Shown one piece after another: positions 1-64,000 of a stretch of 64,000 nucleotides of DNA. Within the stretch, counting starts at the first letter, position 1, and every line of letters begins with the position of its first letter. The translations under genes and the position numbers were made by a program. Location: contig NZ_QUSX01000001.1 in NCBI RefSeq assembly GCF_003933245.1, positions 62,001 to 126,000 of the forward strand. The letters are read 5' to 3'. The notes below the pieces were generated by a model, which saw only the letters and a list, made by a program, of their open reading frames with translations, was not told the origin of the DNA and made no database searches. The DNA is from Maribacter algicola (GTDB lineage: Bacteria > Bacteroidota > Bacteroidia > Flavobacteriales > Flavobacteriaceae).

Positions 1-744
1 AAAGGTCTGGAATGGGCCCAATTGGTTACGGATGAAGATAACAAGATCGTTATACAACATATATTGCAAGTTGGAAACCCGGCGGAACCCATGATCGTTA
101 AACATTGGAGACAGGATTGGTTGTATGAAAACACGGATTTCTACTTATATAACGGTGATAACGAATGGAGCTATGCTCAAAAACCTATAAACGAGGTCGC
201 CGGACAATGGACCCAAAAAGTCTATCAGGTGGACGACAGTCCAAGGTATGAAGGTAGCGCCTCTTGGGTTCATGTGGATGGAACCAGCTATTGGGAAAAT
301 ACGACCCCTGCCCCACTTCCCAGAAGGGAATACACGACCCGCGGGGATTACAACCTTACGATGCGCGGTAACCGCCATGAAATTACCTCTGAAGGATGGA
401 TTCACGATCAGGACAATTCCAAAATCGTTCGCAAGGATGGGGAGACCGATTTCCTTTTGGCCAAAGAAAAAGGATACAATAACTATTTAAAGGTTCCAGA
501 TGCACTTTGTAAAGCTGCGGCCGAATGGTGGACTGCCAATGATGATAAATGGGCTATGGTACGCGGCAAATGGGACGAAGTATTTGCCAGGGATATGGAT
601 TTGGTACTGAAGGAAAAAGTGGACAACAAGGTACTTTACAAGCATTTGTTCGAAGATGAAGTTTCAAGCGCTGATAAAATTGGGGAAATCATAGATTCCT
701 TTGTAGTAGAAAAAAATTCCAAAGTAGCACTTAAAAGCAAATAA
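1..744 (+). CDS. DUF6607-like protein, 5' end cut by window edge
   Basis: The frame is open from base 1 (Lys-Gly-Leu-Glu-Trp...), so the N-terminus, including any signal peptide, lies outside the window. About 247 residues are visible, rich in Trp and Tyr (RQDWLYENTDFYLY, WTANDDKWAMVRGKWDEVF). I recognise it from memory as the DUF6607 family, whose biochemical role is unknown. It ends 3 bp before the ankyrin gene and heads an operon ending in a PepSY reductase, so a role in the same redox/iron process is inferred from context only. Confidence 0.75.
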   Translation, partial: KGLEWAQLVTDEDNKIVIQHILQVGNPAEPMIVKHWRQDWLYENTDFYLYNGDNEWSYAQKPINEVAGQWTQKVYQVDDSPRYEGSASWVHVDGTSYWENTTPAPLPRREYTTRGDYNLTMRGNRHEITSEGWIHDQDNSKIVRKDGETDFLLAKEKGYNNYLKVPDALCKAAAEWWTANDDKWAMVRGKWDEVFARDMDLVLKEKVDNKVLYKHLFEDEVSSADKIGEIIDSFVVEKNSKVALKSK

Positions 745-747
745 CCC

Positions 748-2238
748 ATGAAAAACGCTTTTAGCCTGATAATCACAGTAGCCTTTTCTTTGGGGCTTAC
801 ATCCCAAGAAAACCCATTTCTGAACAGGGAATATTGGAACAGCGATCCTTCTATAGAACAAATTGAGGCCACCATACTGGAAGGCCATGATATTACGGAG
901 CGAAATGCCGCCTATTTTGATGGCCCCACCTATGCCATTCTACAGAAGGTGAATGCGAAAACCATGGCACATATCATTAGTAAAGAAGGCAACGGTGTTG
1001 CTAAACTGACCCACGATGGCAGAATTTACCTGCACTGGGCCGCGTACGCCGGAAACCTGGAATTGGTCAAGTATCTACTCGACCAGGGGTCTGATGCCGC
1101 AGCGATGGACGCCCATGGCTATTCCGTAATCAACTTTGCAGCCAATTCCGGTATTAGTGATACAAATATATATGATGCACTATTGGACAAAGGTGCTAAT
1201 ATTAATGCTACCACACATGATGGAGCGAACGCCTTGTTGCTGGCAGCATCCGGTGCACAAAACTTGGATGTAATCGATTATTTTGTGGAAAAGGGTCTAG
1301 CGCTTGATAGCTCCGACGATATCGGCAATGGGGTCTTCCAATATGCCTCCCGAAGCGGAAACATTTCCGTGTTAAAAACCCTAGCCGGAAAAGGTTTGGA
1401 TTTTAAAAAAGTGAACACTGAAGGAGAAAATGCCCTGTTCATGGCCGCTAGGGGAACCCGTCGGAACCAAAACACCAAGGAGGTCTTTGAATATTTGGAG
1501 AGCCTTGGCCTTTCCAACCAACTTATCAATAAGGAAGGTAGAAATCTGTTACATTTAATTGCCGGAAGGAATAAGGACCTCAACATTTTCGAACATTTTA
1601 TAACATCGGGGATTTCCCCTGAATTAAAAGATAAGGAAGGGGTAACCCCTTTGATGATTACAGCATCCGGAAACGACCTTGATGTTGTGGAGCTTTTGAC
1701 AAAACACGTGGGGGATTTAAACCTAACCGATGACAAAGGTAGGAATGCCCTAATGATGGCGGTTGAAAGTAACGAGGCGGAGATAGTTGATTTTTTGTTG
1801 AAAAAAGGTGCGGATGTAGCCTCAAGGGATAATGATGGAAATTCCATTGCCTACTATCTGATTCACAATTACAATCCGAAAAATTCCGATAGTTTCGATA
1901 GAAAATGGAACTTGTTACAGGAAGCAGGCCTTACTATGAACGGAAAGCAGGGCAATGGTAACACACTGTTGCATCTTGCGGCCAAGGACAATAATTTGGA
2001 ACTCTTAAAACGATTGGAGAATTTGGCTATCGACATCAATGAAAAAAATGAGGATGGTGTCACGGCGCTCCACTTTGCCGCCATGTCATCGGATAATGAA
2101 GAAATGTTGAAGTACATGATTTCAATGGGTGCGGACGTAAGTGCAAAAACCGAATTTGAGGAAACAGTATATGATTTGGCGAGTGAAAACGAATTGTTGC
2201 AAAAGCACAACGTAGCATTGGACTTTTTAAAAATATAA
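748..2238 (+). CDS. Exported ankyrin-repeat protein
   Basis: This 496-residue protein has an N-terminal signal peptide (about 1-19, MKNAFSLIITVAFSLGLTSQ) and then roughly ten ankyrin repeats. Typical repeat pieces are GRIYLHWAAYAGNLELVKYLLDQGSDAAAM, DGANALLLAASGAQNLDVIDYF and DGVTALHFAAMSSDNEEMLKYM, cited here only in part of the chain from about residue 90 to 490. Ankyrin arrays bind proteins, so it is probably a periplasmic scaffold or partner. The start lies 3 bp after the upstream stop, so it is cotranscribed with the DUF6607-like gene. No catalytic domain is visible. Confidence 0.85.
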   Translation: MKNAFSLIITVAFSLGLTSQENPFLNREYWNSDPSIEQIEATILEGHDITERNAAYFDGPTYAILQKVNAKTMAHIISKEGNGVAKLTHDGRIYLHWAAYAGNLELVKYLLDQGSDAAAMDAHGYSVINFAANSGISDTNIYDALLDKGANINATTHDGANALLLAASGAQNLDVIDYFVEKGLALDSSDDIGNGVFQYASRSGNISVLKTLAGKGLDFKKVNTEGENALFMAARGTRRNQNTKEVFEYLESLGLSNQLINKEGRNLLHLIAGRNKDLNIFEHFITSGISPELKDKEGVTPLMITASGNDLDVVELLTKHVGDLNLTDDKGRNALMMAVESNEAEIVDFLLKKGADVASRDNDGNSIAYYLIHNYNPKNSDSFDRKWNLLQEAGLTMNGKQGNGNTLLHLAAKDNNLELLKRLENLAIDINEKNEDGVTALHFAAMSSDNEEMLKYMISMGADVSAKTEFEETVYDLASENELLQKHNVALDFLKI

Positions 2239-2246
2239 TTTAAAGA

Positions 2247-2357
2247 ATGAAATGAGCCATAACAAGTCTTGATACCTACCGAGATAATTATTAGCGAATT
2301 GCATCCCCGTGCTGAGCATAGTCGAAGCATGACCTATGAAATACAAAAAAAATATAG
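2247..2357 (+). repeat. Leader element copy A, split by a REP-like insertion
   Basis: This stretch fills the gap before the DUF2271 start. It shares ATGAAATGAGCCATAACAAG, the core ACAAGTCTT...GAGAT...GCGAATTGCATC and a downstream TGACCTATGAAA with the copy at 6049-6137, and the core recurs at 37572-37619. Between GCATC (2301-2305) and TGACC (2330) lie 24 extra bases (2306-2329) absent from the other copies. They contain the imperfect palindrome TGCTGAGCATAGTCGAAGCA, which resembles REP-type repeats scattered in Flavobacteria. No -7 box is seen here, so this copy probably sits inside a transcript. Confidence 0.75.
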
Positions 2358-2843
2358 ATGAAAAAATATTTTATCCCAATTACGGCCATCGTCAGTTTAG
2401 CCCTCTTTGCCTTTGGCACAGCCACCAAAACCACCCCGTATAAATGTATGATCCAGTTGACGAATTATGAAGGCGAAGGGGCCTACATCGTTGTTTCCAT
2501 TTTGGATGGCAAAGGCAGCTATGAAGAAACGCTCTATGTTCAGGGCGATGATAATGAATGGTACCGGGACCTGGAAGAATGGTGGAAAAATATATACGGT
2601 ATCAGACGACCCAATATAGATGCCATTGTGGGTGAGACCGTAACTGGCGGTCAGCGTAAAATGACCATTCTAAATATCCCTACGGATAAAATCGATGCCG
2701 GATATAAAATACGGTTTGAATCGGCCGTGGAGGACCAGGAATACTATAAGGACGATCTGGAGTTTGACCTTACCACGGAAAACCTTGCGGCAAAAAAGGA
2801 AGGCAAGGGTTTTATCCGCTATGTACGAATGATTCAACAATAA
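2358..2843 (+). CDS. DUF2271 family exported protein
   Basis: 161 residues with an N-terminal hydrophobic signal (MKKYFIPITAIVSLALFAFG). The rest matches the DUF2271 pattern: YKCMIQLTNYEGEGAYIVVSIL, then a tryptophan cluster (DLEEWWKNIYG), a VTGGQRK segment and a C-terminal GKGFIRYVRMI. DUF2271 genes commonly sit beside PepSY membrane reductases, as here: the next gene starts 6 bp after this stop. A periplasmic partner of that reductase is a reasonable inference; the biochemical function is not known to me. The ApbE flavinylation motif (D-x-x-[SG]-A-[ST]) is not visible. Confidence 0.85.
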   Translation: MKKYFIPITAIVSLALFAFGTATKTTPYKCMIQLTNYEGEGAYIVVSILDGKGSYEETLYVQGDDNEWYRDLEEWWKNIYGIRRPNIDAIVGETVTGGQRKMTILNIPTDKIDAGYKIRFESAVEDQEYYKDDLEFDLTTENLAAKKEGKGFIRYVRMIQQ

Positions 2844-2849
2844 CGGTTT

Positions 2850-5048
2850 ATGACCATCTCAATTTGGAGGTATAGTCACTTACTTTTGGCCCTATCCACG
2901 GGCCTTTTTTTGATAATGGCGTCCATTACGGGGATTATATTGGCCTTTGAACCCATACAGAGTACAATAAAACCATATAAACCCATTACTTTATCAACGG
3001 TATCCGTTGGAGAAACAATTGGGGTACTTCAAGAAGAGTATGAAGAGGTATTGAGTATAACCGTTGACGCCAACGATTTTGTCCTTGCGGACGTATTGAC
3101 CAGAGAAGGTGAAAGCAAACAGCTGTACGTACATCCCAAGACAGGTGAAGCCCTTGGCGAACCGTCCCCCCAACATCCTATTTTTCAGTTCACGACCAAT
3201 CTACACCGTTCCCTCTTTTTAAAGAGCTTAGGGCGTTTTTTCGTGGGGCTGGTTTCCTTTCTCCTATGTCTAATAGCCGCTACGGGGCTTATGCTCATCA
3301 TAAAACGACAAGGAGGAATAGTCAAATTGTTCTCAAAAGTTCAAAAAGACTATTTTGAATTGCGATACCATGTCATTTTGGGGCGTTGGTTTCTGATTCC
3401 GATTTTCATTATTGCTGCGACAGGAGCATACCTATCCGCGGAAAAATTCTCCTTGCTTCCCAGCACCCTCGTTCTTCATGAAAGGGTTAGTCCAAATGTA
3501 GACGTAGACGAATCGGTAAGACCCCAAGATTTGGATATTTTCAAGACCACTTCCCTAAACAATATCAGAAAGATCAACTTTCCTTTTACGCCCTTTCCCG
3601 AGGATTATTTTGAAGTTGCGCTAAGGGATAAGGAAATCTATGTACACCAATACACTGGAGAAATTTTAAGCGAAAAACCATATCCCTTTACCTTCTTGGC
3701 AAGTAGGATGAGTTTGGTTTTACACACGGGACAAGGTTCCATACTTTGGTCCTTGGTTCTTTTGTTGGCAAGTGCATCCATCCTGTTCTTTATCTACTCG
3801 GGTTTTGTGATGTGGCGCAAACGTATAAAGAACTCGGTAAAAATCAGCAAAAAAAACGCCGACGCATGTACGCATATCATTTTGGTAGGTTCCGAAACTG
3901 GCACAACTTTCGGGTTTGCAAAATCGCTTGAAAAAGCCTTGAAAAAATTGGGTAAAGAAGTCCTTGTTACCCAACTCAATAATTATCAGGCGTACAAAAA
4001 CGCGGAACATCTTTTTATACTCACAGCGACCTACGGAGAAGGAGACCCTCCCACCAATGCCCGAAACTTTTTGGGTTTATTGGAGACAGTAAAGCAACCA
4101 AATACCCTAAAGTATTCCACAGTAGGTTTTGGCTCTACCCATTATCCAAACTATTGTAAATACGCCATCGATGTTGAAAATCGGTTGGCTACCACACTTG
4201 GTTTTGAGAAGGTAGTTCCACTTTATAATATTGACAATCAATCCTATGATGCCTTTAGCGATTGGTCCGTACGTTGGAGTGAAGCTATGGGGGAACGTTT
4301 GGACCTTCCAGTGTTGGAAAACAAAAATAAAACTTTGAAACTACATGAATTTGTAGTGGTATCCAAGACAGAACCCAATGGAGACGATACCTTTTTAATC
4401 CGCCTAAAAGCAAAAGACAATGCCAAGTTCCGATCTGGGGATTTGTTGGAATACCGGCCCCAAGAGGATGGAATCCCCAGGTGGTTTTCCATTGCCAGAA
4501 TAGGTCAGGAAATATTACTGAGCATCAAGAAACACGAACTTGGCGTCGTTTCAAATTACTTCAATTCCCTAAACCCTTCGGAAAACCTTGAAGCTGGCAT
4601 TAAACCAAATCCACATTTCCAATTTCCCAAAAAGGCGAAGGAACTCATTTGTATTTCGAACGGTACAGGGATAGCACCATTTTTAGGCATTATTGACGAA
4701 AACAAACATAAAACTCCAATCCATCTATATTGGGGTGGCCGAAACAATGCTTCTTTGAAAATCTACACCCCTCATTTGGATAAGCTTCATTGTGAAGGAA
4801 AAATGAAGCCATTGAAGGTCGCCTTTTCGCGCGAAGGCACCTCCAAAACATATGTACAAGACCTCGTTGCAAAAGATTCCCAAAAAATTTCAAAGAGCCT
4901 TGAAAATGGAGCCTTTATTATGATTTGTGGGTCGTTACGCATGCAGAACGATGTTTTGGAAGTTCTAGAGAAAATCACGAACAAAGAACTGGAAAAGCCT
5001 TTAAATTATTTTGAAGCCAAGGGACAGATAAAAATGGACTGCTATTAA
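2850..5048 (+). CDS. PepSY transmembrane protein fused to flavodoxin and FAD/NAD(P) reductase
   Basis: A 732-residue three-part fusion. Residues 1-325 form a PepSY-type membrane domain with four predicted TM helices (about 8-30, 128-150, 175-195, 298-320) and two periplasmic PepSY segments. Residues 340-480 are a flavodoxin domain (VGSETGTTFGFAK, TATYGEGDPPTN). Residues 485-732 are a sulfite-reductase/P450-reductase-like FAD and NAD(P) module (PRWFSIAR, SNGTGIAPFLG, ICGSLRMQNDVLEVL). It likely passes electrons from cytosolic NAD(P)H through FAD and FMN across the membrane to a periplasmic acceptor such as ferric siderophore. That substrate is inference. The 3' end overlaps the convergent lyase gene by 4 bp. 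Confidence 0.85.
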   Translation: MTISIWRYSHLLLALSTGLFLIMASITGIILAFEPIQSTIKPYKPITLSTVSVGETIGVLQEEYEEVLSITVDANDFVLADVLTREGESKQLYVHPKTGEALGEPSPQHPIFQFTTNLHRSLFLKSLGRFFVGLVSFLLCLIAATGLMLIIKRQGGIVKLFSKVQKDYFELRYHVILGRWFLIPIFIIAATGAYLSAEKFSLLPSTLVLHERVSPNVDVDESVRPQDLDIFKTTSLNNIRKINFPFTPFPEDYFEVALRDKEIYVHQYTGEILSEKPYPFTFLASRMSLVLHTGQGSILWSLVLLLASASILFFIYSGFVMWRKRIKNSVKISKKNADACTHIILVGSETGTTFGFAKSLEKALKKLGKEVLVTQLNNYQAYKNAEHLFILTATYGEGDPPTNARNFLGLLETVKQPNTLKYSTVGFGSTHYPNYCKYAIDVENRLATTLGFEKVVPLYNIDNQSYDAFSDWSVRWSEAMGERLDLPVLENKNKTLKLHEFVVVSKTEPNGDDTFLIRLKAKDNAKFRSGDLLEYRPQEDGIPRWFSIARIGQEILLSIKKHELGVVSNYFNSLNPSENLEAGIKPNPHFQFPKKAKELICISNGTGIAPFLGIIDENKHKTPIHLYWGGRNNASLKIYTPHLDKLHCEGKMKPLKVAFSREGTSKTYVQDLVAKDSQKISKSLENGAFIMICGSLRMQNDVLEVLEKITNKELEKPLNYFEAKGQIKMDCY

Positions 5049-5914
5049 TGATACTTGGAAAATAATTCGGTCGCCTTATTATAAGCGGCTTCAAACACCA
5101 TCCAATTTACGCCGGTCTCCGCCTTTTGAGCGGTAAGGTAGGACAACAATTTTTCGGTGGGCATATTCCCCGTAAGTTCATCCTTGGCCATAGGACAACC
5201 GCCAAAACCCTGTATGGCACCATCAAACCTGCGGCAACCTGCTTTGTAGGCGGCATCCACCTTTTCGTGCCATTTGGTAGGCGTTGTATGTAAATGTGCC
5301 CCAAATTCAATGAGCGGATATTTGGGAATTAAATTGGAGAACAAGTACTCGATATTCTCTGGATCCGAAGTTCCCACAGTATCGGAAAGGGATAATATCC
5401 TCGCCCCCATCGATGCCAATTTCTCCGTCCACTCACCCACGATTTCAACATTCCATGGATCACCGTACGGATTTCCAAAACCCATCGAAATATAGGTGAC
5501 CACTTCTTTGTTGGCGGCATCGGCAATATTGAAAATCTCCTGGAGTGTTTCCACCGATTCGTCTATGGTCTTATGAGTGTTTCGCATTTGAAAGTTTTCC
5601 GATATGGAAAAGGGAAAGCCCAAATAATCGATTTCAGCATGCTTTACCGCATCTTCCGCCCCGCGGACATTGGCAATAATCGCCAATAATTTGCTTTTGG
5701 TCCTTGAGAGGTCCAACTTGGACAACACCTCGGCCGTGTCGACCATTTGAGGAATAGCTTTAGGGGAAACAAAACTGCCAAAGTCCAATGTGTCGAAACC
5801 ACATCCTAACAGGGATTGCAGGTACCTTACCTTTTCTTCGGTAGGTATAAAATCCTTAATGCCCTGCATGGCATCCCTCGGACATTCTATAAGCTTTACT
5901 TTACTGTTGGACAT
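5045..5914 (-). CDS. Hydroxymethylglutaryl-CoA lyase family protein
   Basis: A 289-residue TIM-barrel enzyme of the HMG-CoA lyase / isopropylmalate-synthase-like family. It cleaves HMG-CoA to acetoacetate and acetyl-CoA in leucine degradation. Visible signatures are LIECPRDAMQG near the N-terminus (Arg-Asp of the active site), the metal-ligand region GAHLHTTP (His-x-His), and the C-terminal loop FGGCPMAKDELTGNMPTE, which carries the catalytic Cys (GGCP). I chose the ATG at 5914 (MSNSKVKLIEC), because the upstream in-frame extension starts with TTG and adds only five unconserved residues. Confidence 0.92.
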   Translation of the reverse strand: MSNSKVKLIECPRDAMQGIKDFIPTEEKVRYLQSLLGCGFDTLDFGSFVSPKAIPQMVDTAEVLSKLDLSRTKSKLLAIIANVRGAEDAVKHAEIDYLGFPFSISENFQMRNTHKTIDESVETLQEIFNIADAANKEVVTYISMGFGNPYGDPWNVEIVGEWTEKLASMGARILSLSDTVGTSDPENIEYLFSNLIPKYPLIEFGAHLHTTPTKWHEKVDAAYKAGCRRFDGAIQGFGGCPMAKDELTGNMPTEKLLSYLTAQKAETGVNWMVFEAAYNKATELFSKYH

Positions 5915-5929
5915 AACGTAAAAATACAA

Positions 5930-6048
5930 ACAACCATAGGAATTTCAGAGGTCATTTAAAATGAATTCTTATGGGAAGTTTAAATCTTCTTACAAACAAA
6001 AAATTAAGAGCTAGACGATTTTTTATATCTTGTTCAAAATTTAAAATC
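5930..6048. other. Divergent intergenic region, AT-rich
   Basis: About 120 bp between the lyase start and leader element copy B. A degenerate -7-like TATCTTG lies at 6026-6032 on the plus strand, about 30 bp before the conserved core of copy B. I see no ORF or strong hairpin. Confidence 0.4.
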
Positions 6049-6137
6049 ATGAAATGAGCCATAACAAGTCTTGATACCTACTGAGATGGTTATTGGCGAA
6101 TTGCATCTGACCTATGAAAAACAATAAAAATAAACAG
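6049..6137 (+). repeat. Leader element copy B
   Basis: The uninterrupted copy of the repeated leader. Over the 48-bp core (6064-6111, ACAAGTCTT to TCTGAC) it matches the crcB copy at 43 positions without gaps, and it matches copy A through the next ATGAAA. The core can fold: AGATG (6085-6089 region) pairs with CATCT (6104-6108 region), and ATT/AAT closes a GGCG loop. The element ends at the start codon I chose for the downstream lipoprotein, exactly as in the other two copies. Confidence 0.75.
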
Positions 6138-6584
6138 ATGAAAAACAAGATTACGGGGATTGTGATACTTTTGGTATGTACTTGCTACAGTTTTTCCTGC
6201 AAGAATCAAAATAATGATTTAAAGAAAAAAGAAATGGAGCCGGAAGAAATGGTACAAGAAGATATAGTACAATCCAATGATAGTTTGTTAAGGCACGTTG
6301 TTATATTCAAATTTAAGGAGGGTACCTCTGAAGAGGATATTAAAAAAGTAGAGGAAGCGTTTCACGCCCTACCTTCTAAAATTCCACAGATAGCGGGATA
6401 TGAATGGGGAACCAACAACAGTCCAGAAGGTTTGGACAAAGGCTTTACCCATGTTTTCTTTCTATCCTTTAAAAGTGAAGAAGATAGGGCCATTTATTTA
6501 CCCCATCCAGACCATAAGGCCTTTGGGGCCGTACTTGGACCACATCTTGACGATGTACTTGTTATGGATTACTGGACTGATTAA
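6138..6584 (+). CDS. Dabb-domain lipoprotein
   Basis: 148 residues. A lipoprotein signal (MKNKITGIVILLVCTCYSFSC, lipobox YSFSC) is followed by a charged linker and a stress-responsive Dabb alpha/beta-barrel domain: LRHVVIFKFKEGTSEEDI, VEEAFHALPSKI, THVFFLSFKSEEDRAIYLPH, DHKAFGAVLGPHLDDVLVMDY. Dabb domains form dimeric ferredoxin-like barrels; the ligand here is unknown. An ATG at 6114 is also in frame, but the 6138 ATG sits at the same place relative to the leader repeat as the starts of the DUF2271 and crcB genes, so I prefer it. Confidence 0.85.
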   Translation: MKNKITGIVILLVCTCYSFSCKNQNNDLKKKEMEPEEMVQEDIVQSNDSLLRHVVIFKFKEGTSEEDIKKVEEAFHALPSKIPQIAGYEWGTNNSPEGLDKGFTHVFFLSFKSEEDRAIYLPHPDHKAFGAVLGPHLDDVLVMDYWTD

Positions 6585-6597
6585 GATTAAACAGTCC

Positions 6598-7641
6598 CTA
6601 CCTATAGTTTTCTTCTAGGATGGCCCGGTTTATTTTTTTAACTAAAATTGGGCCTTCGTATATAAAACCTGTCCATAACTGAATTAAATCGGCTCCGGCA
6701 TTGAGCTTTTCCAAAGCATCTTCGGGAGAATGAATTCCCCCTACTCCGATGATCGGGAAGGCTTTATTGCTGCGTTCAGATAAAAATTGGATTACCTCCG
6801 TACTTCGATGCTTCAAGGGTTTGCCACTCAAACCACCTGCCTCTTCCAATAAGAGTCCGTGGGATTTTAGATTTTTGCGCTCAATGGTCGTGTTCGTGGC
6901 GATTACACCATCTATTTTGGTATCGGCAACGATATCGATGATATCTAAAAGTTGGTCATTGGTAAGGTCCGGTGCGATTTTCAATAAAATCGGTTTTCTT
7001 TTTACCTCCTTTTCAGCGGCCAATTTTATATTGGCCACTTCCAGTTCCCTTAAGAGTCTTGTTAATGGTTCCTTATCCTGAAGTTCCCGTAAACCCGGGG
7101 TATTGGGCGAACTTACATTGACAACAAAATAATCCACATAATCAAAAAGGGCATCAAAACAGATTAAGTAATCCTTTATAGCGTCATCGTTGGGCGTAAT
7201 TTTGTTTTTACCGATATTTCCCCCAATCAATACCTTATGTTCCTTTTTCAATCGTTCCACCGCCTCAAATACGCCTAGGTTGTTAAAACCCATCCTGTTG
7301 ATAATGGCACTATCGGCCTTTAACCGAAACAAGCGTTTTTTTGGGTTTCCGTCCTGAGGTTTGGGTGTCAAAGTACCTATCTCCACAAACCCGAAACCAA
7401 AATCCGACAGTTCATTATAAAGCACGGCGTTCTTGTCAAATCCAGCAGCCAAACCCACCGGGTTCTTAAACTTGACTCCAAAAACCTCGCGTTCTAGCCT
7501 TTGATCCTCTATGGTGAAAATTGGTTTTAAAAGACCCAAAAGGCCAATCTTTGAAATGACCTTTATCAACGCGAAGCTAAAATGGTGGACCTTCTCCGGG
7601 TCGAATAAAAATAAGATGGGGCGTATTACCGATTTGTACAT
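6598..7641 (-). CDS. pyrD: Dihydroorotate dehydrogenase (quinone), class 2
   Basis: 347 residues. It oxidises dihydroorotate to orotate with FMN and passes electrons to membrane quinone in pyrimidine synthesis. The class 2 N-terminal helix pair ([21 protein letters not shown]) precedes the barrel. Motifs include [13 protein letters not shown], the FMN loop [22 protein letters not shown], the catalytic-Ser loop [20 protein letters not shown], and the phosphate-binding [24 protein letters not shown] -7 box TATTTTTG (minus strand, 7659-7666) lies just upstream of the ATG at 7641, which excludes the longer TTG start at 7683. It is 13 bp from the convergent Dabb gene. Confidence 0.95.
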
Positions 7642-7658
7642 ATTGGCTTGGATTTTTG

Positions 7659-7666
7659 CAAAAATA
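7659..7666 (-). promoter_or_regulatory. -7 box for pyrD
   Basis: TATTTTTG on the minus strand fits the Bacteroidota -7 consensus TAnnTTTG. No TTTG at -33 spacing is seen. It implies a transcript start about 10 bp upstream of the 7641 ATG. Confidence 0.55.
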
Positions 7667-7718
7667 CAAAGTGAGGGCTTCATAGTTTCGCTCCCACCTC
7701 CATAAAATTCAAACTGAC

Positions 7719-8165
7719 CTAATTCTGTTTCTCGGAAATACTATCCGTATAGACCTTAGGGGTAATCACAAAAGGTGAACGGGAGGCTTCATGGCAGAGA
7801 TCCAAATATAATTGATACTGTTTGGCATTCAAGAGGGAAAGCACCCTTTTATCGATCATGGACTGCATCAACTCCATGCTGTCCATGACTCCCCGGTACT
7901 TTAATGCCAATTCATTCAATTCTTCCACGGTGTTTTGAGGATGCCTGTTGTAAATATTCTCCAACCGAACGTTCAAAATTTCATTTCTGTATTGCAATTC
8001 AGCAGCCAGATTCACTAGCTGCTTTTTTTGGAAATCGTTCATTTGGAAAATATCCACCAAAGAATCACTTTCCGTGATGCCTACCCCTAGAAGACAATCC
8101 GCCTGCGACCTAACTGAAAAGGAGAACAGAACCAAAAGAAAGGGGTATATAGCTTGAAACCGCAT
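7719..8165 (-). CDS. Exported hypothetical protein
   Basis: 148 residues with a signal peptide ([21 protein letters not shown]). The mature part is mostly helical ([23 protein letters not shown], then [24 protein letters not shown] and [15 protein letters not shown]) and resembles the Spy/CpxP-like helical chaperone-like families in composition, but no LTxxQ motif is clear. I do not recognise a named family. It is transcribed away from pepT; the ATG at 8165 directly precedes the signal peptide. Confidence 0.7.
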
Positions 8166-8210
8166 TTGAATATTGAATATAAACTGATTACGAAAATACA
8201 ATTTAAAAGC

Positions 8211-8218
8211 TATTTTTG
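8211..8218 (+). promoter_or_regulatory. -7 box for pepT
   Basis: TATTTTTG matches TAnnTTTG. It overlaps an in-frame TTG at 8216, so that codon cannot be the start; the ATG at 8234 would leave a leader of roughly 9-10 nt. Confidence 0.55.
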
Positions 8219-8233
8219 GATAAAAACCAAGGC

Positions 8234-9460
8234 ATGCAGGATATAATAACCCGTTTTATAGATTATGTGAAGATCGACACGCAAAGTGACCCAACTTCCA
8301 ATTCGACTCCCAGCACCAAAAAGCAATGGGATTTGGCGAATAAACTCGTTACCGAACTAAAGGAAATTGGCATGGCCGATGTCACCATTGATGAAAATGC
8401 CTATATAATGGCGACGCTTCCAAGCAATCTGGATTATGAAATACCCACCATTGGTTTTATTGCCCATTTTGATACGTCACCAGATTTTTCAGGGACCCAT
8501 GTAAACCCCCAGATCATACACAAATATGATGGAAAGGACATTGTATTGAACAAGGAAAAGGGCATTATACTTTCACCTGATTATTTTGACGACCTTAATC
8601 AGTACAAAGGGCAGACCATCATCACCACCGATGGTACCACGCTACTGGGTGCCGATGACAAAGCCGGAATTACGGAAATCATTACTGCCATGGAGTACCT
8701 TATTAACCATCCGGAAATAAAACACGGCACTATAAAAGTAGGATTTACGCCCGATGAGGAAATTGGCCGAGGGGCCCACCATTTTGATGTAAAATCCTTT
8801 GGAGCCGATTGGGCCTATACCATGGACGGGAGCCAAATAGGGGAACTGGAATACGAAAACTTTAACGCCGCCAGTGCAAAAATTAGTGTCACCAGAAAAA
8901 GTGTCCATCCCGGCTATGCCAAAAACAAAATGGTCAATGCCCTGCTCATCGCCAATAAAATCATTTCCATGCTACCCGAAGCGGAGGTTCCGGAAAAAAC
9001 TTCAGGCAGGGAAGGTTTTTTTCATGTACACCATATTCAAGGTGAAATAGAACAGGCGGAGGTCGAATTGATAATTCGGGATCATTCCAAATCCCGTTTT
9101 GAGGAAAGGAAACAAATGCTACAGGATATCGTTTCACAACTCAATGCCGTCCATAAAGATGCCATTGTTTTGGAAATCAAGGACCAATATTTCAATATGA
9201 AGGAAAAAATAGAACCCGTCTTTCATATTGTGGAAATTGCCAAGGAAGCCATGGAATCCGTTGGCATAACACCTATTATCAAACCAATCCGTGGCGGCAC
9301 GGATGGTTCCCAACTTAGCTTTATGGGCCTACCTTGCCCCAACATTTTTGCCGGGGGACATAATTTTCATGGAAAATACGAATATGTACCGGCAGAAAGT
9401 ATGGCAAAGGCCGTAGAAGTAATCATTAAAATTTGCGAACTTACAGCTACCAAAAGCTGA
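8234..9460 (+). CDS. pepT: Peptidase T (tripeptide aminopeptidase)
   Basis: 408 residues, M20 family di-zinc exopeptidase that removes N-terminal residues from tripeptides in the cytosol. Visible features are the first zinc motif AHFDTSPDFSG (about 78-88), the bridging-Asp region TLLGADDKAGI, the catalytic Glu-Glu in TPDEEIGRGAHHFD, and the C-terminal ligand His in FAGGHNFHGKYEYV. The start MQDIITRFIDYVKIDTQSDP fits the family N-terminus and the promoter position. The downstream gene begins 4 bp after the stop. Confidence 0.95.
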   Translation: MQDIITRFIDYVKIDTQSDPTSNSTPSTKKQWDLANKLVTELKEIGMADVTIDENAYIMATLPSNLDYEIPTIGFIAHFDTSPDFSGTHVNPQIIHKYDGKDIVLNKEKGIILSPDYFDDLNQYKGQTIITTDGTTLLGADDKAGITEIITAMEYLINHPEIKHGTIKVGFTPDEEIGRGAHHFDVKSFGADWAYTMDGSQIGELEYENFNAASAKISVTRKSVHPGYAKNKMVNALLIANKIISMLPEAEVPEKTSGREGFFHVHHIQGEIEQAEVELIIRDHSKSRFEERKQMLQDIVSQLNAVHKDAIVLEIKDQYFNMKEKIEPVFHIVEIAKEAMESVGITPIIKPIRGGTDGSQLSFMGLPCPNIFAGGHNFHGKYEYVPAESMAKAVEVIIKICELTATKS

Positions 9461-9464
9461 GATT

Positions 9465-10064
9465 ATGGAAATATCGGAAAAACTGGATAGATTCTTTTCA
9501 GAGGAACATATTTTTAAATCGGCCGTTTCACAATTAAGGAGCCTAATTTTGGAATCGGGATTGGAAGAAACCTACAAATGGAGTTTCCCTACCTACACCT
9601 TAGAAAACAAGAATATAGTGGCGATTGGGAAGTTCAAAAATCATTTTGCCGTTTGGTTTTTTAATGGAAGTCTCTTAAAGGACCCCTACGGTGTTTTGGA
9701 AAATGCCCAAGAAGGTAAGACAAAGGCGATGCGACATTGGAAATTTTATACCAAGGAAGAGATAGACATTAAAAGGATCAAAAAATATATTGCCGAAGCC
9801 GTTGAAAATCATAAAAAAGGAATTGAAATAGCTCCTGTCAGAAAGAAGCGTATGACGATGGTTGTATTACCTGAATTGCTTCAAACGGCACTGAACAAAA
9901 ACCCCGATACAAAAAAAGCCTTTGACTCCCTTTCACAGGCAAAACAACGGGACTATGGCACATATGTAGAAGAGGCCAAAATGGAAAAGACTAAAATTTC
10001 CAGATTGGCCAAGATTCTTCCTATGATTCTAGAGGGTAAGGGTCTAAACGACCAATACCGTTAA
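9465..10064 (+). CDS. YdeI/OmpD-associated family protein with DUF1801 domain
   Basis: 199 residues. The N-terminal part (about 10-115) is DUF1801-like (LRSLILESGLEETYKWSFPTYTLENKNIVAIGKFKNHFAVWFF cited here only in outline; W39 and the FAVWFFNGSLL segment are visible). The C-terminal part (about 130-195) is the Lys-rich YdeI helical motif (LPELLQTALNKNP, AFDSLSQAKQRDYGTYVEEAK, RLAKILPMI). Members are annotated as bacteriocin-protection or OmpD-associated proteins, but no firm biochemical role is known. It is likely cotranscribed with pepT. Confidence 0.85.
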   Translation: MEISEKLDRFFSEEHIFKSAVSQLRSLILESGLEETYKWSFPTYTLENKNIVAIGKFKNHFAVWFFNGSLLKDPYGVLENAQEGKTKAMRHWKFYTKEEIDIKRIKKYIAEAVENHKKGIEIAPVRKKRMTMVVLPELLQTALNKNPDTKKAFDSLSQAKQRDYGTYVEEAKMEKTKISRLAKILPMILEGKGLNDQYR

Positions 10065-10081
10065 ATATACTACTTTAGTCA

Positions 10082-11431
10082 TTAGACCATTGGCAGCTTC
10101 CATCCATTTTGATAGTTTGCCATCAAGTACTGATTTGCTTCTTCGTTCTTAAACTTGCCGGAGGCATCGTCCCAATAAATTCTATTACCTGTTTTGAATG
10201 CTGCATTACCCATATGGGAAACCAAAGCGGCATCATAGCCTACCTTGATAGGGGCCGTTAGTTTGGAGGCATCCCTGCTCTTAACCGCTTCCATAAAGTT
10301 TTGTGTATGTAGGTCCAGCCCACTTTGTCCGCCATTATCGAATTTCTTAGCTTCCATTTTAGGTATCCCTTCCTTTCCCCAACCTTGAAACTCCGTTTCG
10401 GGAATGACTTCCCAACCTTGCCTATCCAACACCAAGGTTCCATTGTTTCCAATGAATGCGATTCCATGGTTCCTTCCATAGTTTCCACCGTCGATTCCGG
10501 TGGCATGTTCCCACAAAATAGAGAATCCATCATACTCATAAACCGTTTGGAGCGTATCTGGGGTTTCTGAAGCATCATCCGGATAGGCAAATTTACCTCC
10601 CAAGGCCATTACGGATTTAGGTGTGCTGGCCTTCATTCCGTACAATGCATAGTCGATAAGGTGTACGCCCCAATCCGTCATCAGGCCTCCTGCATAATCC
10701 CAGAACCACCTAAAATTAAAGTGAAAACGATTTGGGTTGAAAGGTTTTTGGGTTGCGGGCCCTAGCCACATATCATAGTCCACTCCCGCTGGAGCCGTAC
10801 CATCCGGTACGATGGGCACAGGTTTCATCCAACCTTGATAGGCCCAGGCCTTGGCCAACCTAATTTCTCCCAATTTACCGGAGTGCACAAAATCGATGGC
10901 ATCCACAAAATGGGGCTGACTCCGCTGCCATTGTCCAATTTGCACCATCCGATCGCTGGCCCCTACATAATTCAACATAATATTGGCTTCCTGTACGGAA
11001 TTGGCAATGGGCTTTTCACAATATACATCCTTACCTGCTTGAAGGGCATCGGTCAATTGAAGACAGTGCCAATGGTCCGGCGTTCCAATGATAACGACAT
11101 CGACATCCTTATTTTCCAACAATTTTCTGTAGTCCTTGTACCATTTCGGCTTTTTGATTCCTGCCTTTTCCAAATCTGCTGTACGTTTCTGCAATACATT
11201 TTCATCTACATCGCAAAGGGCGATAACATTAATATCGCTCATTTTAAGAAACGACGAAAGGTCTGAAAACCCCATTCCATTGCAACCAATGAGTCCCACG
11301 TTTACGGTATCATTGGGACCAACTTTCTTTCTCATAGCCGCCAAAAGCTCCATGGGAAACATGAATGTTGCTCCTGACACGAGTAAACCTGCCGTACTCT
11401 TTTTGATAAATTCTCTTCTACTACCAAGCAT
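10082..11431 (-). CDS. Tat-exported Gfo/Idh/MocA family oxidoreductase
   Basis: 449 residues. A twin-arginine signal opens the protein (MLGSRREFIKKSTAGLLVSG), so it is exported folded, probably with NAD(P) bound. A Rossmann domain follows (VNVGLIGCNGMGFSDLSSF, VIALCDVDENVLQ, VVIIGTPDHWHCLQL, CEKPIANSVQEANIM) and then a Gfo/Idh/MocA C-terminal domain with GGLMTDWGVHLIDYALYGM. The family acts on sugars or sugar acids; the substrate is unknown. The ATG at 11431 places the Tat motif at residues 4-8, while the upstream extension is not conserved-looking. It lies behind the yajC terminator and needs its own promoter. Confidence 0.9.
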   Translation of the reverse strand: MLGSRREFIKKSTAGLLVSGATFMFPMELLAAMRKKVGPNDTVNVGLIGCNGMGFSDLSSFLKMSDINVIALCDVDENVLQKRTADLEKAGIKKPKWYKDYRKLLENKDVDVVIIGTPDHWHCLQLTDALQAGKDVYCEKPIANSVQEANIMLNYVGASDRMVQIGQWQRSQPHFVDAIDFVHSGKLGEIRLAKAWAYQGWMKPVPIVPDGTAPAGVDYDMWLGPATQKPFNPNRFHFNFRWFWDYAGGLMTDWGVHLIDYALYGMKASTPKSVMALGGKFAYPDDASETPDTLQTVYEYDGFSILWEHATGIDGGNYGRNHGIAFIGNNGTLVLDRQGWEVIPETEFQGWGKEGIPKMEAKKFDNGGQSGLDLHTQNFMEAVKSRDASKLTAPIKVGYDAALVSHMGNAAFKTGNRIYWDDASGKFKNEEANQYLMANYQNGWKLPMV

Positions 11432-11473
11432 GTCTAAAATATTTTGTTGAATGAATATAGGGATTTTAAACAT

Positions 11474-11505
11474 AAAAAAAGCACCAATTTAAAATTGGTG
11501 CTTTT
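11474..11505 (-). terminator. Terminator after yajC
   Basis: Perfect stem GCACCAATTT/AAATTGGTGC (11481-11501) followed on the minus strand by a run of seven T (11474-11480). On the plus strand it has only CTTTTC behind it. Confidence 0.8.
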
Positions 11506-11527
11506 CAGTTTATTAAAAGAAAAGGAG

Positions 11528-11815
11528 TTATTTCTTTTCTGGAGCATTTAGTTTTTTGCTCATCTCCATAGAAATGGCGGACCTATCGAATTTTAGTTTA
11601 CCGGCCATAGTTTCTAAAATGCAGGAAAAATCTTTTTCGTTCAATTCAACAACCTTACCATGCAAACCACTTTTGGTTATAACCCTATCACCACGTTTTA
11701 ATTCCGCCGCAAATTTCTTCTCGTCCTTTTGTCGTTTCATTTGCGGTCTTATCATAAAAAAATAAGCAACCACAAAAATCAAGATCATTGGAAGAAACTG
11801 TCCTATATCACCCAT
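11528..11815 (-). CDS. yajC: Preprotein translocase subunit YajC
   Basis: 95 residues: a short N-terminus, one TM helix (FLPMILIFVVAYFFMI), then the conserved MIRPQMKRQKDEKKF junction and a small beta-rich cytosolic domain (LKRGDRVITKSGLHGKVVEL). YajC associates with SecDF in the Sec export machinery. It lies 29 bp downstream of the DUF1573 gene on the same strand, the usual Bacteroidota pairing. Confidence 0.93.
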   Translation of the reverse strand: MGDIGQFLPMILIFVVAYFFMIRPQMKRQKDEKKFAAELKRGDRVITKSGLHGKVVELNEKDFSCILETMAGKLKFDRSAISMEMSKKLNAPEKK

Positions 11816-11844
11816 AGTAGTATTCTTTAGTTATGTTACCCGAA

Positions 11845-12315
11845 TTATTTTACGGGCCCTAGCGGAGCAGCACCTTTTGGATTAACAAAAGCCTTGATTC
11901 TCAAAATTTCCGAACCCTTTTCCGTATTGGCAGTAACGGTTATGGTTTTTGTAACTTGATTTTGCCCGGATCCGTTGAATTTTACGACCAATTCACTGGA
12001 CTCACCTGGTGCAATCGGGTCTTTTGGAGGATTTGGCACCGTACATCCACAACTACTTTTTGCATCTGTAATAATCAAGGGAGCGTTACCGGTGTTTGTA
12101 AATTTAAATGCAGTTTCCTGTGGCGTTCCTTGTTCAATAGTTCCAAAATCATGTTCGGCCTTATCAAAGGTCATAACAGGTACTGCCTTCGCAGCCTCGT
12201 CCCTAACTGCGGCTTCTGCCACATTATCGGATTTAATTTTACTGGAAGCATTTTCCTTACATGAGGTGAATGCAAACATCGCAACTGCGCCAACGGCAAA
12301 AATTACTCTTTTCAT
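11845..12315 (-). CDS. DUF1573 lipoprotein
   Basis: 156 residues. A lipoprotein signal (MKRVIFAVGAVAMFAFTSC) precedes a DUF1573 Ig-like domain: MTFDKAEHDFGTIEQGTPQETAFKFTNTGNAPLIITD (quoted in part), the SSCGCTVPNPP Cys pair and APGESSELVVKFNGSG. DUF1573 proteins are widespread surface or periplasmic proteins of Bacteroidota of unknown function. The ATG at 12315 fits the signal peptide, and a -7 box at 12340-12347 excludes the longer start. Confidence 0.9.
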   Translation of the reverse strand: MKRVIFAVGAVAMFAFTSCKENASSKIKSDNVAEAAVRDEAAKAVPVMTFDKAEHDFGTIEQGTPQETAFKFTNTGNAPLIITDAKSSCGCTVPNPPKDPIAPGESSELVVKFNGSGQNQVTKTITVTANTEKGSEILRIKAFVNPKGAAPLGPVK

Positions 12316-12339
12316 TATTGATTTTTTTTTAGATTGAAA

Positions 12340-12347
12340 CAAAATTA
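12340..12347 (-). promoter_or_regulatory. -7 box for DUF1573-yajC
   Basis: TAATTTTG on the minus strand (TAnnTTTG), between the nusB stop and the DUF1573 ATG. No -33 TTTG is visible. Confidence 0.45.
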
Positions 12348-12357
12348 GAAAATATTT

Positions 12358-13308
12358 TTATAACAGGCCACGGCCCACTTTATTTAGCTTTCCTTCCCTT
12401 TTATATTCTTTTGTGAGCTTGTCCAAAATACCATTGATAAAAATACTGCTTTTTGGGGTGGAATACTCCTTTGCAATTTCCAAATATTCATTAATGGTGA
12501 CACGCTCCGGTATGGAAGGAAAATTGAGCAGTTCGCAAATGGCCATCTTCAATAATATCGAATCCACATCGGCTATACGATCTTTGTCCCAGTTTGGGGT
12601 CTTTCCTTCAATTTCCTTTTCCAATACCTCGTTTTTCAACAACGTCTTTTTCAACAATTTATTGGCAAAATCCATGTCATCCTGATCTTTTAAAAGTTTG
12701 GGAAGAAAAAACTTAGGATTTTCATTGGGTTTTACCTTTTTAAATTGCTTTACCAAAAAGGTATTTACTATGGGCAAATCGTCCACCCAGGTTAGTTTAT
12801 GGTCCTCAAAATAATCATAGATCTTCTCGTTGGGGGCAATCACCTCCTTAAATAGGGAGATAATGAACTCTTTGTCCCCCTCATATCCGTCATAAGGGTT
12901 GGCCATATACTCCTTGTAGATTTCACTTTCAACAATGGATTTGTATATCATCCTCACATATTCCTCGTTCAAGTACCAGTTGTCCAATTTTCTTTTGGAA
13001 AGTTCCTCCTTGACCAAGGGATTTTCCTGGATCTGGACGAGCAGCCTGTTATTCACGAACTTTGATTTGTTGGGGAATCCAGTATCCCTGTCATCCGAAA
13101 GATACTTTTTAGATGAGAGGTTCAATTGTTCCGCGGCCTTTTGCTGTATTTCACTAAAAAGACTGAGCCAAAGCAAATAGAGGGTATAGGTGTTCTCGAT
13201 ACTTACGGTTAAAAATTTCTCCTGTTTTTGGAGGGAGTCATCCTTGGATTGAATTAAGGCGTAAATGCACTGCATTACTTTGACCCTAATATGCCTTCTT
13301 GTAAGCAT
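12358..13308 (-). CDS. nusB: Transcription antitermination factor NusB, long form
   Basis: 316 residues, about twice the length of E. coli NusB, as is normal in Bacteroidota. The N-terminal helix MLTRRHIRVKVMQCIYAL and the C-terminal NusB core (DRIADVDSILLKMAICELLNFPSIPERVTINEYLEIAKEYST, cited in outline, then FINGILDKL) are clear; the middle 120 residues are a lineage-specific insertion. It binds boxA RNA with NusE in rRNA antitermination. A well-spaced promoter lies 37 bp upstream. Confidence 0.93.
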   Translation of the reverse strand: MLTRRHIRVKVMQCIYALIQSKDDSLQKQEKFLTVSIENTYTLYLLWLSLFSEIQQKAAEQLNLSSKKYLSDDRDTGFPNKSKFVNNRLLVQIQENPLVKEELSKRKLDNWYLNEEYVRMIYKSIVESEIYKEYMANPYDGYEGDKEFIISLFKEVIAPNEKIYDYFEDHKLTWVDDLPIVNTFLVKQFKKVKPNENPKFFLPKLLKDQDDMDFANKLLKKTLLKNEVLEKEIEGKTPNWDKDRIADVDSILLKMAICELLNFPSIPERVTINEYLEIAKEYSTPKSSIFINGILDKLTKEYKREGKLNKVGRGLL

Positions 13309-13345
13309 TTTAAAGAACTTTTGTATTGATGAATATTTTCTTGGG

Positions 13346-13378
13346 CAAAAGTACGCATCTATTTAAGTGCTTACCAAA
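13346..13378 (-). promoter_or_regulatory. nusB promoter (TTTG-N21-TACTTTTG)
   Basis: Minus strand TTTG at 13375-13378 and TACTTTTG at 13346-13353 with a 21-bp spacer. Both boxes and spacing match the Bacteroidota consensus and the grpE promoter exactly. Confidence 0.75.
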
Positions 13379-13532
13379 CCAATTGGTGCATATTTTTAAG
13401 GACTGCCTTTTTTTAAAAAATTTGGCGTTTGTTGGGATATTCTTTAAATCAGTCCACTAAAGACCGGGACATAGTTTTCAAAATGCAATAATCTTAGAAG
13501 TTTTATAACGCGCAATTAGTATGGAAAAGACC

Positions 13533-13540
13533 TATCTTTG
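13533..13540 (+). promoter_or_regulatory. -7 box for ABC exporter
   Basis: TATCTTTG (TAnnTTTG) 29 bp before the ATG at 13570; no clear -33 TTTG. Confidence 0.5.
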
Positions 13541-13569
13541 AAAACTCAAAACTACGACCAACATTTTTC

Positions 13570-15321
13570 ATGAAGGAACTTAGGCACCTCAATAAGTACT
13601 TTAAAAAATACTGGCTTAAACTCCTTATAGGAATCATAATCACTGTTATCGCCCGAATTTTTCAGTTGGTGATGCCATCCTATGTGAACAAGATTATAAC
13701 CGCGGTCGAGCAATTTATCAACTCCGAAATTGCCAAAACTGAAGCCAAGTCCCTTTTGATGGATTACATATTGATCATCGTGGGTGCCGCATTACTATCC
13801 GGTTTTTTCACGTTCTTGATGAGGCAGACCATTATCTATGTTTCCCGCTATATCGAGTATGATCTTAAAAATGAAATTTTCGCCCATTATCAAACCCTAA
13901 GCCTCAACTTTTATAAAAAGAACAGAACTGGCGATTTAATGAACCGTATAAGTGAAGACGTCAACCAAGTTCGTATGTATGTTGGCCCGGCCATTATGTA
14001 CGGAATACAAACCTTGACTCTTTTTGCCTGCCTTGTGCCCTTGATGTTTATAAAGGCACCAACCTTGGCGGCATATACACTGCTACCACTGCCAATTCTT
14101 TCTATTTTAATATATAAAATTAGTAAGGTTATCCATAAACGGAGTACCATAGTCCAACAATATTTATCGACCCTTTCTACCTTCACACAGGAGGTTTTTT
14201 CTGGTGTATCCGTAATAAAGGCCTACACCTTGGAAGCCCAGACCAATAGCGAACTCAAAGTGTTGGCCAGTGACGGTAAAGAAAAAAGCATGAGTTTAGC
14301 CCGTGTAAATGCGTGGTTCTTCCCACTAATGATTCTTCTGATCGGTATCAGCAATATACTAGTTATCTATATAGGGGGTAGGCAGTATTTAAGGGGAGAC
14401 ATTGGCGTGGGGTTAATTGCCGAATTTATTCTTTACGTGAACATGTTGACTTGGCCTGTGGCTATTGTTGGATGGTTAACTTCCATTGTTCAAACAGCTG
14501 AAGCAAGTCAAAAGAGAATCAATGAGTTTTTGGGACAGCAATCCGAACTTGTAAATGGTACTGTTGAATTGACGGATGTAGAAGGCAAAATAGAGTTTAA
14601 AAATGTCAGTTTTACCTATGAGGACACTGAAATCAATGCCCTAAAGAATATATCCTTTACTATAAATCCGGGGGAAACCACCGCAATTCTGGGTAAAACC
14701 GGCTCTGGAAAATCGACTGTTTTGGATTTGGTTACACGCCTTTATGATGTCTCTTCCGGCGAAATAACAATTGATAACAAACCTATTGGGGACTATGAAA
14801 TCACCAGTCTAAGACAAGCCATAGGGGCCGTTCCCCAAGATGCATTTCTATTTTCCGATAGCATTAAGAACAACATCAAATTTGGCAAGGAAGATGCTAC
14901 AGAAGAAGAAATTGTCGCCAAAGCCAAAGACGCCGTCGTCCATGAGAACATCATGGGCTTTTCCAAAAAGTATGACACCATATTGGGAGAAAGAGGTATA
15001 ACCTTAAGTGGAGGTCAGAAGCAACGGGTGTCCATTGCAAGGGCGTTATTGAAAAACCCTAAAATATATCTTTTTGATGATTGTCTATCTGCGGTAGACA
15101 CAGAAACGGAGGAAGATATCCTGAACAATCTTAAAAAAGCCTCTAAGGAAAAGACTACGCTTATTGTAAGTCATAGGGTCTCATCGGCCAAGAATGCTGA
15201 TAAAATCCTGGTTCTAGAAGACGGCCAACTCATTCAAGAGGGAACACATGAAGAATTAAATACTATAGAAGGTTACTACAAAGAGCTTTATAAGAATCAA
15301 CTATCGGATAAAGAAAACTAA
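13570..15321 (+). CDS. ABC transporter, fused permease and ATPase (exporter)
   Basis: 583 residues. A six-helix exporter TM domain occupies about 1-320. The nucleotide-binding domain at about 335-575 shows Walker A GKTGSGKST, Q-loop VPQDAFLF, signature LSGGQKQRVSIARALL, Walker B IYLFDDCLSAVD, and the H-loop IVSHRV. It works as a homo- or heterodimer in the inner membrane. MsbA-like and multidrug exporters share this layout; the substrate cannot be deduced. It stands alone, divergent from nusB. Confidence 0.93.
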   Translation: MKELRHLNKYFKKYWLKLLIGIIITVIARIFQLVMPSYVNKIITAVEQFINSEIAKTEAKSLLMDYILIIVGAALLSGFFTFLMRQTIIYVSRYIEYDLKNEIFAHYQTLSLNFYKKNRTGDLMNRISEDVNQVRMYVGPAIMYGIQTLTLFACLVPLMFIKAPTLAAYTLLPLPILSILIYKISKVIHKRSTIVQQYLSTLSTFTQEVFSGVSVIKAYTLEAQTNSELKVLASDGKEKSMSLARVNAWFFPLMILLIGISNILVIYIGGRQYLRGDIGVGLIAEFILYVNMLTWPVAIVGWLTSIVQTAEASQKRINEFLGQQSELVNGTVELTDVEGKIEFKNVSFTYEDTEINALKNISFTINPGETTAILGKTGSGKSTVLDLVTRLYDVSSGEITIDNKPIGDYEITSLRQAIGAVPQDAFLFSDSIKNNIKFGKEDATEEEIVAKAKDAVVHENIMGFSKKYDTILGERGITLSGGQKQRVSIARALLKNPKIYLFDDCLSAVDTETEEDILNNLKKASKEKTTLIVSHRVSSAKNADKILVLEDGQLIQEGTHEELNTIEGYYKELYKNQLSDKEN

Positions 15322-15389
15322 AAATTAGTTGCCGAATAACTATTTTTTTTCCATTTTTGGTAGACTAACCATAGAATATATATTAGGAA

Positions 15390-15767
15390 ATGAGCGACAG
15401 AGATTTAATGGATCAAGAGGAAATTCACTCTAAAGTTTTAAGAGCGGGCAGAAGGACTTACTTTTTTGATGTACGAAGCACCAAAGCCGGCGACTATTAT
15501 CTAACAATCACGGAAAGTAAAAAATTCACACATGACGATGGTTCTTTCCACTACAAAAAACACAAAATTTACCTATACAAAGAAGATTTTGATGCCTTTA
15601 AGGAAAATGTTGAGGAAATGATGGACTTTATCATCGATGAAAAGGGTCAAGAGGTTATTTCCGAAAGACATCAAAAGGACTTTAAAAAAGAAGATGAAGA
15701 AACAAGTGACGCCAGTGATTCCAATGCAAGTGGCAGTTTTACGGATGTTAGTTTTGATGATATTTAA
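15390..15767 (+). CDS. DUF3276 / PUR-alpha-like nucleic acid-binding protein
   Basis: 125 residues. The core VLRAGRRTYFFDVRSTKAGDYYLTITESKK (in part), HYKKHKIYLYKEDFDAFKENVEEMMDFI is the PUR-repeat fold, related to Borrelia BpuR, which binds DNA and RNA. The C-terminal 30 residues are acidic and low-complexity (KEDEETSDASDSNAS). It probably binds single-stranded nucleic acid in the cytosol. Monocistronic, with a good terminator. Confidence 0.9.
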   Translation: MSDRDLMDQEEIHSKVLRAGRRTYFFDVRSTKAGDYYLTITESKKFTHDDGSFHYKKHKIYLYKEDFDAFKENVEEMMDFIIDEKGQEVISERHQKDFKKEDEETSDASDSNASGSFTDVSFDDI

Positions 15768-15789
15768 ATATCCCTTCTTAAAGAAACTA

Positions 15790-15820
15790 ACGACCCTTTA
15801 CTAGGGTCGTTTTTATTTTA
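15790..15820 (+). terminator. Terminator after DUF3276 gene
   Basis: Stem ACGACCC/GGGTCGT (15790-15810) with a 7-nt loop, followed by TTTTTATTTT. Confidence 0.85.
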
Positions 15821-15843
15821 TGAGTATTTTGGCGGGGTACATA

Positions 15844-16887
15844 TTAGGCCCATTTAACCAGCAATCTATTTAAAAGGAAAATGCCAATTACTAGGGCCAA
15901 CGCCATTTTATAATTTACCAAGATAGTCGTCACGGCAAATAGTAAAGAAAAATAAATTGTAAAGCCTACCTGGGCCGTTGCATATCTTAAGGTACCCGTG
16001 AATTCAGCTTCCCAAACCTGAGGCTTCACAAGGAATTTCCATACTAGCCAAATTGGCAGATTTATAAGCGAAAGAATAAACTTGAAAAAGTTAAACCTAT
16101 TTTTTGATTCGTTCGCTATTCCAATTTCATGATTGTCCTTTTCAAAACTTGCTATATTTTCATTTATAGTTGCAGGCATTAAAAAGGAAAGATTCTTCGA
16201 TTCCAAATAAGAAATAATTTGGTCGTAGTCCTCTTCTGAGTCTATATGTGTTGTAAGTTTTTTTAGGGCATTGGACACTGCGGTTTTTGTTCTTTTTTCT
16301 GATTCCTGTATTGCCGCTTGATCATATAAAGACCCAGCACTAATTGGTTTACCGTAATACACCGATACGGAATCTGGAAAACTAGTCGCATCACTGTAAT
16401 TAAGACCTACGGGAACAATCTGCAAATCAATACCAGGATTCTGTTGCAATGTTCTAAACACAATTCTGGTAAAGCCTTTGCTCAAGGTCCTAACACGGCG
16501 TTTTAAATTATGATTGGCCTCTGGAAACATAACCAATGCCTGGCTCCGACCCAGTATTTCCGAACATGTGTCAAAAACGTACTCGTTCTTACTTAGTGAA
16601 CGTCGTCCATCGCGAATACGGTACACCGGAATCATCTGGAAAAACTTGAAGAGTTTATTCAATAATGGTTTTCCAAAAACGTCGGCACGTGTTAAGAAAT
16701 AGGGCTTTCTATTACAATCCACCGCAATCAGCAATACATCCATCAATGCACTTTGATGATTGGGCAGGAATAGCACGGGTTTGTCCGTAGGTACCCGTTC
16801 CAGACCAAAAACCTCTATTTTCTTGTGATATGAATGAAGGCCTGTTTTTATGTAGACCTTTACCAAATTATAAAGAAAGTTTTTCAT
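15844..16887 (-). CDS. 1-acyl-sn-glycerol-3-phosphate acyltransferase-like (PlsC family)
   Basis: 347 residues. The acyltransferase motif NHQSALMD (HX4D block I, about residues 43-50) and the block III motif FPEANHN are present, with block IV PVGLNYS. Two TM helices lie near the C-terminus (about 265-340), unlike the short canonical PlsC. It transfers acyl groups to lysophospholipids or related lipids at the inner membrane. Its ATG overlaps the BASS transporter stop (ATGA), so the two are translationally coupled. Confidence 0.88.
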   Translation of the reverse strand: MKNFLYNLVKVYIKTGLHSYHKKIEVFGLERVPTDKPVLFLPNHQSALMDVLLIAVDCNRKPYFLTRADVFGKPLLNKLFKFFQMIPVYRIRDGRRSLSKNEYVFDTCSEILGRSQALVMFPEANHNLKRRVRTLSKGFTRIVFRTLQQNPGIDLQIVPVGLNYSDATSFPDSVSVYYGKPISAGSLYDQAAIQESEKRTKTAVSNALKKLTTHIDSEEDYDQIISYLESKNLSFLMPATINENIASFEKDNHEIGIANESKNRFNFFKFILSLINLPIWLVWKFLVKPQVWEAEFTGTLRYATAQVGFTIYFSLLFAVTTILVNYKMALALVIGIFLLNRLLVKWA

Positions 16888-17840
16888 GCAAGTCGCTCAC
16901 CTTTTACGGACCTAAAGTTCCAGAAAGTTGCCAAAAGCAAACCTGAAACCATATGCCATATTCCCCAGAAAGCGGCTAAAATAGCCATCCCTCCCAAGCC
17001 ATCAAAAAAAGTAAATATCAATAAGAGCCCAAGACCTGAATTCTGTATTCCGGTCTCAATGGTAATGGACCTCGTATTTTGATTGTCCAAATCGAATGCC
17101 TTCGCCATGCCATATCCGCTCAAAAAGGCCAGTAAGTTATGAAGCAGTACAAGCCAAAAAATGTACAGCACATACTCCAAAAAAATGGCAATGTTGTTAA
17201 ACAAGGCAAGAAAAACCAAAAAAATAAAAAATGCGAGGGAAAACACTTTGAAAAACTTGGCCATTCGAAAAGCAAGTACCGGTTTCCAATGATTCATACC
17301 CATACCCAGAACCAAGGGAACCCCAAGTAATAAGGCAACCAATTTTACCATCTCCAAAGGTTCAATGGCCACGGAACTCAATATGTTAGAAGTAGGGCCA
17401 TAAAGGGAGCCCCAAAATTCCAAATTGAAAGGTGTTATTATGATGGCCAAAAGGGTAGCAATGGCCGTAAGACATACGGAAAGAGCTGTGTTTCCACCAC
17501 CTAAATGTGTTATGTAATTGGAAATATTACCACCGGGACAAGCGGCCACCATGAACATGCCCAATGCCACACTTGGGTAAGGTTTTAATATATAGACCAA
17601 TACAAAGGTTATAAGGGGCAAAAGAAAAAATTGACTCGCAACCCCCACGAAGACTGGCTTAGGCCGCATCCAGAGTTGCCTAAAATCCTTTATCGAAATC
17701 TCAAGTGCTATCCCGAACATTACCAAAGCCAGAACAATGTTCATGAGCCATAAGGCCTCACCATCAAAATTAATTTGGACACTATCCAGGGTAGTTTCGG
17801 TCAAAAAATAAAGATTAAATTCAATCCATTTATCGGACAA
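16884..17840 (-). CDS. Bile acid:sodium symporter (BASS) family transporter
   Basis: 318 residues with about nine to ten TM helices. Typical segments are MFGIALEISIKDFRQLW, FMVAACPGGNISNYITHLGGGNTALSVCLTAIATLLAI (quoted in part) and TRSITIETGIQNSGLGLLLI (the conserved E-x-x-x-Q-N motif of the crossover region). BASS proteins couple organic anion uptake to sodium; the substrate is unknown. It heads a two-gene operon with the acyltransferase. Confidence 0.9.
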   Translation of the reverse strand: MSDKWIEFNLYFLTETTLDSVQINFDGEALWLMNIVLALVMFGIALEISIKDFRQLWMRPKPVFVGVASQFFLLPLITFVLVYILKPYPSVALGMFMVAACPGGNISNYITHLGGGNTALSVCLTAIATLLAIIITPFNLEFWGSLYGPTSNILSSVAIEPLEMVKLVALLLGVPLVLGMGMNHWKPVLAFRMAKFFKVFSLAFFIFLVFLALFNNIAIFLEYVLYIFWLVLLHNLLAFLSGYGMAKAFDLDNQNTRSITIETGIQNSGLGLLLIFTFFDGLGGMAILAAFWGIWHMVSGLLLATFWNFRSVKGERLA

Positions 17841-17903
17841 GAAAGCAATATACTAAAATAGTGTTAAAAAGCTATCATACCATTTTGACCCAAAAAATTT
17901 ATA

Positions 17904-18206
17904 CTAATGGATTTTTAGTTTTTCTATCATTTCCAAAGAAACATTTCCCGCATAAACACCATAGGCATCGACCAAGAGCCCCCTTTCACCCGTACTGGTT
18001 TCAATAACGTAGAGAATAGTACTGTCATCTGGATTGGTCTGTCCCTCAAAACGATAGTATTTAAGGACATTTAGGTCCACTGTCTTGTGAATATTCCTTT
18101 TTGCCTTGTTTTCGATACCAACGTCGCATAGGTTAAAATCCTCCGAAAATCCTTCTTTTTTTAATTCATTTATTGCCTCAGAAAGTGATTTATATGATTT
18201 TTCCAT
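17904..18206 (-). CDS. Small conserved protein, often misnamed PRPP synthetase
   Basis: 100 residues from the ATG at 18206 (an ATG at 18215 is equally possible). The chain has SYKSLSEAINELKKEGFSEDF, then YYRFEGQTNPDDSTILYVIET and GERGLLVDAYGVYAG. From memory, this family in Flavobacteria is sometimes labelled phosphoribosylpyrophosphate synthetase. At this length it cannot be that enzyme and no PRPP motif is present. Function unknown. Confidence 0.8.
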   Translation of the reverse strand: MEKSYKSLSEAINELKKEGFSEDFNLCDVGIENKAKRNIHKTVDLNVLKYYRFEGQTNPDDSTILYVIETSTGERGLLVDAYGVYAGNVSLEMIEKLKIH

Positions 18207-18272
18207 TAGTCCCATTTTTAGTTTCTATAAGTTAATAATTGATAGCACCAATTACAACACTATTTGTTTTTA

Positions 18273-18280
18273 TAACTTTG
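18273..18280 (+). promoter_or_regulatory. -7 box for thioredoxin-like gene
   Basis: TAACTTTG (TAnnTTTG) 17 bp before the ATG at 18297. Confidence 0.45.
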
Positions 18281-18296
18281 AAAATAAAATTGAGAC

Positions 18297-18857
18297 ATGG
18301 CAAGAACACCGAGTAATATGTTGGAACTAGGTACAAAAGCACCTCCATTTATGCTTTTGGATACCGTTTCTGGAACTATGTTAAACCTTCAACAGCTTAA
18401 AGGCGAAAAGGGAACGGTGGTAATGTTTATATGCAATCATTGTCCTTTTGTCATTCATGTCAATCCAAAAATAACGGAGCTGGCCAATCTCTATCAAGAA
18501 ATGGGGATCCAGTTTATTGCCATTTCCAGTAACGATATTGAAAACTATCCGCAGGATGCCCCAAACCTTATGAAACTGAAAGCAATGGAAGAAGGTTATC
18601 CATTCCCCTATTTGTACGATGCAACACAAGAAGTGGCCACATCTTATGACGCTGCGTGTACACCAGACTTCTATTTATTCGACGAAGAACAATCCCTAAT
18701 ATATAGAGGTCAATTGGATGATTCCCGTCCAGAAAATGGAATACCACTTACGGGCAAGGATCTTTGCAATGCCATGGATGCCCTTTTGAACGGCACCCAA
18801 GTTTCGAATATCCAAAAACCGAGCATTGGCTGCAACATTAAATGGAAAGCGAATTGA
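18297..18857 (+). CDS. Thioredoxin-family AhpC/TSA redox protein
   Basis: 186 residues. The thioredoxin-fold domain holds the CNHC active site in VVMFICNHCPFVIHVNPK and the cis-Pro region AACTPDFYLFDEEQSLIYRGQ. No signal peptide, so cytosolic. It belongs to the redoxin-domain proteins found next to GNAT genes in Flavobacteria; a specific reductase or peroxidase activity is not proven by the sequence. The GNAT gene follows 31 bp downstream. Confidence 0.9.
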   Translation: MARTPSNMLELGTKAPPFMLLDTVSGTMLNLQQLKGEKGTVVMFICNHCPFVIHVNPKITELANLYQEMGIQFIAISSNDIENYPQDAPNLMKLKAMEEGYPFPYLYDATQEVATSYDAACTPDFYLFDEEQSLIYRGQLDDSRPENGIPLTGKDLCNAMDALLNGTQVSNIQKPSIGCNIKWKAN

Positions 18858-18888
18858 TTGTCCAATTTTGTTGTTAATTTGACATGCT

Positions 18889-19425
18889 ATGTGCTTGGAG
18901 GCAGGACTTAAGTTCGTTAAACTGGCACCATCTCTTTATGATAGTTATATCCATATTGGGACAATGGCCTATAACCAACATTATAGGCACTTATGGCCCA
19001 ATGGGGACACTACCACATATATCCAAAATAGCTTTACAAAACAGGTACTATTAAACGAGGAGTTGGATATAAACACCGATCTTTATATAATACAACTAGA
19101 TACTACCTATGTAGGGCTTTTAAAAGTAACATTGCACAAAAGTATTTTAACCTTTACGGAATCAGAAGCCATTTATTTGGATAAAATATACATTCTAAAT
19201 GAGTTCTCGGGTCAGGGAATTGGCGCCAAGTCCATCCAATTCGTTGAGGACAAGGCCAGAAAGCTTTCAAAAAAAGTACTTTTTTTGGAATCCATGCAAA
19301 AAGGACGGGCACTAGGTTTTTATCTTGTCAACGGCTTTACCATAGTGGCCAATAGCACAGTTCCGTTTGATAACGTAATTGAAGATGAGAAACCCATGTA
19401 CCTTCTGAAGAAAGACATTCTTTAA
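18889..19425 (+). CDS. GNAT family N-acetyltransferase
   Basis: 178 residues. The acetyl-CoA binding loop appears as LNEFSGQGIGAKSIQFVEDKA (R/Q-x-x-G-x-G/A type), preceded by the beta-strand IYLDKIYI and followed by LGFYLVNGFTIV. The acceptor is unknown. Its stop lies 1 bp from the convergent DinB-like gene. Confidence 0.88.
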   Translation: MCLEAGLKFVKLAPSLYDSYIHIGTMAYNQHYRHLWPNGDTTTYIQNSFTKQVLLNEELDINTDLYIIQLDTTYVGLLKVTLHKSILTFTESEAIYLDKIYILNEFSGQGIGAKSIQFVEDKARKLSKKVLFLESMQKGRALGFYLVNGFTIVANSTVPFDNVIEDEKPMYLLKKDIL

Positions 19426-19426
19426 T

Positions 19427-19963
19427 CTACCACCCTTCCCTTATCATTAAATTTTGAATGTGTGCCAAATGATGGTTTCCATGCCAGGCATATTTTCCAA
19501 TATTTTCAGCAACCGTAACCTTTACTTGACCATCTGGATGGATATAGAATTTTTCGAATTGACCCTCTTCCAACCCTCTAAGCAAAAAAACCAATTTAGC
19601 ATGCAAGGCTTCAATATAAGTCAGTGAAAGTGAAATTGGAGCGGTTTTGGCATCGATTAAGTCACTCCAAGACTTTTCGTCGTAAGCTTTAATCAATGGT
19701 GCATCTTCCGTTAGTGCCCATTTAAAACGAGTATAGCTGTGGTGATGGCTATCTGCGATATGATGGACCAATTGCCTTATTGACCAGCCTTCAGGTCTAT
19801 ATGGAGTATCCAGCTGTGATTCATTTAGAGAAAGTATAAGTGGTCCTAGCCTTTTGGGTAGACTTTCAAGTTCCTGTATCCAAGAGTTCCTAACCTGCTT
19901 TGAAATGGTTTCCGGGCAAATAAAATGTCCTATCGGATAGCGTAATTTTTCAAGGTTTTCCAT
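19427..19963 (-). CDS. DinB/YfiT-like metal-dependent hydrolase
   Basis: 178 residues, four-helix bundle DinB fold of the YfiT type. The metal-binding histidines are visible in WSIRQLVHHIADSHHHSY and GKYAWHGNHHLAHIQNL. Relatives act as bacillithiol transferases or hydrolases; thiol specificity here is unknown. Convergent with the GNAT gene. Confidence 0.9.
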   Translation of the reverse strand: MENLEKLRYPIGHFICPETISKQVRNSWIQELESLPKRLGPLILSLNESQLDTPYRPEGWSIRQLVHHIADSHHHSYTRFKWALTEDAPLIKAYDEKSWSDLIDAKTAPISLSLTYIEALHAKLVFLLRGLEEGQFEKFYIHPDGQVKVTVAENIGKYAWHGNHHLAHIQNLMIREGW

Positions 19964-20060
19964 TGTATAAAATTAAAAATTTAATAGAGTTTTAACCATA
20001 AAATCCGTTTATAAAACTAATAATCTAGTAATTTTATAGGATAATTAAAATACAAAAATA

Positions 20061-20699
20061 ATGGCAACAATACGATTAGGCGACACGGCACCAAATTTTA
20101 CAGCAGACAGTTCCATGGGAACTCTAAATTTATATGATTATCTAGGGGATAGCTGGGGAATTCTATTCTCACATCCCGCGGATTTCACACCTGTTTGTAC
20201 AACAGAATTGGGAACTGCAGCCAATTTTAAACCAGAGTTCGATAAAAGAAATGTCAAAATGTTGGCCTTGAGTGTAGATGGAGCTGATTCCCACAATGAA
20301 TGGATAAAGGATATCAACGAAGTACAAAACACATCTGTCAATTTTCCAATCATAGCCGATGAGGACAAAAAGGTTTCCACGCTTTATGACATGATTCACC
20401 CAAAAGCGGATAGCAATCTAACGGTAAGAAGCGTATTTATTATTGCTCCGGACAAAACTGTGAAACTGATCCTTACCTATCCGGCCTCCACAGGGCGTAA
20501 TTTTTATGAATTATTGAGAGTTATAGATTCGCTTCAGTTAACAGCCTATCATAAAGTTGCCACACCGGCGAATTGGGAACATGGCAATGATGTTGTGGTT
20601 AGCCCGGCAATTCCTACAAAAGAAGCTAGGGAACTATTTACCAAGGGCGTGGAAGAAATAAAGCCCTATTTAAGAATGACCCCTGACCCAACGGCATAG
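20061..20699 (+). CDS. 1-Cys peroxiredoxin (Prx6 type)
   Basis: 212 residues. The peroxidatic Cys is in HPADFTPVCTTELGTAA (PxxxTxxC, about Cys45). The long C-terminal domain (PASTGRNFYELLRVIDSLQLT, TPANWEHGNDVVVSPAIP) is typical of the Prx6/AhpC-TSA 1-Cys class. It reduces hydroperoxides in the cytosol. Monocistronic, divergent from the DinB-like gene. Confidence 0.94.
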   Translation: MATIRLGDTAPNFTADSSMGTLNLYDYLGDSWGILFSHPADFTPVCTTELGTAANFKPEFDKRNVKMLALSVDGADSHNEWIKDINEVQNTSVNFPIIADEDKKVSTLYDMIHPKADSNLTVRSVFIIAPDKTVKLILTYPASTGRNFYELLRVIDSLQLTAYHKVATPANWEHGNDVVVSPAIPTKEARELFTKGVEEIKPYLRMTPDPTA

Positions 20700-20742
20700 G
20701 CAAACATATTGATATAGTACACGTAAAATAAAATTCATAATT

Positions 20743-20772
20743 ATGAGATAACTTGCTAAAAAGCTATCTCAT
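20743..20772. promoter_or_regulatory. Hairpin between peroxiredoxin and cold-shock genes
   Basis: ATGAGATA (20743-20750) pairs perfectly with TATCTCAT (20765-20772), with an inner GCT/AGC pair closing an AAAA loop. No T-run follows on the plus strand, so it is not a clear terminator for the peroxiredoxin gene. It could be a 5' leader structure of the cold-shock mRNA or a bidirectional terminator with a weak tail. Confidence 0.5.
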
Positions 20773-20824
20773 AAAGAATTAAACGTTATCTTCGCATTTT
20801 AATTTAATATATAATTTTTTTATT

Positions 20825-21019
20825 ATGAGTAAAGGAACAGTAAAATTCTTCAATGATTCCAAAGGTTATGGTTTCATCACCGAAGATGGTTCAAACACAG
20901 ATCATTTTGTACACATTTCTGGCTTAATCGATGAAGTTCGAGAAGGTGATGTTGTAGAATTTGAACTACAACAAGGTAAAAAAGGATTGAACGCCGTTAA
21001 TGTGAAGGTTCTTGACTAG
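20825..21019 (+). CDS. Cold-shock domain protein (CspA family)
   Basis: 64 residues with RNP1 (KGYGFI) and RNP2 (HFVHIS) motifs: GTVKFFNDSKGYGFITEDG. It is a cytosolic single-strand RNA/DNA-binding chaperone. It has its own strong terminator. A degenerate -7 box (TATCTTCG) lies about 40 bp upstream of the start. Confidence 0.96.
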   Translation: MSKGTVKFFNDSKGYGFITEDGSNTDHFVHISGLIDEVREGDVVEFELQQGKKGLNAVNVKVLD

Positions 21020-21048
21020 GTAACGATTTAACTTTTTTATAGTTCTAT

Positions 21049-21080
21049 AGCCCGGACAAATTGTCCGGGCTTTTATTTTT
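21049..21080 (+). terminator. Terminator after cold-shock gene
   Basis: Stem AGCCCGGACAA/TTGTCCGGGCT (21049-21071) followed by TTTTATTTTT. Confidence 0.92.
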
Positions 21081-21158
21081 CTAAGTTTACGCAACCTTTT
21101 TACATTTTTGAATCTTCAAAGAAAGCATTTTTCAGTTCCCCACACTAAAATCTGACTT

Positions 21159-21245
21159 ATGAACACTTTCTTTGGAGTACTCCTATTTTTGATTCTTTTA
21201 AATATCGCTATGTTGGCAACTAGTTTTAGAAGAAAGAAAAATTAA
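21159..21245 (+). CDS. Tiny single-pass membrane protein, Asn15 family member 1
   Basis: 28 residues: MNTFFGVLLFLILLNIAM, then LATSFRRKKN. One hydrophobic helix (4-22) is followed by a basic tail (RRKK), so C-terminus inside is likely. It aligns without gaps to the ORFs at 21341 and 37358, sharing T3, F4, L9, L11, I12 and N15. The conservation between paralogs is the evidence that it is coding. Function unknown. Confidence 0.65.
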   Translation: MNTFFGVLLFLILLNIAMLATSFRRKKN

Positions 21246-21340
21246 TATTCCCTAAAATTCTAGTAGGGTTTTGTAAGAACAAATTGTTTCTCAAATGTGA
21301 TTGAAATACAGTTTGTCAACTTTATAAACCCTTATCCCAA

Positions 21341-21424
21341 ATGAAAACTTTTTTGGCCATTATTCTCCTTTTAATATTGTTCAATGCCATTTTATTGATT
21401 TCAAGTTATTTGAAGACAAAATGA
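21341..21424 (+). CDS. Tiny single-pass membrane protein, Asn15 family member 2
   Basis: 27 residues: MKTFLAIILLLILFNAIL, then LISSYLKTK. Same layout as the ORF 95 bp upstream: Thr3-Phe4, a leucine-rich helix with Asn at 15, Ser near 21, and a short basic end. A terminator follows directly (21426-21456), which supports a real transcript. Function unknown. Confidence 0.65.
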   Translation: MKTFLAIILLLILFNAILLISSYLKTK

Positions 21425-21425
21425 G

Positions 21426-21456
21426 AACACCCCGGAAATTCCGAGGTGTTTTTTTA
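21426..21456 (+). terminator. Terminator after tiny membrane protein genes
   Basis: Stem AACACC..CGG/CCG..GGTGTT around an AAATT loop, followed by six more T. Confidence 0.85.
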
Positions 21457-21476
21457 GTTTAGGACTGATTTTATAT

Positions 21477-22409
21477 TTACCCTACCTTCATCAACTCAAC
21501 ATCAAAAACCAAGGTAGCATCTGGAGGTATGACACCACCTGCACCGGCACTTCCATAGGCCAAATCCGATGGAATAACAAAGCGCGCCTTGTCACCTACC
21601 CGAAGCAATCCAATACCTTCATCCCATCCGGGGATTACCTGACCTACTCCCAATTGAAATTCAATGGGCGAACTCCTTTTGTACGAAGAATCAAAGACTT
21701 GACCATCTACCAAGGCTCCTTCATAATGTACCGATACCATTTTACCTTTCTCGGCCTTTGGTCCATCTCCCTTTTGAATCAGTTTATATCTGAGACCGGA
21801 ATCCGTTTCATCAAACCCAGCGGCAACTTTGTCCAAAGCCGCCTTTTGCGCCGCTTTTGCAGCGGCCAAACGCTCCGCTTTTGACGTTTCAAAATTTTCA
21901 AATGCGTACGCGGCATCCCAAGCTTTGGCCTTTTCCCCTACTCTCACAATCTCTACGGAATCCATGGTATCCCCTTGGGAAATAGCATCCACAACTTCCT
22001 GTCCGCTAACAACCTGACCAAAAACTGTATGTTTACCATCCAACCAAGGTGTTGGAACATGTGTTATAAAGAACTGACTCCCATTCGTTCCCGGTCCCGC
22101 ATTCGCCATAGAAAGTACTCCTGGTCCATCATGTTTCAATGCTGGATGGAACTCGTCATCAAACTTATACCCGGCATCACCTGTTCCCGTTCCCAGTGGG
22201 CATCCTCCTTGAATCATAAAATCAGGAATTACCCTATGAAATTTCAGCCCGTCGTAATAAGGTTCTCCTAAATCCTTCACCTTGTTTTTCCTTTTACCCT
22301 CGGCCAAGGCGACAAAATTTCCAACTGTTCCAGGTGTTTTGTCATAGGTTAGTCTAACCAATATTTCACCCTTTGTAGTGTTGAATTTTGCGTATAATCC
22401 GTCTTCCAT
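21477..22409 (-). CDS. Dual-family peptidyl-prolyl isomerase (cyclophilin-FKBP fusion)
   Basis: 310 residues with two unrelated PPIase domains. The cyclophilin domain (about 5-160) shows [13 protein letters not shown] (catalytic Arg), NGSQFFIT and [12 protein letters not shown]. An Ala/Lys-rich helical linker (about 175-200) leads to an FKBP domain (about 205-310): [55 protein letters not shown]. No signal peptide, so a cytosolic folding catalyst. Dual-family immunophilins are known from a few bacteria and apicomplexans. Confidence 0.93.
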
Positions 22410-22431
22410 TTTACTTGTTTTAAATGAGGTG

Positions 22432-22439
22432 CAAAGGTA
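22432..22439 (-). promoter_or_regulatory. -7 box for PPIase gene
   Basis: TACCTTTG on the minus strand (TAnnTTTG), 22 bp upstream of the ATG. Confidence 0.5.
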
Positions 22440-22485
22440 ATCAAAAGAATATATTGGAGCCTAGATCCACTTATCCAACTTTCCG

Positions 22486-23889
22486 TTAGGGAGTTAAACC
22501 ATATTTATCCACGAGGTATACCAAACTCGTCATGGATGCGGCACCTAGCTCGAGTTCCCTTTTGTTGACCTGTTCGAACGTATCGTTTTCCGCATGATGA
22601 TAATCGAAATATCGTTGGGAGTCGGGTCTAAGGCCGGCCAACGTAATACTTTCATTCTTCAAGGGACCAATATCCGCTCCACTTCCCCCCATTTCAAATA
22701 AATGAATTAAATATGGTTCAAAAAGGTCTTTCCAGCCAATGATTTTTTCAAAACTTGATTCGGGGCCATCAAAAGTGAATCCCCGTGGAGTGAATCCCCC
22801 TGAATCGCTTTCCAATCCAAAGATGTGGTTTTCTTTATTTTCCTTTGCAACATTGGCATATTCAGTTCCGCCTCGCAAACCATTTTCCTCGTTCATGAAC
22901 AGAACAACACGGATGGTCCTTTTTGGTCTATATCCTATTTTCTTAAAAATCTGCAACACCTCCATACTCTGCACACAACCTGCTCCATCATCGTGGGATC
23001 CATCGCCCAAATCCCAGGAATCCAAATGTCCTCCTACCACTATAATTTCCTCTGGATGGGTGCTTCCCTTTATTTCACCAATGACGTTGTACGACTCAAC
23101 ATCTGCAAACTGCTTACAGTTTTGCTTGAAATAAAATTTGATATTGGGATTCAATCTTAAAGTGGCGCTCAACAATTCGGCCGCGTTGGTACTAATGGCC
23201 GCTGCGGGGATTTTTTTGTTTTCTGGCAAGTCCCCGTAACTCATGGACCCGGTGTGGGGATAGTCATCCAATCTTAAGTTCATGGACCTAACAATAATAC
23301 CTATAGCACCATATTTGACTGCTTCCATGGCTCCGGCATAACGTTGATCTACACACCCCGAATATGACGCAAACGTATTTATCAAGGTAGGGTCCATAGG
23401 CCGATTGTAAAAAACGATCTTACCCTTGATTTGTGCTTCTCCCAAAGCCGCCAAATCTTCAAGGCCCTTTACTTCGACCACCTCAGACTTAACCCCATTT
23501 GGCGGGGTAGCCACGGATCCTCCAAGCGCGGTAATGGGAACATTGGTAGTAACACCTGGAGAGGTTTCAAAATATGCGAATTCAGGTATTCCCCTTACCC
23601 ACTTTGGCACCATAACGGGCTGTAACCAAACTTTGTCCAAACCAAGGGAATCAAGTTCTTGCTTTGTATAGTTGACGGCCTGTTGGGCTTGAATAGATCC
23701 TGAAAGTCGCCCTCCAATTTGATTGGAGAGATAGTTCAACCAGTCATATGACTTCCCTTGGGTCAATGCTACATCATAGATTTTCTTAATCTGTTCTTGG
23801 TCTGAATTTTGGGACCACCCCGTCTGAACAAAAAAAAGGCAGTAAATGCCTAGTTTAATCGTTCTTTTCACTTTGAAGTTGATTCTCAT
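22486..23889 (-). CDS. M28 family zinc peptidase (carboxypeptidase Q-like), exported
   Basis: 467 residues with a signal peptide (MRINFKVKRTIKLGIYCLFF...WSQ). A PA-domain insertion (about 125-250) precedes the M28 core: GGHLDSWDLGDGSHDDGAGC (zinc His and Asp, cited to 20 residues), then VLFMNEENGLRGGTEYA (catalytic Glu-Glu) and a C-terminal YFDYHHAENDTFEQV. It probably acts as an aminopeptidase or carboxypeptidase in the periplasm. The start overlaps the PPK2 3' end by 35 bp, so the two are likely cotranscribed. Confidence 0.92.
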   Translation of the reverse strand: MRINFKVKRTIKLGIYCLFFVQTGWSQNSDQEQIKKIYDVALTQGKSYDWLNYLSNQIGGRLSGSIQAQQAVNYTKQELDSLGLDKVWLQPVMVPKWVRGIPEFAYFETSPGVTTNVPITALGGSVATPPNGVKSEVVEVKGLEDLAALGEAQIKGKIVFYNRPMDPTLINTFASYSGCVDQRYAGAMEAVKYGAIGIIVRSMNLRLDDYPHTGSMSYGDLPENKKIPAAAISTNAAELLSATLRLNPNIKFYFKQNCKQFADVESYNVIGEIKGSTHPEEIIVVGGHLDSWDLGDGSHDDGAGCVQSMEVLQIFKKIGYRPKRTIRVVLFMNEENGLRGGTEYANVAKENKENHIFGLESDSGGFTPRGFTFDGPESSFEKIIGWKDLFEPYLIHLFEMGGSGADIGPLKNESITLAGLRPDSQRYFDYHHAENDTFEQVNKRELELGAASMTSLVYLVDKYGLTP

Positions 23890-24742
23890 AGTCGTCTAAA
23901 TTAGCCATTATTTCAGCTTCCAAGGCGGGCTCCCTTATATCTTTGTATTTTTTTAACCTTTGTAACAAAATCTTGGCAACAATGACTCGGGCCGCCTTTT
24001 TATTGTCCGCCGGTATCGTATACCAAGGGGCATGCTCCTTTGTGGTATTGTTTATGGCCTCTTCATAACAGAACTGATAGTTATCCCATAATTTCCGTTC
24101 CTTAAGATCTCCTGGTGAGAACTTCCAATGCTTCTCGCGTAACGCTAATCTTCTCAAAAGACGTTGTCGCTGTTCCTCCTTGGAAAGGTGTAAAAAGAAC
24201 TTGAATATGATCGTACCATTTTCATGCAAATGGCGTTCAAAATTGTTTATCTGCTCAAAGCGGTTGTCCCAAAACTTCTGGTCTATATCCCCCACACTAT
24301 GTATGCCCGGTATACGTTCATTAAGAATGTATTCCGGGTGGACACGGGTTACCAGCACATTTTCATAGTGTGTTCTATTAAAAACACCGAATTTCCCTTT
24401 GGCGGGCAAAACCAAATAATGCCGCCACAAATAATTATGGTCCAATTCCAATTCCGTTGGCACTTTAAAACTATGCACCTGTACACCCCTTACGTTGAAG
24501 TCCTTGAACACCTCTCGCACCAGACTATCCTTCCCTGCAGTATCCATTCCTTGAAGACAAATTAATACGCTGTACTTGTTATGGGCGTAAAGAATATCCT
24601 GAAATTCTCCCAATTCCCTCCTAACCTTACCAAGATCCTTTTTTAATTGCTTATCTGTTTTTCCAAAATCCTCAAAACTTGGAACCTTAGCGATTTGGAT
24701 GCTTTCGCGCACCCTATATTTTTCAATATCTATATAATCCAT
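23855..24742 (-). CDS. ppk2: Polyphosphate kinase 2 (PPK2 family)
   Basis: 295 residues. The PPK2 P-loop is CLQGMDTAGKDSLVREVF (about 85-100) and the second motif is GVFNRTHYENVLVTRVHPE. The lid-region HLSKEEQRQRLLRRL and W-rich HWKFSPGDLKERKLWDNY are also typical. It transfers phosphate between polyphosphate and nucleotides in the cytosol; AMP, ADP or GDP preference cannot be read from this sequence. It precedes the M28 peptidase gene. Confidence 0.93.
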   Translation of the reverse strand: MDYIDIEKYRVRESIQIAKVPSFEDFGKTDKQLKKDLGKVRRELGEFQDILYAHNKYSVLICLQGMDTAGKDSLVREVFKDFNVRGVQVHSFKVPTELELDHNYLWRHYLVLPAKGKFGVFNRTHYENVLVTRVHPEYILNERIPGIHSVGDIDQKFWDNRFEQINNFERHLHENGTIIFKFFLHLSKEEQRQRLLRRLALREKHWKFSPGDLKERKLWDNYQFCYEEAINNTTKEHAPWYTIPADNKKAARVIVAKILLQRLKKYKDIREPALEAEIMANLDDYENQLQSEKND

Positions 24743-24936
24743 ACCGAAATATAGAATATTAATCGGTGAAGTTGGAATCCATTCAAAAAAAAATCTCCGT
24801 TCGACCTAGAAAACGAACCAATGAACTATTGAACGAACAACTTTGCTTTCCTATCGAAAAAATAAGTCCCAAGGCCAATAGCCATTGTAAATTTAGCCCT
24901 GTAAAAATCCCAAATTTTACGACCAAACTTATTCGA

Positions 24937-25635
24937 ATGAACAAAACCTACACAAACCTCATCCTTGTAGTATTCCTTATTTTCCTTAGTTCCTTTGCAA
25001 ACCTTAGGGAATGTGAATATGCCGAAGCCAACATTGAATTTGCAAAGTCCCAAACGGAAAAGGCATTGGAAAATCCCGATATTAACATTCTAAAATACCA
25101 TGTTTACAAGGCTATAAGCGCGATTCAAAAAACCGAAAAAAAACTTTCCAATTGTGGTTGCGAACATGCTCAAAAAGAATTGGAAGAGAGCGTTGAAAAC
25201 TTAAAATTGGCCACAAAGCAGGAAGAACTCTTTAAAGCAAAGGACTTACTTTTAATATCACTGGAGAGTATCATGAAGGGTTTGAACTCACTTTCTGAAC
25301 ATGAGTACCACGAAAAACAAAACAGGGAGGAATTGGCAAAAGCTCAATCACAAGACCCTAATGGGAATAGTAAGAAAACGGTGGTAGCGCAATCCGTAAG
25401 TCCCATATACAAAGAGATTGATCAATCCTTAGAGAGGTACAGAAAATCGCTCAATGCTGTCGTTGAAACTGTCAATTGTAAGGAAGCAAGTAGTTTTGCA
25501 AATAACATTATCGAGCAATGCGAAAACCAACTATTGGTGGAAAACCTTACCGAAGGTAAAAAATACTACTATCTCAGAACCAAGGAAATTACGGTCAATG
25601 CGTTAGAGAAACTTCGTGATTGCTACGGTAAGTAA
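24937..25635 (+). CDS. Exported hypothetical helical protein
   Basis: 232 residues starting at the ATG at 24937 (MNKTYTNLILVVFLIFLSSF signal). The mature chain is helical and Cys-containing (LRECEYAEANIEFAKSQTEK, LSNCGCEHAQKELEESVENL, CKEASSFANNIIEQCENQLL). The open frame extends 57 codons upstream without a plausible start signal or conservation clues, so I exclude it. No named family recognised; function unknown. Confidence 0.7.
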   Translation: MNKTYTNLILVVFLIFLSSFANLRECEYAEANIEFAKSQTEKALENPDINILKYHVYKAISAIQKTEKKLSNCGCEHAQKELEESVENLKLATKQEELFKAKDLLLISLESIMKGLNSLSEHEYHEKQNREELAKAQSQDPNGNSKKTVVAQSVSPIYKEIDQSLERYRKSLNAVVETVNCKEASSFANNIIEQCENQLLVENLTEGKKYYYLRTKEITVNALEKLRDCYGK

Positions 25636-25685
25636 CGCGCACTTGTTGAAGACCTTAAGAATTCCAATGCTTAAAATTTAAAATC

Positions 25686-25728
25686 TGGAGTAACACCTAA
25701 TGGAACATTAAGCCTTTAGGCGTTACTC
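25686..25728. terminator. Long hairpin after hypothetical gene
   Basis: GAGTAAC-A-CCTAA pairs with TTAGG-C-GTTACTC (one mismatch), between convergent genes. No strong T-run on either side, so it is a possible bidirectional terminator. Confidence 0.5.
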
Positions 25729-25732
25729 TAGA

Positions 25733-26896
25733 CTATTTACTGGCAAAAAGCTTGACATCCTCTTCAGATACCTCTGTTCCTCCTAAAATTATGAGTCTTT
25801 CGACCACGTTTCTCAGTTCCCGTATATTACCGGTCCAATCATATCCTTTTAAAAGCTCGATGGCCTTGTTCGAAAAGGTTTTGGCAGGCATACCTTGCTC
25901 ATCCGTAATCTTTTGGGAAAAATATTCGATCAATAATGGGATATCCTCCCTTCTCTCATTAAGACTTGGCACCTTGATCAAAATGACCGCGAGCCTATGA
26001 TAGAGGTCCTCGCGAAATTTCCCCTCCTCGATTTCCTTTTGAAGATTCTTATTGGTGGCAGCAAGTACCCTAACGTCTACTTTGATATCCTTATCCGTAC
26101 CCACCCTTGATATTTTATTTTCCTGCAAGGCCCTAAGTACTTTTGCCTGTGCGGAAAGGCTCATATCCCCAATTTCGTCCAAGAATATGGTTCCTTTATT
26201 CGCCGCCTCAAACTTTCCGGCCCTATCCTTTACGGCAGAGGTAAATGCCCCTTTTACATGGCCAAAAAGTTCGCTCTCTATTAATTCCGAAGGGATAGCA
26301 GCACAGTTGACCTCAATAAAGGGCTCCTTGCTCCTACCACTTTTCTCATGCAACCAATGGGCCACCAATTCCTTACCGGTCCCATTTGAACCAGTAATCA
26401 GCACCCTAGCATCCGTAGGCGCCACTTTTTCGATCATATCCTTAATAGCGGAAATTTCAGCACTTTCCCCTACCATTTCATAGTTCTTGCTTACTTTTTT
26501 CTTTAATATCTTATTTTCCGCCACCAAGTCCTTTCGATCCAGTGCATTTCTAACTGTCGTCAATAATCTATTTAAATCTGGGGGTTTTGAAATATAATCG
26601 AAAGCCCCCAATCGCATAGTGTTTACCGCTGTGTCCAAATCTCCATGACCGGAGATCATGATAAACGGAATTTCAGGTTTTATTTTTCGGGCGGCCTCCA
26701 AGACCTCCACACCGTCCATCTTGGGCATTTTTATATCACAAAGTACAAGGTCATAGTCATTGTTTTTGATAGTTTCCAGTCCTTTAAGACCGTCTTCGGC
26801 TTCCTCAAGGGTATAACTATCGCTTTCTTCAGAAAGTATTTTTACCAATACCCTCCTAATTGCGGCCTCATCTTCAATCACTAAAATCTTTGACAT
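25733..26896 (-). CDS. Sigma54-type response regulator lacking a DNA-binding domain
   Basis: 387 residues. The receiver domain (1-120) has phospho-acceptor Asp54 in LVLCDIKMPKMDG and Lys104 in YISKP. The AAA+ domain (about 141-370) has Walker A GSNGTGKE (169-176), Walker B GTIFLDEIGDM and sensor II GNIRELRN (356-363). The sigma54-contact loop reads GAFTSA (216-221) instead of GAFTGA. The protein ends at 387 without the usual Fis-type helix-turn-helix, so it may activate sigma54 from solution, as FlgR-type regulators do. No cognate kinase gene adjoins it. Confidence 0.9.
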   Translation of the reverse strand: MSKILVIEDEAAIRRVLVKILSEESDSYTLEEAEDGLKGLETIKNNDYDLVLCDIKMPKMDGVEVLEAARKIKPEIPFIMISGHGDLDTAVNTMRLGAFDYISKPPDLNRLLTTVRNALDRKDLVAENKILKKKVSKNYEMVGESAEISAIKDMIEKVAPTDARVLITGSNGTGKELVAHWLHEKSGRSKEPFIEVNCAAIPSELIESELFGHVKGAFTSAVKDRAGKFEAANKGTIFLDEIGDMSLSAQAKVLRALQENKISRVGTDKDIKVDVRVLAATNKNLQKEIEEGKFREDLYHRLAVILIKVPSLNERREDIPLLIEYFSQKITDEQGMPAKTFSNKAIELLKGYDWTGNIRELRNVVERLIILGGTEVSEEDVKLFASK

Positions 26897-26907
26897 AATT
26901 CTTACTT

Positions 26908-27783
26908 TTAAATTCCTATTCTGAATCCCGTTCTAAAATAAAGTCCGGCTGAATCGTTCAACGTAAAGATATCCCTTCTATCATCGTCCCTAAGGGCCCC
27001 ATTTTGAAATAGGGAATATCCCCCAACCAAATAAACGGACATATCCTTGGTTATCTTGTACTGGTATCCCAATGTCAATAATAATGCCGTATAAGAAACA
27101 TCTGTCGACAAAATGTTATTCGATAACAAAATATTATTCTGGATATTCACGTAGTACCCATCCAGAAATAATTCCGTTTGAAAGAAATGCCCTTTTGGTG
27201 TAAAATACTTCATACCCGTTTTTGGGACTCCCAAAATATAGGACCAGCTGGGATGAAAACGCTTTTCATAATAGAGTACTGGCAAAGGTACCTGTACAGG
27301 TGAATTGGAATTATAGGAAATTCCTAGAACCAAACGGAACGGTTTTTCTATGTCCTTCTTGTCTTGGTAGGCGCCTACCGTATAATTTATGTTAAAATCG
27401 TCCTCTTGAAGTTCTTTTACAAAATTTGAGGACCATCTTGGAGTAACTACGCCCACCATTCTCCATTCTTCCGAGATTTTATAAACATATGCAAAGTTGA
27501 TATCAATAACATGCAGCTTTCTTAGGTCCCCGGCATTTGGGAACAAGGTATCCGGAACTTCAAAATTGTATCTGTTGTACTCGCTTCCCAATACAATAAA
27601 ATCCCTTTTACCGCGCACGGCTATGGGAACGTTCGCCAGTAATTTGATTCTCGATGTTTCAACCCCGGCCCTATTTTCCGGCATCAACATATATTCTGCC
27701 CTAAATACATCTGGTGTTTGCCCCAAAAATGTAAAATTTACAAAAATCATTAAAAATAGGGCCCGACTATACTTGCCCATCAT
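26908..27783 (-). CDS. Outer membrane beta-barrel protein, DUF6268-like
   Basis: 291 residues, signal peptide (MMGKYSRALFLMIFVNFTFLG) and then alternating beta-strand segments ending in an aromatic-poor YFRTGFRIGI. Inner pieces include VYKISEEWRMVGVVTPRWSS and YQYKITKDMSVYLVGGYSLF. I recognise it as DUF6268-like; function unknown. Its ATG overlaps the MscS stop codon (ATGATG), so translation is coupled. Confidence 0.8.
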   Translation of the reverse strand: MMGKYSRALFLMIFVNFTFLGQTPDVFRAEYMLMPENRAGVETSRIKLLANVPIAVRGKRDFIVLGSEYNRYNFEVPDTLFPNAGDLRKLHVIDINFAYVYKISEEWRMVGVVTPRWSSNFVKELQEDDFNINYTVGAYQDKKDIEKPFRLVLGISYNSNSPVQVPLPVLYYEKRFHPSWSYILGVPKTGMKYFTPKGHFFQTELFLDGYYVNIQNNILLSNNILSTDVSYTALLLTLGYQYKITKDMSVYLVGGYSLFQNGALRDDDRRDIFTLNDSAGLYFRTGFRIGI

Positions 27784-28706
27784 TGCTTGGTATCTGTTTG
27801 TGCATTGCTGTGCTGAAAAGGGGTTTGTTGATAAATATGAACATCCCTTTGTGGAAAGGGTATGGTTATATTGTTTTTTCTAAAGGCAGCATCGATTTTG
27901 TAACGTAATTCACTTTTTATCCTAGGATCTGAGAAACTATCGCTAATGAAAAAGTTAAGGGAAAAAAGCAATGCAGAGTCCCCAAAATCCTCAAAAATAA
28001 CAAAGGGTTTAGGGCTTTTTAGCACTCCTCTTTGCTCCTTTACCAAACCCTCCAATATTTTTGTTACCAATTGTACATCACTACCATAGGCAACGCCCAC
28101 TTTAACGCTTTCCCTTGTTGTCTTGTGGTTCTGAGTATAGTTGTAAACAATATCACTGATAAAATGATGATTAGGAATAATGATAATTTTATCGTCCCTT
28201 GTAATCGCCCTTGTGGTGCGAAGTTTTATTTCGAAAACCTTACCAACTTTTCCATCAACCTCTATAATATCCCCTACCCTTAGCGATTTATCCACAATGA
28301 TAAAAATGCCACCAATGATATCCTGAAACAAATCCTGTAAGGCCAGGCCTAAACCAACGAACAATGCTGCGGAAGCTGTTATAAGTATGGTAATGTCAAT
28401 TCCTGCTGCGCTCATGGTAAATAGTATCACCACGATGTATACTAGATACTTTATGAACTTGAAGATGCTGATAAACTTAAGTTTGTCATCAGTTTCCATT
28501 TTTCTTGTGAAAAACCTGCGCACCCATTGGAGTATAAAACTGGTAATTATAAAGGCAATAGTTATAAGTAAAAGATTGCCAATAGTAATATGAATAGAGC
28601 TATCCCCTGAAGTATAATGGAACCCAAGGTCAAGAAATTCCTTTATTGAACCCCAAATGTCTTCCTCGATAATCTCCTTTATTTTTTCCTTGTCCTCTTG
28701 GGCCAT
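27780..28706 (-). CDS. MscS family mechanosensitive ion channel
   Basis: 308 residues. Three TM helices (about 42-62, 83-103, 108-130); the pore helix TM3 and beta domain follow as ASAALFVGLGLALQDLFQDIIGGIFIIVDKSL (in part), then VGDIIEVDGKVGKVFEIKLRTT and IPNHHFIS. It releases solutes on hypo-osmotic shock at the inner membrane. In the run ABC permease - MscS - barrel gene on one strand with 2-4 bp junctions. Confidence 0.94.
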   Translation of the reverse strand: MAQEDKEKIKEIIEEDIWGSIKEFLDLGFHYTSGDSSIHITIGNLLLITIAFIITSFILQWVRRFFTRKMETDDKLKFISIFKFIKYLVYIVVILFTMSAAGIDITILITASAALFVGLGLALQDLFQDIIGGIFIIVDKSLRVGDIIEVDGKVGKVFEIKLRTTRAITRDDKIIIIPNHHFISDIVYNYTQNHKTTRESVKVGVAYGSDVQLVTKILEGLVKEQRGVLKSPKPFVIFEDFGDSALLFSLNFFISDSFSDPRIKSELRYKIDAAFRKNNITIPFPQRDVHIYQQTPFQHSNAQTDTKQ

Positions 28707-28708
28707 TT

Positions 28709-30046
28709 TCAGTATTTAAGCCATTTAAACAACTCTTTATAGCTAGGTTTCTTACCGTACATTAGAATGCCTACCCTATAAATTTTCGCTGCCAGCCATA
28801 CGATTCCAATAAAGGTAAATATTAATATCAAAATTGAGGTGGCCAACTGCCACAAGGGAACACCACCTTCCCCGATTCCACCTGGAAGTCGCATCATCAT
28901 AACAATAGGAGATGTTAAGGGAAACAAGGAAAAACCCACGGCAATTGGTCCGTGCGGATTGCTAAATACCGAAAAGAAACCCACATATATGGCCAACATT
29001 AAAGGTAGAATGATTGGAAAGATAAATTGTTGGGTATCCGTTTCGTTGTCAACAGCGGCGCCAATGGCCGCATATATGGAGCTATAGATTAAATATCCCA
29101 AAATAAAATAAACCAGAAAAAAGAATACCAAAAGAACCCAAGGTATATTCATAATTTCCTGGGCGTACAAAAGCATATCCGAATCCGATGAAGCCATGAT
29201 GGGATTTGGAGCGCCACCCATTGCCGGACCGGCACTTCCTCGAGAAAGATCTGCTGGGTCCATATCAAAAATAGCCATGGAAACTACTAACAAAATACCC
29301 CCAGATAGGATCCAAATACCAAATTGGGTAATACCCGCCAATGATGTCCCTATAATTTTACCCAGCATCAACTGAAAAGGTTTTACCGAAGAGATTATGA
29401 CCTCAATGATCCTACTGGTCTTTTCCTCAATAACGCTGCGCATTACAAAGCCTCCATAGATAATAATGAACATCATGATCAAGTATCCAAAACCTCCACC
29501 AATGATCGCTTTTATCTCATTGATTCCCTTAAGGTTGTGTTCACCGTCAAAAGTGGAAATGTTAAGTTCATATTCGCTATCCATTTCTGCATATTCACTT
29601 GCAGAAATACCAAATTCCCTTAGTCTTTCCTGTTTCAAGCGTTCCTTGAAAATTCGTTCCAATCGCTCCAACGTATTGGTGCTGGGAGCATCCTTGCTAT
29701 AAAAGAAAGAACGCTGGCTTACCTTCTCCAGATTAGACTCATTGGGCAAATATACCAGGCCGTAATAACCCATGCTCATTGTAGAATCCTTTGCCTGTGC
29801 CAAAGAGATATCCCTAAACTTCACAAAAGAAGTACTTTCTGAGGTGATAAACTCATTGTCAAAAAAATCGCTTTCGTTCAATACTGCTATTATTCTTTTT
29901 TCATTGTCATTGAGCTTTGTTAGATAAGCGATAAGGACAATCATACCCACCATTAAAAAAGGACTCAAAAACGTCATGATGACAAAGGACTTGTTCCTGA
30001 CCTTCGCTAAATATTCCCTTTTTATGATTAATGATAGTTTACTCAT
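28709..30046 (-). CDS. ABC-2 type transporter permease (NatB-like)
   Basis: 445 residues from the ATG at 30046 (MSKLSLIIKREYLAKVRNKSF, the typical ABC-2 start). A TM helix at about 22-42, a periplasmic domain of roughly 150 residues, then five or more TM helices (IIYGGFVMRSVIEEKTSRIIEVIISSVKP, quoted in part, is the conserved permease motif). With the neighbouring ATPase it forms a NatAB-like exporter. The start overlaps the ATPase stop by 8 bp. Confidence 0.9.
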   Translation of the reverse strand: MSKLSLIIKREYLAKVRNKSFVIMTFLSPFLMVGMIVLIAYLTKLNDNEKRIIAVLNESDFFDNEFITSESTSFVKFRDISLAQAKDSTMSMGYYGLVYLPNESNLEKVSQRSFFYSKDAPSTNTLERLERIFKERLKQERLREFGISASEYAEMDSEYELNISTFDGEHNLKGINEIKAIIGGGFGYLIMMFIIIYGGFVMRSVIEEKTSRIIEVIISSVKPFQLMLGKIIGTSLAGITQFGIWILSGGILLVVSMAIFDMDPADLSRGSAGPAMGGAPNPIMASSDSDMLLYAQEIMNIPWVLLVFFFLVYFILGYLIYSSIYAAIGAAVDNETDTQQFIFPIILPLMLAIYVGFFSVFSNPHGPIAVGFSLFPLTSPIVMMMRLPGGIGEGGVPLWQLATSILILIFTFIGIVWLAAKIYRVGILMYGKKPSYKELFKWLKY

Positions 30047-30971
30047 GAACAATACCTTGTTTTTCTACGGTTCTGATAAAAATCTCATTGGCTGAAGGAA
30101 TTGTTTCCGTGAAATTCTTTATGGTTCCCTGAGTTCCTAAAAAATGTAACAATTCATTGGATCTGCCATTTGGAAGTTGTACCGAAAAATCCAATTGATT
30201 TTTAGCAATCTCGGATTCCAAAATTGTGAAACTTCCTTCCAATTGTTGCAATAATAATGACGGGGCCGAAGCTTCTATACCCACCTTAAAAATATTTTTT
30301 TTGAAGGCCTGCTTGATATCCGATAGTTTTCCGTCCAATATCTTTTCCGATCGATGGATGAGGGCGATATACTCGCACAATTCCTCAACGGATTCCATTC
30401 TGTGCGTTGAAAAAATGATAGAGGTACCATTTTCGCTTAGTTTTAGGATTTCATCCTTTATTATACTGGCGTTTATTGGGTCGAATCCACTGAACGGTTC
30501 GTCAAAGATCAAAAGCTTGGGCTCATGAAGTACGGTAACGATAAACTGTATCTTCTGCGCCATACCTTTGGAAAGTTCTTGGATTTTCTTGTGCCACCAA
30601 TCGCCAATATCGAGCCTGTCGAACCAATACTTTAACCGCTGCTTCGCATCGTTTTTGGACAAACCCTTAAGCTGGGCCAAATAAAGCGCCTGCTCGCCCA
30701 CTTTCATACTCTTGTAAAGGCCCCTTTCTTCTGGTAAATATCCTATTTGGGCAATATGTTCGCTTTTCAATGGCTCTCCCTCAAAAAACACCGCTCCCTG
30801 GTCAGGATATGTAATCTGATTGATAATCCGTATCAACGTAGTCTTACCTGCCCCGTTGGGGCCTAACAAACCATAAATACTGTTTTTAGGGATTTCTATG
30901 GAAACATTTTGCAAAGCAGTGTGGTCACCGTACCTTTTGGAGACCTTATTTGCGACCAAAATATGATTCAT
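30039..30971 (-). CDS. ABC transporter ATP-binding protein (NatA-like)
   Basis: 310 residues. Walker A GPNGAGKTT, signature LSKGMAQKIQ, Walker B LLIFDEPFSGFDP and the H-loop STHRM are in order; the C-terminal 90 residues are the DUF4162-type extension. It energises the ABC-2 permease encoded next. Substrate unknown; sodium export and unknown efflux are both possible. Confidence 0.93.
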   Translation of the reverse strand: MNHILVANKVSKRYGDHTALQNVSIEIPKNSIYGLLGPNGAGKTTLIRIINQITYPDQGAVFFEGEPLKSEHIAQIGYLPEERGLYKSMKVGEQALYLAQLKGLSKNDAKQRLKYWFDRLDIGDWWHKKIQELSKGMAQKIQFIVTVLHEPKLLIFDEPFSGFDPINASIIKDEILKLSENGTSIIFSTHRMESVEELCEYIALIHRSEKILDGKLSDIKQAFKKNIFKVGIEASAPSLLLQQLEGSFTILESEIAKNQLDFSVQLPNGRSNELLHFLGTQGTIKNFTETIPSANEIFIRTVEKQGIVHE

Positions 30972-31276
30972 GCAAGCAATTTGTTCAAAGATATTGAATT
31001 GTTTTCATCCATTAATAATTATTGGACTTAATAGGCCACATGTTATTCGACAATAATTGTCCCAGTCGATGTGCAGTTTTCCATGGGCCATTTCATGGCA
31101 CATTTTTTCTAAGAAAAATATATAGGAACGTGATTACAAAATATCCTAAAAACAAAACCCACCCTCAATAGAATCAAGGATGGGAAAAAAATTGCTATGA
31201 AAAAGAAAATTAATATTGGTTACCCAATATTGTTTCAAATATACGTTTTTTATTTAAACACCAAATATTTTCCCGA
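30972..31276. other. Intergenic region with small palindrome and terminator
   Basis: 305 bp between the ABC ATPase and dnaJ. It holds an odd palindrome GACAATAATTGTC (31049-31061), a CCATGG repeat pair near 31080-31107, and the grpE-dnaJ terminator (31149-31184). I see no ORF worth calling. Confidence 0.5.
31149..31184 (-). terminator. Terminator after grpE-dnaJ
   Basis: On the minus strand CCCATCCT (31177-31184) pairs with AGGGTGGG (31158-31165), one G-T pair included, followed by TTTTGTTTTT. It lies 93 bp after the dnaJ stop. Confidence 0.75.
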
Positions 31277-32395
31277 TTAAGAGAACATATCCTTCACTTT
31301 TTCAAAAAACGATTTATCGGATTTTTCTGGTTTTGGTTCAAAATTTTCATTGCCCTGCATACGTTCAAAGAAGTCTCTTTGTTCCTTGTTCAATTCTTTG
31401 GGCGTCCACACATTAACATGTACCAACAGATCCCCACTACCATACCCATTAAGGCTGGATATGCCCTTTCCCCGTAATCTTAGTATTTTACCAGATTGGA
31501 TTCCGGGTTCCAATTTAATTCTCACTTTTCCGCCTACAGCGTCAATTTCTTTTGAAGTACCTAGGATGGCATCCGTTATGCTGATATAAAGATCGTAGTG
31601 TAGATTGTCCCCTTCCCGCTTTAATGTCTCATGCTCCTGCGTTTCAATGGCCACCAATAAATCTCCTGGAATACCGTTTCCTGGAGCATCATTACCTTTT
31701 CCGGGCACTTTTAATTGCATTCCTTCTTCTACTCCGGCCGGAATGTTTATGGACACGGTTTCTTCCGATATTTTTAAGCCTTGGGCATCTGCATCCCCAG
31801 GCCTACCATCTAAAATTTGACCGTTTCCACCACAGGTACTACATGTTGCAGCTGTTTGCATCCTTCCCAATATGGTATTTTGGATTTTTGTTACCTGTCC
31901 GCGGCCATTGCATGTAGTACATGTTTTATAGGTAACACCTTCAGCCTGTATCTTCCTTCTTACCTTGACTTTTTTCTCAACCCCATTGGCTATCTCGTCC
32001 AAGGTAAGCTTTACACGGATGCGAAGGTTGCTTCCTTTCACCCTGCGCTGGCCACCACCGCCAAAACCGCCAAACCCACTAAATCCGCCTCCACCAAAGG
32101 CACTGCCGAATATATCTCCGAATTGGCTGAAAATATCGTCCATGTTCATTCCTCCTCCTCCAAAACCGCCTCCTTCAAAAGCAGCATGACCAAATTGATC
32201 ATATTTTGCCTTTTTGTTGGGGTCACTCAGGACTTCATAGGCTTCGGCAGATTTCTTGAACATCTCTTCCGCCTTGGCATCACCCGGATTTTTATCTGGA
32301 TGGTATTGCAATGCCTTTTTTCTATATGCCTTTTTTATTTCGGCAGCGGAGGCACTTTTACTGATACCAAGTACTTCGTAATAATCTTCCTTCAT
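31277..32395 (-). CDS. dnaJ: Chaperone protein DnaJ
   Basis: 372 residues. J domain with HPD in ALQYHPDKNPGDAKA, Gly/Phe-rich region (about 75-115), and a zinc-finger domain with CxxCxGxG-type repeats. Only the first (CTTCNGRG) and third (CSTCGGNG) appear complete; the canonical four-repeat set is reduced, as in many Bacteroidota, where two motifs are missing. C-terminal substrate domains follow (VSINIPAGVEEGMQLKVPGKG). It stimulates DnaK ATPase. It follows grpE by 9 bp. Confidence 0.94.
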   Translation of the reverse strand: MKEDYYEVLGISKSASAAEIKKAYRKKALQYHPDKNPGDAKAEEMFKKSAEAYEVLSDPNKKAKYDQFGHAAFEGGGFGGGGMNMDDIFSQFGDIFGSAFGGGGFSGFGGFGGGGQRRVKGSNLRIRVKLTLDEIANGVEKKVKVRRKIQAEGVTYKTCTTCNGRGQVTKIQNTILGRMQTAATCSTCGGNGQILDGRPGDADAQGLKISEETVSINIPAGVEEGMQLKVPGKGNDAPGNGIPGDLLVAIETQEHETLKREGDNLHYDLYISITDAILGTSKEIDAVGGKVRIKLEPGIQSGKILRLRGKGISSLNGYGSGDLLVHVNVWTPKELNKEQRDFFERMQGNENFEPKPEKSDKSFFEKVKDMFS

Positions 32396-32404
32396 ACAAT
32401 TTGA

Positions 32405-32977
32405 TTAGTTTCCAACAACCACTTTTGGATGTCTTATAATTCTATCGCCCAGCTTGAAGCCTTTTTCAATCACATCGATAATTTTTCCCTTCATATGATC
32501 TTCGGGTGCCGGGATTTGGGTAATGGCCTCATGGATTTCTGCATCAAAAGCATCCCCTACACTTACTTCAACCTCCTGTAAGCCTTTGGATTTTAAGGTT
32601 TCCCTAAACTTTACCTTGATCAATTCCACCCCCTTGAACATTTCCGTATCCTCAGATTTGGAAAGCTCCTTTAAAGCCCTATCGAAATCATCCAATACCG
32701 GTAGAAGGGACACTATTACTTCCTGCCCTGCGGTTTTGAACAACTCCATGCGCTCCTTGGATGTTCTTTTCTTATAATTTTCAAATTCGGCAAAAAGTCT
32801 CAAGAACTTATCCTTCTCCTTACCCAATTCCTCTTTTAAACGTTCTTCTTCGGTCATTTCAATTTCCTCTTCTTTAACCTCCTCGGCATGCATCTCCTCG
32901 TTGTCCACTTCATGCTCCAATACTTGTTCTTGGGAAAGTTCTTCTTCGATATGTTCGGTCTTATTTTTCTTGCTCAT
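32405..32977 (-). CDS. grpE: Nucleotide exchange factor GrpE
   Basis: 190 residues from the ATG at 32977 (an in-frame ATG at 32983 is two codons upstream). A Glu-rich N-terminus leads into the long helix LGKEKDKFLRLFAEFENYKKRTSKER (in part), then VLDDFDRAL and the beta-domain GKIIDVIEKGFKLGDRIIRHPKVVVG. It releases ADP from DnaK. Cotranscribed with dnaJ from the promoter at 33013-33045; a CIRCE element is not visible. Confidence 0.95.
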   Translation of the reverse strand: MSKKNKTEHIEEELSQEQVLEHEVDNEEMHAEEVKEEEIEMTEEERLKEELGKEKDKFLRLFAEFENYKKRTSKERMELFKTAGQEVIVSLLPVLDDFDRALKELSKSEDTEMFKGVELIKVKFRETLKSKGLQEVEVSVGDAFDAEIHEAITQIPAPEDHMKGKIIDVIEKGFKLGDRIIRHPKVVVGN

Positions 32978-33012
32978 GTTCAATACTTGTTTAAACTTAG
33001 AAAATGAGTCGG

Positions 33013-33045
33013 CAAAAGTACTGCCAAATCTTTAAAAATGTCAAA
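33013..33045 (-). promoter_or_regulatory. grpE-dnaJ promoter (TTTG-N21-TACTTTTG)
   Basis: Minus strand TTTG (33042-33045) and TACTTTTG (33013-33020), 21-bp spacer: same boxes and spacing as nusB. It is a primary-sigma promoter, not a heat-shock-specific one. Confidence 0.75.
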
Positions 33046-33062
33046 ATGTCACCAAACTTTAC

Positions 33063-33087
33063 AAAAAAATCCGCCAAAAGCGGATTT
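33063..33087 (-). terminator. Terminator after TIGR01777 gene
   Basis: Minus-strand stem AAATCCGC/GCGGATTT around a TTTT loop, followed by further T residues. Confidence 0.8.
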
Positions 33088-33116
33088 ACATATTTCGAAT
33101 ATGTGCAACAAAAGGT

Positions 33117-34079
33117 TTATGACGCATATTCCTTTGATATATCATTGGATATCTTAGAGTTCGATTCCTTTTCCCCATAAATATTTTCCAAGGCGGAACA
33201 GATATTCTGATATTCAAAAATAAATCCTTCCTCTTCAATTTTTTTACTGCTTACCCGTTGGCTCGCAAAGAGCAAATAACTCATTTCCCCAAGAATGAGC
33301 TTCATTACCCCTTCAGGTATGTTTGGCAAAAACAAAGGCCGGTTTAGAACCCGTGCGATTTCCTTTATCAATCTATTATTTGTGACGGGATTTGGTGAAA
33401 CTCCATTGTAGGTCCCTTCCAGTTCATTTTCCATTGCGAAGAGAAAAATCCTGGCCAGATCAGATACGTGTATCCACGATTGCCACTGCTGTCCAGAACC
33501 GAAGGCCGCACCGGCATAATACCTGACAGGTTTCGCCATTTGAGGCAAGGCGCCCCCCCTATCGGACAATACCAAACCAATCCTAATCTTAGAAACCAAC
33601 ATTCCCAGATTCTTAAATTCATTGGCCTTTTCTTCCCAAGCAGCTACCACTTCCCCTAGAAAGCTATTGTCAATAGCATCCTCGCTTTCCTCATAATAAT
33701 TGGATAAGGAATCTGGATAAATACCTATGGCAGAAGCGGATATCATAGTGGTGATGTTGTGATTGGGAAGATTGCCCAAAGCCTTTCGCAACGTAGCCAA
33801 CGAATCAATCCTACTGTCCATGATTTGTTTCTTGTACTTGGACGTCCATCTTTTGGAGATGCTCGCCCCGGCCAAATTTATGATGGCCGATACACCGTCA
33901 AAACACCGGATGTCAATTTCACCATTGCCAGGGTTCCAATAAAACCCTTTAAAATCGGACCTGGATTCCAATTTGTTCTTACTAGTGGTCAAAAAGTGAA
34001 CCACATGACCTTTGGCATGACATTGAGATACCAATTCCTTACCAACCAATCCTGTCGCTCCTGTTATTAATATCTTCAT
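33117..34079 (-). CDS. TIGR01777 family NAD(P)-binding protein (epimerase-like)
   Basis: 320 residues, extended SDR fold. The cofactor motif ITGATGLVGKELV starts the protein, and GVSAIINLAGASISKRWTSKYK and SASAIGIYPDS follow. The C-terminal domain DUF1731 holds the NRLIKEIARVLNRPLFLPNIPE segment. Often listed as a cell-division-inhibitor SulA-like epimerase, a weak label. Substrate unknown. Confidence 0.9.
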   Translation of the reverse strand: MKILITGATGLVGKELVSQCHAKGHVVHFLTTSKNKLESRSDFKGFYWNPGNGEIDIRCFDGVSAIINLAGASISKRWTSKYKKQIMDSRIDSLATLRKALGNLPNHNITTMISASAIGIYPDSLSNYYEESEDAIDNSFLGEVVAAWEEKANEFKNLGMLVSKIRIGLVLSDRGGALPQMAKPVRYYAGAAFGSGQQWQSWIHVSDLARIFLFAMENELEGTYNGVSPNPVTNNRLIKEIARVLNRPLFLPNIPEGVMKLILGEMSYLLFASQRVSSKKIEEEGFIFEYQNICSALENIYGEKESNSKISNDISKEYAS

Positions 34080-34083
34080 GTAC

Positions 34084-34091
34084 CAAAGATA
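34084..34091 (-). promoter_or_regulatory. -7 box for TIGR01777 gene
   Basis: TATCTTTG on the minus strand, only 4 bp before the ATG at 34079. The transcript would be leaderless or the true start is slightly downstream. Confidence 0.4.
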
Positions 34092-34176
34092 TTGTTTTCC
34101 CCTAAGGCCCTATGTATGTTTAATTTGGATTTAACATAGGTAAGTGGTTTTTAAGACAAATTAACTGAACCCATTT

Positions 34177-34845
34177 CTACGAATTCACTTTTCTCGCCCT
34201 AAGCATTTCCCTTTTACCGGGCGGTCCGGGAAGACGCTCCACTTGAAAACCCACCTCCTGCATCGCCCTTCTCACACTGCCCTTGGCGGCATAGGTGACG
34301 AGAACACCATTTATTTTTAGGGCTTTGAACATTTTACGGAATATAGCTTCTGTCCAAAGTTCTGGTTGTACCCGAGCTCCAAAAGCATCGAAATAAACTA
34401 AATCGAATCCATTTGAATACTGGATTTCCTTAAAGTCCTTTTGAACCTTTTTAATATAAAAATCCTGGGTGATCATGGTGGTTTCTTCCCAAGGAGAGCT
34501 GTGCAATTTTTCAAAACCCTTACGGTTTTTTAGGGCATCCAGTTCTTCAACATAATTCAATTGACTGATTTCCAAATCACTTACAGGGTAGGCCTCCACA
34601 CCAACATATTGAATCCTCAAGTCCCTTTTTGACGCCTCAAGAAGTGTAATGAAGGCATTGAGGCCCGTACCAAAGCCAATTTCCATAATTGAAATTTCTT
34701 GGTGTTCAAATAAATTCAGGCCGTTTTTAATAAAGACATGGTAGGCCTCCTGTATGGCCCCATGCTTGGAATGGTACTGTTCGTTCCAACCTTTTATTTG
34801 GATGGTCTTGGAACCATCGGCCGTAACAATAATTTCCCTTTCCAA
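34177..34845 (-). CDS. mnmD: tRNA U34 methyltransferase MnmD (MnmC N-domain only)
   Basis: 222 residues. The SAM-binding motif IMEIGFGTGLNAFI and the family motif NGFDLVYFDAFGARVQPELW are clear; GWNEQYHSKHGAIQEAYHVF is the typical N-terminus. It methylates nm5(s2)U34 of tRNA and lacks the FAD domain of full MnmC. I chose a TTG start at 34845 (LEREIIVTADG matches the family start); it sits 1 nt after the DUF4920 stop, so translation is coupled. No ATG is available nearby. Confidence 0.87.
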   Translation of the reverse strand: MEREIIVTADGSKTIQIKGWNEQYHSKHGAIQEAYHVFIKNGLNLFEHQEISIMEIGFGTGLNAFITLLEASKRDLRIQYVGVEAYPVSDLEISQLNYVEELDALKNRKGFEKLHSSPWEETTMITQDFYIKKVQKDFKEIQYSNGFDLVYFDAFGARVQPELWTEAIFRKMFKALKINGVLVTYAAKGSVRRAMQEVGFQVERLPGPPGKREMLRARKVNS

Positions 34846-34846
34846 A

Positions 34847-35329
34847 CTAGTTCTTGATAAGAACCCCACTTGCCTCAAAACCATAGGTCTTTTTGGGCAT
34901 GGTTATCTTGGCCAACTCCTCTTGGCCAGCACCGGCATCCTTCGCGTAGTGTTTCTGATCTTCCACGCTCATTTCCTCTACAAACGCAATTCCATCCACT
35001 ACCACCTCCTTGCCAGCGATATTCTTCGGCATAAAAAAACCATAGTCCTTAAACCTCACCATAGCTTCATTACCATTTGAAAGCGCTACCTTCATCCAAC
35101 AGCCCTTGGCCTGGCATACTTCCTTTACTTTACCAACGAATTTGGTATTTAAGGTATCGTTCGTGCTTAAACCGTCATAAATCGACATCATTTCATTGGT
35201 AGTACCAACGTTTGTTTCATCCACCCACACACCGAATATATTTGATTTATCCGTGTTTGGTTCTTTTTCCTGACCGATGGACCAAAAACCCATCAATAAA
35301 AACACAAGCAAAATGTTAAAACCTTTCAT
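34847..35329 (-). CDS. DUF4920 exported protein
   Basis: 160 residues with a signal peptide (MKGFNILLVFLLMGFWSIGQ). The DUF4920 domain shows TKFVGKVKEVCQAKGCWMKVAL (paired Cys, CxxxGCWM) and YGFFMPKNIAGKEVVVDGIA. The Cys/Met pattern is reminiscent of metal handling, but the function is not known. The ATG at 35329 fits the signal peptide. Confidence 0.88.
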   Translation of the reverse strand: MKGFNILLVFLLMGFWSIGQEKEPNTDKSNIFGVWVDETNVGTTNEMMSIYDGLSTNDTLNTKFVGKVKEVCQAKGCWMKVALSNGNEAMVRFKDYGFFMPKNIAGKEVVVDGIAFVEEMSVEDQKHYAKDAGAGQEELAKITMPKKTYGFEASGVLIKN

Positions 35330-35437
35330 ATTTTTCAAAAATTGATATCCTACTACAAAACTGCTCAATTTTAGACTAAAAAAGAAGTTGCTGTGCAGAT
35401 ATTTGATTAATTTTAATTTATTAAAGAATATTTTGGA

Positions 35438-36514
35438 ATGAGCGTAGAAACAAAAAACGTGAACATTAGTATAGAAAGGGCAAAGACCTCTAAATTAGAC
35501 CAAGTCGATTTTGACAATCTTAAATTTGGGTCTGTTTACACGGATCATATGTTGGTCTGTGATTATAAGGACGGGGCATGGCAAGCTCCAAAAATTATGC
35601 CCTATCAACCTATCATGTTAGATCCTTCGGCGAAGGTCTTCCATTATGGACAGGCCATTTTTGAAGGCATGAAGGCCTATAAGGATGAGAATGGGGATAT
35701 ATTCTTGTTTAGACCTTTGGATAACCAAAAACGGCTCAACATATCCGCTAAGCGACTTGCCATACCGGAATTGCCAGAGGAATATTTCATGGAGGGCCTT
35801 ACCACCTTATTGCAGTTGGACAGCGATTTCATCCCAACAAAAGAAGGCTCCTCCTTATATATTAGACCTTTTATGTTCGCTTCGGGAAATGGCTTTCATG
35901 CATCCCCGGCAGACGAATATAAATTCATAATAGCCTGTGCCCCGTCTGGTTCCTATTTTTCGGGAAAGGTAAGGGTATTGATAGAGCAGACCTACTCCCG
36001 TTCCGCCAATGGTGGTGTAGGGTTTGCCAAGGCTGGAGGAAATTATGCGGGACAGTTCTACCCTACCCAATTGGCCATTGAAAAAGGGTACAATCAGGTT
36101 ATCTGGACAGACGACACGGAACATGAATACATTGAGGAAGCCGGTGCGATGAACATTTTTGTTCGTATCAACGATACCTTGATAACAGGACCCACCAGCG
36201 ATAGAATCTTGGATGGCATTACAAGAAAAAGTATTTTGGAAATAGCAAAGGACAACAATATTCCTACCGAAGTGCGGAAAATTACGGTAACCGAAGTGGT
36301 CAATGCTGCCAAGGACGGTTCTTTGAAGGAAATGTTTGGGGCTGGGACGGCCGCCGTAATTTCGCCCATTTCTGCCTTTGGCTACAAAGGAACCGATTTT
36401 GACCTTCCGGAACTGGAAAATAGCTATGCCTCCAAATTGAAAAAATTGATTACGGACATACAGTACAATAAATCCGAAGACAAATACGGTTGGCGCTTTA
36501 AGATCAACAACTAA
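35438..36514 (+). CDS. ilvE: Branched-chain amino acid aminotransferase
   Basis: 358 residues, fold-type IV PLP enzyme of the BCAT (IlvE-II) group. It interconverts Leu/Ile/Val with their 2-oxo acids. The PLP lysine is in VGFAKAGGNYAGQ, followed by EEAGAMNIFVRIN and the phosphate-binding LDGITRKSILEIA. Cytosolic. Monocistronic with its own terminator. Confidence 0.95.
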   Translation: MSVETKNVNISIERAKTSKLDQVDFDNLKFGSVYTDHMLVCDYKDGAWQAPKIMPYQPIMLDPSAKVFHYGQAIFEGMKAYKDENGDIFLFRPLDNQKRLNISAKRLAIPELPEEYFMEGLTTLLQLDSDFIPTKEGSSLYIRPFMFASGNGFHASPADEYKFIIACAPSGSYFSGKVRVLIEQTYSRSANGGVGFAKAGGNYAGQFYPTQLAIEKGYNQVIWTDDTEHEYIEEAGAMNIFVRINDTLITGPTSDRILDGITRKSILEIAKDNNIPTEVRKITVTEVVNAAKDGSLKEMFGAGTAAVISPISAFGYKGTDFDLPELENSYASKLKKLITDIQYNKSEDKYGWRFKINN

Positions 36515-36515
36515 T

Positions 36516-36542
36516 AAAAAAGGGCTTCAAGGCCCTTTTTTA
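36516..36542. terminator. Bidirectional terminator between ilvE and MazG-like gene
   Basis: AAAAAAGGGC/GCCCTTTTTT stem around a TTCAAG loop, with T-runs on both strands. It overlaps the last codon of the convergent MazG-like gene. Confidence 0.85.
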
Positions 36543-36926
36543 ATTTTCCAAAATGGAAGCTATATCCGGTTTAAAATAATTGGGACCTTTTAGCACCTTT
36601 CCGTCTTCACGATAAATAGGTTTCCCGTCCTTACCCAATTTGCTCATGTTACTCCGTTGGATTTCGTTAAAAACTTCCTCTATTTTATGCTGCATTCCAT
36701 GTTCCAAAATGGTTCCGCAAAGAATATACAACATATCCCCAAGGGCATCGGCAACCTCCACAAGGTCGTTATTTGAGGCAGCCTCTAGGTATTCCTTATT
36801 TTCCTCGTCCATCAAATTAAAACGCAATTGGTTTTTTGTTTTTCCCAAATCTGCCCGCATTACCGGCGAGACTCCAAGTCCAAAAGATTCATGGAATAAT
36901 TGTACGGCGTTTATCTTACTTTTCAT
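36540..36926 (-). CDS. MazG-like / PRA-PH nucleotide pyrophosphohydrolase
   Basis: 128 residues, all-alpha NTP-PPase fold. The metal-binding EEN.KEYLEA and D.VEVADALGDMLYILCGT (ExxE-12-28-ExxD pattern) are visible; the C-terminal half contains GKDGKPIYREDGKVLKGPNY, characteristic of this phage-/Bacteroidota-type subgroup. It hydrolyses nucleoside triphosphates or a related nucleotide; exact substrate unknown. Confidence 0.88.
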   Translation of the reverse strand: MKSKINAVQLFHESFGLGVSPVMRADLGKTKNQLRFNLMDEENKEYLEAASNNDLVEVADALGDMLYILCGTILEHGMQHKIEEVFNEIQRSNMSKLGKDGKPIYREDGKVLKGPNYFKPDIASILEN

Positions 36927-37028
36927 TTGTTATAGTTTTTAGTTCTTTATGGTAGGATGTACGGCCCAAAATTTAATAGGTGTGTATTTAGTTAAAGGGC
37001 ATTTCATGAAACATCTTGAGTTTTAATT

Positions 37029-37036
37029 TAGCTTTG
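37029..37036 (+). promoter_or_regulatory. -7 box for small membrane protein
   Basis: TAGCTTTG (TAnnTTTG) 16 bp before the ATG at 37053. Confidence 0.5.
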
Positions 37037-37052
37037 CATAAAAATAGAAATT

Positions 37053-37241
37053 ATGTTCAGCACGGGACAAATTGTTTTTGCGATTCTTTTTGCCGTTACT
37101 TTTTTTATAATCACCATATTCATGTACAAAAAGGACCTAAAATTGCATCAAAAGAATTATAAAGGAGTTAAATGGGTGGGAATATTCTTTATATTATTCA
37201 TAATTATACTTTTCTGCATTAAGTATTTACTTAAGAATTAA
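37053..37241 (+). CDS. Small two-helix membrane protein
   Basis: 62 residues with two TM helices (about 5-24 and 42-60) joined by a basic loop (YKKDLKLHQKNYKGVKW), so both ends are probably outside or periplasmic. It resembles short conserved Flavobacterial proteins of unknown function. It has its own -7 box at 37029. Its stop overlaps a TTAACGTTAA palindrome. Confidence 0.7.
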   Translation: MFSTGQIVFAILFAVTFFIITIFMYKKDLKLHQKNYKGVKWVGIFFILFIIILFCIKYLLKN

Positions 37242-37316
37242 CGTTAATTTTACGTACACCACAATAATTAACGTTTTCACAACAAAAGCCCGGTTTTTCA
37301 CGTATAATATACCAAA

Positions 37317-37334
37317 TAACGTAATTTTGCGTTA
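37317..37334. promoter_or_regulatory. Operator-like TAACG-N8-CGTTA overlapping a -7 box
   Basis: TAACG (37317-37321) and CGTTA (37330-37334) flank TAATTTTG (37322-37329), itself a TAnnTTTG -7 box for the 59-residue ORF. A protein bound here would cover the -7 element. The same 18-bp pattern occurs at 38101-38118, and a related TAACG-N8-ACGTA at 37239-37256. Confidence 0.55.
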
Positions 37335-37357
37335 TTCATCTATAAGGGGCAAATATT

Positions 37358-37537
37358 ATGATGACATTCTTTATAATTTTATTGGTACTTATTACACTGA
37401 ACGTGGCCATGGTCATCGCAAGCTTACAAAACGCAAGCAAAAAGTCGAAAAGACCTACAAAGATGGTTTCTGAGGAAAACCAGTCCGTAATTTATCCAAT
37501 TAATCTCATTACTTCAAACTACAAAAAAGCCGTTTAG
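37358..37537 (+). CDS. Small membrane protein, Asn15 family member 3 (extended)
   Basis: 59 residues. The N-terminal 28 (MMTFFIILLVLITLNVAM...) align to the two tiny ORFs at 21159 and 21341, including Thr3, Phe4, Leu11, Ile12 and Asn15. It then continues with a basic stretch (SKKSKRPTK) and a polar tail ending YKKAV. It has a -7 box at 37322-37329, giving a leader of about 20 nt. The start may be either of two consecutive ATGs. Function unknown. Confidence 0.65.
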   Translation: MMTFFIILLVLITLNVAMVIASLQNASKKSKRPTKMVSEENQSVIYPINLITSNYKKAV

Positions 37538-37541
37538 TTTT

Positions 37542-37549
37542 TATCTTTG
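37542..37549 (+). promoter_or_regulatory. -7 box for crcB
   Basis: TATCTTTG (TAnnTTTG). Transcription would start near 37557, so the whole leader element copy C lies in the crcB 5' leader of about 90 nt. Confidence 0.6.
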
Positions 37550-37571
37550 TTAGGTATTGAATAAGACCCTT

Positions 37572-37619
37572 ACAAGTCTTAAAACCAAACGAGATGTTTA
37601 TTGGCGAATTGCATCTGAC
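37572..37619 (+). repeat. Leader element copy C, in crcB 5' leader
   Basis: 48-bp core matching copy B at 43 of 48 positions without gaps (ACAAGTCTT, GAGATG, TTATTGGCGAATTGCATC, TGAC). AGATG/CATCT can form a stem over the GGCG loop. Downstream a five-codon uORF, ATGAAATTGAACGGATGA (37632-37649), stops on the crcB ATG. Confidence 0.7.
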
Positions 37620-37645
37620 ATTTTAGAAGTAATGAAATTGAACGG

Positions 37646-38017
37646 ATGAAACAGTTTTTGCTGATATTTTTAGGTGGTGGCATTGGAAGTTTTTTACGAT
37701 ATCTAATTTCCAAGACCCTAAATTCACACTACCCCAACTTTTACTTAGGCACTTTTCTTGTAAATATTTTAGGCTGCTTTATCATAGGTCTACTTATCGG
37801 GCTATCCTTAAGGAACAATTACCTATCACAAAACCAAATGCTATTGTTGGCAACCGGTTTTTGCGGTGGTTTTACTACGTTCTCCACATTTGCACTGGAA
37901 AGCCATATACTTCTTAAGGAACATTCAATTTTGTATATGTCCGTATATCTTGGACTAAGTATTTTTATAGGCATCCTTGCCATTGCCTTGGGGCTTTACC
38001 TCTGCAAGTTGTTATAA
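37646..38017 (+). CDS. crcB: Fluoride ion channel CrcB/Fluc
   Basis: 123 residues, four TM helices. Family motifs GGGIGSFLRYLIS at the N-terminus, LVNILGCFIIGLL (Asn of the pore) and GFCGGFTTFSTFALE (Phe box) are present. It forms a dual-topology dimer exporting F- through the inner membrane. No crcB-type fluoride riboswitch sequence is seen upstream; the leader instead carries the repeated element and a uORF that overlaps the start (GGATGA). Confidence 0.93.
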   Translation: MKQFLLIFLGGGIGSFLRYLISKTLNSHYPNFYLGTFLVNILGCFIIGLLIGLSLRNNYLSQNQMLLLATGFCGGFTTFSTFALESHILLKEHSILYMSVYLGLSIFIGILAIALGLYLCKLL

Positions 38018-38100
38018 TCTTAACAGCACCCTCTTTAATTTACATTTATTAAACATTTTTTTATCTTTTAATTGTTTTTTAAACAATTCTCATTAGAAAG

Positions 38101-38118
38101 TAACGTTTTGCTGCGTTA
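38101..38118. promoter_or_regulatory. Second TAACG-N8-CGTTA inverted repeat
   Basis: TAACG and CGTTA around TTTTGCTG, same arms and spacing as at 37317-37334. It lies 84 bp after crcB and 192 bp before glnK; no -7 box overlaps this copy. Confidence 0.4.
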
Positions 38119-38204
38119 TTATCAAAAATTAGCTATTTCGTTTGCCTTCCCCTGTTCAAATTCACAAAATAACATCATCTAAATATTCATACCTGTAATT
38201 TTTA

Positions 38205-38248
38205 GGGGGGTTAATTATTATAATTATAAAAATATGGCGCATACCCCC
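38205..38248 (+). promoter_or_regulatory. Nitrogen operator candidate upstream of glnK-amtB
   Basis: GGGGGG (38205-38210, context TTTTTAGGGGGGTTAA) and CCCCC (38244-38248, context ATACCCCCAAAAAA) span 44 bp. The glutamine synthetase intergenic region has the same pair over the same 44 bp (54858-54901). The C-run ends 30 bp before the glnK -7 box. An extra AAGGGGTGTTAA lies at 38256-38267. Confidence 0.6.
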
Positions 38249-38278
38249 AAAAAAGAAGGGGTGTTAATTTTTTTAACA

Positions 38279-38286
38279 TACATTTG
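38279..38286 (+). promoter_or_regulatory. glnK-amtB -7 box
   Basis: TACATTTG fits TAnnTTTG. No TTTG lies at -33 spacing, which suggests the promoter needs an activator. Confidence 0.55.
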
Positions 38287-38309
38287 AGCCATCTAAAACA
38301 ATTAGTACA

Positions 38310-38648
38310 ATGAAAAAAATCGAGGCAATTATCAGAAAATCCAAGTTTGATGAAGTCAAAGAGGCGTTACATCAAATAGAGGTCAATTTCTTTAGTTACT
38401 GGGATGTAACAGGAGTTGGGAACGAAAAACAAGGTCATGTATATCGGGGTATTTCCTATAGTACTACAGACATTCAAAGAAGATATCTCACCATTGTTGT
38501 ATCCGATGAATTTGCACAAAAAACCGTGAACACCATTTTGGAAACAGCCTATTCTGGTAATGTAGGGGACGGTAAAATATTTGTGTCCGATGTTATCGAA
38601 GCATATAGAATTAGGACAAAAGAAAGCGGTCAAGCAGGTATCAACTAA
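38310..38648 (+). CDS. glnK: P-II family nitrogen regulator (GlnK-like)
   Basis: 112 residues: MKKIEAIIRKSKFDEVKEAL, T-loop region GNEKQGHVYRGISYSTTDIQ, and the C-terminal GDGKIFVSDVIEAYRIRT. The T-loop is two residues shorter than in E. coli GlnB; Tyr50 aligns with the modified Tyr51. It senses 2-oxoglutarate and ATP/ADP and gates AmtB, encoded 27 bp downstream. Regulated probably through the G/C-run motif upstream. Confidence 0.94.
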   Translation: MKKIEAIIRKSKFDEVKEALHQIEVNFFSYWDVTGVGNEKQGHVYRGISYSTTDIQRRYLTIVVSDEFAQKTVNTILETAYSGNVGDGKIFVSDVIEAYRIRTKESGQAGIN

Positions 38649-38675
38649 AAAAACAACTAACTAAAACTTAAAAAA

Positions 38676-39914
38676 ATGGACGCAGGATTATTTACAGCGA
38701 ATAACGTATGGATGATGTTGGCAACCGCATTGGTGTTCTTCATGCATACAGGTTTTGCCTTTTTGGAAATTGGTTTAACCAGACAAAAAAATACGATCAA
38801 CATTTTATTTAAGAACATATTCATCATAACGGGAGGTTTACTTCTATATTACGCCTTTGGGTTTAACCTAATGTACCCCGGTTTTGAGGATGGGGACACC
38901 GGAATATTAAAATTCGCAGGATTTGGTATCGCTGCACCGGAAGGAGGCATGACCCCTGATTACGCCGATGGTGGCTACACATGGTGGACAGATTTTCTTT
39001 TCCAAGGGATGTTCGCCGCTACAGCGGCAACCATTGTCTCGGGAGCCGTTGCTGAGCGAATCAAAATAGGTTCCTTCATGATTTTCACGATAGTTTACGT
39101 AGGATTGGTATACCCAATCGTTGGTGCGTGGAAATGGGGTGGAGGATTCTTGGATTCCTGGGGATTCTATGACTTTGCCGGTTCAACTTTGGTACACTCC
39201 GTGGGTGGATGGGCAGCTTTGGTCGCGGTTACTTTATTAGGCTCCAGAATAGGGAAGTTTGGAAAGGACGGTAAGCCAAACGCCATACCTGGCCATAGCA
39301 TACCAATGGCCACAGCTGGGGTTTTGATCCTTTGGTTGGGATGGTTTGGATTCAACGGAGGTTCCGTACTTTCTGCAGATCCAGAATTGACTTCCTTAGT
39401 ATTGGTCACTACAAGTTTGGCCGCCGCCGCCGGTGGTTTTGGCGCCATGATTACCTCAACCATTCTTTACAAGAATCTTGACCTTACCATGTTTCTTAAC
39501 GGTATCCTAGGAGGCTTGGTGGGTATCACTGCAGGAGCCGATTTAATGTCTCCAAACGAAGCAGTCGTCATTGGATTCTTAGCTGGTATACTTATCGTGT
39601 TTGGGGTTGCCTTGATCGACAAATTAAAACTGGATGATCCCGTTGGTGCGATTGCCGTACACTTGATTTGTGGTATTTGGGGAACCTTGGCCGTAGGTAT
39701 TTTTGGAAGCAAAGCAGGTATCGATCAATTGTTGACCCAATTATATGGTGTATTGATAATTGGAGCCTTTTGTATTGTAAGCGCAGGTATCATCCTTGGC
39801 GTATTGAAAGCTACCCTTGGTCTTAGGGTTTCAAGAGAAGAAGAATTGGAAGGTCTTGACATTCACGAACATGGAATGGATGCCTATCCCGACTTCAGAA
39901 TGAACCAACATTAG
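38676..39914 (+). CDS. amtB: Ammonium transporter AmtB
   Basis: 412 residues, eleven TM helices. Family motifs DFAGSTLVHSVGGWAALVA (conserved Asp and the first pore His), NAIPGHSIPMATAGVLILWLGWFGFNGGS (in part) and AVHLICGIWGTLAVG (second pore-region His). It conducts ammonium across the inner membrane and is blocked by GlnK. There is no cleavable-looking signal. A terminator follows. Confidence 0.96.
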   Translation: MDAGLFTANNVWMMLATALVFFMHTGFAFLEIGLTRQKNTINILFKNIFIITGGLLLYYAFGFNLMYPGFEDGDTGILKFAGFGIAAPEGGMTPDYADGGYTWWTDFLFQGMFAATAATIVSGAVAERIKIGSFMIFTIVYVGLVYPIVGAWKWGGGFLDSWGFYDFAGSTLVHSVGGWAALVAVTLLGSRIGKFGKDGKPNAIPGHSIPMATAGVLILWLGWFGFNGGSVLSADPELTSLVLVTTSLAAAAGGFGAMITSTILYKNLDLTMFLNGILGGLVGITAGADLMSPNEAVVIGFLAGILIVFGVALIDKLKLDDPVGAIAVHLICGIWGTLAVGIFGSKAGIDQLLTQLYGVLIIGAFCIVSAGIILGVLKATLGLRVSREEELEGLDIHEHGMDAYPDFRMNQH

Positions 39915-39927
39915 AAAGAATAAAAAA

Positions 39928-39957
39928 ACGGAGCGTTCTGCCAAACGCTCCGTTACA
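39928..39957 (+). terminator. Terminator after amtB
   Basis: Perfect stem ACGGAGCGTT/AACGCTCCGT around a six-nt loop; the T-tail is short (TTACAT), so termination may be partial. Confidence 0.7.
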
Positions 39958-40026
39958 TAACCTTTTCACTTTTATTTACAACTATTCACTTAAAATTAAT
40001 CCTAGAAGGATTTAAATTCTAAACAT

Positions 40027-41073
40027 ATGAAACAGATTATAAATACAAAATTCGTAAAAAATATTGTTTTGTCAACATTGGCACTTTTTTCAGCTGTTTT
40101 CGTAATAGCACAAGAAGAGGAAAGCGGTTCAAAGTTTACCTTGAGCGGATCCATTGATGCTTATTACAGGACAACATTCAAAGATGGTGGTAATGCTACA
40201 ACTGCAACCCCAACTTCATTTGCAAATCAAACAGGATTTGCTTTAGGTATGGCAAATTTAATAGGGACGTACGACATGGGAAAAACAGGAGTCGTTGTGG
40301 ACTTGGTTTTCGGACCAAGGGGTACAGAAGCTACCTTCAACAATGATGTTTTAAATGGAATCATCAACCAGGCTTATGCTTATTGGAATGTTTCCGACAA
40401 AACTACCTTAACCATAGGTCGTTTCAATACTTGGGTAGGGTATGAAGTTATTGCACCAGCAGCAAACTTCAATTATAGTGTTTCTTACTTGTTTTCAAAC
40501 GGTCCCTTTTCACATCTTGGTGCCAAGGCTGATTTCGCTTTTTCAGATGACGTAAGTTTAATGCTTGCCATTACCAACCCTTGGGATACCAATGATATTA
40601 GCGGGTCAGGCGTTTATGCCCTAGGCGGACAATTAGGTCTTTATGGTCAATTTATCAATGTTTATTACGATGGTGGTAGCGAAGTTGCGGGAGGACTTGG
40701 TTTCGAAATCGACTATACAGGAGGTTTTGACCTTTCCGATAGCTTTTTCTTTGGTATAAATGCTGCATATAATGACAATTCACAAACGAATAGCGGATTC
40801 TATGGAGCAGCCATTTACCCACAAATAACTACATCGGATAGTTTTGCGATTGGACTAAGAGGTGAATATTTTGCATACACAGCGGATGGTTTTGACGATG
40901 TTCCTGTTACAGCCCTTACCTTAACTGGAAGTTATACAAAAGAAAATTTAATAATTAAGCCAGAAATCCGTTTGGACAGCTTTGGAAAGGATAACGAACC
41001 TTTCTTTGATAGTAATGGAGGAACTACCAACAGCTTATCCTCTTTTGCCCTTGCAGCTATATATTCTTTCTAG
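40027..41073 (+). CDS. Outer membrane porin, beta-barrel (BBP2/OmpL-like)
   Basis: 348 residues with a signal peptide (about 1-28, LSTLALFSAVFVIAQ) and a barrel ending in Phe (ALAAIYSF). Opening strand FTLSGSIDAYYRTTFKDGG and LTIGRFNTWVGYEVIAPAANFNYSVSYLFSNGPFSHLGAKADF (outline only) match putative beta-barrel porin-2 proteins. Placed directly behind amtB, it may admit ammonium or small N compounds; this is inference from position. Confidence 0.85.
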   Translation: MKQIINTKFVKNIVLSTLALFSAVFVIAQEEESGSKFTLSGSIDAYYRTTFKDGGNATTATPTSFANQTGFALGMANLIGTYDMGKTGVVVDLVFGPRGTEATFNNDVLNGIINQAYAYWNVSDKTTLTIGRFNTWVGYEVIAPAANFNYSVSYLFSNGPFSHLGAKADFAFSDDVSLMLAITNPWDTNDISGSGVYALGGQLGLYGQFINVYYDGGSEVAGGLGFEIDYTGGFDLSDSFFFGINAAYNDNSQTNSGFYGAAIYPQITTSDSFAIGLRGEYFAYTADGFDDVPVTALTLTGSYTKENLIIKPEIRLDSFGKDNEPFFDSNGGTTNSLSSFALAAIYSF

Positions 41074-41121
41074 TTATCGAAAAAATAAGGACTAATTGAT
41101 TTTTGTTTAAGTTAATAGAAT

Positions 41122-41155
41122 AAAACCCGGTGGTTCCACCGGGTTTTATTTTTTA
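41122..41155. terminator. Bidirectional terminator between porin and DUF1684 gene
   Basis: AAAACCCGGTGG/CCACCGGGTTTT with a two-nt loop, T-run on the plus strand (TTTTATTTTTTA). It overlaps the end of the convergent DUF1684 gene. Confidence 0.88.
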
Positions 41156-41799
41156 TCAAAATTCTTGACCCCGGCCAGTATTCTAGTATCCATGTGATTT
41201 ACTGCAGGCACCAAGGGGCAGGAATATTTTTTGTTGTATACACAATATGGATTATAGGCTTTATTAAAATCGATGGTAATCCTGTTGCCATTAGGAATCC
41301 TTACATCCAGATACCTGCCACCACCATAGGTTTCCTCCCCGTTTGTTAAATCCGTAAAGGGAAGAAACAGATAATCCTCGTACCCATTTTCTTGTATGAG
41401 TTCAGCGTTCTGGTAAACCTCCAGTTCAAAAAGTTTTCCATGAAGCTCGAATTTCACCTTGGCGTAGACCACTTCTTCTGATTTCCTATCAGTGGTGGTG
41501 GGCATCATAAAAGGCACTGCATCCGGGGTCCTTATAAAATCGGCATCGATTACATAATTGGTATCCGGTGCGAAAAAATCAAGTCCCTTAAAATCCTTTC
41601 GAAACCTATCCGGTAAGGGTGACACGTCTGGGTCTTTGAATTCCTCATTTAGTTTCTGCTGGTGGGCCAGGATATCGGCAATCTTATCCGTAGGAGCCTC
41701 GGCGACCAAATTTGGTTTTTCATCGTGATATTTCTTTGCTTCCTTACAGGTGCTAAACATACCAATTGAAAGCAAAATCAGGACCATTAATCGATACAT
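41146..41799 (-). CDS. DUF1684 lipoprotein
   Basis: 217 residues, lipoprotein signal MYRLMVLILLSIGMFSTC (lipobox MFSTC). The DUF1684 domain shows LDFFAPDTNYVIDADFIRTP, LFLPFTDLTNGEETYGGGRYLD, then DFNKAYNPYCVYNKKYSCPL near the C-terminus. Function unknown. ATG at 41799 chosen for the signal. Confidence 0.9.
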   Translation of the reverse strand: MYRLMVLILLSIGMFSTCKEAKKYHDEKPNLVAEAPTDKIADILAHQQKLNEEFKDPDVSPLPDRFRKDFKGLDFFAPDTNYVIDADFIRTPDAVPFMMPTTTDRKSEEVVYAKVKFELHGKLFELEVYQNAELIQENGYEDYLFLPFTDLTNGEETYGGGRYLDVRIPNGNRITIDFNKAYNPYCVYNKKYSCPLVPAVNHMDTRILAGVKNFDKK

Positions 41800-41880
41800 C
41801 GTTCTATTTTTTTTCAAAAATACCATATGATTTTTCTTGTGAAAAGATTAAGGTACCGTTTGATGACAGCTTTTAAAAAA

Positions 41881-43302
41881 CTATTGCTCTTCAATACTCT
41901 TATACCGGGCATTTTTTAAATACTTGTAAACAATGGCATTAAACTCTGGGGTAATTCTAAACAGCGCGGTATTTTCCAACCCGTAAAGCTCTTCTATATT
42001 GTCATATCCCGTTTTCAATAATTCCTCCAGATAGAAAATTCCGGTACCAAAGTCCTCAACAAGGGCACTGTAGGAAATCACCTTTAGATAATTTTCGGGA
42101 TTTTTTGGTTCGGTAATGGTCTTCAACTGGTACAAAAAGTTCAGAGCCTCCAAATCAACTTGCTTATCGGTTGCAATGATATTGAGATTATCCGATATCA
42201 ACGCATTCAAGAATCCTCGAAGCCTGCTTGCCATCCGTTTTTCAAATTCATTACCACTCTTGTCCATTTTGTCCAATTCGGACATTTGAAAGTTCCACCA
42301 TCCCAAATTATTATAATTATAGGTCAAAATATCCTCTTCCAAATAGTATCCATAATCCTCCTTGGTCAAGGTTTCCTTTAAAAAGAAATTCTCCTGTAAG
42401 CGCTTTTTAGACCTGTAGGTTTTACTCCTTCTAAGTATTTTTTTGGATGTTTTTAGAGAATCCAAATCCCCAAAAGGATTATAGACTTGTGTGGCGTTAT
42501 CCAAGACATTTTCGGCCAACAGCGGCTTATCATTGGATAGTAGTTCATTAGCCCTTATTAAAGAATTTTGGTAATACTCATTGACCAAGCTGTCATTTCT
42601 GGGAACAGTACCTTTGGCCATTTCAGACAGTGTAAAAGACCTAAGCGCAATGGCAGTTTCATCAACGGGAGCCCACTGATGTCCCCCTTCAAAAAACAGC
42701 AATAAATTGGGAAATTTAAGATTATCCAGTACCTTTTTACTTTCCTGGAGCTCCCTGTAATTATAGTCAGATCGACCGGCTATTCCAATAAAGTAAAACA
42801 TGTTTTTTCGTGTAAGTACCTCCGTATTCGCTAATGCGGCGCCGCAGGAAAGAACACCTTTGATATCCTTTATAAATGTAGGCACCAAGGTAGCAAACCT
42901 TCCACCGTCTCCTATACCTCCCACGTACACTCTTTCCTTATGTATAGGAATCATGTCATATACCGTATTGAGCATTCTATTGGCTATCAAGACATTTTGT
43001 GAAAGACTTAAGGTGTCCTTTAAATCATTGGAACTCGCGAGAATATAACCTTCCTTTTCAGCAGCAGACGAAAACATGGATAAGACAGCCCTACTACTCC
43101 CTTGCATGTCAAAAAGAAAAAGGACTGGCCAAGCCTGTGACATATTGAAATTCGATGGAAGGTATAAAGAAAAAGTCTCCGCATCACCTCCTTCGCCTTT
43201 AATGGCCAAACTATCATTGATGGTCCCTTTGACGATTTTTAGTTGTTGTGAAAAAACGGCCAAAGGCACAACCAATAAAATCAGAAATATTATTTTTTTC
43301 AT
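41881..43302 (-). CDS. Exported alpha/beta-hydrolase-like protein lacking the nucleophile
   Basis: 473 residues: signal peptide (MKKIIFLILLVVPLAVFSQ), an esterase/PHB-depolymerase-like domain (about 25-235) and a helical C-terminal region (about 240-470). The nucleophile elbow, normally GxSxGG, reads VGGIGDGGR at 128-135, so Ser is replaced by Gly131. The usual His lies near FFEGGHQWAP. It is probably not a serine hydrolase and may bind rather than cut a substrate. No family name recognised beyond the fold. Confidence 0.75.
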   Translation of the reverse strand: MKKIIFLILLVVPLAVFSQQLKIVKGTINDSLAIKGEGGDAETFSLYLPSNFNMSQAWPVLFLFDMQGSSRAVLSMFSSAAEKEGYILASSNDLKDTLSLSQNVLIANRMLNTVYDMIPIHKERVYVGGIGDGGRFATLVPTFIKDIKGVLSCGAALANTEVLTRKNMFYFIGIAGRSDYNYRELQESKKVLDNLKFPNLLLFFEGGHQWAPVDETAIALRSFTLSEMAKGTVPRNDSLVNEYYQNSLIRANELLSNDKPLLAENVLDNATQVYNPFGDLDSLKTSKKILRRSKTYRSKKRLQENFFLKETLTKEDYGYYLEEDILTYNYNNLGWWNFQMSELDKMDKSGNEFEKRMASRLRGFLNALISDNLNIIATDKQVDLEALNFLYQLKTITEPKNPENYLKVISYSALVEDFGTGIFYLEELLKTGYDNIEELYGLENTALFRITPEFNAIVYKYLKNARYKSIEEQ

Positions 43303-43380
43303 ACTTAAATCTACAACAATAATCTAGCCAAAATTTAAGGCCAAATTAATAATTGATCACAATACTGATCAGAATATATT

Positions 43381-43848
43381 TTAATAAGGTATTTCCATTT
43401 TCCGTACCGGACTCATGGGAGCATTTGAAATCACTTGGGAAAGTACGATATTGGTCCTGGTTTCCCCATATTGAATTAATTTATCAATAAATTTTTCCAA
43501 ATGGAACTGGTCCTTTAAGACTACTTCCATAACAATGTTCTCATTTCCTGTAATTCTGTAGCAGTTCACCACTTCATCAAAGGAATCCACCATCGCCAAA
43601 AATGGCTTGAGTTTGCCCATGAAGGCCCTTAATGTTATAATGGCCTTTAACTGATGTCCGGTAAGGGAATGGGAAACTTTAGCATGATACCCAGTTATTA
43701 TTCCCAAATCTTCCATCTTTTTGACTCTTTCCCCAACCGCAGGTGCCGTTAAACCTATGGACCTCCCAATATTTGCGAAGGATTCCCTGGCATTTCCCTG
43801 TAGTTTTTCAAGAATTTTCCAATTAAGTTTATCTATCTTTATATCCAT
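43381..43848 (-). CDS. Lrp/AsnC family transcriptional regulator
   Basis: 155 residues from the ATG at 43848 (MDIKIDKLNWKILEKLQGNA). N-terminal winged helix-turn-helix (ARESFANIGRSIGLTAPAVGERVKKMEDLGII in part) and a C-terminal RAM/AsnC ligand domain. It regulates amino-acid metabolism genes in response to an amino acid; its target is unknown. Divergent from the gene at 43970. The longer open frame upstream (to 43971) would run into that gene's promoter and has no family similarity. Confidence 0.92.
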   Translation of the reverse strand: MDIKIDKLNWKILEKLQGNARESFANIGRSIGLTAPAVGERVKKMEDLGIITGYHAKVSHSLTGHQLKAIITLRAFMGKLKPFLAMVDSFDEVVNCYRITGNENIVMEVVLKDQFHLEKFIDKLIQYGETRTNIVLSQVISNAPMSPVRKMEIPY

Positions 43849-43969
43849 AATTTTTTTGCCAATTATATTTTCGAATGTAAAGTAATTTAAAAAATTTGAT
43901 TCATAATCAAAAGACAAATAAGAATTACCTGTAGTAATTTTATAAAAGTATACGATTAATATACTTATC

Positions 43970-44359
43970 ATGTCCCAGAAAAATCTTAGAAATATTCCAG
44001 TTTATAGAAAAGCCTTGGAACTTTGCCGTACGTGTCGGGAAATAGCCTCCTATGTATCCTTTAACAAAGACCTTTTGAGATTATACGAAAGTAACAGTCT
44101 AAGGGATATCATCGCCAATTCCATTTTAACCGATGCTATCCTAATTCCACAAAAAATTGCAATGGTAGAATCGTCACGTTCCACTTCTGAACGATTGCAA
44201 AACGTTTCCTTCATTAACATCATGATCAGGAATATCAATTCCTATTGCCTTGGACTGGAAAAAGACGGGGTAAAGGAGACAGAATATATAAACCTGCTAA
44301 GGTCAGAATTAAAAAGCTTTAGAAAGTATTACAGAAAGTGGAAGGTTTCCATTAAATAA
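43970..44359 (+). CDS. Four-helix-bundle-like hypothetical protein
   Basis: 129 residues, all-alpha and basic. NIPVYRKALELCRTCREIASYV at the start and LRSELKSFRKYYRKWKVSIK at the end resemble the four-helix-bundle (S23/IVP-like) proteins, but the match is weak. No rRNA gene is nearby. Function unknown. It is divergent from the Lrp gene. Confidence 0.6.
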   Translation: MSQKNLRNIPVYRKALELCRTCREIASYVSFNKDLLRLYESNSLRDIIANSILTDAILIPQKIAMVESSRSTSERLQNVSFINIMIRNINSYCLGLEKDGVKETEYINLLRSELKSFRKYYRKWKVSIK

Positions 44360-44464
44360 TTCCATAATATCACATATTTGGTACGCAATTAGGGCAAACG
44401 AAACTACAATTAAGTTCCCTGTCTGTTACATAATAACTTATTTTTGATTTTTAAAATCCCTGTT

Positions 44465-45310
44465 TTGAAAATCATTATATTAATCAACTGTCCCGACCAA
44501 AAAGGTATTATAAGTTCAGTTACCAGTTTTATTCATTCCCAAAAAGGCAACATTGTTTATCTAGACCAACATGTGGATAAATCTGCAAACGTCTTTTTTA
44601 TGCGTTTGGAAAGTGATTTTGAATCCATTGATATAGAAGAACTTCAGAAAAAATTCGATACGGAACTGGCAACTAGGTATCAAATGCACTGGAGTTTACA
44701 TACCGACATGAAAAAACCTAAAATGGCACTTTTTGTCTCCAAGTACAATCATTGTCTTTATGATATATTAAGCCGATTCAATTCTGGCGAGCTCGCTGTT
44801 GAAATACCATTTATACTGAGCAATCATCCAGATTTGAAATATATAGCCGATCAATTCGCCGTACCCTTTCATCATGTGCCCTTCAATAAAGAAAACCGTG
44901 ATGCAAGCGAAAAAAGACAAATAGAACTTCTCAAAGGATACGAAGTAGATTTTATTGTGTTGGCCAGGTACATGCAAATTATCAGTAGTTCATTAATTGA
45001 TCTTTATCCCAATAAAATAATTAACATCCATCATTCATTTTTACCTGCGTTTGCGGGAGCCAAACCCTACCATGCAGCTTTTGAAAGAGGCGTTAAAATT
45101 ATAGGGGCCACTAGCCATTATGTAACAGAGGAACTCGATGCAGGCCCCATAATTGAGCAGGACGTTGCCCCTGTTTCGCATATGCACACTATTCCCGACT
45201 TTATAAATAAGGGACGCGATTTGGAAAAAATTGTCCTGTCGAGGGCCGTTAAACTTCATGTACTTAGAAAAACAATGGTGTACAACAATAAAACCGTTAT
45301 TTTCTCGTAA
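44465..45310 (+). CDS. purU: Formyltetrahydrofolate deformylase
   Basis: 281 residues: ACT domain (about 1-75; INCPDQKGIISSVTSFIHSQ) and formyltransferase-like catalytic domain with NIHHSFLPAFAGAKPY (catalytic His in HHSFLP), GATSHYVTEELDAGPIIEQD (catalytic Asp). It releases formate from 10-formyl-THF, feeding purine synthesis. No ATG exists before the catalytic region; I chose TTG at 44465 (LKIIILINCPDQKG); an in-frame TTG at 44444 is possible. Confidence 0.92.
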   Translation: MKIIILINCPDQKGIISSVTSFIHSQKGNIVYLDQHVDKSANVFFMRLESDFESIDIEELQKKFDTELATRYQMHWSLHTDMKKPKMALFVSKYNHCLYDILSRFNSGELAVEIPFILSNHPDLKYIADQFAVPFHHVPFNKENRDASEKRQIELLKGYEVDFIVLARYMQIISSSLIDLYPNKIINIHHSFLPAFAGAKPYHAAFERGVKIIGATSHYVTEELDAGPIIEQDVAPVSHMHTIPDFINKGRDLEKIVLSRAVKLHVLRKTMVYNNKTVIFS

Positions 45311-45336
45311 ACCATTTAAACCTCCATTAATATCTA

Positions 45337-46044
45337 ATGATGACTAAAAAAATTGGAATAATTGTGCTCGTATTCTTTATGGTTTCCTGTAATGAATTAC
45401 AACAAGTGGTCAATCAATTACCTTCTGGAACCACCTTGGGAAATGCAGAAATTGCAAATGGCCTTAAGGCTGCCCTTGAAAAAGGAATTTCTGATCAGGT
45501 AAGTAAACTTACAAAGACTGACGGTTTCTTTAAAAATGAGCTCGTCAAGATTTTATTGCCAGAAGAACTTCGCAAGGTCGACAAAACGCTGCGGGACATA
45601 GGTCTGGGAAACTTGGCCGATGAAGGACTTAGGGTATTGAATAGAGCTGCTGAAGATGCGGTTTCCGAGGCGACCCCTATATTCATCGATGCCGTAAAAG
45701 GTATGAGCTTTAACGACGCCAAAGCAATACTCTTGGGCGATGATAAAGCCGCTACTACCTATTTGACCCAAAGGACCAGAACCGCACTCTACGATAAATT
45801 CAATCCCGTAATCCAATCATCCTTCGAGAAAGTAGGGGCAGACCAAATATGGAGTAATTTAATCAACAGATATAATGCCATTCCCCTAACAAATGACGTT
45901 AATCCAGATTTGACGGATTATGTTACCCAAGAAGCCCTTGATGGCGTCTTTACCATGATTGCCCTTGAAGAGAAAGAAATACGTAATAATGTTGCATCCA
46001 GAACTACAGATTTGCTTCGTAGGGTCTTTGCATTACAGGATTAA
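45337..46044 (+). CDS. DUF4197 lipoprotein
   Basis: 235 residues; lipoprotein signal (MMTKKIGIIVLVFFMVSC, lipobox FMVSC). DUF4197 features: GLKAALEKGISDQVSKLTK, DGFFKNELVKILLPEELRKV, LNRAAEDAVSEATPIFIDAV and YVTQEALDGVFTMIALEE. Function unknown. It follows purU by 26 bp and ends in a strong terminator region. Confidence 0.92.
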   Translation: MMTKKIGIIVLVFFMVSCNELQQVVNQLPSGTTLGNAEIANGLKAALEKGISDQVSKLTKTDGFFKNELVKILLPEELRKVDKTLRDIGLGNLADEGLRVLNRAAEDAVSEATPIFIDAVKGMSFNDAKAILLGDDKAATTYLTQRTRTALYDKFNPVIQSSFEKVGADQIWSNLINRYNAIPLTNDVNPDLTDYVTQEALDGVFTMIALEEKEIRNNVASRTTDLLRRVFALQD

Positions 46045-46190
46045 TTTTATTTATTCCATCGGCACAACAATAAAACGATTTATTCTACGTTAAAATTTTA
46101 TAAATCAGTTTACTATAGGTGATATCACCAATGAAGATAATTCTTATTTTTTCAAATTTTTGAGTTAGTATTTTTTGAGTTAGTTAGTTA

Positions 46191-46220
46191 AAAACCGGTG
46201 GGAGCACCGGTTTTTTATTT
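46191..46220 (+). terminator. Terminator after DUF4197 gene
   Basis: AAACCGGTG/CACCGGTTT stem around GGAG, with TTTTTTATTTT behind it. It lies about 150 bp after the stop, beyond a duplicated TTTTTGAGTTAGT segment (46158-46185 region). Confidence 0.75.
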
Positions 46221-46285
46221 TAAAATAAATGATTAAGGACTACTATTTGAATACTTTTACATTCCAAAGACCAAAACTATTTTTC

Positions 46286-47170
46286 TTAAACCGGATTGTT
46301 TTTCCACGAATCCCTTTCCATAGAAATAAGGCCTTCTTTGACCTTAATTTTAGCCCGATTGTTCTTTGATGCCACCTCAAATCCCGTTAAATACCCAATA
46401 ACCATCCTATTGAAAAGCAGGGCCTGTTCCATATTGACGACATGGCCGCAATCCTGGATTATAAAAAGTAAGGAATCGGGATTGTGGGATGCCATTTTTT
46501 TTACTTCCGGGAGAAAGAGTTTGTCCTCTTCACCCATAACAAACACAGAAGGAACGTCTGTTTGCTCTGAATACAAATAATTCAATACTGGATTCAATTT
46601 TTTTGTAAACCCGGCCCACTTAAAAAATTCCTCTTCGTCCCAGTTCATCGATTGACTTCTTATAAATAACCTAGTCTCTTTGTGATTCTTGTTCGGTAAA
46701 AGAAAATAAGAGAAAAACCTAAATTGTGAGGAAAACGAAAATACTGACTTTACCATGTTCTGAATCCAGAACAAAAAGCGAAGACGTCGATTTATTTTGG
46801 CTATCGCACCTGACAGGATTACGGATTCGACATTCCGGGAATACTTCAATGCAAAATACTTCACAAAAATGGTACCTAGGGAAAAACCTACTATGTGGGT
46901 TCTCTCAATATTGTTAAGCTCCAAAACATAAAGTATGCTCTTGGAAACGGTATCGAAATCCAAATTCACCAAGGAATTTGAATTGGTATCGATTTCCCTC
47001 AATTCTATTACAAGTATGTTATAAAGAAGTTTAAATTCGGGAAGTTGCTTGTTCCATGTCGAGAAAACACCTCCTGCCCCATCAATGAAGGTTACCCAAG
47101 GTAATGCGTTATCGTTTTTATACGTTGTATGGCCTAACAAAATGTTCCCTTTTTTTCCTGATTTAGGCAA
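46286..47170 (-). CDS. Alpha/beta-fold hydrolase
   Basis: 294 residues. Oxyanion/lid start FIDGAGGVFSTWNKQLPEF, nucleophile elbow HIVGFSLGTIFVKYFA (Ser in GFSLG), acid in VFVMGEEDKLFLP and catalytic His in IIQDCGHVVNMEQ. Complete triad, so an active hydrolase of the enol-lactonase/esterase type. Substrate unknown. The 47170 start is TTG; no ATG is available upstream before a stop at 47216, so the exact start is uncertain. Confidence 0.85.
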   Translation of the reverse strand: MPKSGKKGNILLGHTTYKNDNALPWVTFIDGAGGVFSTWNKQLPEFKLLYNILVIELREIDTNSNSLVNLDFDTVSKSILYVLELNNIERTHIVGFSLGTIFVKYFALKYSRNVESVILSGAIAKINRRLRFLFWIQNMVKSVFSFSSQFRFFSYFLLPNKNHKETRLFIRSQSMNWDEEEFFKWAGFTKKLNPVLNYLYSEQTDVPSVFVMGEEDKLFLPEVKKMASHNPDSLLFIIQDCGHVVNMEQALLFNRMVIGYLTGFEVASKNNRAKIKVKEGLISMERDSWKNNPV

Positions 47171-47250
47171 AGACCCACAATGTAGATATTCTTTTATAAT
47201 TGAAACCTCCCATTTCTATAAAAAATACCCACCCACTTCGATATTTTTGA

Positions 47251-47277
47251 TTTTTTAACATGTACAATGTTAAAAAA
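47251..47277. promoter_or_regulatory. Palindromic operator candidate TTAACAT-N5-ATGTTAA
   Basis: TTTTTTAACAT (47251-47261) and ATGTTAAAAAA (47267-47277) form an 11-bp perfect inverted repeat around GTACA, between the divergent hydrolase and 64-residue ORF. As RNA it would also fold and end in T/A-runs both ways, so a terminator is an alternative, but it lies upstream of both genes. Confidence 0.5.
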
Positions 47278-47304
47278 AAGACAAATTACCTAATAATTAG
47301 TTGT

Positions 47305-47346
47305 TTGACAACGTACGGGATGATCCAAATAAGCATTGTCAACGTA
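47305..47346 (+). promoter_or_regulatory. Direct repeat TTG(A/T)CAACGTA, 31 bp apart
   Basis: TTGACAACGTA (47305-47315) and TTGTCAACGTA (47336-47346), 31 bp (about three helix turns) apart; the second overlaps the -7 box TATATTTG (47345-47352) of the ORF at 47372. Confidence 0.5.
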
Positions 47347-47352
47347 TATTTG
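47345..47352 (+). promoter_or_regulatory. -7 box for 64-residue ORF
   Basis: TATATTTG (TAnnTTTG), 19 bp before the ATG. Confidence 0.5.
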
Positions 47353-47371
47353 AAAGAACAATACTTTAACT

Positions 47372-47566
47372 ATGGAAAAGCAATATTGTAAAGTTGGAAC
47401 AGTAACCCCAATCGCCGCAAAAGCAGACGTTATTACCCTGTTGGAATATCAATATCAAAACTTCGTTGACAAAGCATCCAAAATGAAATATTCCAACAGT
47501 AAATTGACAGAATTTTTTGAGCAAAAGGCTCAAAAAATCCAAAAGTCATTGGAAAATTTGGTCTAA
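47372..47566 (+). CDS. Small conserved hypothetical protein
   Basis: 64 residues: MEKQYCKVGTVTPIAAKADV, then a helix LLEYQYQNFVDKASKMKYSN and KLTEFFEQKAQKIQKSLENL. Soluble and helical, no signal. Expression is supported by the -7 box and repeats upstream. It overlaps the pyrF stop by 4 bp (convergent). No family recognised. Confidence 0.7.
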   Translation: MEKQYCKVGTVTPIAAKADVITLLEYQYQNFVDKASKMKYSNSKLTEFFEQKAQKIQKSLENLV

Positions 47567-48390
47567 AGCAAATCCCTGGATTCCATTTCTTTTTGCATCT
47601 GGCCTTGTAGGTCACTTGCCTTTTTCTTGGCGGCTTCGGCAAAGTCCATACCTTTGGATGCATATATGATTCCTCTGGACGAGTTGATCAAAAGACCGAT
47701 GTCTGACGTTATTCCAAACTTACAGACTTCTTGAAGACTGCCGCCCTGGGCCCCTACCCCGGGCACCAATAAAAAATTTTCAGGGATTATTTTCCTAATT
47801 TCAGTCAAATACTCCGCCTTGGTCGCCCCCACTACATACATTAGTTTTTGGGCCCCTTGGTATGATTTTGAAATTTGTAGCACTTCCTTATATAACTCAA
47901 TACCATCTATTTTTTTTGTTTGAAAATCGAATGCACCCGTATTGGATGTCAATGCCAATAAAATGGTATGCTTGTTTTCAAAACTGAGAAAAGGTTCTAT
48001 AGAATCCTTACCCATATATGGAGCAATGGTAATGGAATCAAAATTTAATTCCTCAAAGAAGGCCTTGGCATAACGTGTAGAAGTATTTCCTATATCCCCT
48101 CTTTTTGCATCGGCAATAGTGAACTGCTCCGGGTATTCCTTATTTAAATATTCAATGGTTCTTTCCAGAGATTTCCAGCCTTGGATTCCATAGGCTTCAT
48201 AAAATGCTGTATTGGGCTTATAAGCCACGCACAAATGATTTGTGGCATCGATAATTGCCTTGTTGAATTCAAAAATAGGATCTCCCGTTTGTAATAAATG
48301 AGGAGGAATTTTCTCCAAGTCCGTATCAAGTCCAATACATAGAAAGGACTTTTTTTTTCGGATTTGTTGTACCAAATCTTGGGTGGTCAT
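47563..48390 (-). CDS. pyrF: Orotidine 5'-phosphate decarboxylase, long type
   Basis: 275 residues, PyrF type 2 barrel. Catalytic Lys is in FTIADAKRGDIGNTSTRYA, with LCIGLDTDLEKIP at the start and LLVPGVGAQGGSL at the phosphate loop. It converts OMP to UMP, the last step of UMP synthesis; pyrD is 40 kb away in the same window. Start MTTQDLVQQIRKKKSFLC is standard. Confidence 0.94.
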   Translation of the reverse strand: MTTQDLVQQIRKKKSFLCIGLDTDLEKIPPHLLQTGDPIFEFNKAIIDATNHLCVAYKPNTAFYEAYGIQGWKSLERTIEYLNKEYPEQFTIADAKRGDIGNTSTRYAKAFFEELNFDSITIAPYMGKDSIEPFLSFENKHTILLALTSNTGAFDFQTKKIDGIELYKEVLQISKSYQGAQKLMYVVGATKAEYLTEIRKIIPENFLLVPGVGAQGGSLQEVCKFGITSDIGLLINSSRGIIYASKGMDFAEAAKKKASDLQGQMQKEMESRDLL

Positions 48391-48410
48391 ATAATCAATC
48401 GGCTTTACAA

Positions 48411-48436
48411 TGGGTATTTCTAAAATACCCCATTAA
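48411..48436. terminator. Inverted repeat between prfA and pyrF
   Basis: AATGGGTATTT/AAATACCCCATT around CTA. No T-tract follows on the minus strand, so a terminator is uncertain; pyrF starts 21 bp further, so a leader structure is an alternative. Confidence 0.4.
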
Positions 48437-49513
48437 TTAAAATATCTCCGAGGCTACCTTAAGCTTCTCGGTATTTTCAACCAGACTTAGTTCATCGATT
48501 ATCCGTTGGATATCCCCATCGATTATATTGGATAGGTCGTACAGGGTGAGTCCAATTCTGTGGTCAGTAACCCTTCCTTGCGGATAATTATAGGTTCTAA
48601 TCTTTGCAGATCGGTCCCCACTACTCACTTGGGAATTTCTTTTGGCGGCATCCTCCTCCTGTTTTTTGGCAAGCTCCATATCATACAATCTGGAACGTAA
48701 AACCCTAAAGGCCTTATCCTTGTTCTTGTGCTGGGATTTCTGATCTTGACATTGCGCCACCAGTCCCGTAGGGATATGCGTTAATCGCACTGCAGAATAC
48801 GTGGTGTTAACGGATTGCCCTCCAGGACCGGAAGAACAGAAAAAGTCTATCCGAACATCCTTAGGGTCTATTTCCACATCAAAATCTTCCGCTTCCGGCA
48901 AAACCATTACGGTGGCAGCACTGGTATGTACCCTTCCTTGTGTTTCCGTTTGTGGCACCCTTTGTACCCTGTGCACACCGGCCTCAAATTTCAAAGTTCC
49001 GTAAACATCTTCGCCAGTTACCTCAAACTGGATTTCCTTATAGCCCCCACTGGTACCTTCGCTCAAATCTATAACATTCGTTTTCCAACCTCTATTTTCA
49101 CAATATTTCGTATACATTCTAAACAGGTCTCCCGCAAAGATACTGGCTTCGTCTCCACCGGTTCCCGCCCTAATTTCCATTACTACGTCCTTGGTATCCT
49201 CAGGGTCTTTGGGTATCAGCATAAGCTTTATTTCATCCTCAAGCGCAGGAAGACGGCTTTTAGCCTCTTCCAATTGCATTTTGGCCATCTCCAACATTTC
49301 CATATCGGAGCCGTCTGCAATTATTTCCTCTGCTTCCGATATGTTATTGGTGAATTCCAGATACTGATCTCTCTTGGCCATTAACTGTTTAAGATCTTTA
49401 TACTCCTTTGTAAGTTTTACGTATCGGTCTTGGTCCGATATAATATCAGGTTGGATTATCAGGTCAGAAACCTCATCAAAACGCTGCTTTACAATATTTA
49501 GTTTGTCTATCAT
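48437..49513 (-). CDS. prfA: Peptide chain release factor 1
   Basis: 358 residues. GGQ motif in [20 protein letters not shown]; tripeptide region [19 protein letters not shown] (PxT type of RF1, here PQT). It reads UAA and UAG and releases nascent peptides. Upstream region holds a degenerate TAATTTCG. Confidence 0.96.
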
Positions 49514-49663
49514 TATCTACTACACTTGTACTGCGAAATTACAATAATTTTAAGTACCGAATCATGGCAATCAGGTACCTGTTGAAGTATTGAAATTTTT
49601 TCGTTCACCGAAATCTTGCAAGAGTATAGTTATGGGAAAGGTACTGAATCAAAAATCTGAAAA

Positions 49664-50671
49664 TCAATGAATTTCATCGAGTATCAAACCGGTACTTTTA
49701 TGCATTGTGTTTTCAGAATCAACGATGATTACCTCCGTATCCCCCAGTTGGTTGACAAGTGCTAACCCCGCATTGGTCCCCATAACCATGATAGCCGTGG
49801 CCAAGGCATCGCAAAGTTCCGCATTTTTTGAAAAAACGGAAACACTTTGGATTTGTTCTCGAATAGGGTATCCCGTTCTTGGATCTAGGATATCCGTAAA
49901 TTTTTGGTCATTTATCAGTACATACCTTTCTTTAATTCCAGAGGTTGCCACAGAGGACTCTACAATAGGGAGCCAAGAGAATACTTTTGCCCTATTGTTG
50001 GGATTTGCGATGCCCAACAACCATTTTTCACCGCTGGCCTTGGTGCCCCATGTAGTAAGATCACCAGAAGCATTGATCATTCCCGCTATTACCTTTTTCG
50101 ATACCAATAGCTCCTTCGCCCTATCCACGGCATACCCTTTTCCTATGGCTCCAAACGATATCTTCATTCCGGGTTTTGGAAGAAAAACGGTCAACCTGTT
50201 TTCGTCCAATTGAATTGCATTGGAGTTGACCTTGGCAACCGCCTCCTTGATTTTTTGTTTCGCAGGCATTACGTTCATGGCTCCCGTAAATTCCCATAAG
50301 TTATCCAAAGCAGCATACGAAATATCAAAGGCACCATTTGTAATATCAGAAATTTGTTTGCATCGCTCTATTAACTTAAATAGCTCCAAACTTACCTTTA
50401 CGGGCTTAATGCCAGCATTGCTATTGATAGCATGGGTTTCTGAGTTCTTGTCCCATGAAGAAATAAGCTTTTCAATTCTAGAAATCTCGCCAATGGCCTC
50501 TTGTATGTTGATATAGCCCAATTCCTCGTTAGTGGATACCACCGTAATCTCGAAGGGTCCGCCCATCATGGACACGGTCTGTTTTACGGTAACAAATTTC
50601 TTCTCCTGTCCCAATAAGGAGCAAATAGAGAAAAAGGTTAGTATGAAAACTCCCAACCTCAAGACTCCCAA
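49664..50671 (-). CDS. apbE: FAD:protein FMN transferase (ApbE)
   Basis: 335 residues with a signal-like N-terminus (FILTFFSICSLLG). ApbE motifs: MMGGPFEITVVSTNEE, SWDKNSETHAINSNAG, FDISYAALDNLWEF, KISFGAIGKGYAVDRAKELL, NASGDLTTWG. It attaches FMN to threonine of periplasmic/membrane proteins such as NqrC or RnfG. Start codon is TTG (50671, 50662 or 50656 are in frame); no ATG is available. The Rieske gene lies 161 bp upstream on the same strand. Confidence 0.93.
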   Translation of the reverse strand: MGVLRLGVFILTFFSICSLLGQEKKFVTVKQTVSMMGGPFEITVVSTNEELGYINIQEAIGEISRIEKLISSWDKNSETHAINSNAGIKPVKVSLELFKLIERCKQISDITNGAFDISYAALDNLWEFTGAMNVMPAKQKIKEAVAKVNSNAIQLDENRLTVFLPKPGMKISFGAIGKGYAVDRAKELLVSKKVIAGMINASGDLTTWGTKASGEKWLLGIANPNNRAKVFSWLPIVESSVATSGIKERYVLINDQKFTDILDPRTGYPIREQIQSVSVFSKNAELCDALATAIMVMGTNAGLALVNQLGDTEVIIVDSENTMHKSTGLILDEIH

Positions 50672-50832
50672 ATATTTGCAATTCCAAAATAATGGGTAAT
50701 TCTAAAATAATTAGCCCAAATTTTGAAAATAGCGATTTTATCGGAAAACCAATTGTGGAGAAAATCCACTACCAAGGATGATATATGGCAAACTAAATTC
50801 AATAGGTAAAAGAATTGGGACAAAAATGTGGA

Positions 50833-51276
50833 TTATTCGAAAACCCTTAAAATATCTCCATCAAGAGAGGTTTGGTATACTTTTAAAGGCCTAGTGGCCC
50901 TACCGCTTCCTGGATTTAGGTTATTGCCATTCTGGGCAAATTGCGACCCGTGTACATCACAATAAAAAATACCGCCGTTCTGGTTGACAAACCTCACTTC
51001 ATCATAACCCTCATGACTACAGACCTGACTTGCGGCGACCAGCTCACCTTCCAAATTTCTCGCGATGACCACCAAATTCTTAAGAATAAAGCCTCCATTG
51101 GTAGCTAAATTCGATGCTTCGGCAGAAGATAAATCAACGGTAAAATCCACGTTGGTAGGCTCTTCAACGATATTCCCGTTTTCACCGTTATCCTTGGAGC
51201 AACTTCCCAAGCATGGGAATGTTATGGCAAAAGCCGCGCCAGCTCCCAAACTTTTTAAAAACTCCTTTCTTTGCAT
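50833..51276 (-). CDS. Rieske [2Fe-2S] lipoprotein, single domain
   Basis: 147 residues. N-terminus MQRKEFLKSLGAGAAFAI.FPCLGSC combines a Tat-like R-K motif and a lipobox (LGSC). The Rieske cluster ligands are CSHEGYD and, 18 residues on, YCDVHGSQF (C-x-H...C-x-x-H). So a small membrane-anchored, exported electron carrier. Its redox partner is unknown; apbE is the next gene and may belong to the same extracytoplasmic redox chain. Confidence 0.88.
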   Translation of the reverse strand: MQRKEFLKSLGAGAAFAITFPCLGSCSKDNGENGNIVEEPTNVDFTVDLSSAEASNLATNGGFILKNLVVIARNLEGELVAASQVCSHEGYDEVRFVNQNGGIFYCDVHGSQFAQNGNNLNPGSGRATRPLKVYQTSLDGDILRVFE

Positions 51277-51324
51277 AGCCTAATATTTATTATACAAACG
51301 ATCGTATCCAGCTATTCGTATGCC

Positions 51325-52503
51325 TTAGTACTCGAAGATTCCAAATTGACTTTTTATGGTCAGTTTTTTTGTGCGGGAAGCTTCTACCCTACCCACAATC
51401 TGGGCATCCACATTGAAACTTTTTGAGATGGAAATCAAATCATTTGCCGTTTCCCCATCTGTATATATTTCCAAGCGATGACCACAATTGAAAACTTGGT
51501 ACATTTCCTTCCAGTCCGTACCGGATTGCTTCTGAATCAGTTTGAACAAAGGCGGGATTTCAAAAAGATTATCCTTTACAATATGAAGATTATCAATAAA
51601 ATGAAGAATTTTAGTTTGAGCACCGCCACTACAGTGGACCATGCCATGTATCTCACTTTTCCCATACTTGGACAATATCCGTTTAACAATGGGTGCATAC
51701 GTTCTTGTTGGGGATAACACCAATTTGCCGGCATCCAAGGGCGAACCATCTACGCTATCCGTTAGAGCTGCGTTTCCTGAATATACCAAGTCTTCCGGAA
51801 CTTCGTTATCATAGCTTTCCGGGTATTTGTCGGCCAAATATTTACCAAAGACATCGTGCCGAGCAGAGGTAAGCCCGTTGCTGCCCATGCCTCCGTTGTA
51901 CTCTTTTTCATAGGTAGCCCGCCCAAAAGAAGCCAGTCCAACGATTACATCTCCCTCTTGTATATTGGCATTGTCTATGACTTTAGACCTTTTAAGTCTG
52001 GCTGTCACAGTGGAATCCACGATTATGGTCCGCACCAAATCACCCACATCAGCAGTTTCGCCGCCCGTTGATTTGATGGTAATGCCGAACCCTTCCAATT
52101 CTTGGATCAATTCTTGAGACCCGTTTATGATGGCCGAAATGACCTCACCCGGTATTTTGTTCTTATTTCTGCCGATGGTGGAGGAAAGCATTATATTATC
52201 CGTAGCACCAACACAGATCAAATCATCGATGTTCATGATGAGCGCATCTTGGGCGATACCTTTCCAGACCGAGATATCTCCCGTTTCCTTCCAGTACATG
52301 TAGGCCAAGGAGGACTTGGTTCCGGCCCCATCCGCATGCATGACCAAACAGTAGTCCTCATCGCCTGTTAGGTAATCGGGTACAATTTTGCAAAAGGCCT
52401 TTGGGAACAGGCCCTTATCAATATTTTTAATGGCGTTATGTACATCTTCCTTAGACGCGGAAACGCCACGCTGATTATATCTTTCACTGTGGGATGAGGA
52501 CAT
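51325..52503 (-). CDS. purM: Phosphoribosylformylglycinamidine cyclo-ligase (AIR synthase)
   Basis: 392 residues, PurM/AIRS fold: MHADGAGTKSSLAYMYWKET, SVWKGIAQDALIMNIDDLICVGA (in part), KSTGGETADVGDLV, MVHCSGGAQTKILHF and FNCGHRLEIY. It is about 45 residues longer than E. coli PurM, typical of Bacteroidota. It closes the imidazole ring in purine synthesis. A -7 box TATTTTTG lies at 52521-52528 (minus). Confidence 0.92.
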   Translation of the reverse strand: MSSSHSERYNQRGVSASKEDVHNAIKNIDKGLFPKAFCKIVPDYLTGDEDYCLVMHADGAGTKSSLAYMYWKETGDISVWKGIAQDALIMNIDDLICVGATDNIMLSSTIGRNKNKIPGEVISAIINGSQELIQELEGFGITIKSTGGETADVGDLVRTIIVDSTVTARLKRSKVIDNANIQEGDVIVGLASFGRATYEKEYNGGMGSNGLTSARHDVFGKYLADKYPESYDNEVPEDLVYSGNAALTDSVDGSPLDAGKLVLSPTRTYAPIVKRILSKYGKSEIHGMVHCSGGAQTKILHFIDNLHIVKDNLFEIPPLFKLIQKQSGTDWKEMYQVFNCGHRLEIYTDGETANDLISISKSFNVDAQIVGRVEASRTKKLTIKSQFGIFEY

Positions 52504-52520
52504 ATTGGTAGAATTTGTGG

Positions 52521-52528
52521 CAAAAATA
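52521..52528 (-). promoter_or_regulatory. -7 box for purM
   Basis: TATTTTTG on the minus strand (TAnnTTTG), 17 bp upstream of the ATG. Confidence 0.5.
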
Positions 52529-52597
52529 GGATAATTGAATTTAACACCAACCTATTTGGACCTTCATAAACACCCAATTAAAACACCAAAATTGGTA

Positions 52598-54784
52598 TTA
52601 CTTGATAAACAATAGTTCGCTGTATTTGGTCAAAGGCCATAACTGGTCCTCGATCAACTTTTCCAATTGATCGGCATGGTTTCGTATGGTATCGAAATAA
52701 GGCTTTACATCATTACAGTAAGCCTCGGCCATTTTGTAGCTATCCCTTATTTTATCGGCTTTGTTCTGTGCAAGAGTCAAGGTGTCGGTAGTCTTTTTCA
52801 ACGCAGCAATATGCTGTCCTATTTCTTCGATCATAGAGAGCTGGGCCTCCGTAAAAGCTTTATGTGCAGCACCATAGATTTCCTTTAAACCAGTCACATT
52901 GGTAATCAATTTATTCTGATAGGCTATCGCCGATGGAATTACCGAATTGTACACCAAGTCCTTGTACATATGCCCCTCTATTTGCAAATGCATCACATAG
53001 GTTTCCAGTTCAACCTCCATGCGCGCCCCTAGCTCTACCTCGCTCATGACCTTCATCGACTTGAACAGGTCTATTGTATTTTTCGAGCCTAGCACGCGAA
53101 GGGCTTCAGGGGTATTTTTATTATTACTAAGCTTTCTCTTTTTAGCTTCATTTTCCCAATCCTTACTATACCCATCGCCATCAAACCGTATTCTTTTACA
53201 GGTCTTGATATACTCCCTCAATACATTGAAAATGGCTTCGTCCTTCTTAAGACCTTTTTTATCCAGTAAGATGTCCACTTCCTTTTTAAAATCCTTGAGC
53301 TGTTTCGCTACAATGGTATTCAGCACGGTCATGGGCTTGGCACAGTTGGTTTTGGATCCTACACCGCGCATCTCAAACTTGTTCCCTGTAAATGCAAATG
53401 GGGAAGTACGGTTACGATCTGTATTGTCCAGAAGGATTTCCGGAATCTTACCAACGACATTCAGTTTAAGCTCCGTTTTTTCCTCTGGCGAGAGCTTTCC
53501 CTGTGAAACCCCTTCCAATTCGTCCAGAACACTACTTAATTGCTTCCCGATAAAAATTGAAAAAATAGCTGGTGGAGCCTCATTGGCTCCCAATCGATGG
53601 TCATTACTGGCGGAAGCAATCGAGGACCTTAGTACCTCCTCATAGGTATCCACCGCCTTTATGGTATTTACAAAGAAGGTCAAGAACTGTAGGTTTTTCA
53701 TTGGTGTGGAACCCGGACTCAATAAATTAACACCTGTATCCGTGGCCAAGGACCAATTATTGTGCTTTCCGGAACCGTTTACTCCCGCGAAGGGCTTTTC
53801 ATGGAACAAAACTTTTAAATGATGTCTGTCCGCAATTTTATCCATAACATCCATCAACAACAAATTATGGTCCACTGCCAAATTGGCTTCCTCAAAAACC
53901 GGGGCCAGTTCAAATTGGTTGGGGGCTACTTCGTTGTGTCTAGTCTTCACGGGAATTCCTAGTTTGGTACACTCTTTCTCCAAATCGCTCATGAAACTGA
54001 GGACCCTACGGGGAATCACACCAAAATAATGGTCGTCCAACTGTTGTCCCTTGGCGGCCGCAACTCCCAATAATGTTCTTCCGGTAATAATAATATCGGG
54101 GCGGGAATACGCCAATGCCTTATCTATCAAAAAGTACTCCTGCTCCCAACCCAAAGTGGCATTTACTTTGGTGACGTTCTTATCAAAATACTTGGCCACG
54201 TTGGTGGCGGCCTCATCTACCGCGCTCAACGCCCTTAACAAAGGCGCCTTATTATCCAAGGCCTCCCCAGTATAGGAAACGAAAACGGTTGGAATACACA
54301 AGGTTGTTCCGTAAATAAATGCTGGTGAAGTTGGGTCCCAAGCGGTATACCCTCTGGCTTCAAAAGTATTCCTGATACCACCGCTAGGAAAACTGGAAGC
54401 ATCTGGTTCCTGTTGTACCAGTTGTCCCCCACCGAACTTCTCCAAAGCCCTCCCGTCCAAGGTCAGATCGAAAAAGGCATCGTGCTTTTCCGCAGTACTT
54501 CCCGTCAACGGCTGAAACCAATGCGTATAATGAGTGGCTCCCATTGTGATTGCCCAACCTTTGATAGCCTCCGCGACTTGGTCCGCAATTTTACGGTCAA
54601 TTTTGGATCCTGTAAGAACAGCGCCTTTCAAACTGTCATAAGCATCCTTTGTCAAATATTGCAGCATTTTGGACTCATTGAATACATTGAGCCCAAAAAT
54701 ATCGGAACGTCTTCCTTTTTCCTCTACTGAAATAGCTTCTCTTTTCAGGCTTTGGACAATGGCTTCAAATCTAGGTATGGACAT
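52598..54784 (-). CDS. glnN: Glutamine synthetase type III (GlnN)
   Basis: 728 residues, the length of Bacteroidota GSIII. Conserved blocks: THYTHWFQPLTGSTAEKHDAF, FPSGGIRNTFEARGYTAWDP, GWEQEYFLID, KTRHNEVAPNQFELAPVFEE, HEKPFAGVNGSGKHNNWS and NDHRLGANEAPPAIFSIFIG (each quoted in part). It forms glutamine from glutamate and ammonia, as a dodecamer without adenylylation. It is divergent from GSII, sharing a control region. Confidence 0.96.
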   Translation of the reverse strand: MSIPRFEAIVQSLKREAISVEEKGRRSDIFGLNVFNESKMLQYLTKDAYDSLKGAVLTGSKIDRKIADQVAEAIKGWAITMGATHYTHWFQPLTGSTAEKHDAFFDLTLDGRALEKFGGGQLVQQEPDASSFPSGGIRNTFEARGYTAWDPTSPAFIYGTTLCIPTVFVSYTGEALDNKAPLLRALSAVDEAATNVAKYFDKNVTKVNATLGWEQEYFLIDKALAYSRPDIIITGRTLLGVAAAKGQQLDDHYFGVIPRRVLSFMSDLEKECTKLGIPVKTRHNEVAPNQFELAPVFEEANLAVDHNLLLMDVMDKIADRHHLKVLFHEKPFAGVNGSGKHNNWSLATDTGVNLLSPGSTPMKNLQFLTFFVNTIKAVDTYEEVLRSSIASASNDHRLGANEAPPAIFSIFIGKQLSSVLDELEGVSQGKLSPEEKTELKLNVVGKIPEILLDNTDRNRTSPFAFTGNKFEMRGVGSKTNCAKPMTVLNTIVAKQLKDFKKEVDILLDKKGLKKDEAIFNVLREYIKTCKRIRFDGDGYSKDWENEAKKRKLSNNKNTPEALRVLGSKNTIDLFKSMKVMSEVELGARMEVELETYVMHLQIEGHMYKDLVYNSVIPSAIAYQNKLITNVTGLKEIYGAAHKAFTEAQLSMIEEIGQHIAALKKTTDTLTLAQNKADKIRDSYKMAEAYCNDVKPYFDTIRNHADQLEKLIEDQLWPLTKYSELLFIK

Positions 54785-54807
54785 AGCGTAACAAATTATT
54801 AATTCGG

Positions 54808-54841
54808 CAAAATTACGGTGATAAAATATTTATTTGACAAA
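54808..54841 (-). promoter_or_regulatory. GSIII promoter (TTTG-N22-TAATTTTG)
   Basis: Minus strand TTTG at 54838-54841 and TAATTTTG at 54808-54815, spacer 22 bp. An ATACCC half-motif (54842-54847) abuts the -33 box. Confidence 0.55.
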
Positions 54842-54857
54842 ATACCCAATTAAAATT

Positions 54858-54901
54858 GGGGGTATGATATAATTTATTGAATTCTTAGAGATTTACCCCC
54901 C
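54858..54901 (+). promoter_or_regulatory. Nitrogen operator candidate between GSIII and GSII
   Basis: GGGGG (54858-54862, context AATTGGGGGTAT) and CCCCCC (54896-54901, context TTTACCCCCCAAAA) span exactly 44 bp, as in the glnK region. The C-run ends 29 bp before the GSII -7 box. A related ATACCC at 54842-54847 forms an inverted repeat with GGGGGTAT. Confidence 0.6.
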
Positions 54902-54930
54902 AAAATATACTGAGATACCTGAAAAAAACA

Positions 54931-54938
54931 TATTTTTG
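54931..54938 (+). promoter_or_regulatory. GSII -7 box
   Basis: TATTTTTG (TAnnTTTG), 36 bp before the ATG at 54975; no TTTG at -33 spacing, as at glnK. Confidence 0.55.
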
Positions 54939-54974
54939 GTCGTCTTTTTAATATGTAATATAACTACCAAAATT

Positions 54975-55991
54975 ATGAGCAAGATTAAATTAGAATACAT
55001 TTGGTTAGATGGATACTACCCAACCCAAAACATGAGAAGCAAGACCAAAGTGGTTAACAAATTTGGCGGAAAATTGGAAGACTGTCCCATGTGGTCCTTT
55101 GATGGTAGTTCCACGAGACAGGCAGAAGGAGGATCTTCAGATTGTTTGTTGAAACCTGTAGCTTTGTTTCCAGACCCTGCAAGAAAAGACGGGTGGTTGG
55201 TAATGACGGAGGTATTAAATGCTGATGGCACACCACATGAATCCAACGGTAGGGCCACGATTGATGATGATGACAATGATTTTTGGTTTGGTTTTGAACA
55301 GGAATATTTTATAATGGATACCCATACACAATTGCCTTTAGGATTTCCTATTGGGGGTTACCCAGCGCCTCAGGGCCTATATTATTGCTCCGTTGGAGGA
55401 AAGAACACACATGGAAGGGATATTGTAGAGGAGCACGCCGATTTATGTATCGCTGCCGGAATTAATTTTGAAGGAATTAACCAAGAGGTAGCATGTGGAC
55501 AGTGGGAATTTCAGTTGTTCGCCAAAGGTGCAAAAAAGGCGGGTGATGAACTTTGGGTGGCTCGTTATTTATTAGATCGTCTTACAGAATCCTATGGATA
55601 CTACATTGAGTATCACCCAAAACCATTAGGTAAGGACATGGATTGGAACGGTTCTGGTATGCACGCAAACTTCTCCAACACAACTTTAAGAACTGCCGGT
55701 TCAAAAGAAGTTTACGAAAAAATATGTGAAGCCTTTAGACCTGTTGTCAAAGAGCATATTGAAGTGTACGGCGAGTTTAATGATCAGCGTTTGACCGGTA
55801 AGCACGAAACCGCTTCCATCAACGATTTCAGTTATGGTATTTCTGACCGTGGCGCTTCTATCCGTATTCCTATTGCAACCGTGGAAAGCGGTTGGAAAGG
55901 ATGGTTGGAAGATAGAAGACCAGCTTCAAACGGTGATCCATATAAAATTGCCGGAAGAATCGTTAAAACCGTAAAGTCTGCCAAAGTATAA
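54975..55991 (+). CDS. Glutamine synthetase type II (beta-grasp, eukaryotic-like)
   Basis: 338 residues from the ATG at 54975 (MSKIKLEYIWLDGYYPTQN). GSII motifs: CPMWSFDGSSTRQAEGGSSD (in part), WFGFEQEYFI, GQWEFQLFAKGA, DWNGSGMHANFS and GISDRGASIRIP. It lacks the adenylylation loop of GSI. Having GSIII and GSII side by side suggests a shared nitrogen response with different kinetic ranges; that is inference. The upstream 13-codon extension is not family-like. Confidence 0.95.
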   Translation: MSKIKLEYIWLDGYYPTQNMRSKTKVVNKFGGKLEDCPMWSFDGSSTRQAEGGSSDCLLKPVALFPDPARKDGWLVMTEVLNADGTPHESNGRATIDDDDNDFWFGFEQEYFIMDTHTQLPLGFPIGGYPAPQGLYYCSVGGKNTHGRDIVEEHADLCIAAGINFEGINQEVACGQWEFQLFAKGAKKAGDELWVARYLLDRLTESYGYYIEYHPKPLGKDMDWNGSGMHANFSNTTLRTAGSKEVYEKICEAFRPVVKEHIEVYGEFNDQRLTGKHETASINDFSYGISDRGASIRIPIATVESGWKGWLEDRRPASNGDPYKIAGRIVKTVKSAKV

Positions 55992-56015
55992 TTTGACCTA
56001 AATTAATTGTTGAAA

Positions 56016-56050
56016 TAAAAAGGCCTTGGAAAAATCCAAGGCCTTTTTTA
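56016..56050. terminator. Bidirectional terminator between GSII and CarboxypepD_reg gene
   Basis: AAAAAGGCCTTGGA/TCCAAGGCCTTTTTT around AAAA, T-runs on both strands. Confidence 0.92.
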
Positions 56051-57631
56051 ATTTTTGAGGTTTGGAAGCGGGGTGTTCATCCAGTAGTCACTAAAATTAT
56101 CAGGCTTGGAGATTGGCTGCCCAGTAAAAATCGGTTTTCTTTTATCCATAAATAGATTATCCTTGGAAATCCCCGTAGGCTCTAAGAGAAGTTCTTGCAC
56201 AAAAAATTCCCTGAACTGGCTCCTATTTTCGTATTCAATCTCATTTACAACATTTCCATTCACATCCTTTATCCCCTTTACCTCAAATTGTAAATCTTCA
56301 ACATTAATTTTTTCCTTTTTTATTAATTCAATCATCTCATTTATTAAATCCCTATTCCCCTTTCTTTCAATATTTGGTTTCAAGGAAACCTCATTATCAA
56401 CAATTAGGATTGATTCAAATTTTAGTTTTTTGCCTTGAAATCGAATATTATAACGGGATGACATACCTCCTGAATTTACGTCCAAATTATTATTGAACAC
56501 CAAGACAAATTGTTTTTTATTGGGGTTAAAAATTCCCTCCAAAAATTGAAACCTGGGAGGTTTTAACAGTTTGAATGAATTGTTCATTGAATGATAGTTT
56601 AAGTACATCTTACCATTAATTTGTTCGTATTCAATTCTAGTTTCGAATATTAGCCTGTTTCCTCCATCTTTTTCTTTCAATTTTTCAAAAACCAAATAGT
56701 CAAACCCCAATATGGCAAAATCATCTTGGGTAATGTACAAGTCTCCTTTTACTACCACCTTTGTATTACTGTATGCTACAGAAATGTGATAGACATATGA
56801 TTCATCCAAAATGACATCTTCTTCTCTAGAAAAAGTATGATTTCTTGTAAAATCACTTTGCAAATTATTCACAAAATCAAATGAGTTTATTTTATAATTC
56901 CTAATAGGGTCGTGAATTCTTAAAATATTCAATTCATTACCTCCATAACTATTCAAAACAGCCTTAGAGATTGTTTTTGTATATCCTTTGTAATCGTATG
57001 GCTTTAAAGCTATAGAGTCTATTGGAAAGTCTTTGTTTTGGCGATAGTCAATAATGCTAACTTTAGAAGCCTCATAGTCAATGGTATTGAGGCCTTGGTC
57101 AAATATTTGGAGCAGTGCCTCGTTTAAATTGGTATAATCTCCATCCTTAATTTGATAATCCCTATAATAACCAATATAAGTATATGGGTTTTGGGGTAGG
57201 TTCAATGGCAGGTTCTCGATTGCCTTATAGACAATCTCCCTCGCCGTTAATTTATAATATCTTTCCTTGGTTCTTCTTTTCTTGCTAACTGTCACCTCCT
57301 CTAGCTCCAAGATTGCCGGTTTCATATTTAATACCAGAACGGTTTCGGTATTAAAAACTACTAGGGGCACCTCCAAAGATTCGTATCCCATAGAAGAAAT
57401 CTCCAGTACCTCACCTTCCAGTTTATATTTTTGGGGAATCTGAAATCCACCATCCGTATTTGTGATAACCCCAAGAGCCTTATCTTTGATACGAACAGTA
57501 GCGAATACGACTGGCTGACCTGATTCCAAGTCCAAAACCCTTCCCCTTAGAAAATCATTTTCCTGCGCCCAACAAACATTGGCTACTAGAAGCAAGAAAA
57601 GCTGGGCAATACCTTTAGAAGCTCTTTTCAT
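56048..57631 (-). CDS. Exported carboxypeptidase-like regulatory-domain protein
   Basis: 527 residues: signal peptide (about 1-22, ending VCWAQ), a CarboxypepD_reg-like beta-sandwich (LRGRVLDLESGQPVVFATVRIKD, in part; 28-110), then a long beta-rich DUF-like region (YIGYYRDYQIKDGDYTNLNEALLQIFDQG, in part) ending PLPNLKN. The design matches outer-membrane-associated proteins with a TonB-receptor-like plug-side domain but no barrel. Function unknown; AT-rich codon use is slightly above its neighbours. Confidence 0.8.
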   Translation of the reverse strand: MKRASKGIAQLFLLLVANVCWAQENDFLRGRVLDLESGQPVVFATVRIKDKALGVITNTDGGFQIPQKYKLEGEVLEISSMGYESLEVPLVVFNTETVLVLNMKPAILELEEVTVSKKRRTKERYYKLTAREIVYKAIENLPLNLPQNPYTYIGYYRDYQIKDGDYTNLNEALLQIFDQGLNTIDYEASKVSIIDYRQNKDFPIDSIALKPYDYKGYTKTISKAVLNSYGGNELNILRIHDPIRNYKINSFDFVNNLQSDFTRNHTFSREEDVILDESYVYHISVAYSNTKVVVKGDLYITQDDFAILGFDYLVFEKLKEKDGGNRLIFETRIEYEQINGKMYLNYHSMNNSFKLLKPPRFQFLEGIFNPNKKQFVLVFNNNLDVNSGGMSSRYNIRFQGKKLKFESILIVDNEVSLKPNIERKGNRDLINEMIELIKKEKINVEDLQFEVKGIKDVNGNVVNEIEYENRSQFREFFVQELLLEPTGISKDNLFMDKRKPIFTGQPISKPDNFSDYWMNTPLPNLKN

Positions 57632-57649
57632 AATTAATGGTATTACAAC

Positions 57650-58588
57650 TTAGCGTAATGTAAAATACACAAAAGTCACGTAAATTCCCACAAGAATTAG
57701 ACCGTCTCGCCAGCCTAAACGCAGTCCTTTGGGGAAAAATACCAAGGGAAGTATCAAAAAGGAGACTCCCAACATCCAAAAAATATCGTTGCTCAGCAGA
57801 CCGGTATCAACCACATGAATTGGGGACACTATTGCCGTTATACCCAGTACCGCCAAAAGATTGAAAATATTTGAGCCAATTAGGTTACCCAACGAAATCG
57901 CCTTTTCCTTTTTTATTACCGCGATTACGGAAGCCGCCAACTCGGGTACGCTTGTTCCCACTGAAACAACCGTAATACCTATGACCCTGTCACTCACCCC
58001 AAAGGAGGAAGCCAAACCAACGGCCCCATTTATTAGCAGCTCAGATCCTCCCCAAAGCGCAACGCCTCCCAATCCCAGAAAAAGCACTGTCTTATAAAGC
58101 GGCAATGGTACATCATCTTCGGGCATTTCATCCACAACGGCCGTTTTTTGGAAACGTAGGAGGTATACCAGAAAAAAGAACAGAAAAGAGACCATAATTA
58201 TTCCTTCTACCCTGCTCAAGTTGCCATCAAAATAGATAAAGCCAAAAAACAATACCGAAGCTAGCATCATTACAGGCCAGTCCGTAGTGTAAAAACTTTT
58301 TCGCACGTCAATACTTCCCAAAATAACCGTGATTCCCAGTACCAAACCTAGATTGGCAATATTTGATCCCACTACGTTCCCCAAGGCCAAATCAGGAAAG
58401 CCATCCAAGGCAGCCTTTATACTTACAATAAGTTCCGGTGCCGAAGTAGCAAAGGATACCACCGTCATACCTATTACAATTTTTGGTATGGCCAACCTCA
58501 ACGAAATGGCTACGGCCGACTTCAACAACCAATTCCCTCCGGCGATCAACAATACAAGTCCTATTAAAACAAAAAGTACATTTTGCAT
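57650..58588 (-). CDS. Calcium/sodium antiporter (CaCA family, YrbG-like)
   Basis: 312 residues, ten TM helices with two inverted alpha-repeats: GMTVVSFATSAPELIVS and GITVVSVGTSVPELAAS (ion-binding Glu in each). GNVVGSNIANLGLVLG and GNLIGSNIFNLLAVLG are the matching second motifs. It exchanges Ca2+ for Na+ or H+ at the inner membrane. Confidence 0.94.
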   Translation of the reverse strand: MQNVLFVLIGLVLLIAGGNWLLKSAVAISLRLAIPKIVIGMTVVSFATSAPELIVSIKAALDGFPDLALGNVVGSNIANLGLVLGITVILGSIDVRKSFYTTDWPVMMLASVLFFGFIYFDGNLSRVEGIIMVSFLFFFLVYLLRFQKTAVVDEMPEDDVPLPLYKTVLFLGLGGVALWGGSELLINGAVGLASSFGVSDRVIGITVVSVGTSVPELAASVIAVIKKEKAISLGNLIGSNIFNLLAVLGITAIVSPIHVVDTGLLSNDIFWMLGVSFLILPLVFFPKGLRLGWRDGLILVGIYVTFVYFTLR

Positions 58589-59104
58589 ATAATGCGTTTA
58601 CCCACAAATATAAATGAAGCCCCAAGATTTCAAAGCAATAGTTATCAATACCCAATCGCAGATAAAATGGAGGTAATAAAATTACCGTTGGGTGAATTTA
58701 CCATGAATGGTCGCTTGCGAATGAAAATTACTACGAGCATCGGGCATTTGAAATAAATATGACAAACCGAACTTTTAATGATTCCGATGCGGTTTAACAA
58801 ACCTTCCCAAAAAAGAGAAGTTTCCTCTCAAGTAAACCATTATTCATTCGGTAAAAAAAATGAAATCAAAGAAAATCGAAGAAATTTTGATGAAATGCCC
58901 CTACAACTTTTGGAAACCTCTCATTTTATCGCTACAAAAATTAAAGAATATAGCTAAATAAGCGTATTTAAATTACATTTTATTACACTATTGTAGAAAT
59001 ATTTCCAAATATTAAAACATATATAATTATTTCACTTACATACTTGTATTCAAATGTATCGATTTAACTAAAATTTTTTGGATGGAACCGAAACTCCATT
59101 ATAT

Positions 59105-59118
59105 ATTATTCGAATAAT
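59105..59118. promoter_or_regulatory. Perfect palindrome ATTATTCGAATAAT
   Basis: 14-bp perfect palindrome 40 bp before the 20-residue ORF and 115 bp before the SPFH gene. Possible operator; no -7 box overlaps it. Confidence 0.4.
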
Positions 59119-59157
59119 CGATTATAAACAACATTTGTATAACCTAAAACTATTAAG

Positions 59158-59220
59158 ATGATCACTATTATAAAGCTCATATTGTATTTCATTATTAGCA
59201 TTATTGCACACAACCTTTAA
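59158..59220 (+). CDS. Possible 20-residue membrane peptide
   Basis: MITIIKLILYFIISIIAHNL: almost wholly hydrophobic. It ends 12 bp before the SPFH start, so it could be a cotranscribed micropeptide or leader. There is no paralog in the window and no conservation data, so support is weak. Confidence 0.3.
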   Translation: MITIIKLILYFIISIIAHNL

Positions 59221-59232
59221 ACTTGAAAAACC

Positions 59233-60567
59233 ATGTTAACATATATAGGAATTTTAATTATTGTAATTGGACTTTTAAGCCTTTTGACCAAACCGATTAT
59301 GGGAACGACCAAGTTCACATCTTGGGCGACACCAAAACGTAGTCTACAGATTGTATTGTTGGGATTGGCGCTTAGCATCCTGACCGGTGCCTTCTTTTAT
59401 GCCGAACCCGGAACGGCCTATGCCGTGCAATATCCTTGGGGAGGCCAAAAGGCTGTCTTTAGACAGGGCATCCATACCAAAATGTGGGGCCGATTGATAC
59501 CTATTCAGTTTGAACTTCCCATCAAATATGTAATCCCAAATTCAAATGGGGAACTAGGGGAGCAAAGCGAATATGCCAATGTAGATGATGCCAAATATTG
59601 GGCCTTTAGCGATGCCGTTAAAGCCAGAATCGCAACTTCGGTGGTAATTGGTATCAATACCGATGATGAAAATCAGTTTTTATCGGTAGCCGATAGGAAC
59701 AAAACCGAGCAGAATATGATCCGGTCGCGCATCATTCCTAATATTGACCAGTCCATAAAGAATACCTGCAAGCTCATGGATGCCCAGGATTATATCTCTG
59801 GACAGGCATCAGACTTTGACCGATACTTCAAGGACCAACTGGAAAACGGCATGTACGTCCTGGAAGAGTATTCCGAAAACCAAAATAGGGAAATCATTGG
59901 GGACAGTAGTACCGTACGCACCGTAATGAACAAGGAATCCAAACAAAAGCGTTTTAGGATTCAGCTAAGGAACGGCGAACCGGTACGTGAAAAGGGAAAT
60001 TCCCTAAAGGCCTATGGACTTAGCGTTATACAGGCCGTAGTTACGGAAATCGACTGGGAGGAAACTTTTGATAACCGCTTACAGCTACAGAAGGAAGAGG
60101 TGGCACAGACCCAACTGGAAAAGCAACAAGCGGAGCGCGAATTCTATCGTGCCCAAAAGGAGAAAGCCCGGGGCGAGGCCGATAAGGCCGTTGAAAGGGC
60201 CCGGTTGGAAAAGGAACAGATTCAAAAAACCATTGCAGCGGAAACCGAAGCCAAAGTGGCCGAATTCAACCTAACCAAGGAAAAAAAGCAGTACGAGGTG
60301 GAAAAATTCAAGGCCTTGAGCAAAAAGGTTGCGGCGGATGCGGAATCCTACAAAAACGCCAAATTGGTTTCTGCGGGCCTTACCCCCCAGGAACGTGCGG
60401 AATGGGAATATAAAACATCCGTTCACGTAGCACGTGAACTTAAAGACCTAAGTCTCCCCGAGATTTTTATTGAAGGGAGTACAAGCAAGACCAATGACGG
60501 TAATTTATTGCAGTCCCTCATTGGGGCCGACTTGGCCAAAAAAATGATGGATAGCAAAAAGGAATAA
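59233..60567 (+). CDS. SPFH/band 7 membrane protein
   Basis: 444 residues. Two hydrophobic helices near the N-terminus (1-20, 38-57), an SPFH/prohibitin domain (about 60-280; AVQYPWGGQKAVFRQGIHTK), then a long charged coiled coil (about 285-395; KQQAEREFYRAQKEKARGEA). It scaffolds membrane microdomains or proteases in related families. The high coiled-coil content is also seen in flotillins. Function here unknown. Confidence 0.88.
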   Translation: MLTYIGILIIVIGLLSLLTKPIMGTTKFTSWATPKRSLQIVLLGLALSILTGAFFYAEPGTAYAVQYPWGGQKAVFRQGIHTKMWGRLIPIQFELPIKYVIPNSNGELGEQSEYANVDDAKYWAFSDAVKARIATSVVIGINTDDENQFLSVADRNKTEQNMIRSRIIPNIDQSIKNTCKLMDAQDYISGQASDFDRYFKDQLENGMYVLEEYSENQNREIIGDSSTVRTVMNKESKQKRFRIQLRNGEPVREKGNSLKAYGLSVIQAVVTEIDWEETFDNRLQLQKEEVAQTQLEKQQAEREFYRAQKEKARGEADKAVERARLEKEQIQKTIAAETEAKVAEFNLTKEKKQYEVEKFKALSKKVAADAESYKNAKLVSAGLTPQERAEWEYKTSVHVARELKDLSLPEIFIEGSTSKTNDGNLLQSLIGADLAKKMMDSKKE

Positions 60568-60582
60568 CATCCACCAACTTTC

Positions 60583-60616
60583 AAAGATTGCGGCCTAAAA
60601 CCGCAATCTTTTTTTA
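60583..60616 (+). terminator. Terminator after SPFH gene
   Basis: AAAGATTGCGG/CCGCAATCTTT around CCTAAAA, with seven T. Its T-run ends 4 bp before the ATG of the next small gene. Confidence 0.9.
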
Positions 60617-60619
60617 TGT

Positions 60620-60793
60620 ATGTTTGTTAAAACCATCATTTTGAAACAAAGCTTCTTTACATTGTTGGCCAAATTGAATAAAGCCCTACTTCCCTCTTAT
60701 TCAAAAAAACAACTGGATTTGTCCAAAGCCAACAAGTTCCAACTTGCCATCATTGGATGGAGGTACTTTGTGACAACCCGCGCTTTGGATTAA
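60620..60793 (+). CDS. 57-residue conserved basic protein (SsrA-binding-protein-labelled family)
   Basis: 57 residues: ...LLAKLNKALLPSYSKKQLDL, SKANKFQLAIIGWRYFVTTR, ending in ALD. From memory, small proteins with LPSYSKK and a C-terminal ALD are common in Flavobacteria and are sometimes labelled SsrA-binding protein, which is unproven. It begins 4 bp after the SPFH terminator's T-run and overlaps the apt stop by 4 bp, so its transcription is puzzling. Confidence 0.7.
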   Translation: MFVKTIILKQSFFTLLAKLNKALLPSYSKKQLDLSKANKFQLAIIGWRYFVTTRALD

Positions 60794-61302
60794 TAAGTAA
60801 TCAAGGATTTCACTTCTAATGGTTTAATTTTTTCCCTTCCGTTGAGAAAAGAGAGTTCAACCAAAAAATTACATTGCACGATGATAGCTCCCAATTTTTC
60901 TACCAATTTGGTAGTTGCCAAAGCGGTCCCACCTGTCGCTAAAACATCATCGTGTATTAAAACCCTATCTCCTTTGGATATACCGTCTACATGGATCTCC
61001 AAGGTATCTTTAGCGTACTCCAAGTCGTAAGTTTCTCTTAAAGTTTTATAAGGTAATTTTCCGGGTTTCCTAACAGGTACAAATCCGGCTTCCAATCGGT
61101 CTGCTAGCATAGGTCCAAAAATGAAACCCCTACTTTCCATACCAACAACTTTATCTATACTCCCCTTTTTAAGGTTTTCAATGAGGGCATCGGCAGCACT
61201 TGTTAAGGCCTTATAATCCTGTAATAAAGGAGTTATATCTTTAAACAAGATTCCCTGTTTAGGGAAATCCGGCACATCCCTAATGTAGCTTTTAAAATCC
61301 AT
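60790..61302 (-). CDS. apt: Adenine phosphoribosyltransferase
   Basis: 170 residues: FKDITPLLQD, GMESRGFIFGPMLA, PVRKPGKLPY and the PRPP-binding RVLIHDDVLATGGTA. It salvages adenine to AMP. Start MDFKSYIRDVPDFPKQGILF is standard. Confidence 0.95.
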   Translation of the reverse strand: MDFKSYIRDVPDFPKQGILFKDITPLLQDYKALTSAADALIENLKKGSIDKVVGMESRGFIFGPMLADRLEAGFVPVRKPGKLPYKTLRETYDLEYAKDTLEIHVDGISKGDRVLIHDDVLATGGTALATTKLVEKLGAIIVQCNFLVELSFLNGREKIKPLEVKSLITY

Positions 61303-61322
61303 GTATTATAAAGAGTCTTAAT

Positions 61323-61353
61323 TTTGTGGTAAATGTAAAAAGAAATATATTTG
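61323..61353 (+). promoter_or_regulatory. tRNA-Arg promoter (TTTG-N19-TATATTTG)
   Basis: TTTG at 61323-61326 and TATATTTG at 61346-61353 with a 19-bp spacer: a full-consensus promoter, 28 bp before the tRNA. Confidence 0.75.
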
Positions 61354-61381
61354 CACCCCGCTTCAGGGAAAAGTGAAATAT

Positions 61382-61455
61382 GGCCTCGTGGCGCAACTGA
61401 ATAGCGCATCTGATTACGGCTCAGAAGGTTACAGGTTTGAATCCTGTCGAGGTCA
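61382..61455 (+). tRNA. tRNA-Arg (anticodon ACG)
   Basis: 74 nt, all four stems pair: acceptor GGCCTCG/CGAGGTC (one G-T), D stem GCGC/GCGC, anticodon stem TCTGA/TCAGA with loop TTACGGC, T stem ACAGG/CCTGT. The discriminator is A and no CCA is encoded. The D loop reads AACTGAATA and the T loop TTTGAAT, so position 19 is A instead of G and position 56 is T instead of C. These two bases normally form the G19-C56 tertiary pair and here form A-U. Terminator at 61468-61500. Confidence 0.95.
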
Positions 61456-61467
61456 CGAATAAATCGA

Positions 61468-61500
61468 AAGCAAGCTAAAACAAATAGCTTGCTTTTTTGT
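61468..61500 (+). terminator. Terminator after tRNA-Arg
   Basis: AAGCAAGCTA/TAGCTTGCTT around AAACAAA with TTTT after it. Confidence 0.85.
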
Positions 61501-61546
61501 TTTAGTGAGGTTTTGATTTTCAAAGCGGAGCTTTGTCTGGAAAACC

Positions 61547-61569
61547 GAAGGTAATCCTGTCGAGGTCAC
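61547..61569 (+). repeat. Partial copy of tRNA-Arg 3' end
   Basis: GAAGGT+AATCCTGTCGAGGTCAC repeats tRNA positions 61424-61429 and 61440-61456 with the ten intervening bases missing. It is either a relic of a tandem tRNA copy or an integration scar. It is followed by its own hairpin. Confidence 0.75.
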
Positions 61570-61570
61570 T

Positions 61571-61614
61571 AAACGGGATTTTTCACAAATTGAGTGGAAA
61601 TTCCCGTTTTTTAT
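61571..61614 (+). terminator. Terminator-like hairpin after the tRNA fragment
   Basis: AAACGGGA/TCCCGTTT stem with an inner CAC/GTG pair, followed by TTTTATTT. Confidence 0.7.
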
Positions 61615-61801
61615 TTCCTCCAAATTACCTGAAAACGAAAAGATTGCGTTAAAAATTTCATTGACCCGAAAAGTTTAAACTAGCTCCTTTTTGAAGTCGT
61701 GCATTAGATTGAGTTAATGTCTGTTTTGTAAGATTTCTTGGTTTTCAAATCACCTAATTTCCACAAAGACGGCAGGTTACAAAGATAACGAAGAGCCAGT
61801 A

Positions 61802-61999
61802 TTACTCATTCTTTAGGGTTTGAGCATATTTGTCGACGTTCTCCAATTTCATTTCCACTTCCCTTTGTTTGGCCTTATATTCTTAGATCAATAACGGGTT
61901 TTCGTCTATTACCACTTGAATTTCATCAATTAAGGTGTCACAGGTCATGGGGTTGAAATTCTCATCACCTATTTTAAAACTACCCTGTAGATTTAACAT
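61802..61999 (-). pseudogene. Broken 65-codon ORF
   Basis: Minus-strand frame from ATG 61999 to TAA 61802 reads MLNLQGSFKIGDENFNPMTC...DENPLLI, then a stop at codon 39 (61883-61885) and continues EYKAKQREVEMKLENVDKY... The composition is protein-like on both sides of the stop, so it looks like a decayed gene. No family recognised. Confidence 0.55.
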
Positions 62000-62101
62000 T
62001 TTATATGGGTCTTTTTAATTGCCTCTCGTTAAATTGAACAGTTTTAGTCAAAGAAAACGGGCGAACACATGTTCAATTTAAAAAAGGATCTGCCTTCAAT
62101 A

Positions 62102-62320
62102 TGGCCAAAGCATTCAAAACCTCAGATTGTATTTGCTATAAAACGGTTGGAGTAGGGTATTCCTATCCAAGAAATGTTCGGTAAAATGGGTATCGGTGAG
62201 GAAACATTTTTTGATTGGAAGAAAAAACAAGATAGACCTGGTATCTTGGAACTGCCTAAGTTAAATAATACAAAGTCGGAATAAATCTGAACAAGTTAGA
62301 ACCAGACATCTCTAAGCAAA
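62102..62320 (+). pseudogene. IS3-family transposase OrfA relic
   Basis: In one frame from 62102: QIVFAIKRLE, a TAG, GIPIQEMFGKMGIGEETFFDWKKK (in part), PGILELPKLN: the helix-turn-helix of IS3-type OrfA (compare QIVFAL...GISEATFYNWKKKYGG). It carries an internal stop at 62153-62155 and a later frameshift (NKLEPDISKQ). No OrfB or terminal inverted repeats seen. Confidence 0.7.
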
Positions 62321-62673
62321 AAAACCTTTCGACAATACATTTATAGATAGCCCCAAGGTTTCATACGGTGACGAACGAATACCAAATGGAACCTTTAACG
62401 TGTAGACGATTAGGAAAATCGAAATATGGAGCGCTTTCCACAACAGCCCCATACTACACATTTCATTGGAAAAAAATTTATGGAATAATCGAAATCAGTC
62501 TAAATCCCTAATTAAGACCTGCCTCATTAATGACAGGTCGTAAGGACTTGGCTGAGAGAATAACCATATTAATCGATATATTCACTTAAAATTGAAAACC
62601 AAAAAAATAACCCTAAACTGAATCGTTGTTTTAATCTGATTACTTGCGGCCTATATTTATCTTATACCTCAAT
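62321..62673. other. Non-coding remnant region
   Basis: No ORF above 50 codons. A GACCTG/CAGGTC hairpin at 62517-62542 without a clear T-tract could end the GH28 transcript. Otherwise I see nothing. Confidence 0.4.
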
Positions 62674-62689
62674 TTGAAACGCGTTTCAA
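62674..62689. promoter_or_regulatory. LacI-type operator palindrome
   Basis: TTGAAACGCGTTTCAA, a perfect 16-bp palindrome with the central CG typical of LacI/GalR operators. It lies 36 bp beyond the 3' end of the GH28 gene, with no intact gene start beside it. Confidence 0.5.
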
Positions 62690-62724
62690 CTTCGACCGAA
62701 ATATTGAAAAAACATTTTATGACC

Positions 62725-64000
62725 TTACCGATCTATATAATCTGATATCGCTTTTAATTCGCTGTCCAATGCCACATCCTTCGTTCTGTAGAGAATAATT
62801 TCGTTCTTTGAAGAAGTCTTAAGTTCCACATTCTCCAATTTTAAAATCTCAACATCATCAAATATAAAGGCAGGCCTATAGTCCTTATCATCCAAAACCA
62901 AATTGATGTCCTTAAAAGAAATTCCTTTGACATGACGTACATAAAAAGCCCAAGAGGGCAACTCCCCAAACATATGGAATTCTGGGTAGTCCTTTTCCTT
63001 TTCCGGCACTTGATATAATCTACTCAGGGGTACATAGGCCATACCTTTTGAAGCTCTTCCAGGATAGGTGATTTCAATCCGTTCCAAGCGCACATTTTCA
63101 ACCTTGTTACTGGTAAGGCCTGTTATGGAAGATGGAAAGGTATTATGAAAAAAGTCTACTTCAGGTCCGCGCATATCATAGTCAATATCCGGTCTGCCAA
63201 ATGGCACCTGAACTTTCATGTCTGTAATCAAAATGTTTTTAACAGTGCCGGGACGTTCCCCGTCCCTATGTCCCAAACGAATGAATATGGCATTGCCCGT
63301 ATTCCGGGCTTCTATATTTCGTACGGTTATGTTTTCAATATCACCCCCATCCACAGCCTCCAAGGCAATGGCAGAACGAAAGGTATCATAGATTTTTATA
63401 TTTTCAATGGTTACGTTCTTAAAGCCACCATACGAAGCTGTACCAAATTTTATGGCACTGGCACTAGAGCGAATAGTACAGTCCGAAATATGGATATTGT
63501 CATTGAAATAACCGGGATAGTACGATTTCAAACAAATGCCGTCATCAGCCGAGTTTACATCACAACCAGTGATGCTCACATTCTTGGAATCGGTTATATC
63601 TATTCCGTCATTGTTCCAATAGGCCCTGTTCAAGATTTTGAGATTGTTTAGTGCCAAATCATCGCACAATTCAAACGTTAGCCCCCAACAGGCACCGTTC
63701 ATAATTTCCAAATCTGCTACAAGCACTTCGTTACAACTTGAAAAATTGAACAATTTGGGCCTTACGGTTTCATTGGGCCGCATTCTACGATAATTGTATT
63801 TAGGGTCAATTTGTATTTTAGCATGGTGCAAACTATCTATATTGAGGGCCAAGGCTCTACCTTGACCGTCAATTGTTCCTTTCCCCGTTACAGAAATATT
63901 GTTCGCTTTAAAAGCCAGAATCAAGGCCAATAAAGAGTTGTCATCAGCCTTTGGGGACAAAGGTTTTCCCGGCGTATCCAATACCTTGTAATCATTAGGG
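62725..64000 (-). CDS. GH28 family glycoside hydrolase (polygalacturonase-like), 5' end cut
   Basis: About 425 residues visible; the frame stays open to base 64000. Right-handed parallel beta-helix with GH28 signatures: NNDGIDITDSKNVSITGCDV (NTD-type Asp), SADDGICLKS (Asp-Asp-Gly), then SASAIKFGTASYGGFKNV; the canonical GHG and RIK are replaced or not obvious. It likely cleaves pectin-type polygalacturonan or an algal uronan. It belongs to a locus lying further right; the LacI-type operator near its 3' end may be linked to it. Confidence 0.88.
   Translation of the reverse strand, partial: PNDYKVLDTPGKPLSPKADDNSLLALILAFKANNISVTGKGTIDGQGRALALNIDSLHHAKIQIDPKYNYRRMRPNETVRPKLFNFSSCNEVLVADLEIMNGACWGLTFELCDDLALNNLKILNRAYWNNDGIDITDSKNVSITGCDVNSADDGICLKSYYPGYFNDNIHISDCTIRSSASAIKFGTASYGGFKNVTIENIKIYDTFRSAIALEAVDGGDIENITVRNIEARNTGNAIFIRLGHRDGERPGTVKNILITDMKVQVPFGRPDIDYDMRGPEVDFFHNTFPSSITGLTSNKVENVRLERIEITYPGRASKGMAYVPLSRLYQVPEKEKDYPEFHMFGELPSWAFYVRHVKGISFKDINLVLDDKDYRPAFIFDDVEILKLENVELKTSSKNEIILYRTKDVALDSELKAISDYIDR

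Follow-up and report, generated by a model that had tools for sequence, protein, structure and literature searches.

Nitrogen genes of the window and the elements upstream of them

The window is a stretch of 64,000 nucleotides from Maribacter algicola (contig NZ_QUSX01000001.1, positions 62,001 to 126,000). It contains nitrogen genes whose identities in an earlier note on this DNA (P-II protein, ammonium transporter, GSII, GSIII) were borne out by profile matches:

38310..38648, + strand: glnK, P-II nitrogen regulatory protein (PF00543, E 5.5e-23)
38676..39914, + strand: amtB, ammonium transporter (PF00909 and TIGR00836, above cut-off)
40027..41073, + strand: BBP2 beta-barrel porin gene (PF07642, E 9.6e-62)
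52598..54784, - strand: glnN, type III glutamine synthetase (GSIII), divergent from glnII (PF12437, PF18318)
54975..55991, + strand: glnII, type II glutamine synthetase (GSII) (NF041605, E 5.7e-113, under its cut-off; PF00120 and PF03951, above cut-off)

The porin gene is probably in one operon with glnK and amtB, and a porin relative lies close to glnK or amtB in 34 of 40 chosen loci (L161-L200, see below). When amtB was searched against named genomes, Maribacter sequences were closest and other Flavobacteriaceae came next. The following elements lie upstream of glnK and GSII:

38191..38209, no strand: site A of the glnK promoter, ACCTGTAATTTTTAGGGGG, left arm worn (matrix score 15.5)
38226..38233, + strand: ATAAAAAT, A-tract separating the palindromes, at about -61.5 counted from the inferred start (found in 21 of 35 amtB pairs)
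38243..38261, no strand: site B of the glnK promoter, ACCCCCAAAAAAGAAGGGG, dyad centre about 38252 (matrix score 20.5; 27 bp to the -7 box)
38279..38286, + strand: TACATTTG, -7 box of the glnK promoter, without a -33 box (from the sequence)
54844..54862, no strand: site A of the GSII promoter, ACCCAATTAAAATTGGGGG, dyad centre 54853 (matrix score 20.5; an exact palindrome match in the genome)
54897..54915, no strand: site B of the GSII promoter, CCCCCAAAATATACTGAGA, right arm GAG, dyad centre 54906 (matrix score 8.4)
54931..54938, + strand: TATTTTTG, -7 box of the GSII promoter, 25 bp from the centre of site B (from the sequence)

The element consists of two palindromes

The earlier note had described a single 44-bp operator bounded by a G-run and a C-run. 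The runs were placed correctly (GGGGGG at 38205-38210 and CCCCC at 38244-38248 upstream of glnK; GGGGG at 54858-54862 and CCCCCC at 54896-54901 upstream of GSII). They are not due to chance. GGGGG-N30..38-CCCCC occurs at three distinct places in the 4.11-Mb genome and two of them are these; the third lies within a 350-aa open reading frame. The anatomy, however, was wrong: a 17-bp palindrome with an A/T core, CCC-N11-GGG, is present in two copies, A and B, whose spacing is about 53 bp. The G-run belongs to A, as its right arm, and the C-run to B, as its left arm. In named relatives, two copies of the palindrome ACCCC-TAA...TTA-GGGGT precede glnK. In the window the left arm of A is worn at glnK (ACCT) and the right arm of B is worn at GSII (GAG), where site B is a good half-site only. 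Only the inner runs had stood out because these two sites each lost part of the outer arm. The equal centre distance of 38.5 bp noted for the two places holds as the gap between the inner arms, whereas the spacing of the dyads themselves is 52-53 bp.

A palindrome-pair matrix was built from 54 promoters. The glnK pair scored 36.1, compared with a maximum of 7.6 in 300 dinucleotide shuffles, and the GSII pair scored 28.9, compared with a maximum of 6.9 in the same number of dinucleotide shuffles. The best 20 pairs of the window at spacings of 51-55 bp (lowest score among them 16.8) were all at the glnK and GSII promoters, which agrees with the earlier statement that only the nitrogen genes in the window carry the element. 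Among all spacings of 20-120 bp, the six best pair scores in the window had spacings of 50-55 bp.

A logo of 73 promoters, anchored on the A-tract, displayed site A, ATAAAAAT, site B and then TAnnTTT, with the dyads 53 bp apart. The inner arms and ATAAAAAT in this logo were fixed by the search pattern, but the outer arms were left free, and they are CCC at 89-96% and GGG at 77-84% per position. Among the 70 pattern loci, 14 were left out of the logo (12 of the first 30, without a nitrogen gene; L174, with none; and L184, on the other strand), and the remaining 17 of the 73 rows are amtB loci that match the pattern.

Conservation by target gene

Of 52 flavobacterial amtB loci in named genomes, 35 have the pair. 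These 52 were scored from a set of 80, in which the other 28 were from other phyla (about 19) or from other Bacteroidota, including L057. Some of the 17 loci without a pair are truncated or lie within longer operons, which covers part of the 17. When amtB sites scoring above 9 were compared over the range of 20-120 bp, 125 of 126 separations, as listed with neighbouring registers of one site counted apart, were 50-56 bp. Locus counts for amtB, glutamine synthetase and gltB, as well as box phasing and TTG counts, were compared with mononucleotide shuffles; pair scores in the organism's own genome were compared with dinucleotide shuffles.

At glutamine synthetase loci, the pair scored above all 50 shuffles in 27 of 30 cases. 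Where GSII and GSIII are divergent, a -7 box lies 25-27 bp from the site in the direction of GSII in 16 of 18 loci. GSIII loci with no GSII found beside them also have the pair, and the box lies at 26-27 bp towards GSIII in 6 of 12; several pair scores at these GSIII-only loci are low and the fit is poorer. In the window (54784-54862), a TAATTTTG box lies 38 bp from the centre of site A in the direction of GSIII, suggesting that GSII and GSIII may share one site, at a different position relative to each gene. glnN is a possible second target of this pair.

For gltB, 16 loci were collected and three were left out since their start was not recognised by our rule. The pair was present in 12 of the 13, all 12 from the genus of the window, and absent from the locus of another family. 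In most loci it lies near -298 and -246 from the start codon, and in the organism's own genome it scored 19.8 against a shuffle maximum of 15.1. Same-genus gltB loci have two palindromes about 52 bp apart, followed after 54 bp more by a third that is weak or a half-site; in L283, the one locus where this third site was scored, it is weak and near -192. A third dimer might therefore bind at gltB, on the same face of the DNA. In other genera, 17 of the 40 chosen loci, which had been picked for A/T-rich interiors, hold gltB nearby; in 16 of these 17, gltB and the porin-side genes are divergent, with the pair in the interval between them.

The alanine dehydrogenase gene ald has a strong single site in 6 of 21 loci (one of the 21, L314, is cut at the contig start), and two of the six are clear pairs. 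In the organism's own genome, a strong palindrome (C1:1702092-1702111; L216, L297) lies 132 bp before the ald start codon. The pair there scores 21.7, compared with at most 14.0 in shuffles, and owes this to the one site; the second scores below 0. Two relatives, L302 and L306, have a full pair at ald, spaced by 52-53 bp.

A conserved site thus stands before several genes of one pathway in related genomes, and judged from sequence it is a conserved two-palindrome operator of nitrogen-assimilation genes in Flavobacteriaceae. The best reading of the putative regulon is ammonium uptake and assimilation, that is glnK-amtB-porin, GSII/GSIII and gltBD, together with ald in part of the family.

Pattern searches across genomes

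The bare G-run and C-run are a poor descriptor of the element. They had a match in 130 of 299 related genomes, and the control count was often equal or larger. The earlier note had named absence or random occurrence in relatives as the result that would count against its proposal. By that measure the palindrome pair survives, whereas the bare runs fail. A loose palindrome pattern was useless in the organism's own genome (88 forward matches against 153 in the control). A tight pattern with at most one mismatch gave 86 forward matches against 61 in the control, among the matches listed. Its exact matches are at four distinct places, namely the glutamine synthetase region, ald, C1:2059669 and C2:1105450, of which the last two are probably chance.

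A composite pattern that includes ATAAAAAT matched 162 of 397 genomes of the family, while the control, counted by hand, matched about 85; many single composite matches are therefore due to chance, and the pattern alone is not specific. Among its first 30 loci, 18 are at porin, glnK, amtB or GSIII genes. The 40 chosen loci gave 39 at nitrogen genes, which is not a fair rate because they were picked for A/T-rich interiors. The training and test sets may share species, as L020 and L172 look like one genome. In four genomes opened afterwards (G046, G052, G137 and G325), the element was at glnK-amtB or glutamine synthetase genes in all four. Outside Flavobacteriaceae, the strict composite was at the control level (26 of 220 genomes against 21, a hand count of pattern matches only), and 11 of 27 within-family genomes matched in the same search. 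A similar two-palindrome layout with ATAAAAAT was observed upstream of glnK in L057 (Pontibacter), which lies outside Flavobacteriaceae, suggesting a wider range than this family.

Promoter geometry and proposed mechanism

The TAnnTTTG boxes without a -33 box that had been reported for both promoters were confirmed: TACATTTG and TATTTTTG are present and there is no TTG 17-23 nt upstream of either. The 35 amtB pairs were chosen neither for ATAAAAAT nor for the box. A TAnnTTT box lies 25-28 bp from the centre of site B in 32 of them, compared with 2.6 expected, and ATAAAAAT is present in 21, compared with 1.5 expected. TTG at the -33 place was found in 3 of 32 promoters, which is rarer than the 6.8 from shuffles. 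The start-site map of F. psychrophilum, in the part of the source available to us, has TAnnTTTG at -12 to -5 (PMC9723704), from which the approximate positions would be -38 for site B, -62 for the A-tract and -91 for site A. As in promoters of class II activators, the distance to the -7 box is fixed, the proximal site overlaps the -35/-33 region and the upstream box is missing.

We propose that this is a two-site operator from which a dimeric activator switches on nitrogen assimilation in Flavobacteriaceae, and we give this reading a probability of roughly 0.7. A homodimeric transcription factor would bind each CCC-N11-GGG palindrome. The dimer at site B (about -38) would replace the missing -33 box and help the housekeeping RNA polymerase to use the TAnnTTTG box in the style of a class II activator. 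A second dimer would bind cooperatively at site A, which lies five helical turns further upstream and on the same side of the helix. Between the two dimers, the A-tract ATAAAAAT (about -62) probably holds the tail of the polymerase alpha subunit or eases bending. This class II layout with a helper dimer, which we liken to CRP, NtcA and TnrA, is our reading of the geometry, and we likewise infer protein binding, activation and a nitrogen response.

The activator reading is favored because these promoters lack a -33 box and the proximal palindrome overlaps the region where it would lie; the target genes alone point to a nitrogen response. Of the nitrogen-responsive activator site suggested in the earlier note, the part that a control site is shared by nitrogen genes is strongly supported by conservation, fixed spacing and phasing, while activation is supported indirectly.

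The same sites could instead belong to a repressor. When nitrogen is ample, a dimer over the -33 region would block the polymerase, and another one bound 53 bp further upstream would close a small repression loop. Site B does cover the whole -33 region, and two sites at whole-turn spacing suit looping. However, 29 of 32 promoters lack a TTG at the -33 place, suggesting that they are weak without an activator, and the tight phasing to the -7 box is expected for polymerase contact. We therefore regard repression as rather unlikely. That the palindromes act as RNA hairpins, with site A as the terminator of the upstream crcB gene and site B as a leader hairpin, seems very improbable. Site A upstream of glnK has grown into a long perfect inverted repeat in Psychroflexus (L011 and L013), where it may double as a terminator, and site B at glnK in the window folds at -9.1 kcal/mol (z -2.5). 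But site A at glnK and both GSII sites fold not clearly better than shuffles, and site B lies upstream of the inferred start. The position of the pair between divergent genes (gltB and porin-side genes at 16 loci; GSII and GSIII) also speaks against a terminator, as transcripts are not expected to end there. The outer arms also stay CCC (89-96%) and GGG (77-84%) and do not change in step. Scanning of 38000-38320 gave no terminator-like site, and there was no Rfam match at gathering score in 34000-58000.

Likeness to known nitrogen-control systems

In cyanobacteria, the nitrogen regulon has NtcA class II promoters, in which a single GTA-N8-TAC palindrome near -40 replaces the upstream promoter box. 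The promoters described here are similar in that they serve nitrogen-assimilation genes and have a palindrome near -40 instead of an upstream box, but the palindrome is CCC-N11-GGG and it is paired at about 53 bp. The TnrA/GlnR boxes of Bacilli, TGT-N11-ACA, also precede nitrogen genes. Both they and the present sites are 17-bp palindromes with arms 11 bp apart and an A/T core; the present arms are CCC and GGG rather than TGT and ACA, and they come in fixed 53-bp pairs. We rejected identity with the TnrA/GlnR box, for although the spacing agrees, the free outer arms read CCC (89-96% per position) and GGG (77-84%) across the 73 promoters. In Proteobacteria, NtrC and sigma-54 act at glnK-amtB and gln genes with paired palindromic sites upstream. 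The paired palindromes are a common feature, but the promoter here is TAnnTTTG. A sigma-54 promoter was rejected, as TGGCAC-N5-TTGC had no match with up to two mismatches at 38190-38310 or 54840-54975.

Candidate regulators

The sites look like landing places of a common nitrogen regulator. No regulator beside the targets was recognised by eye among the gene clusters common to at least three of the 40 loci. Candidates were searched in the MerR and Lrp/AsnC families, and the regulator may belong to neither.

One candidate is MliR, a short MerR-type protein without an effector domain. MliR of Bizionia argentinensis is a conserved flavobacterial activator with a known role in iron, and no binding sequence was found in the available part of its description (PMC9478572). 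Its describers likened it to TnrA/GlnR (PMC9478572), and the arm spacing of CCC-N11-GGG is that of the TnrA box. It is one of two MerR_1 matches in the organism's own genome and is present in 388 of 397 genomes of the family, so near-universal that co-occurrence cannot discriminate. It also matches the TnrA model, if weakly (23 bits, cut-off 140). In Bizionia, the transcripts that fall on deletion of mliR are mostly of iron genes, but they include those for D-serine dehydratase and asparagine synthetase B (PMC9478572, in the part available). On the other hand, the protein has been described as an iron regulator, and in the main text of PMC9478572 as available the words glutamine and glutamate are absent and none of the present target genes was found named. 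The MerR and CueR models fit MliR better than the TnrA model does, and no site scoring above 12 was found in 12 stretches around mliR. We regard MliR as a candidate of rather low probability. By eye, in the stretches examined, mliR itself (C1:2135086-2135412; L269) is behind a peptidase-like gene that is divergent from an alaS-like gene, and a LemA-like gene is often next.

A universal Lrp/AsnC protein is another candidate, of similarly low probability. The organism's own genome encodes five Lrp/AsnC proteins, and those considered were the AsnC-like protein at C2:730270 and one about 2.2 kb from ald, which itself carries a site. Judged by best BLAST match, both likely have orthologs in G046, G052, G099, G197 and G325, all five of which bear the pair or the pattern. 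Lrp proteins bind palindromes that have an A/T core and are arranged in phased arrays, which fits the present sites, but known Lrp sites are 15 bp and thus shorter than the present palindrome, and no site scoring above 9 was found just before the AsnC-like gene in six stretches examined. A gene of about 860 aa, PEP carboxylase-like by eye, adjoins the universal AsnC-like gene in L385, L386 and L387, and a similar gene is near amtB in five loci. The window also encodes an Lrp protein of its own (43381-43971). It has an ortholog in G197, and G046 was counted neither way; no ortholog was found by BLAST in G052, G099 and G325. Since these three genomes carry the pair or pattern at glnK-amtB, the window's Lrp is unlikely to be the regulator.

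Implications for nitrogen control in Bacteroidota

Textbooks cover nitrogen control in Proteobacteria, cyanobacteria, Bacilli and Actinobacteria. Within the literature available to our search, we found no earlier account of the two-palindrome element, nor any report of a nitrogen operator of Bacteroidota or of the regulator that acts on it. In another member of the phylum, Prevotella ruminicola, measurements have shown nitrogen control of a comparable set of genes (PMC5552732); in the part of the source available, the direction was inconsistent and no regulator was named. Bacteroidota are among the commonest phyla of sea, soil and gut. With a 19-bp bait, a fixed geometry and a list of targets, the regulator could be found by pull-down and the promoter logic could be tested by reporters.

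Tentatively, and at somewhat less than even odds, we suggest that Flavobacteriaceae, and perhaps other Bacteroidota, use an undescribed master regulator of nitrogen assimilation on housekeeping promoters. Its dimers would sit at five-turn intervals, two of them or perhaps three at gltB, and flank an A-tract for the alpha-subunit tail, and the regulator may be MliR or an AsnC-like protein. If this is true, a regulator known for iron (MliR) or amino acids (AsnC-like) would be the counterpart of NtrC, NtcA and GlnR in these bacteria.
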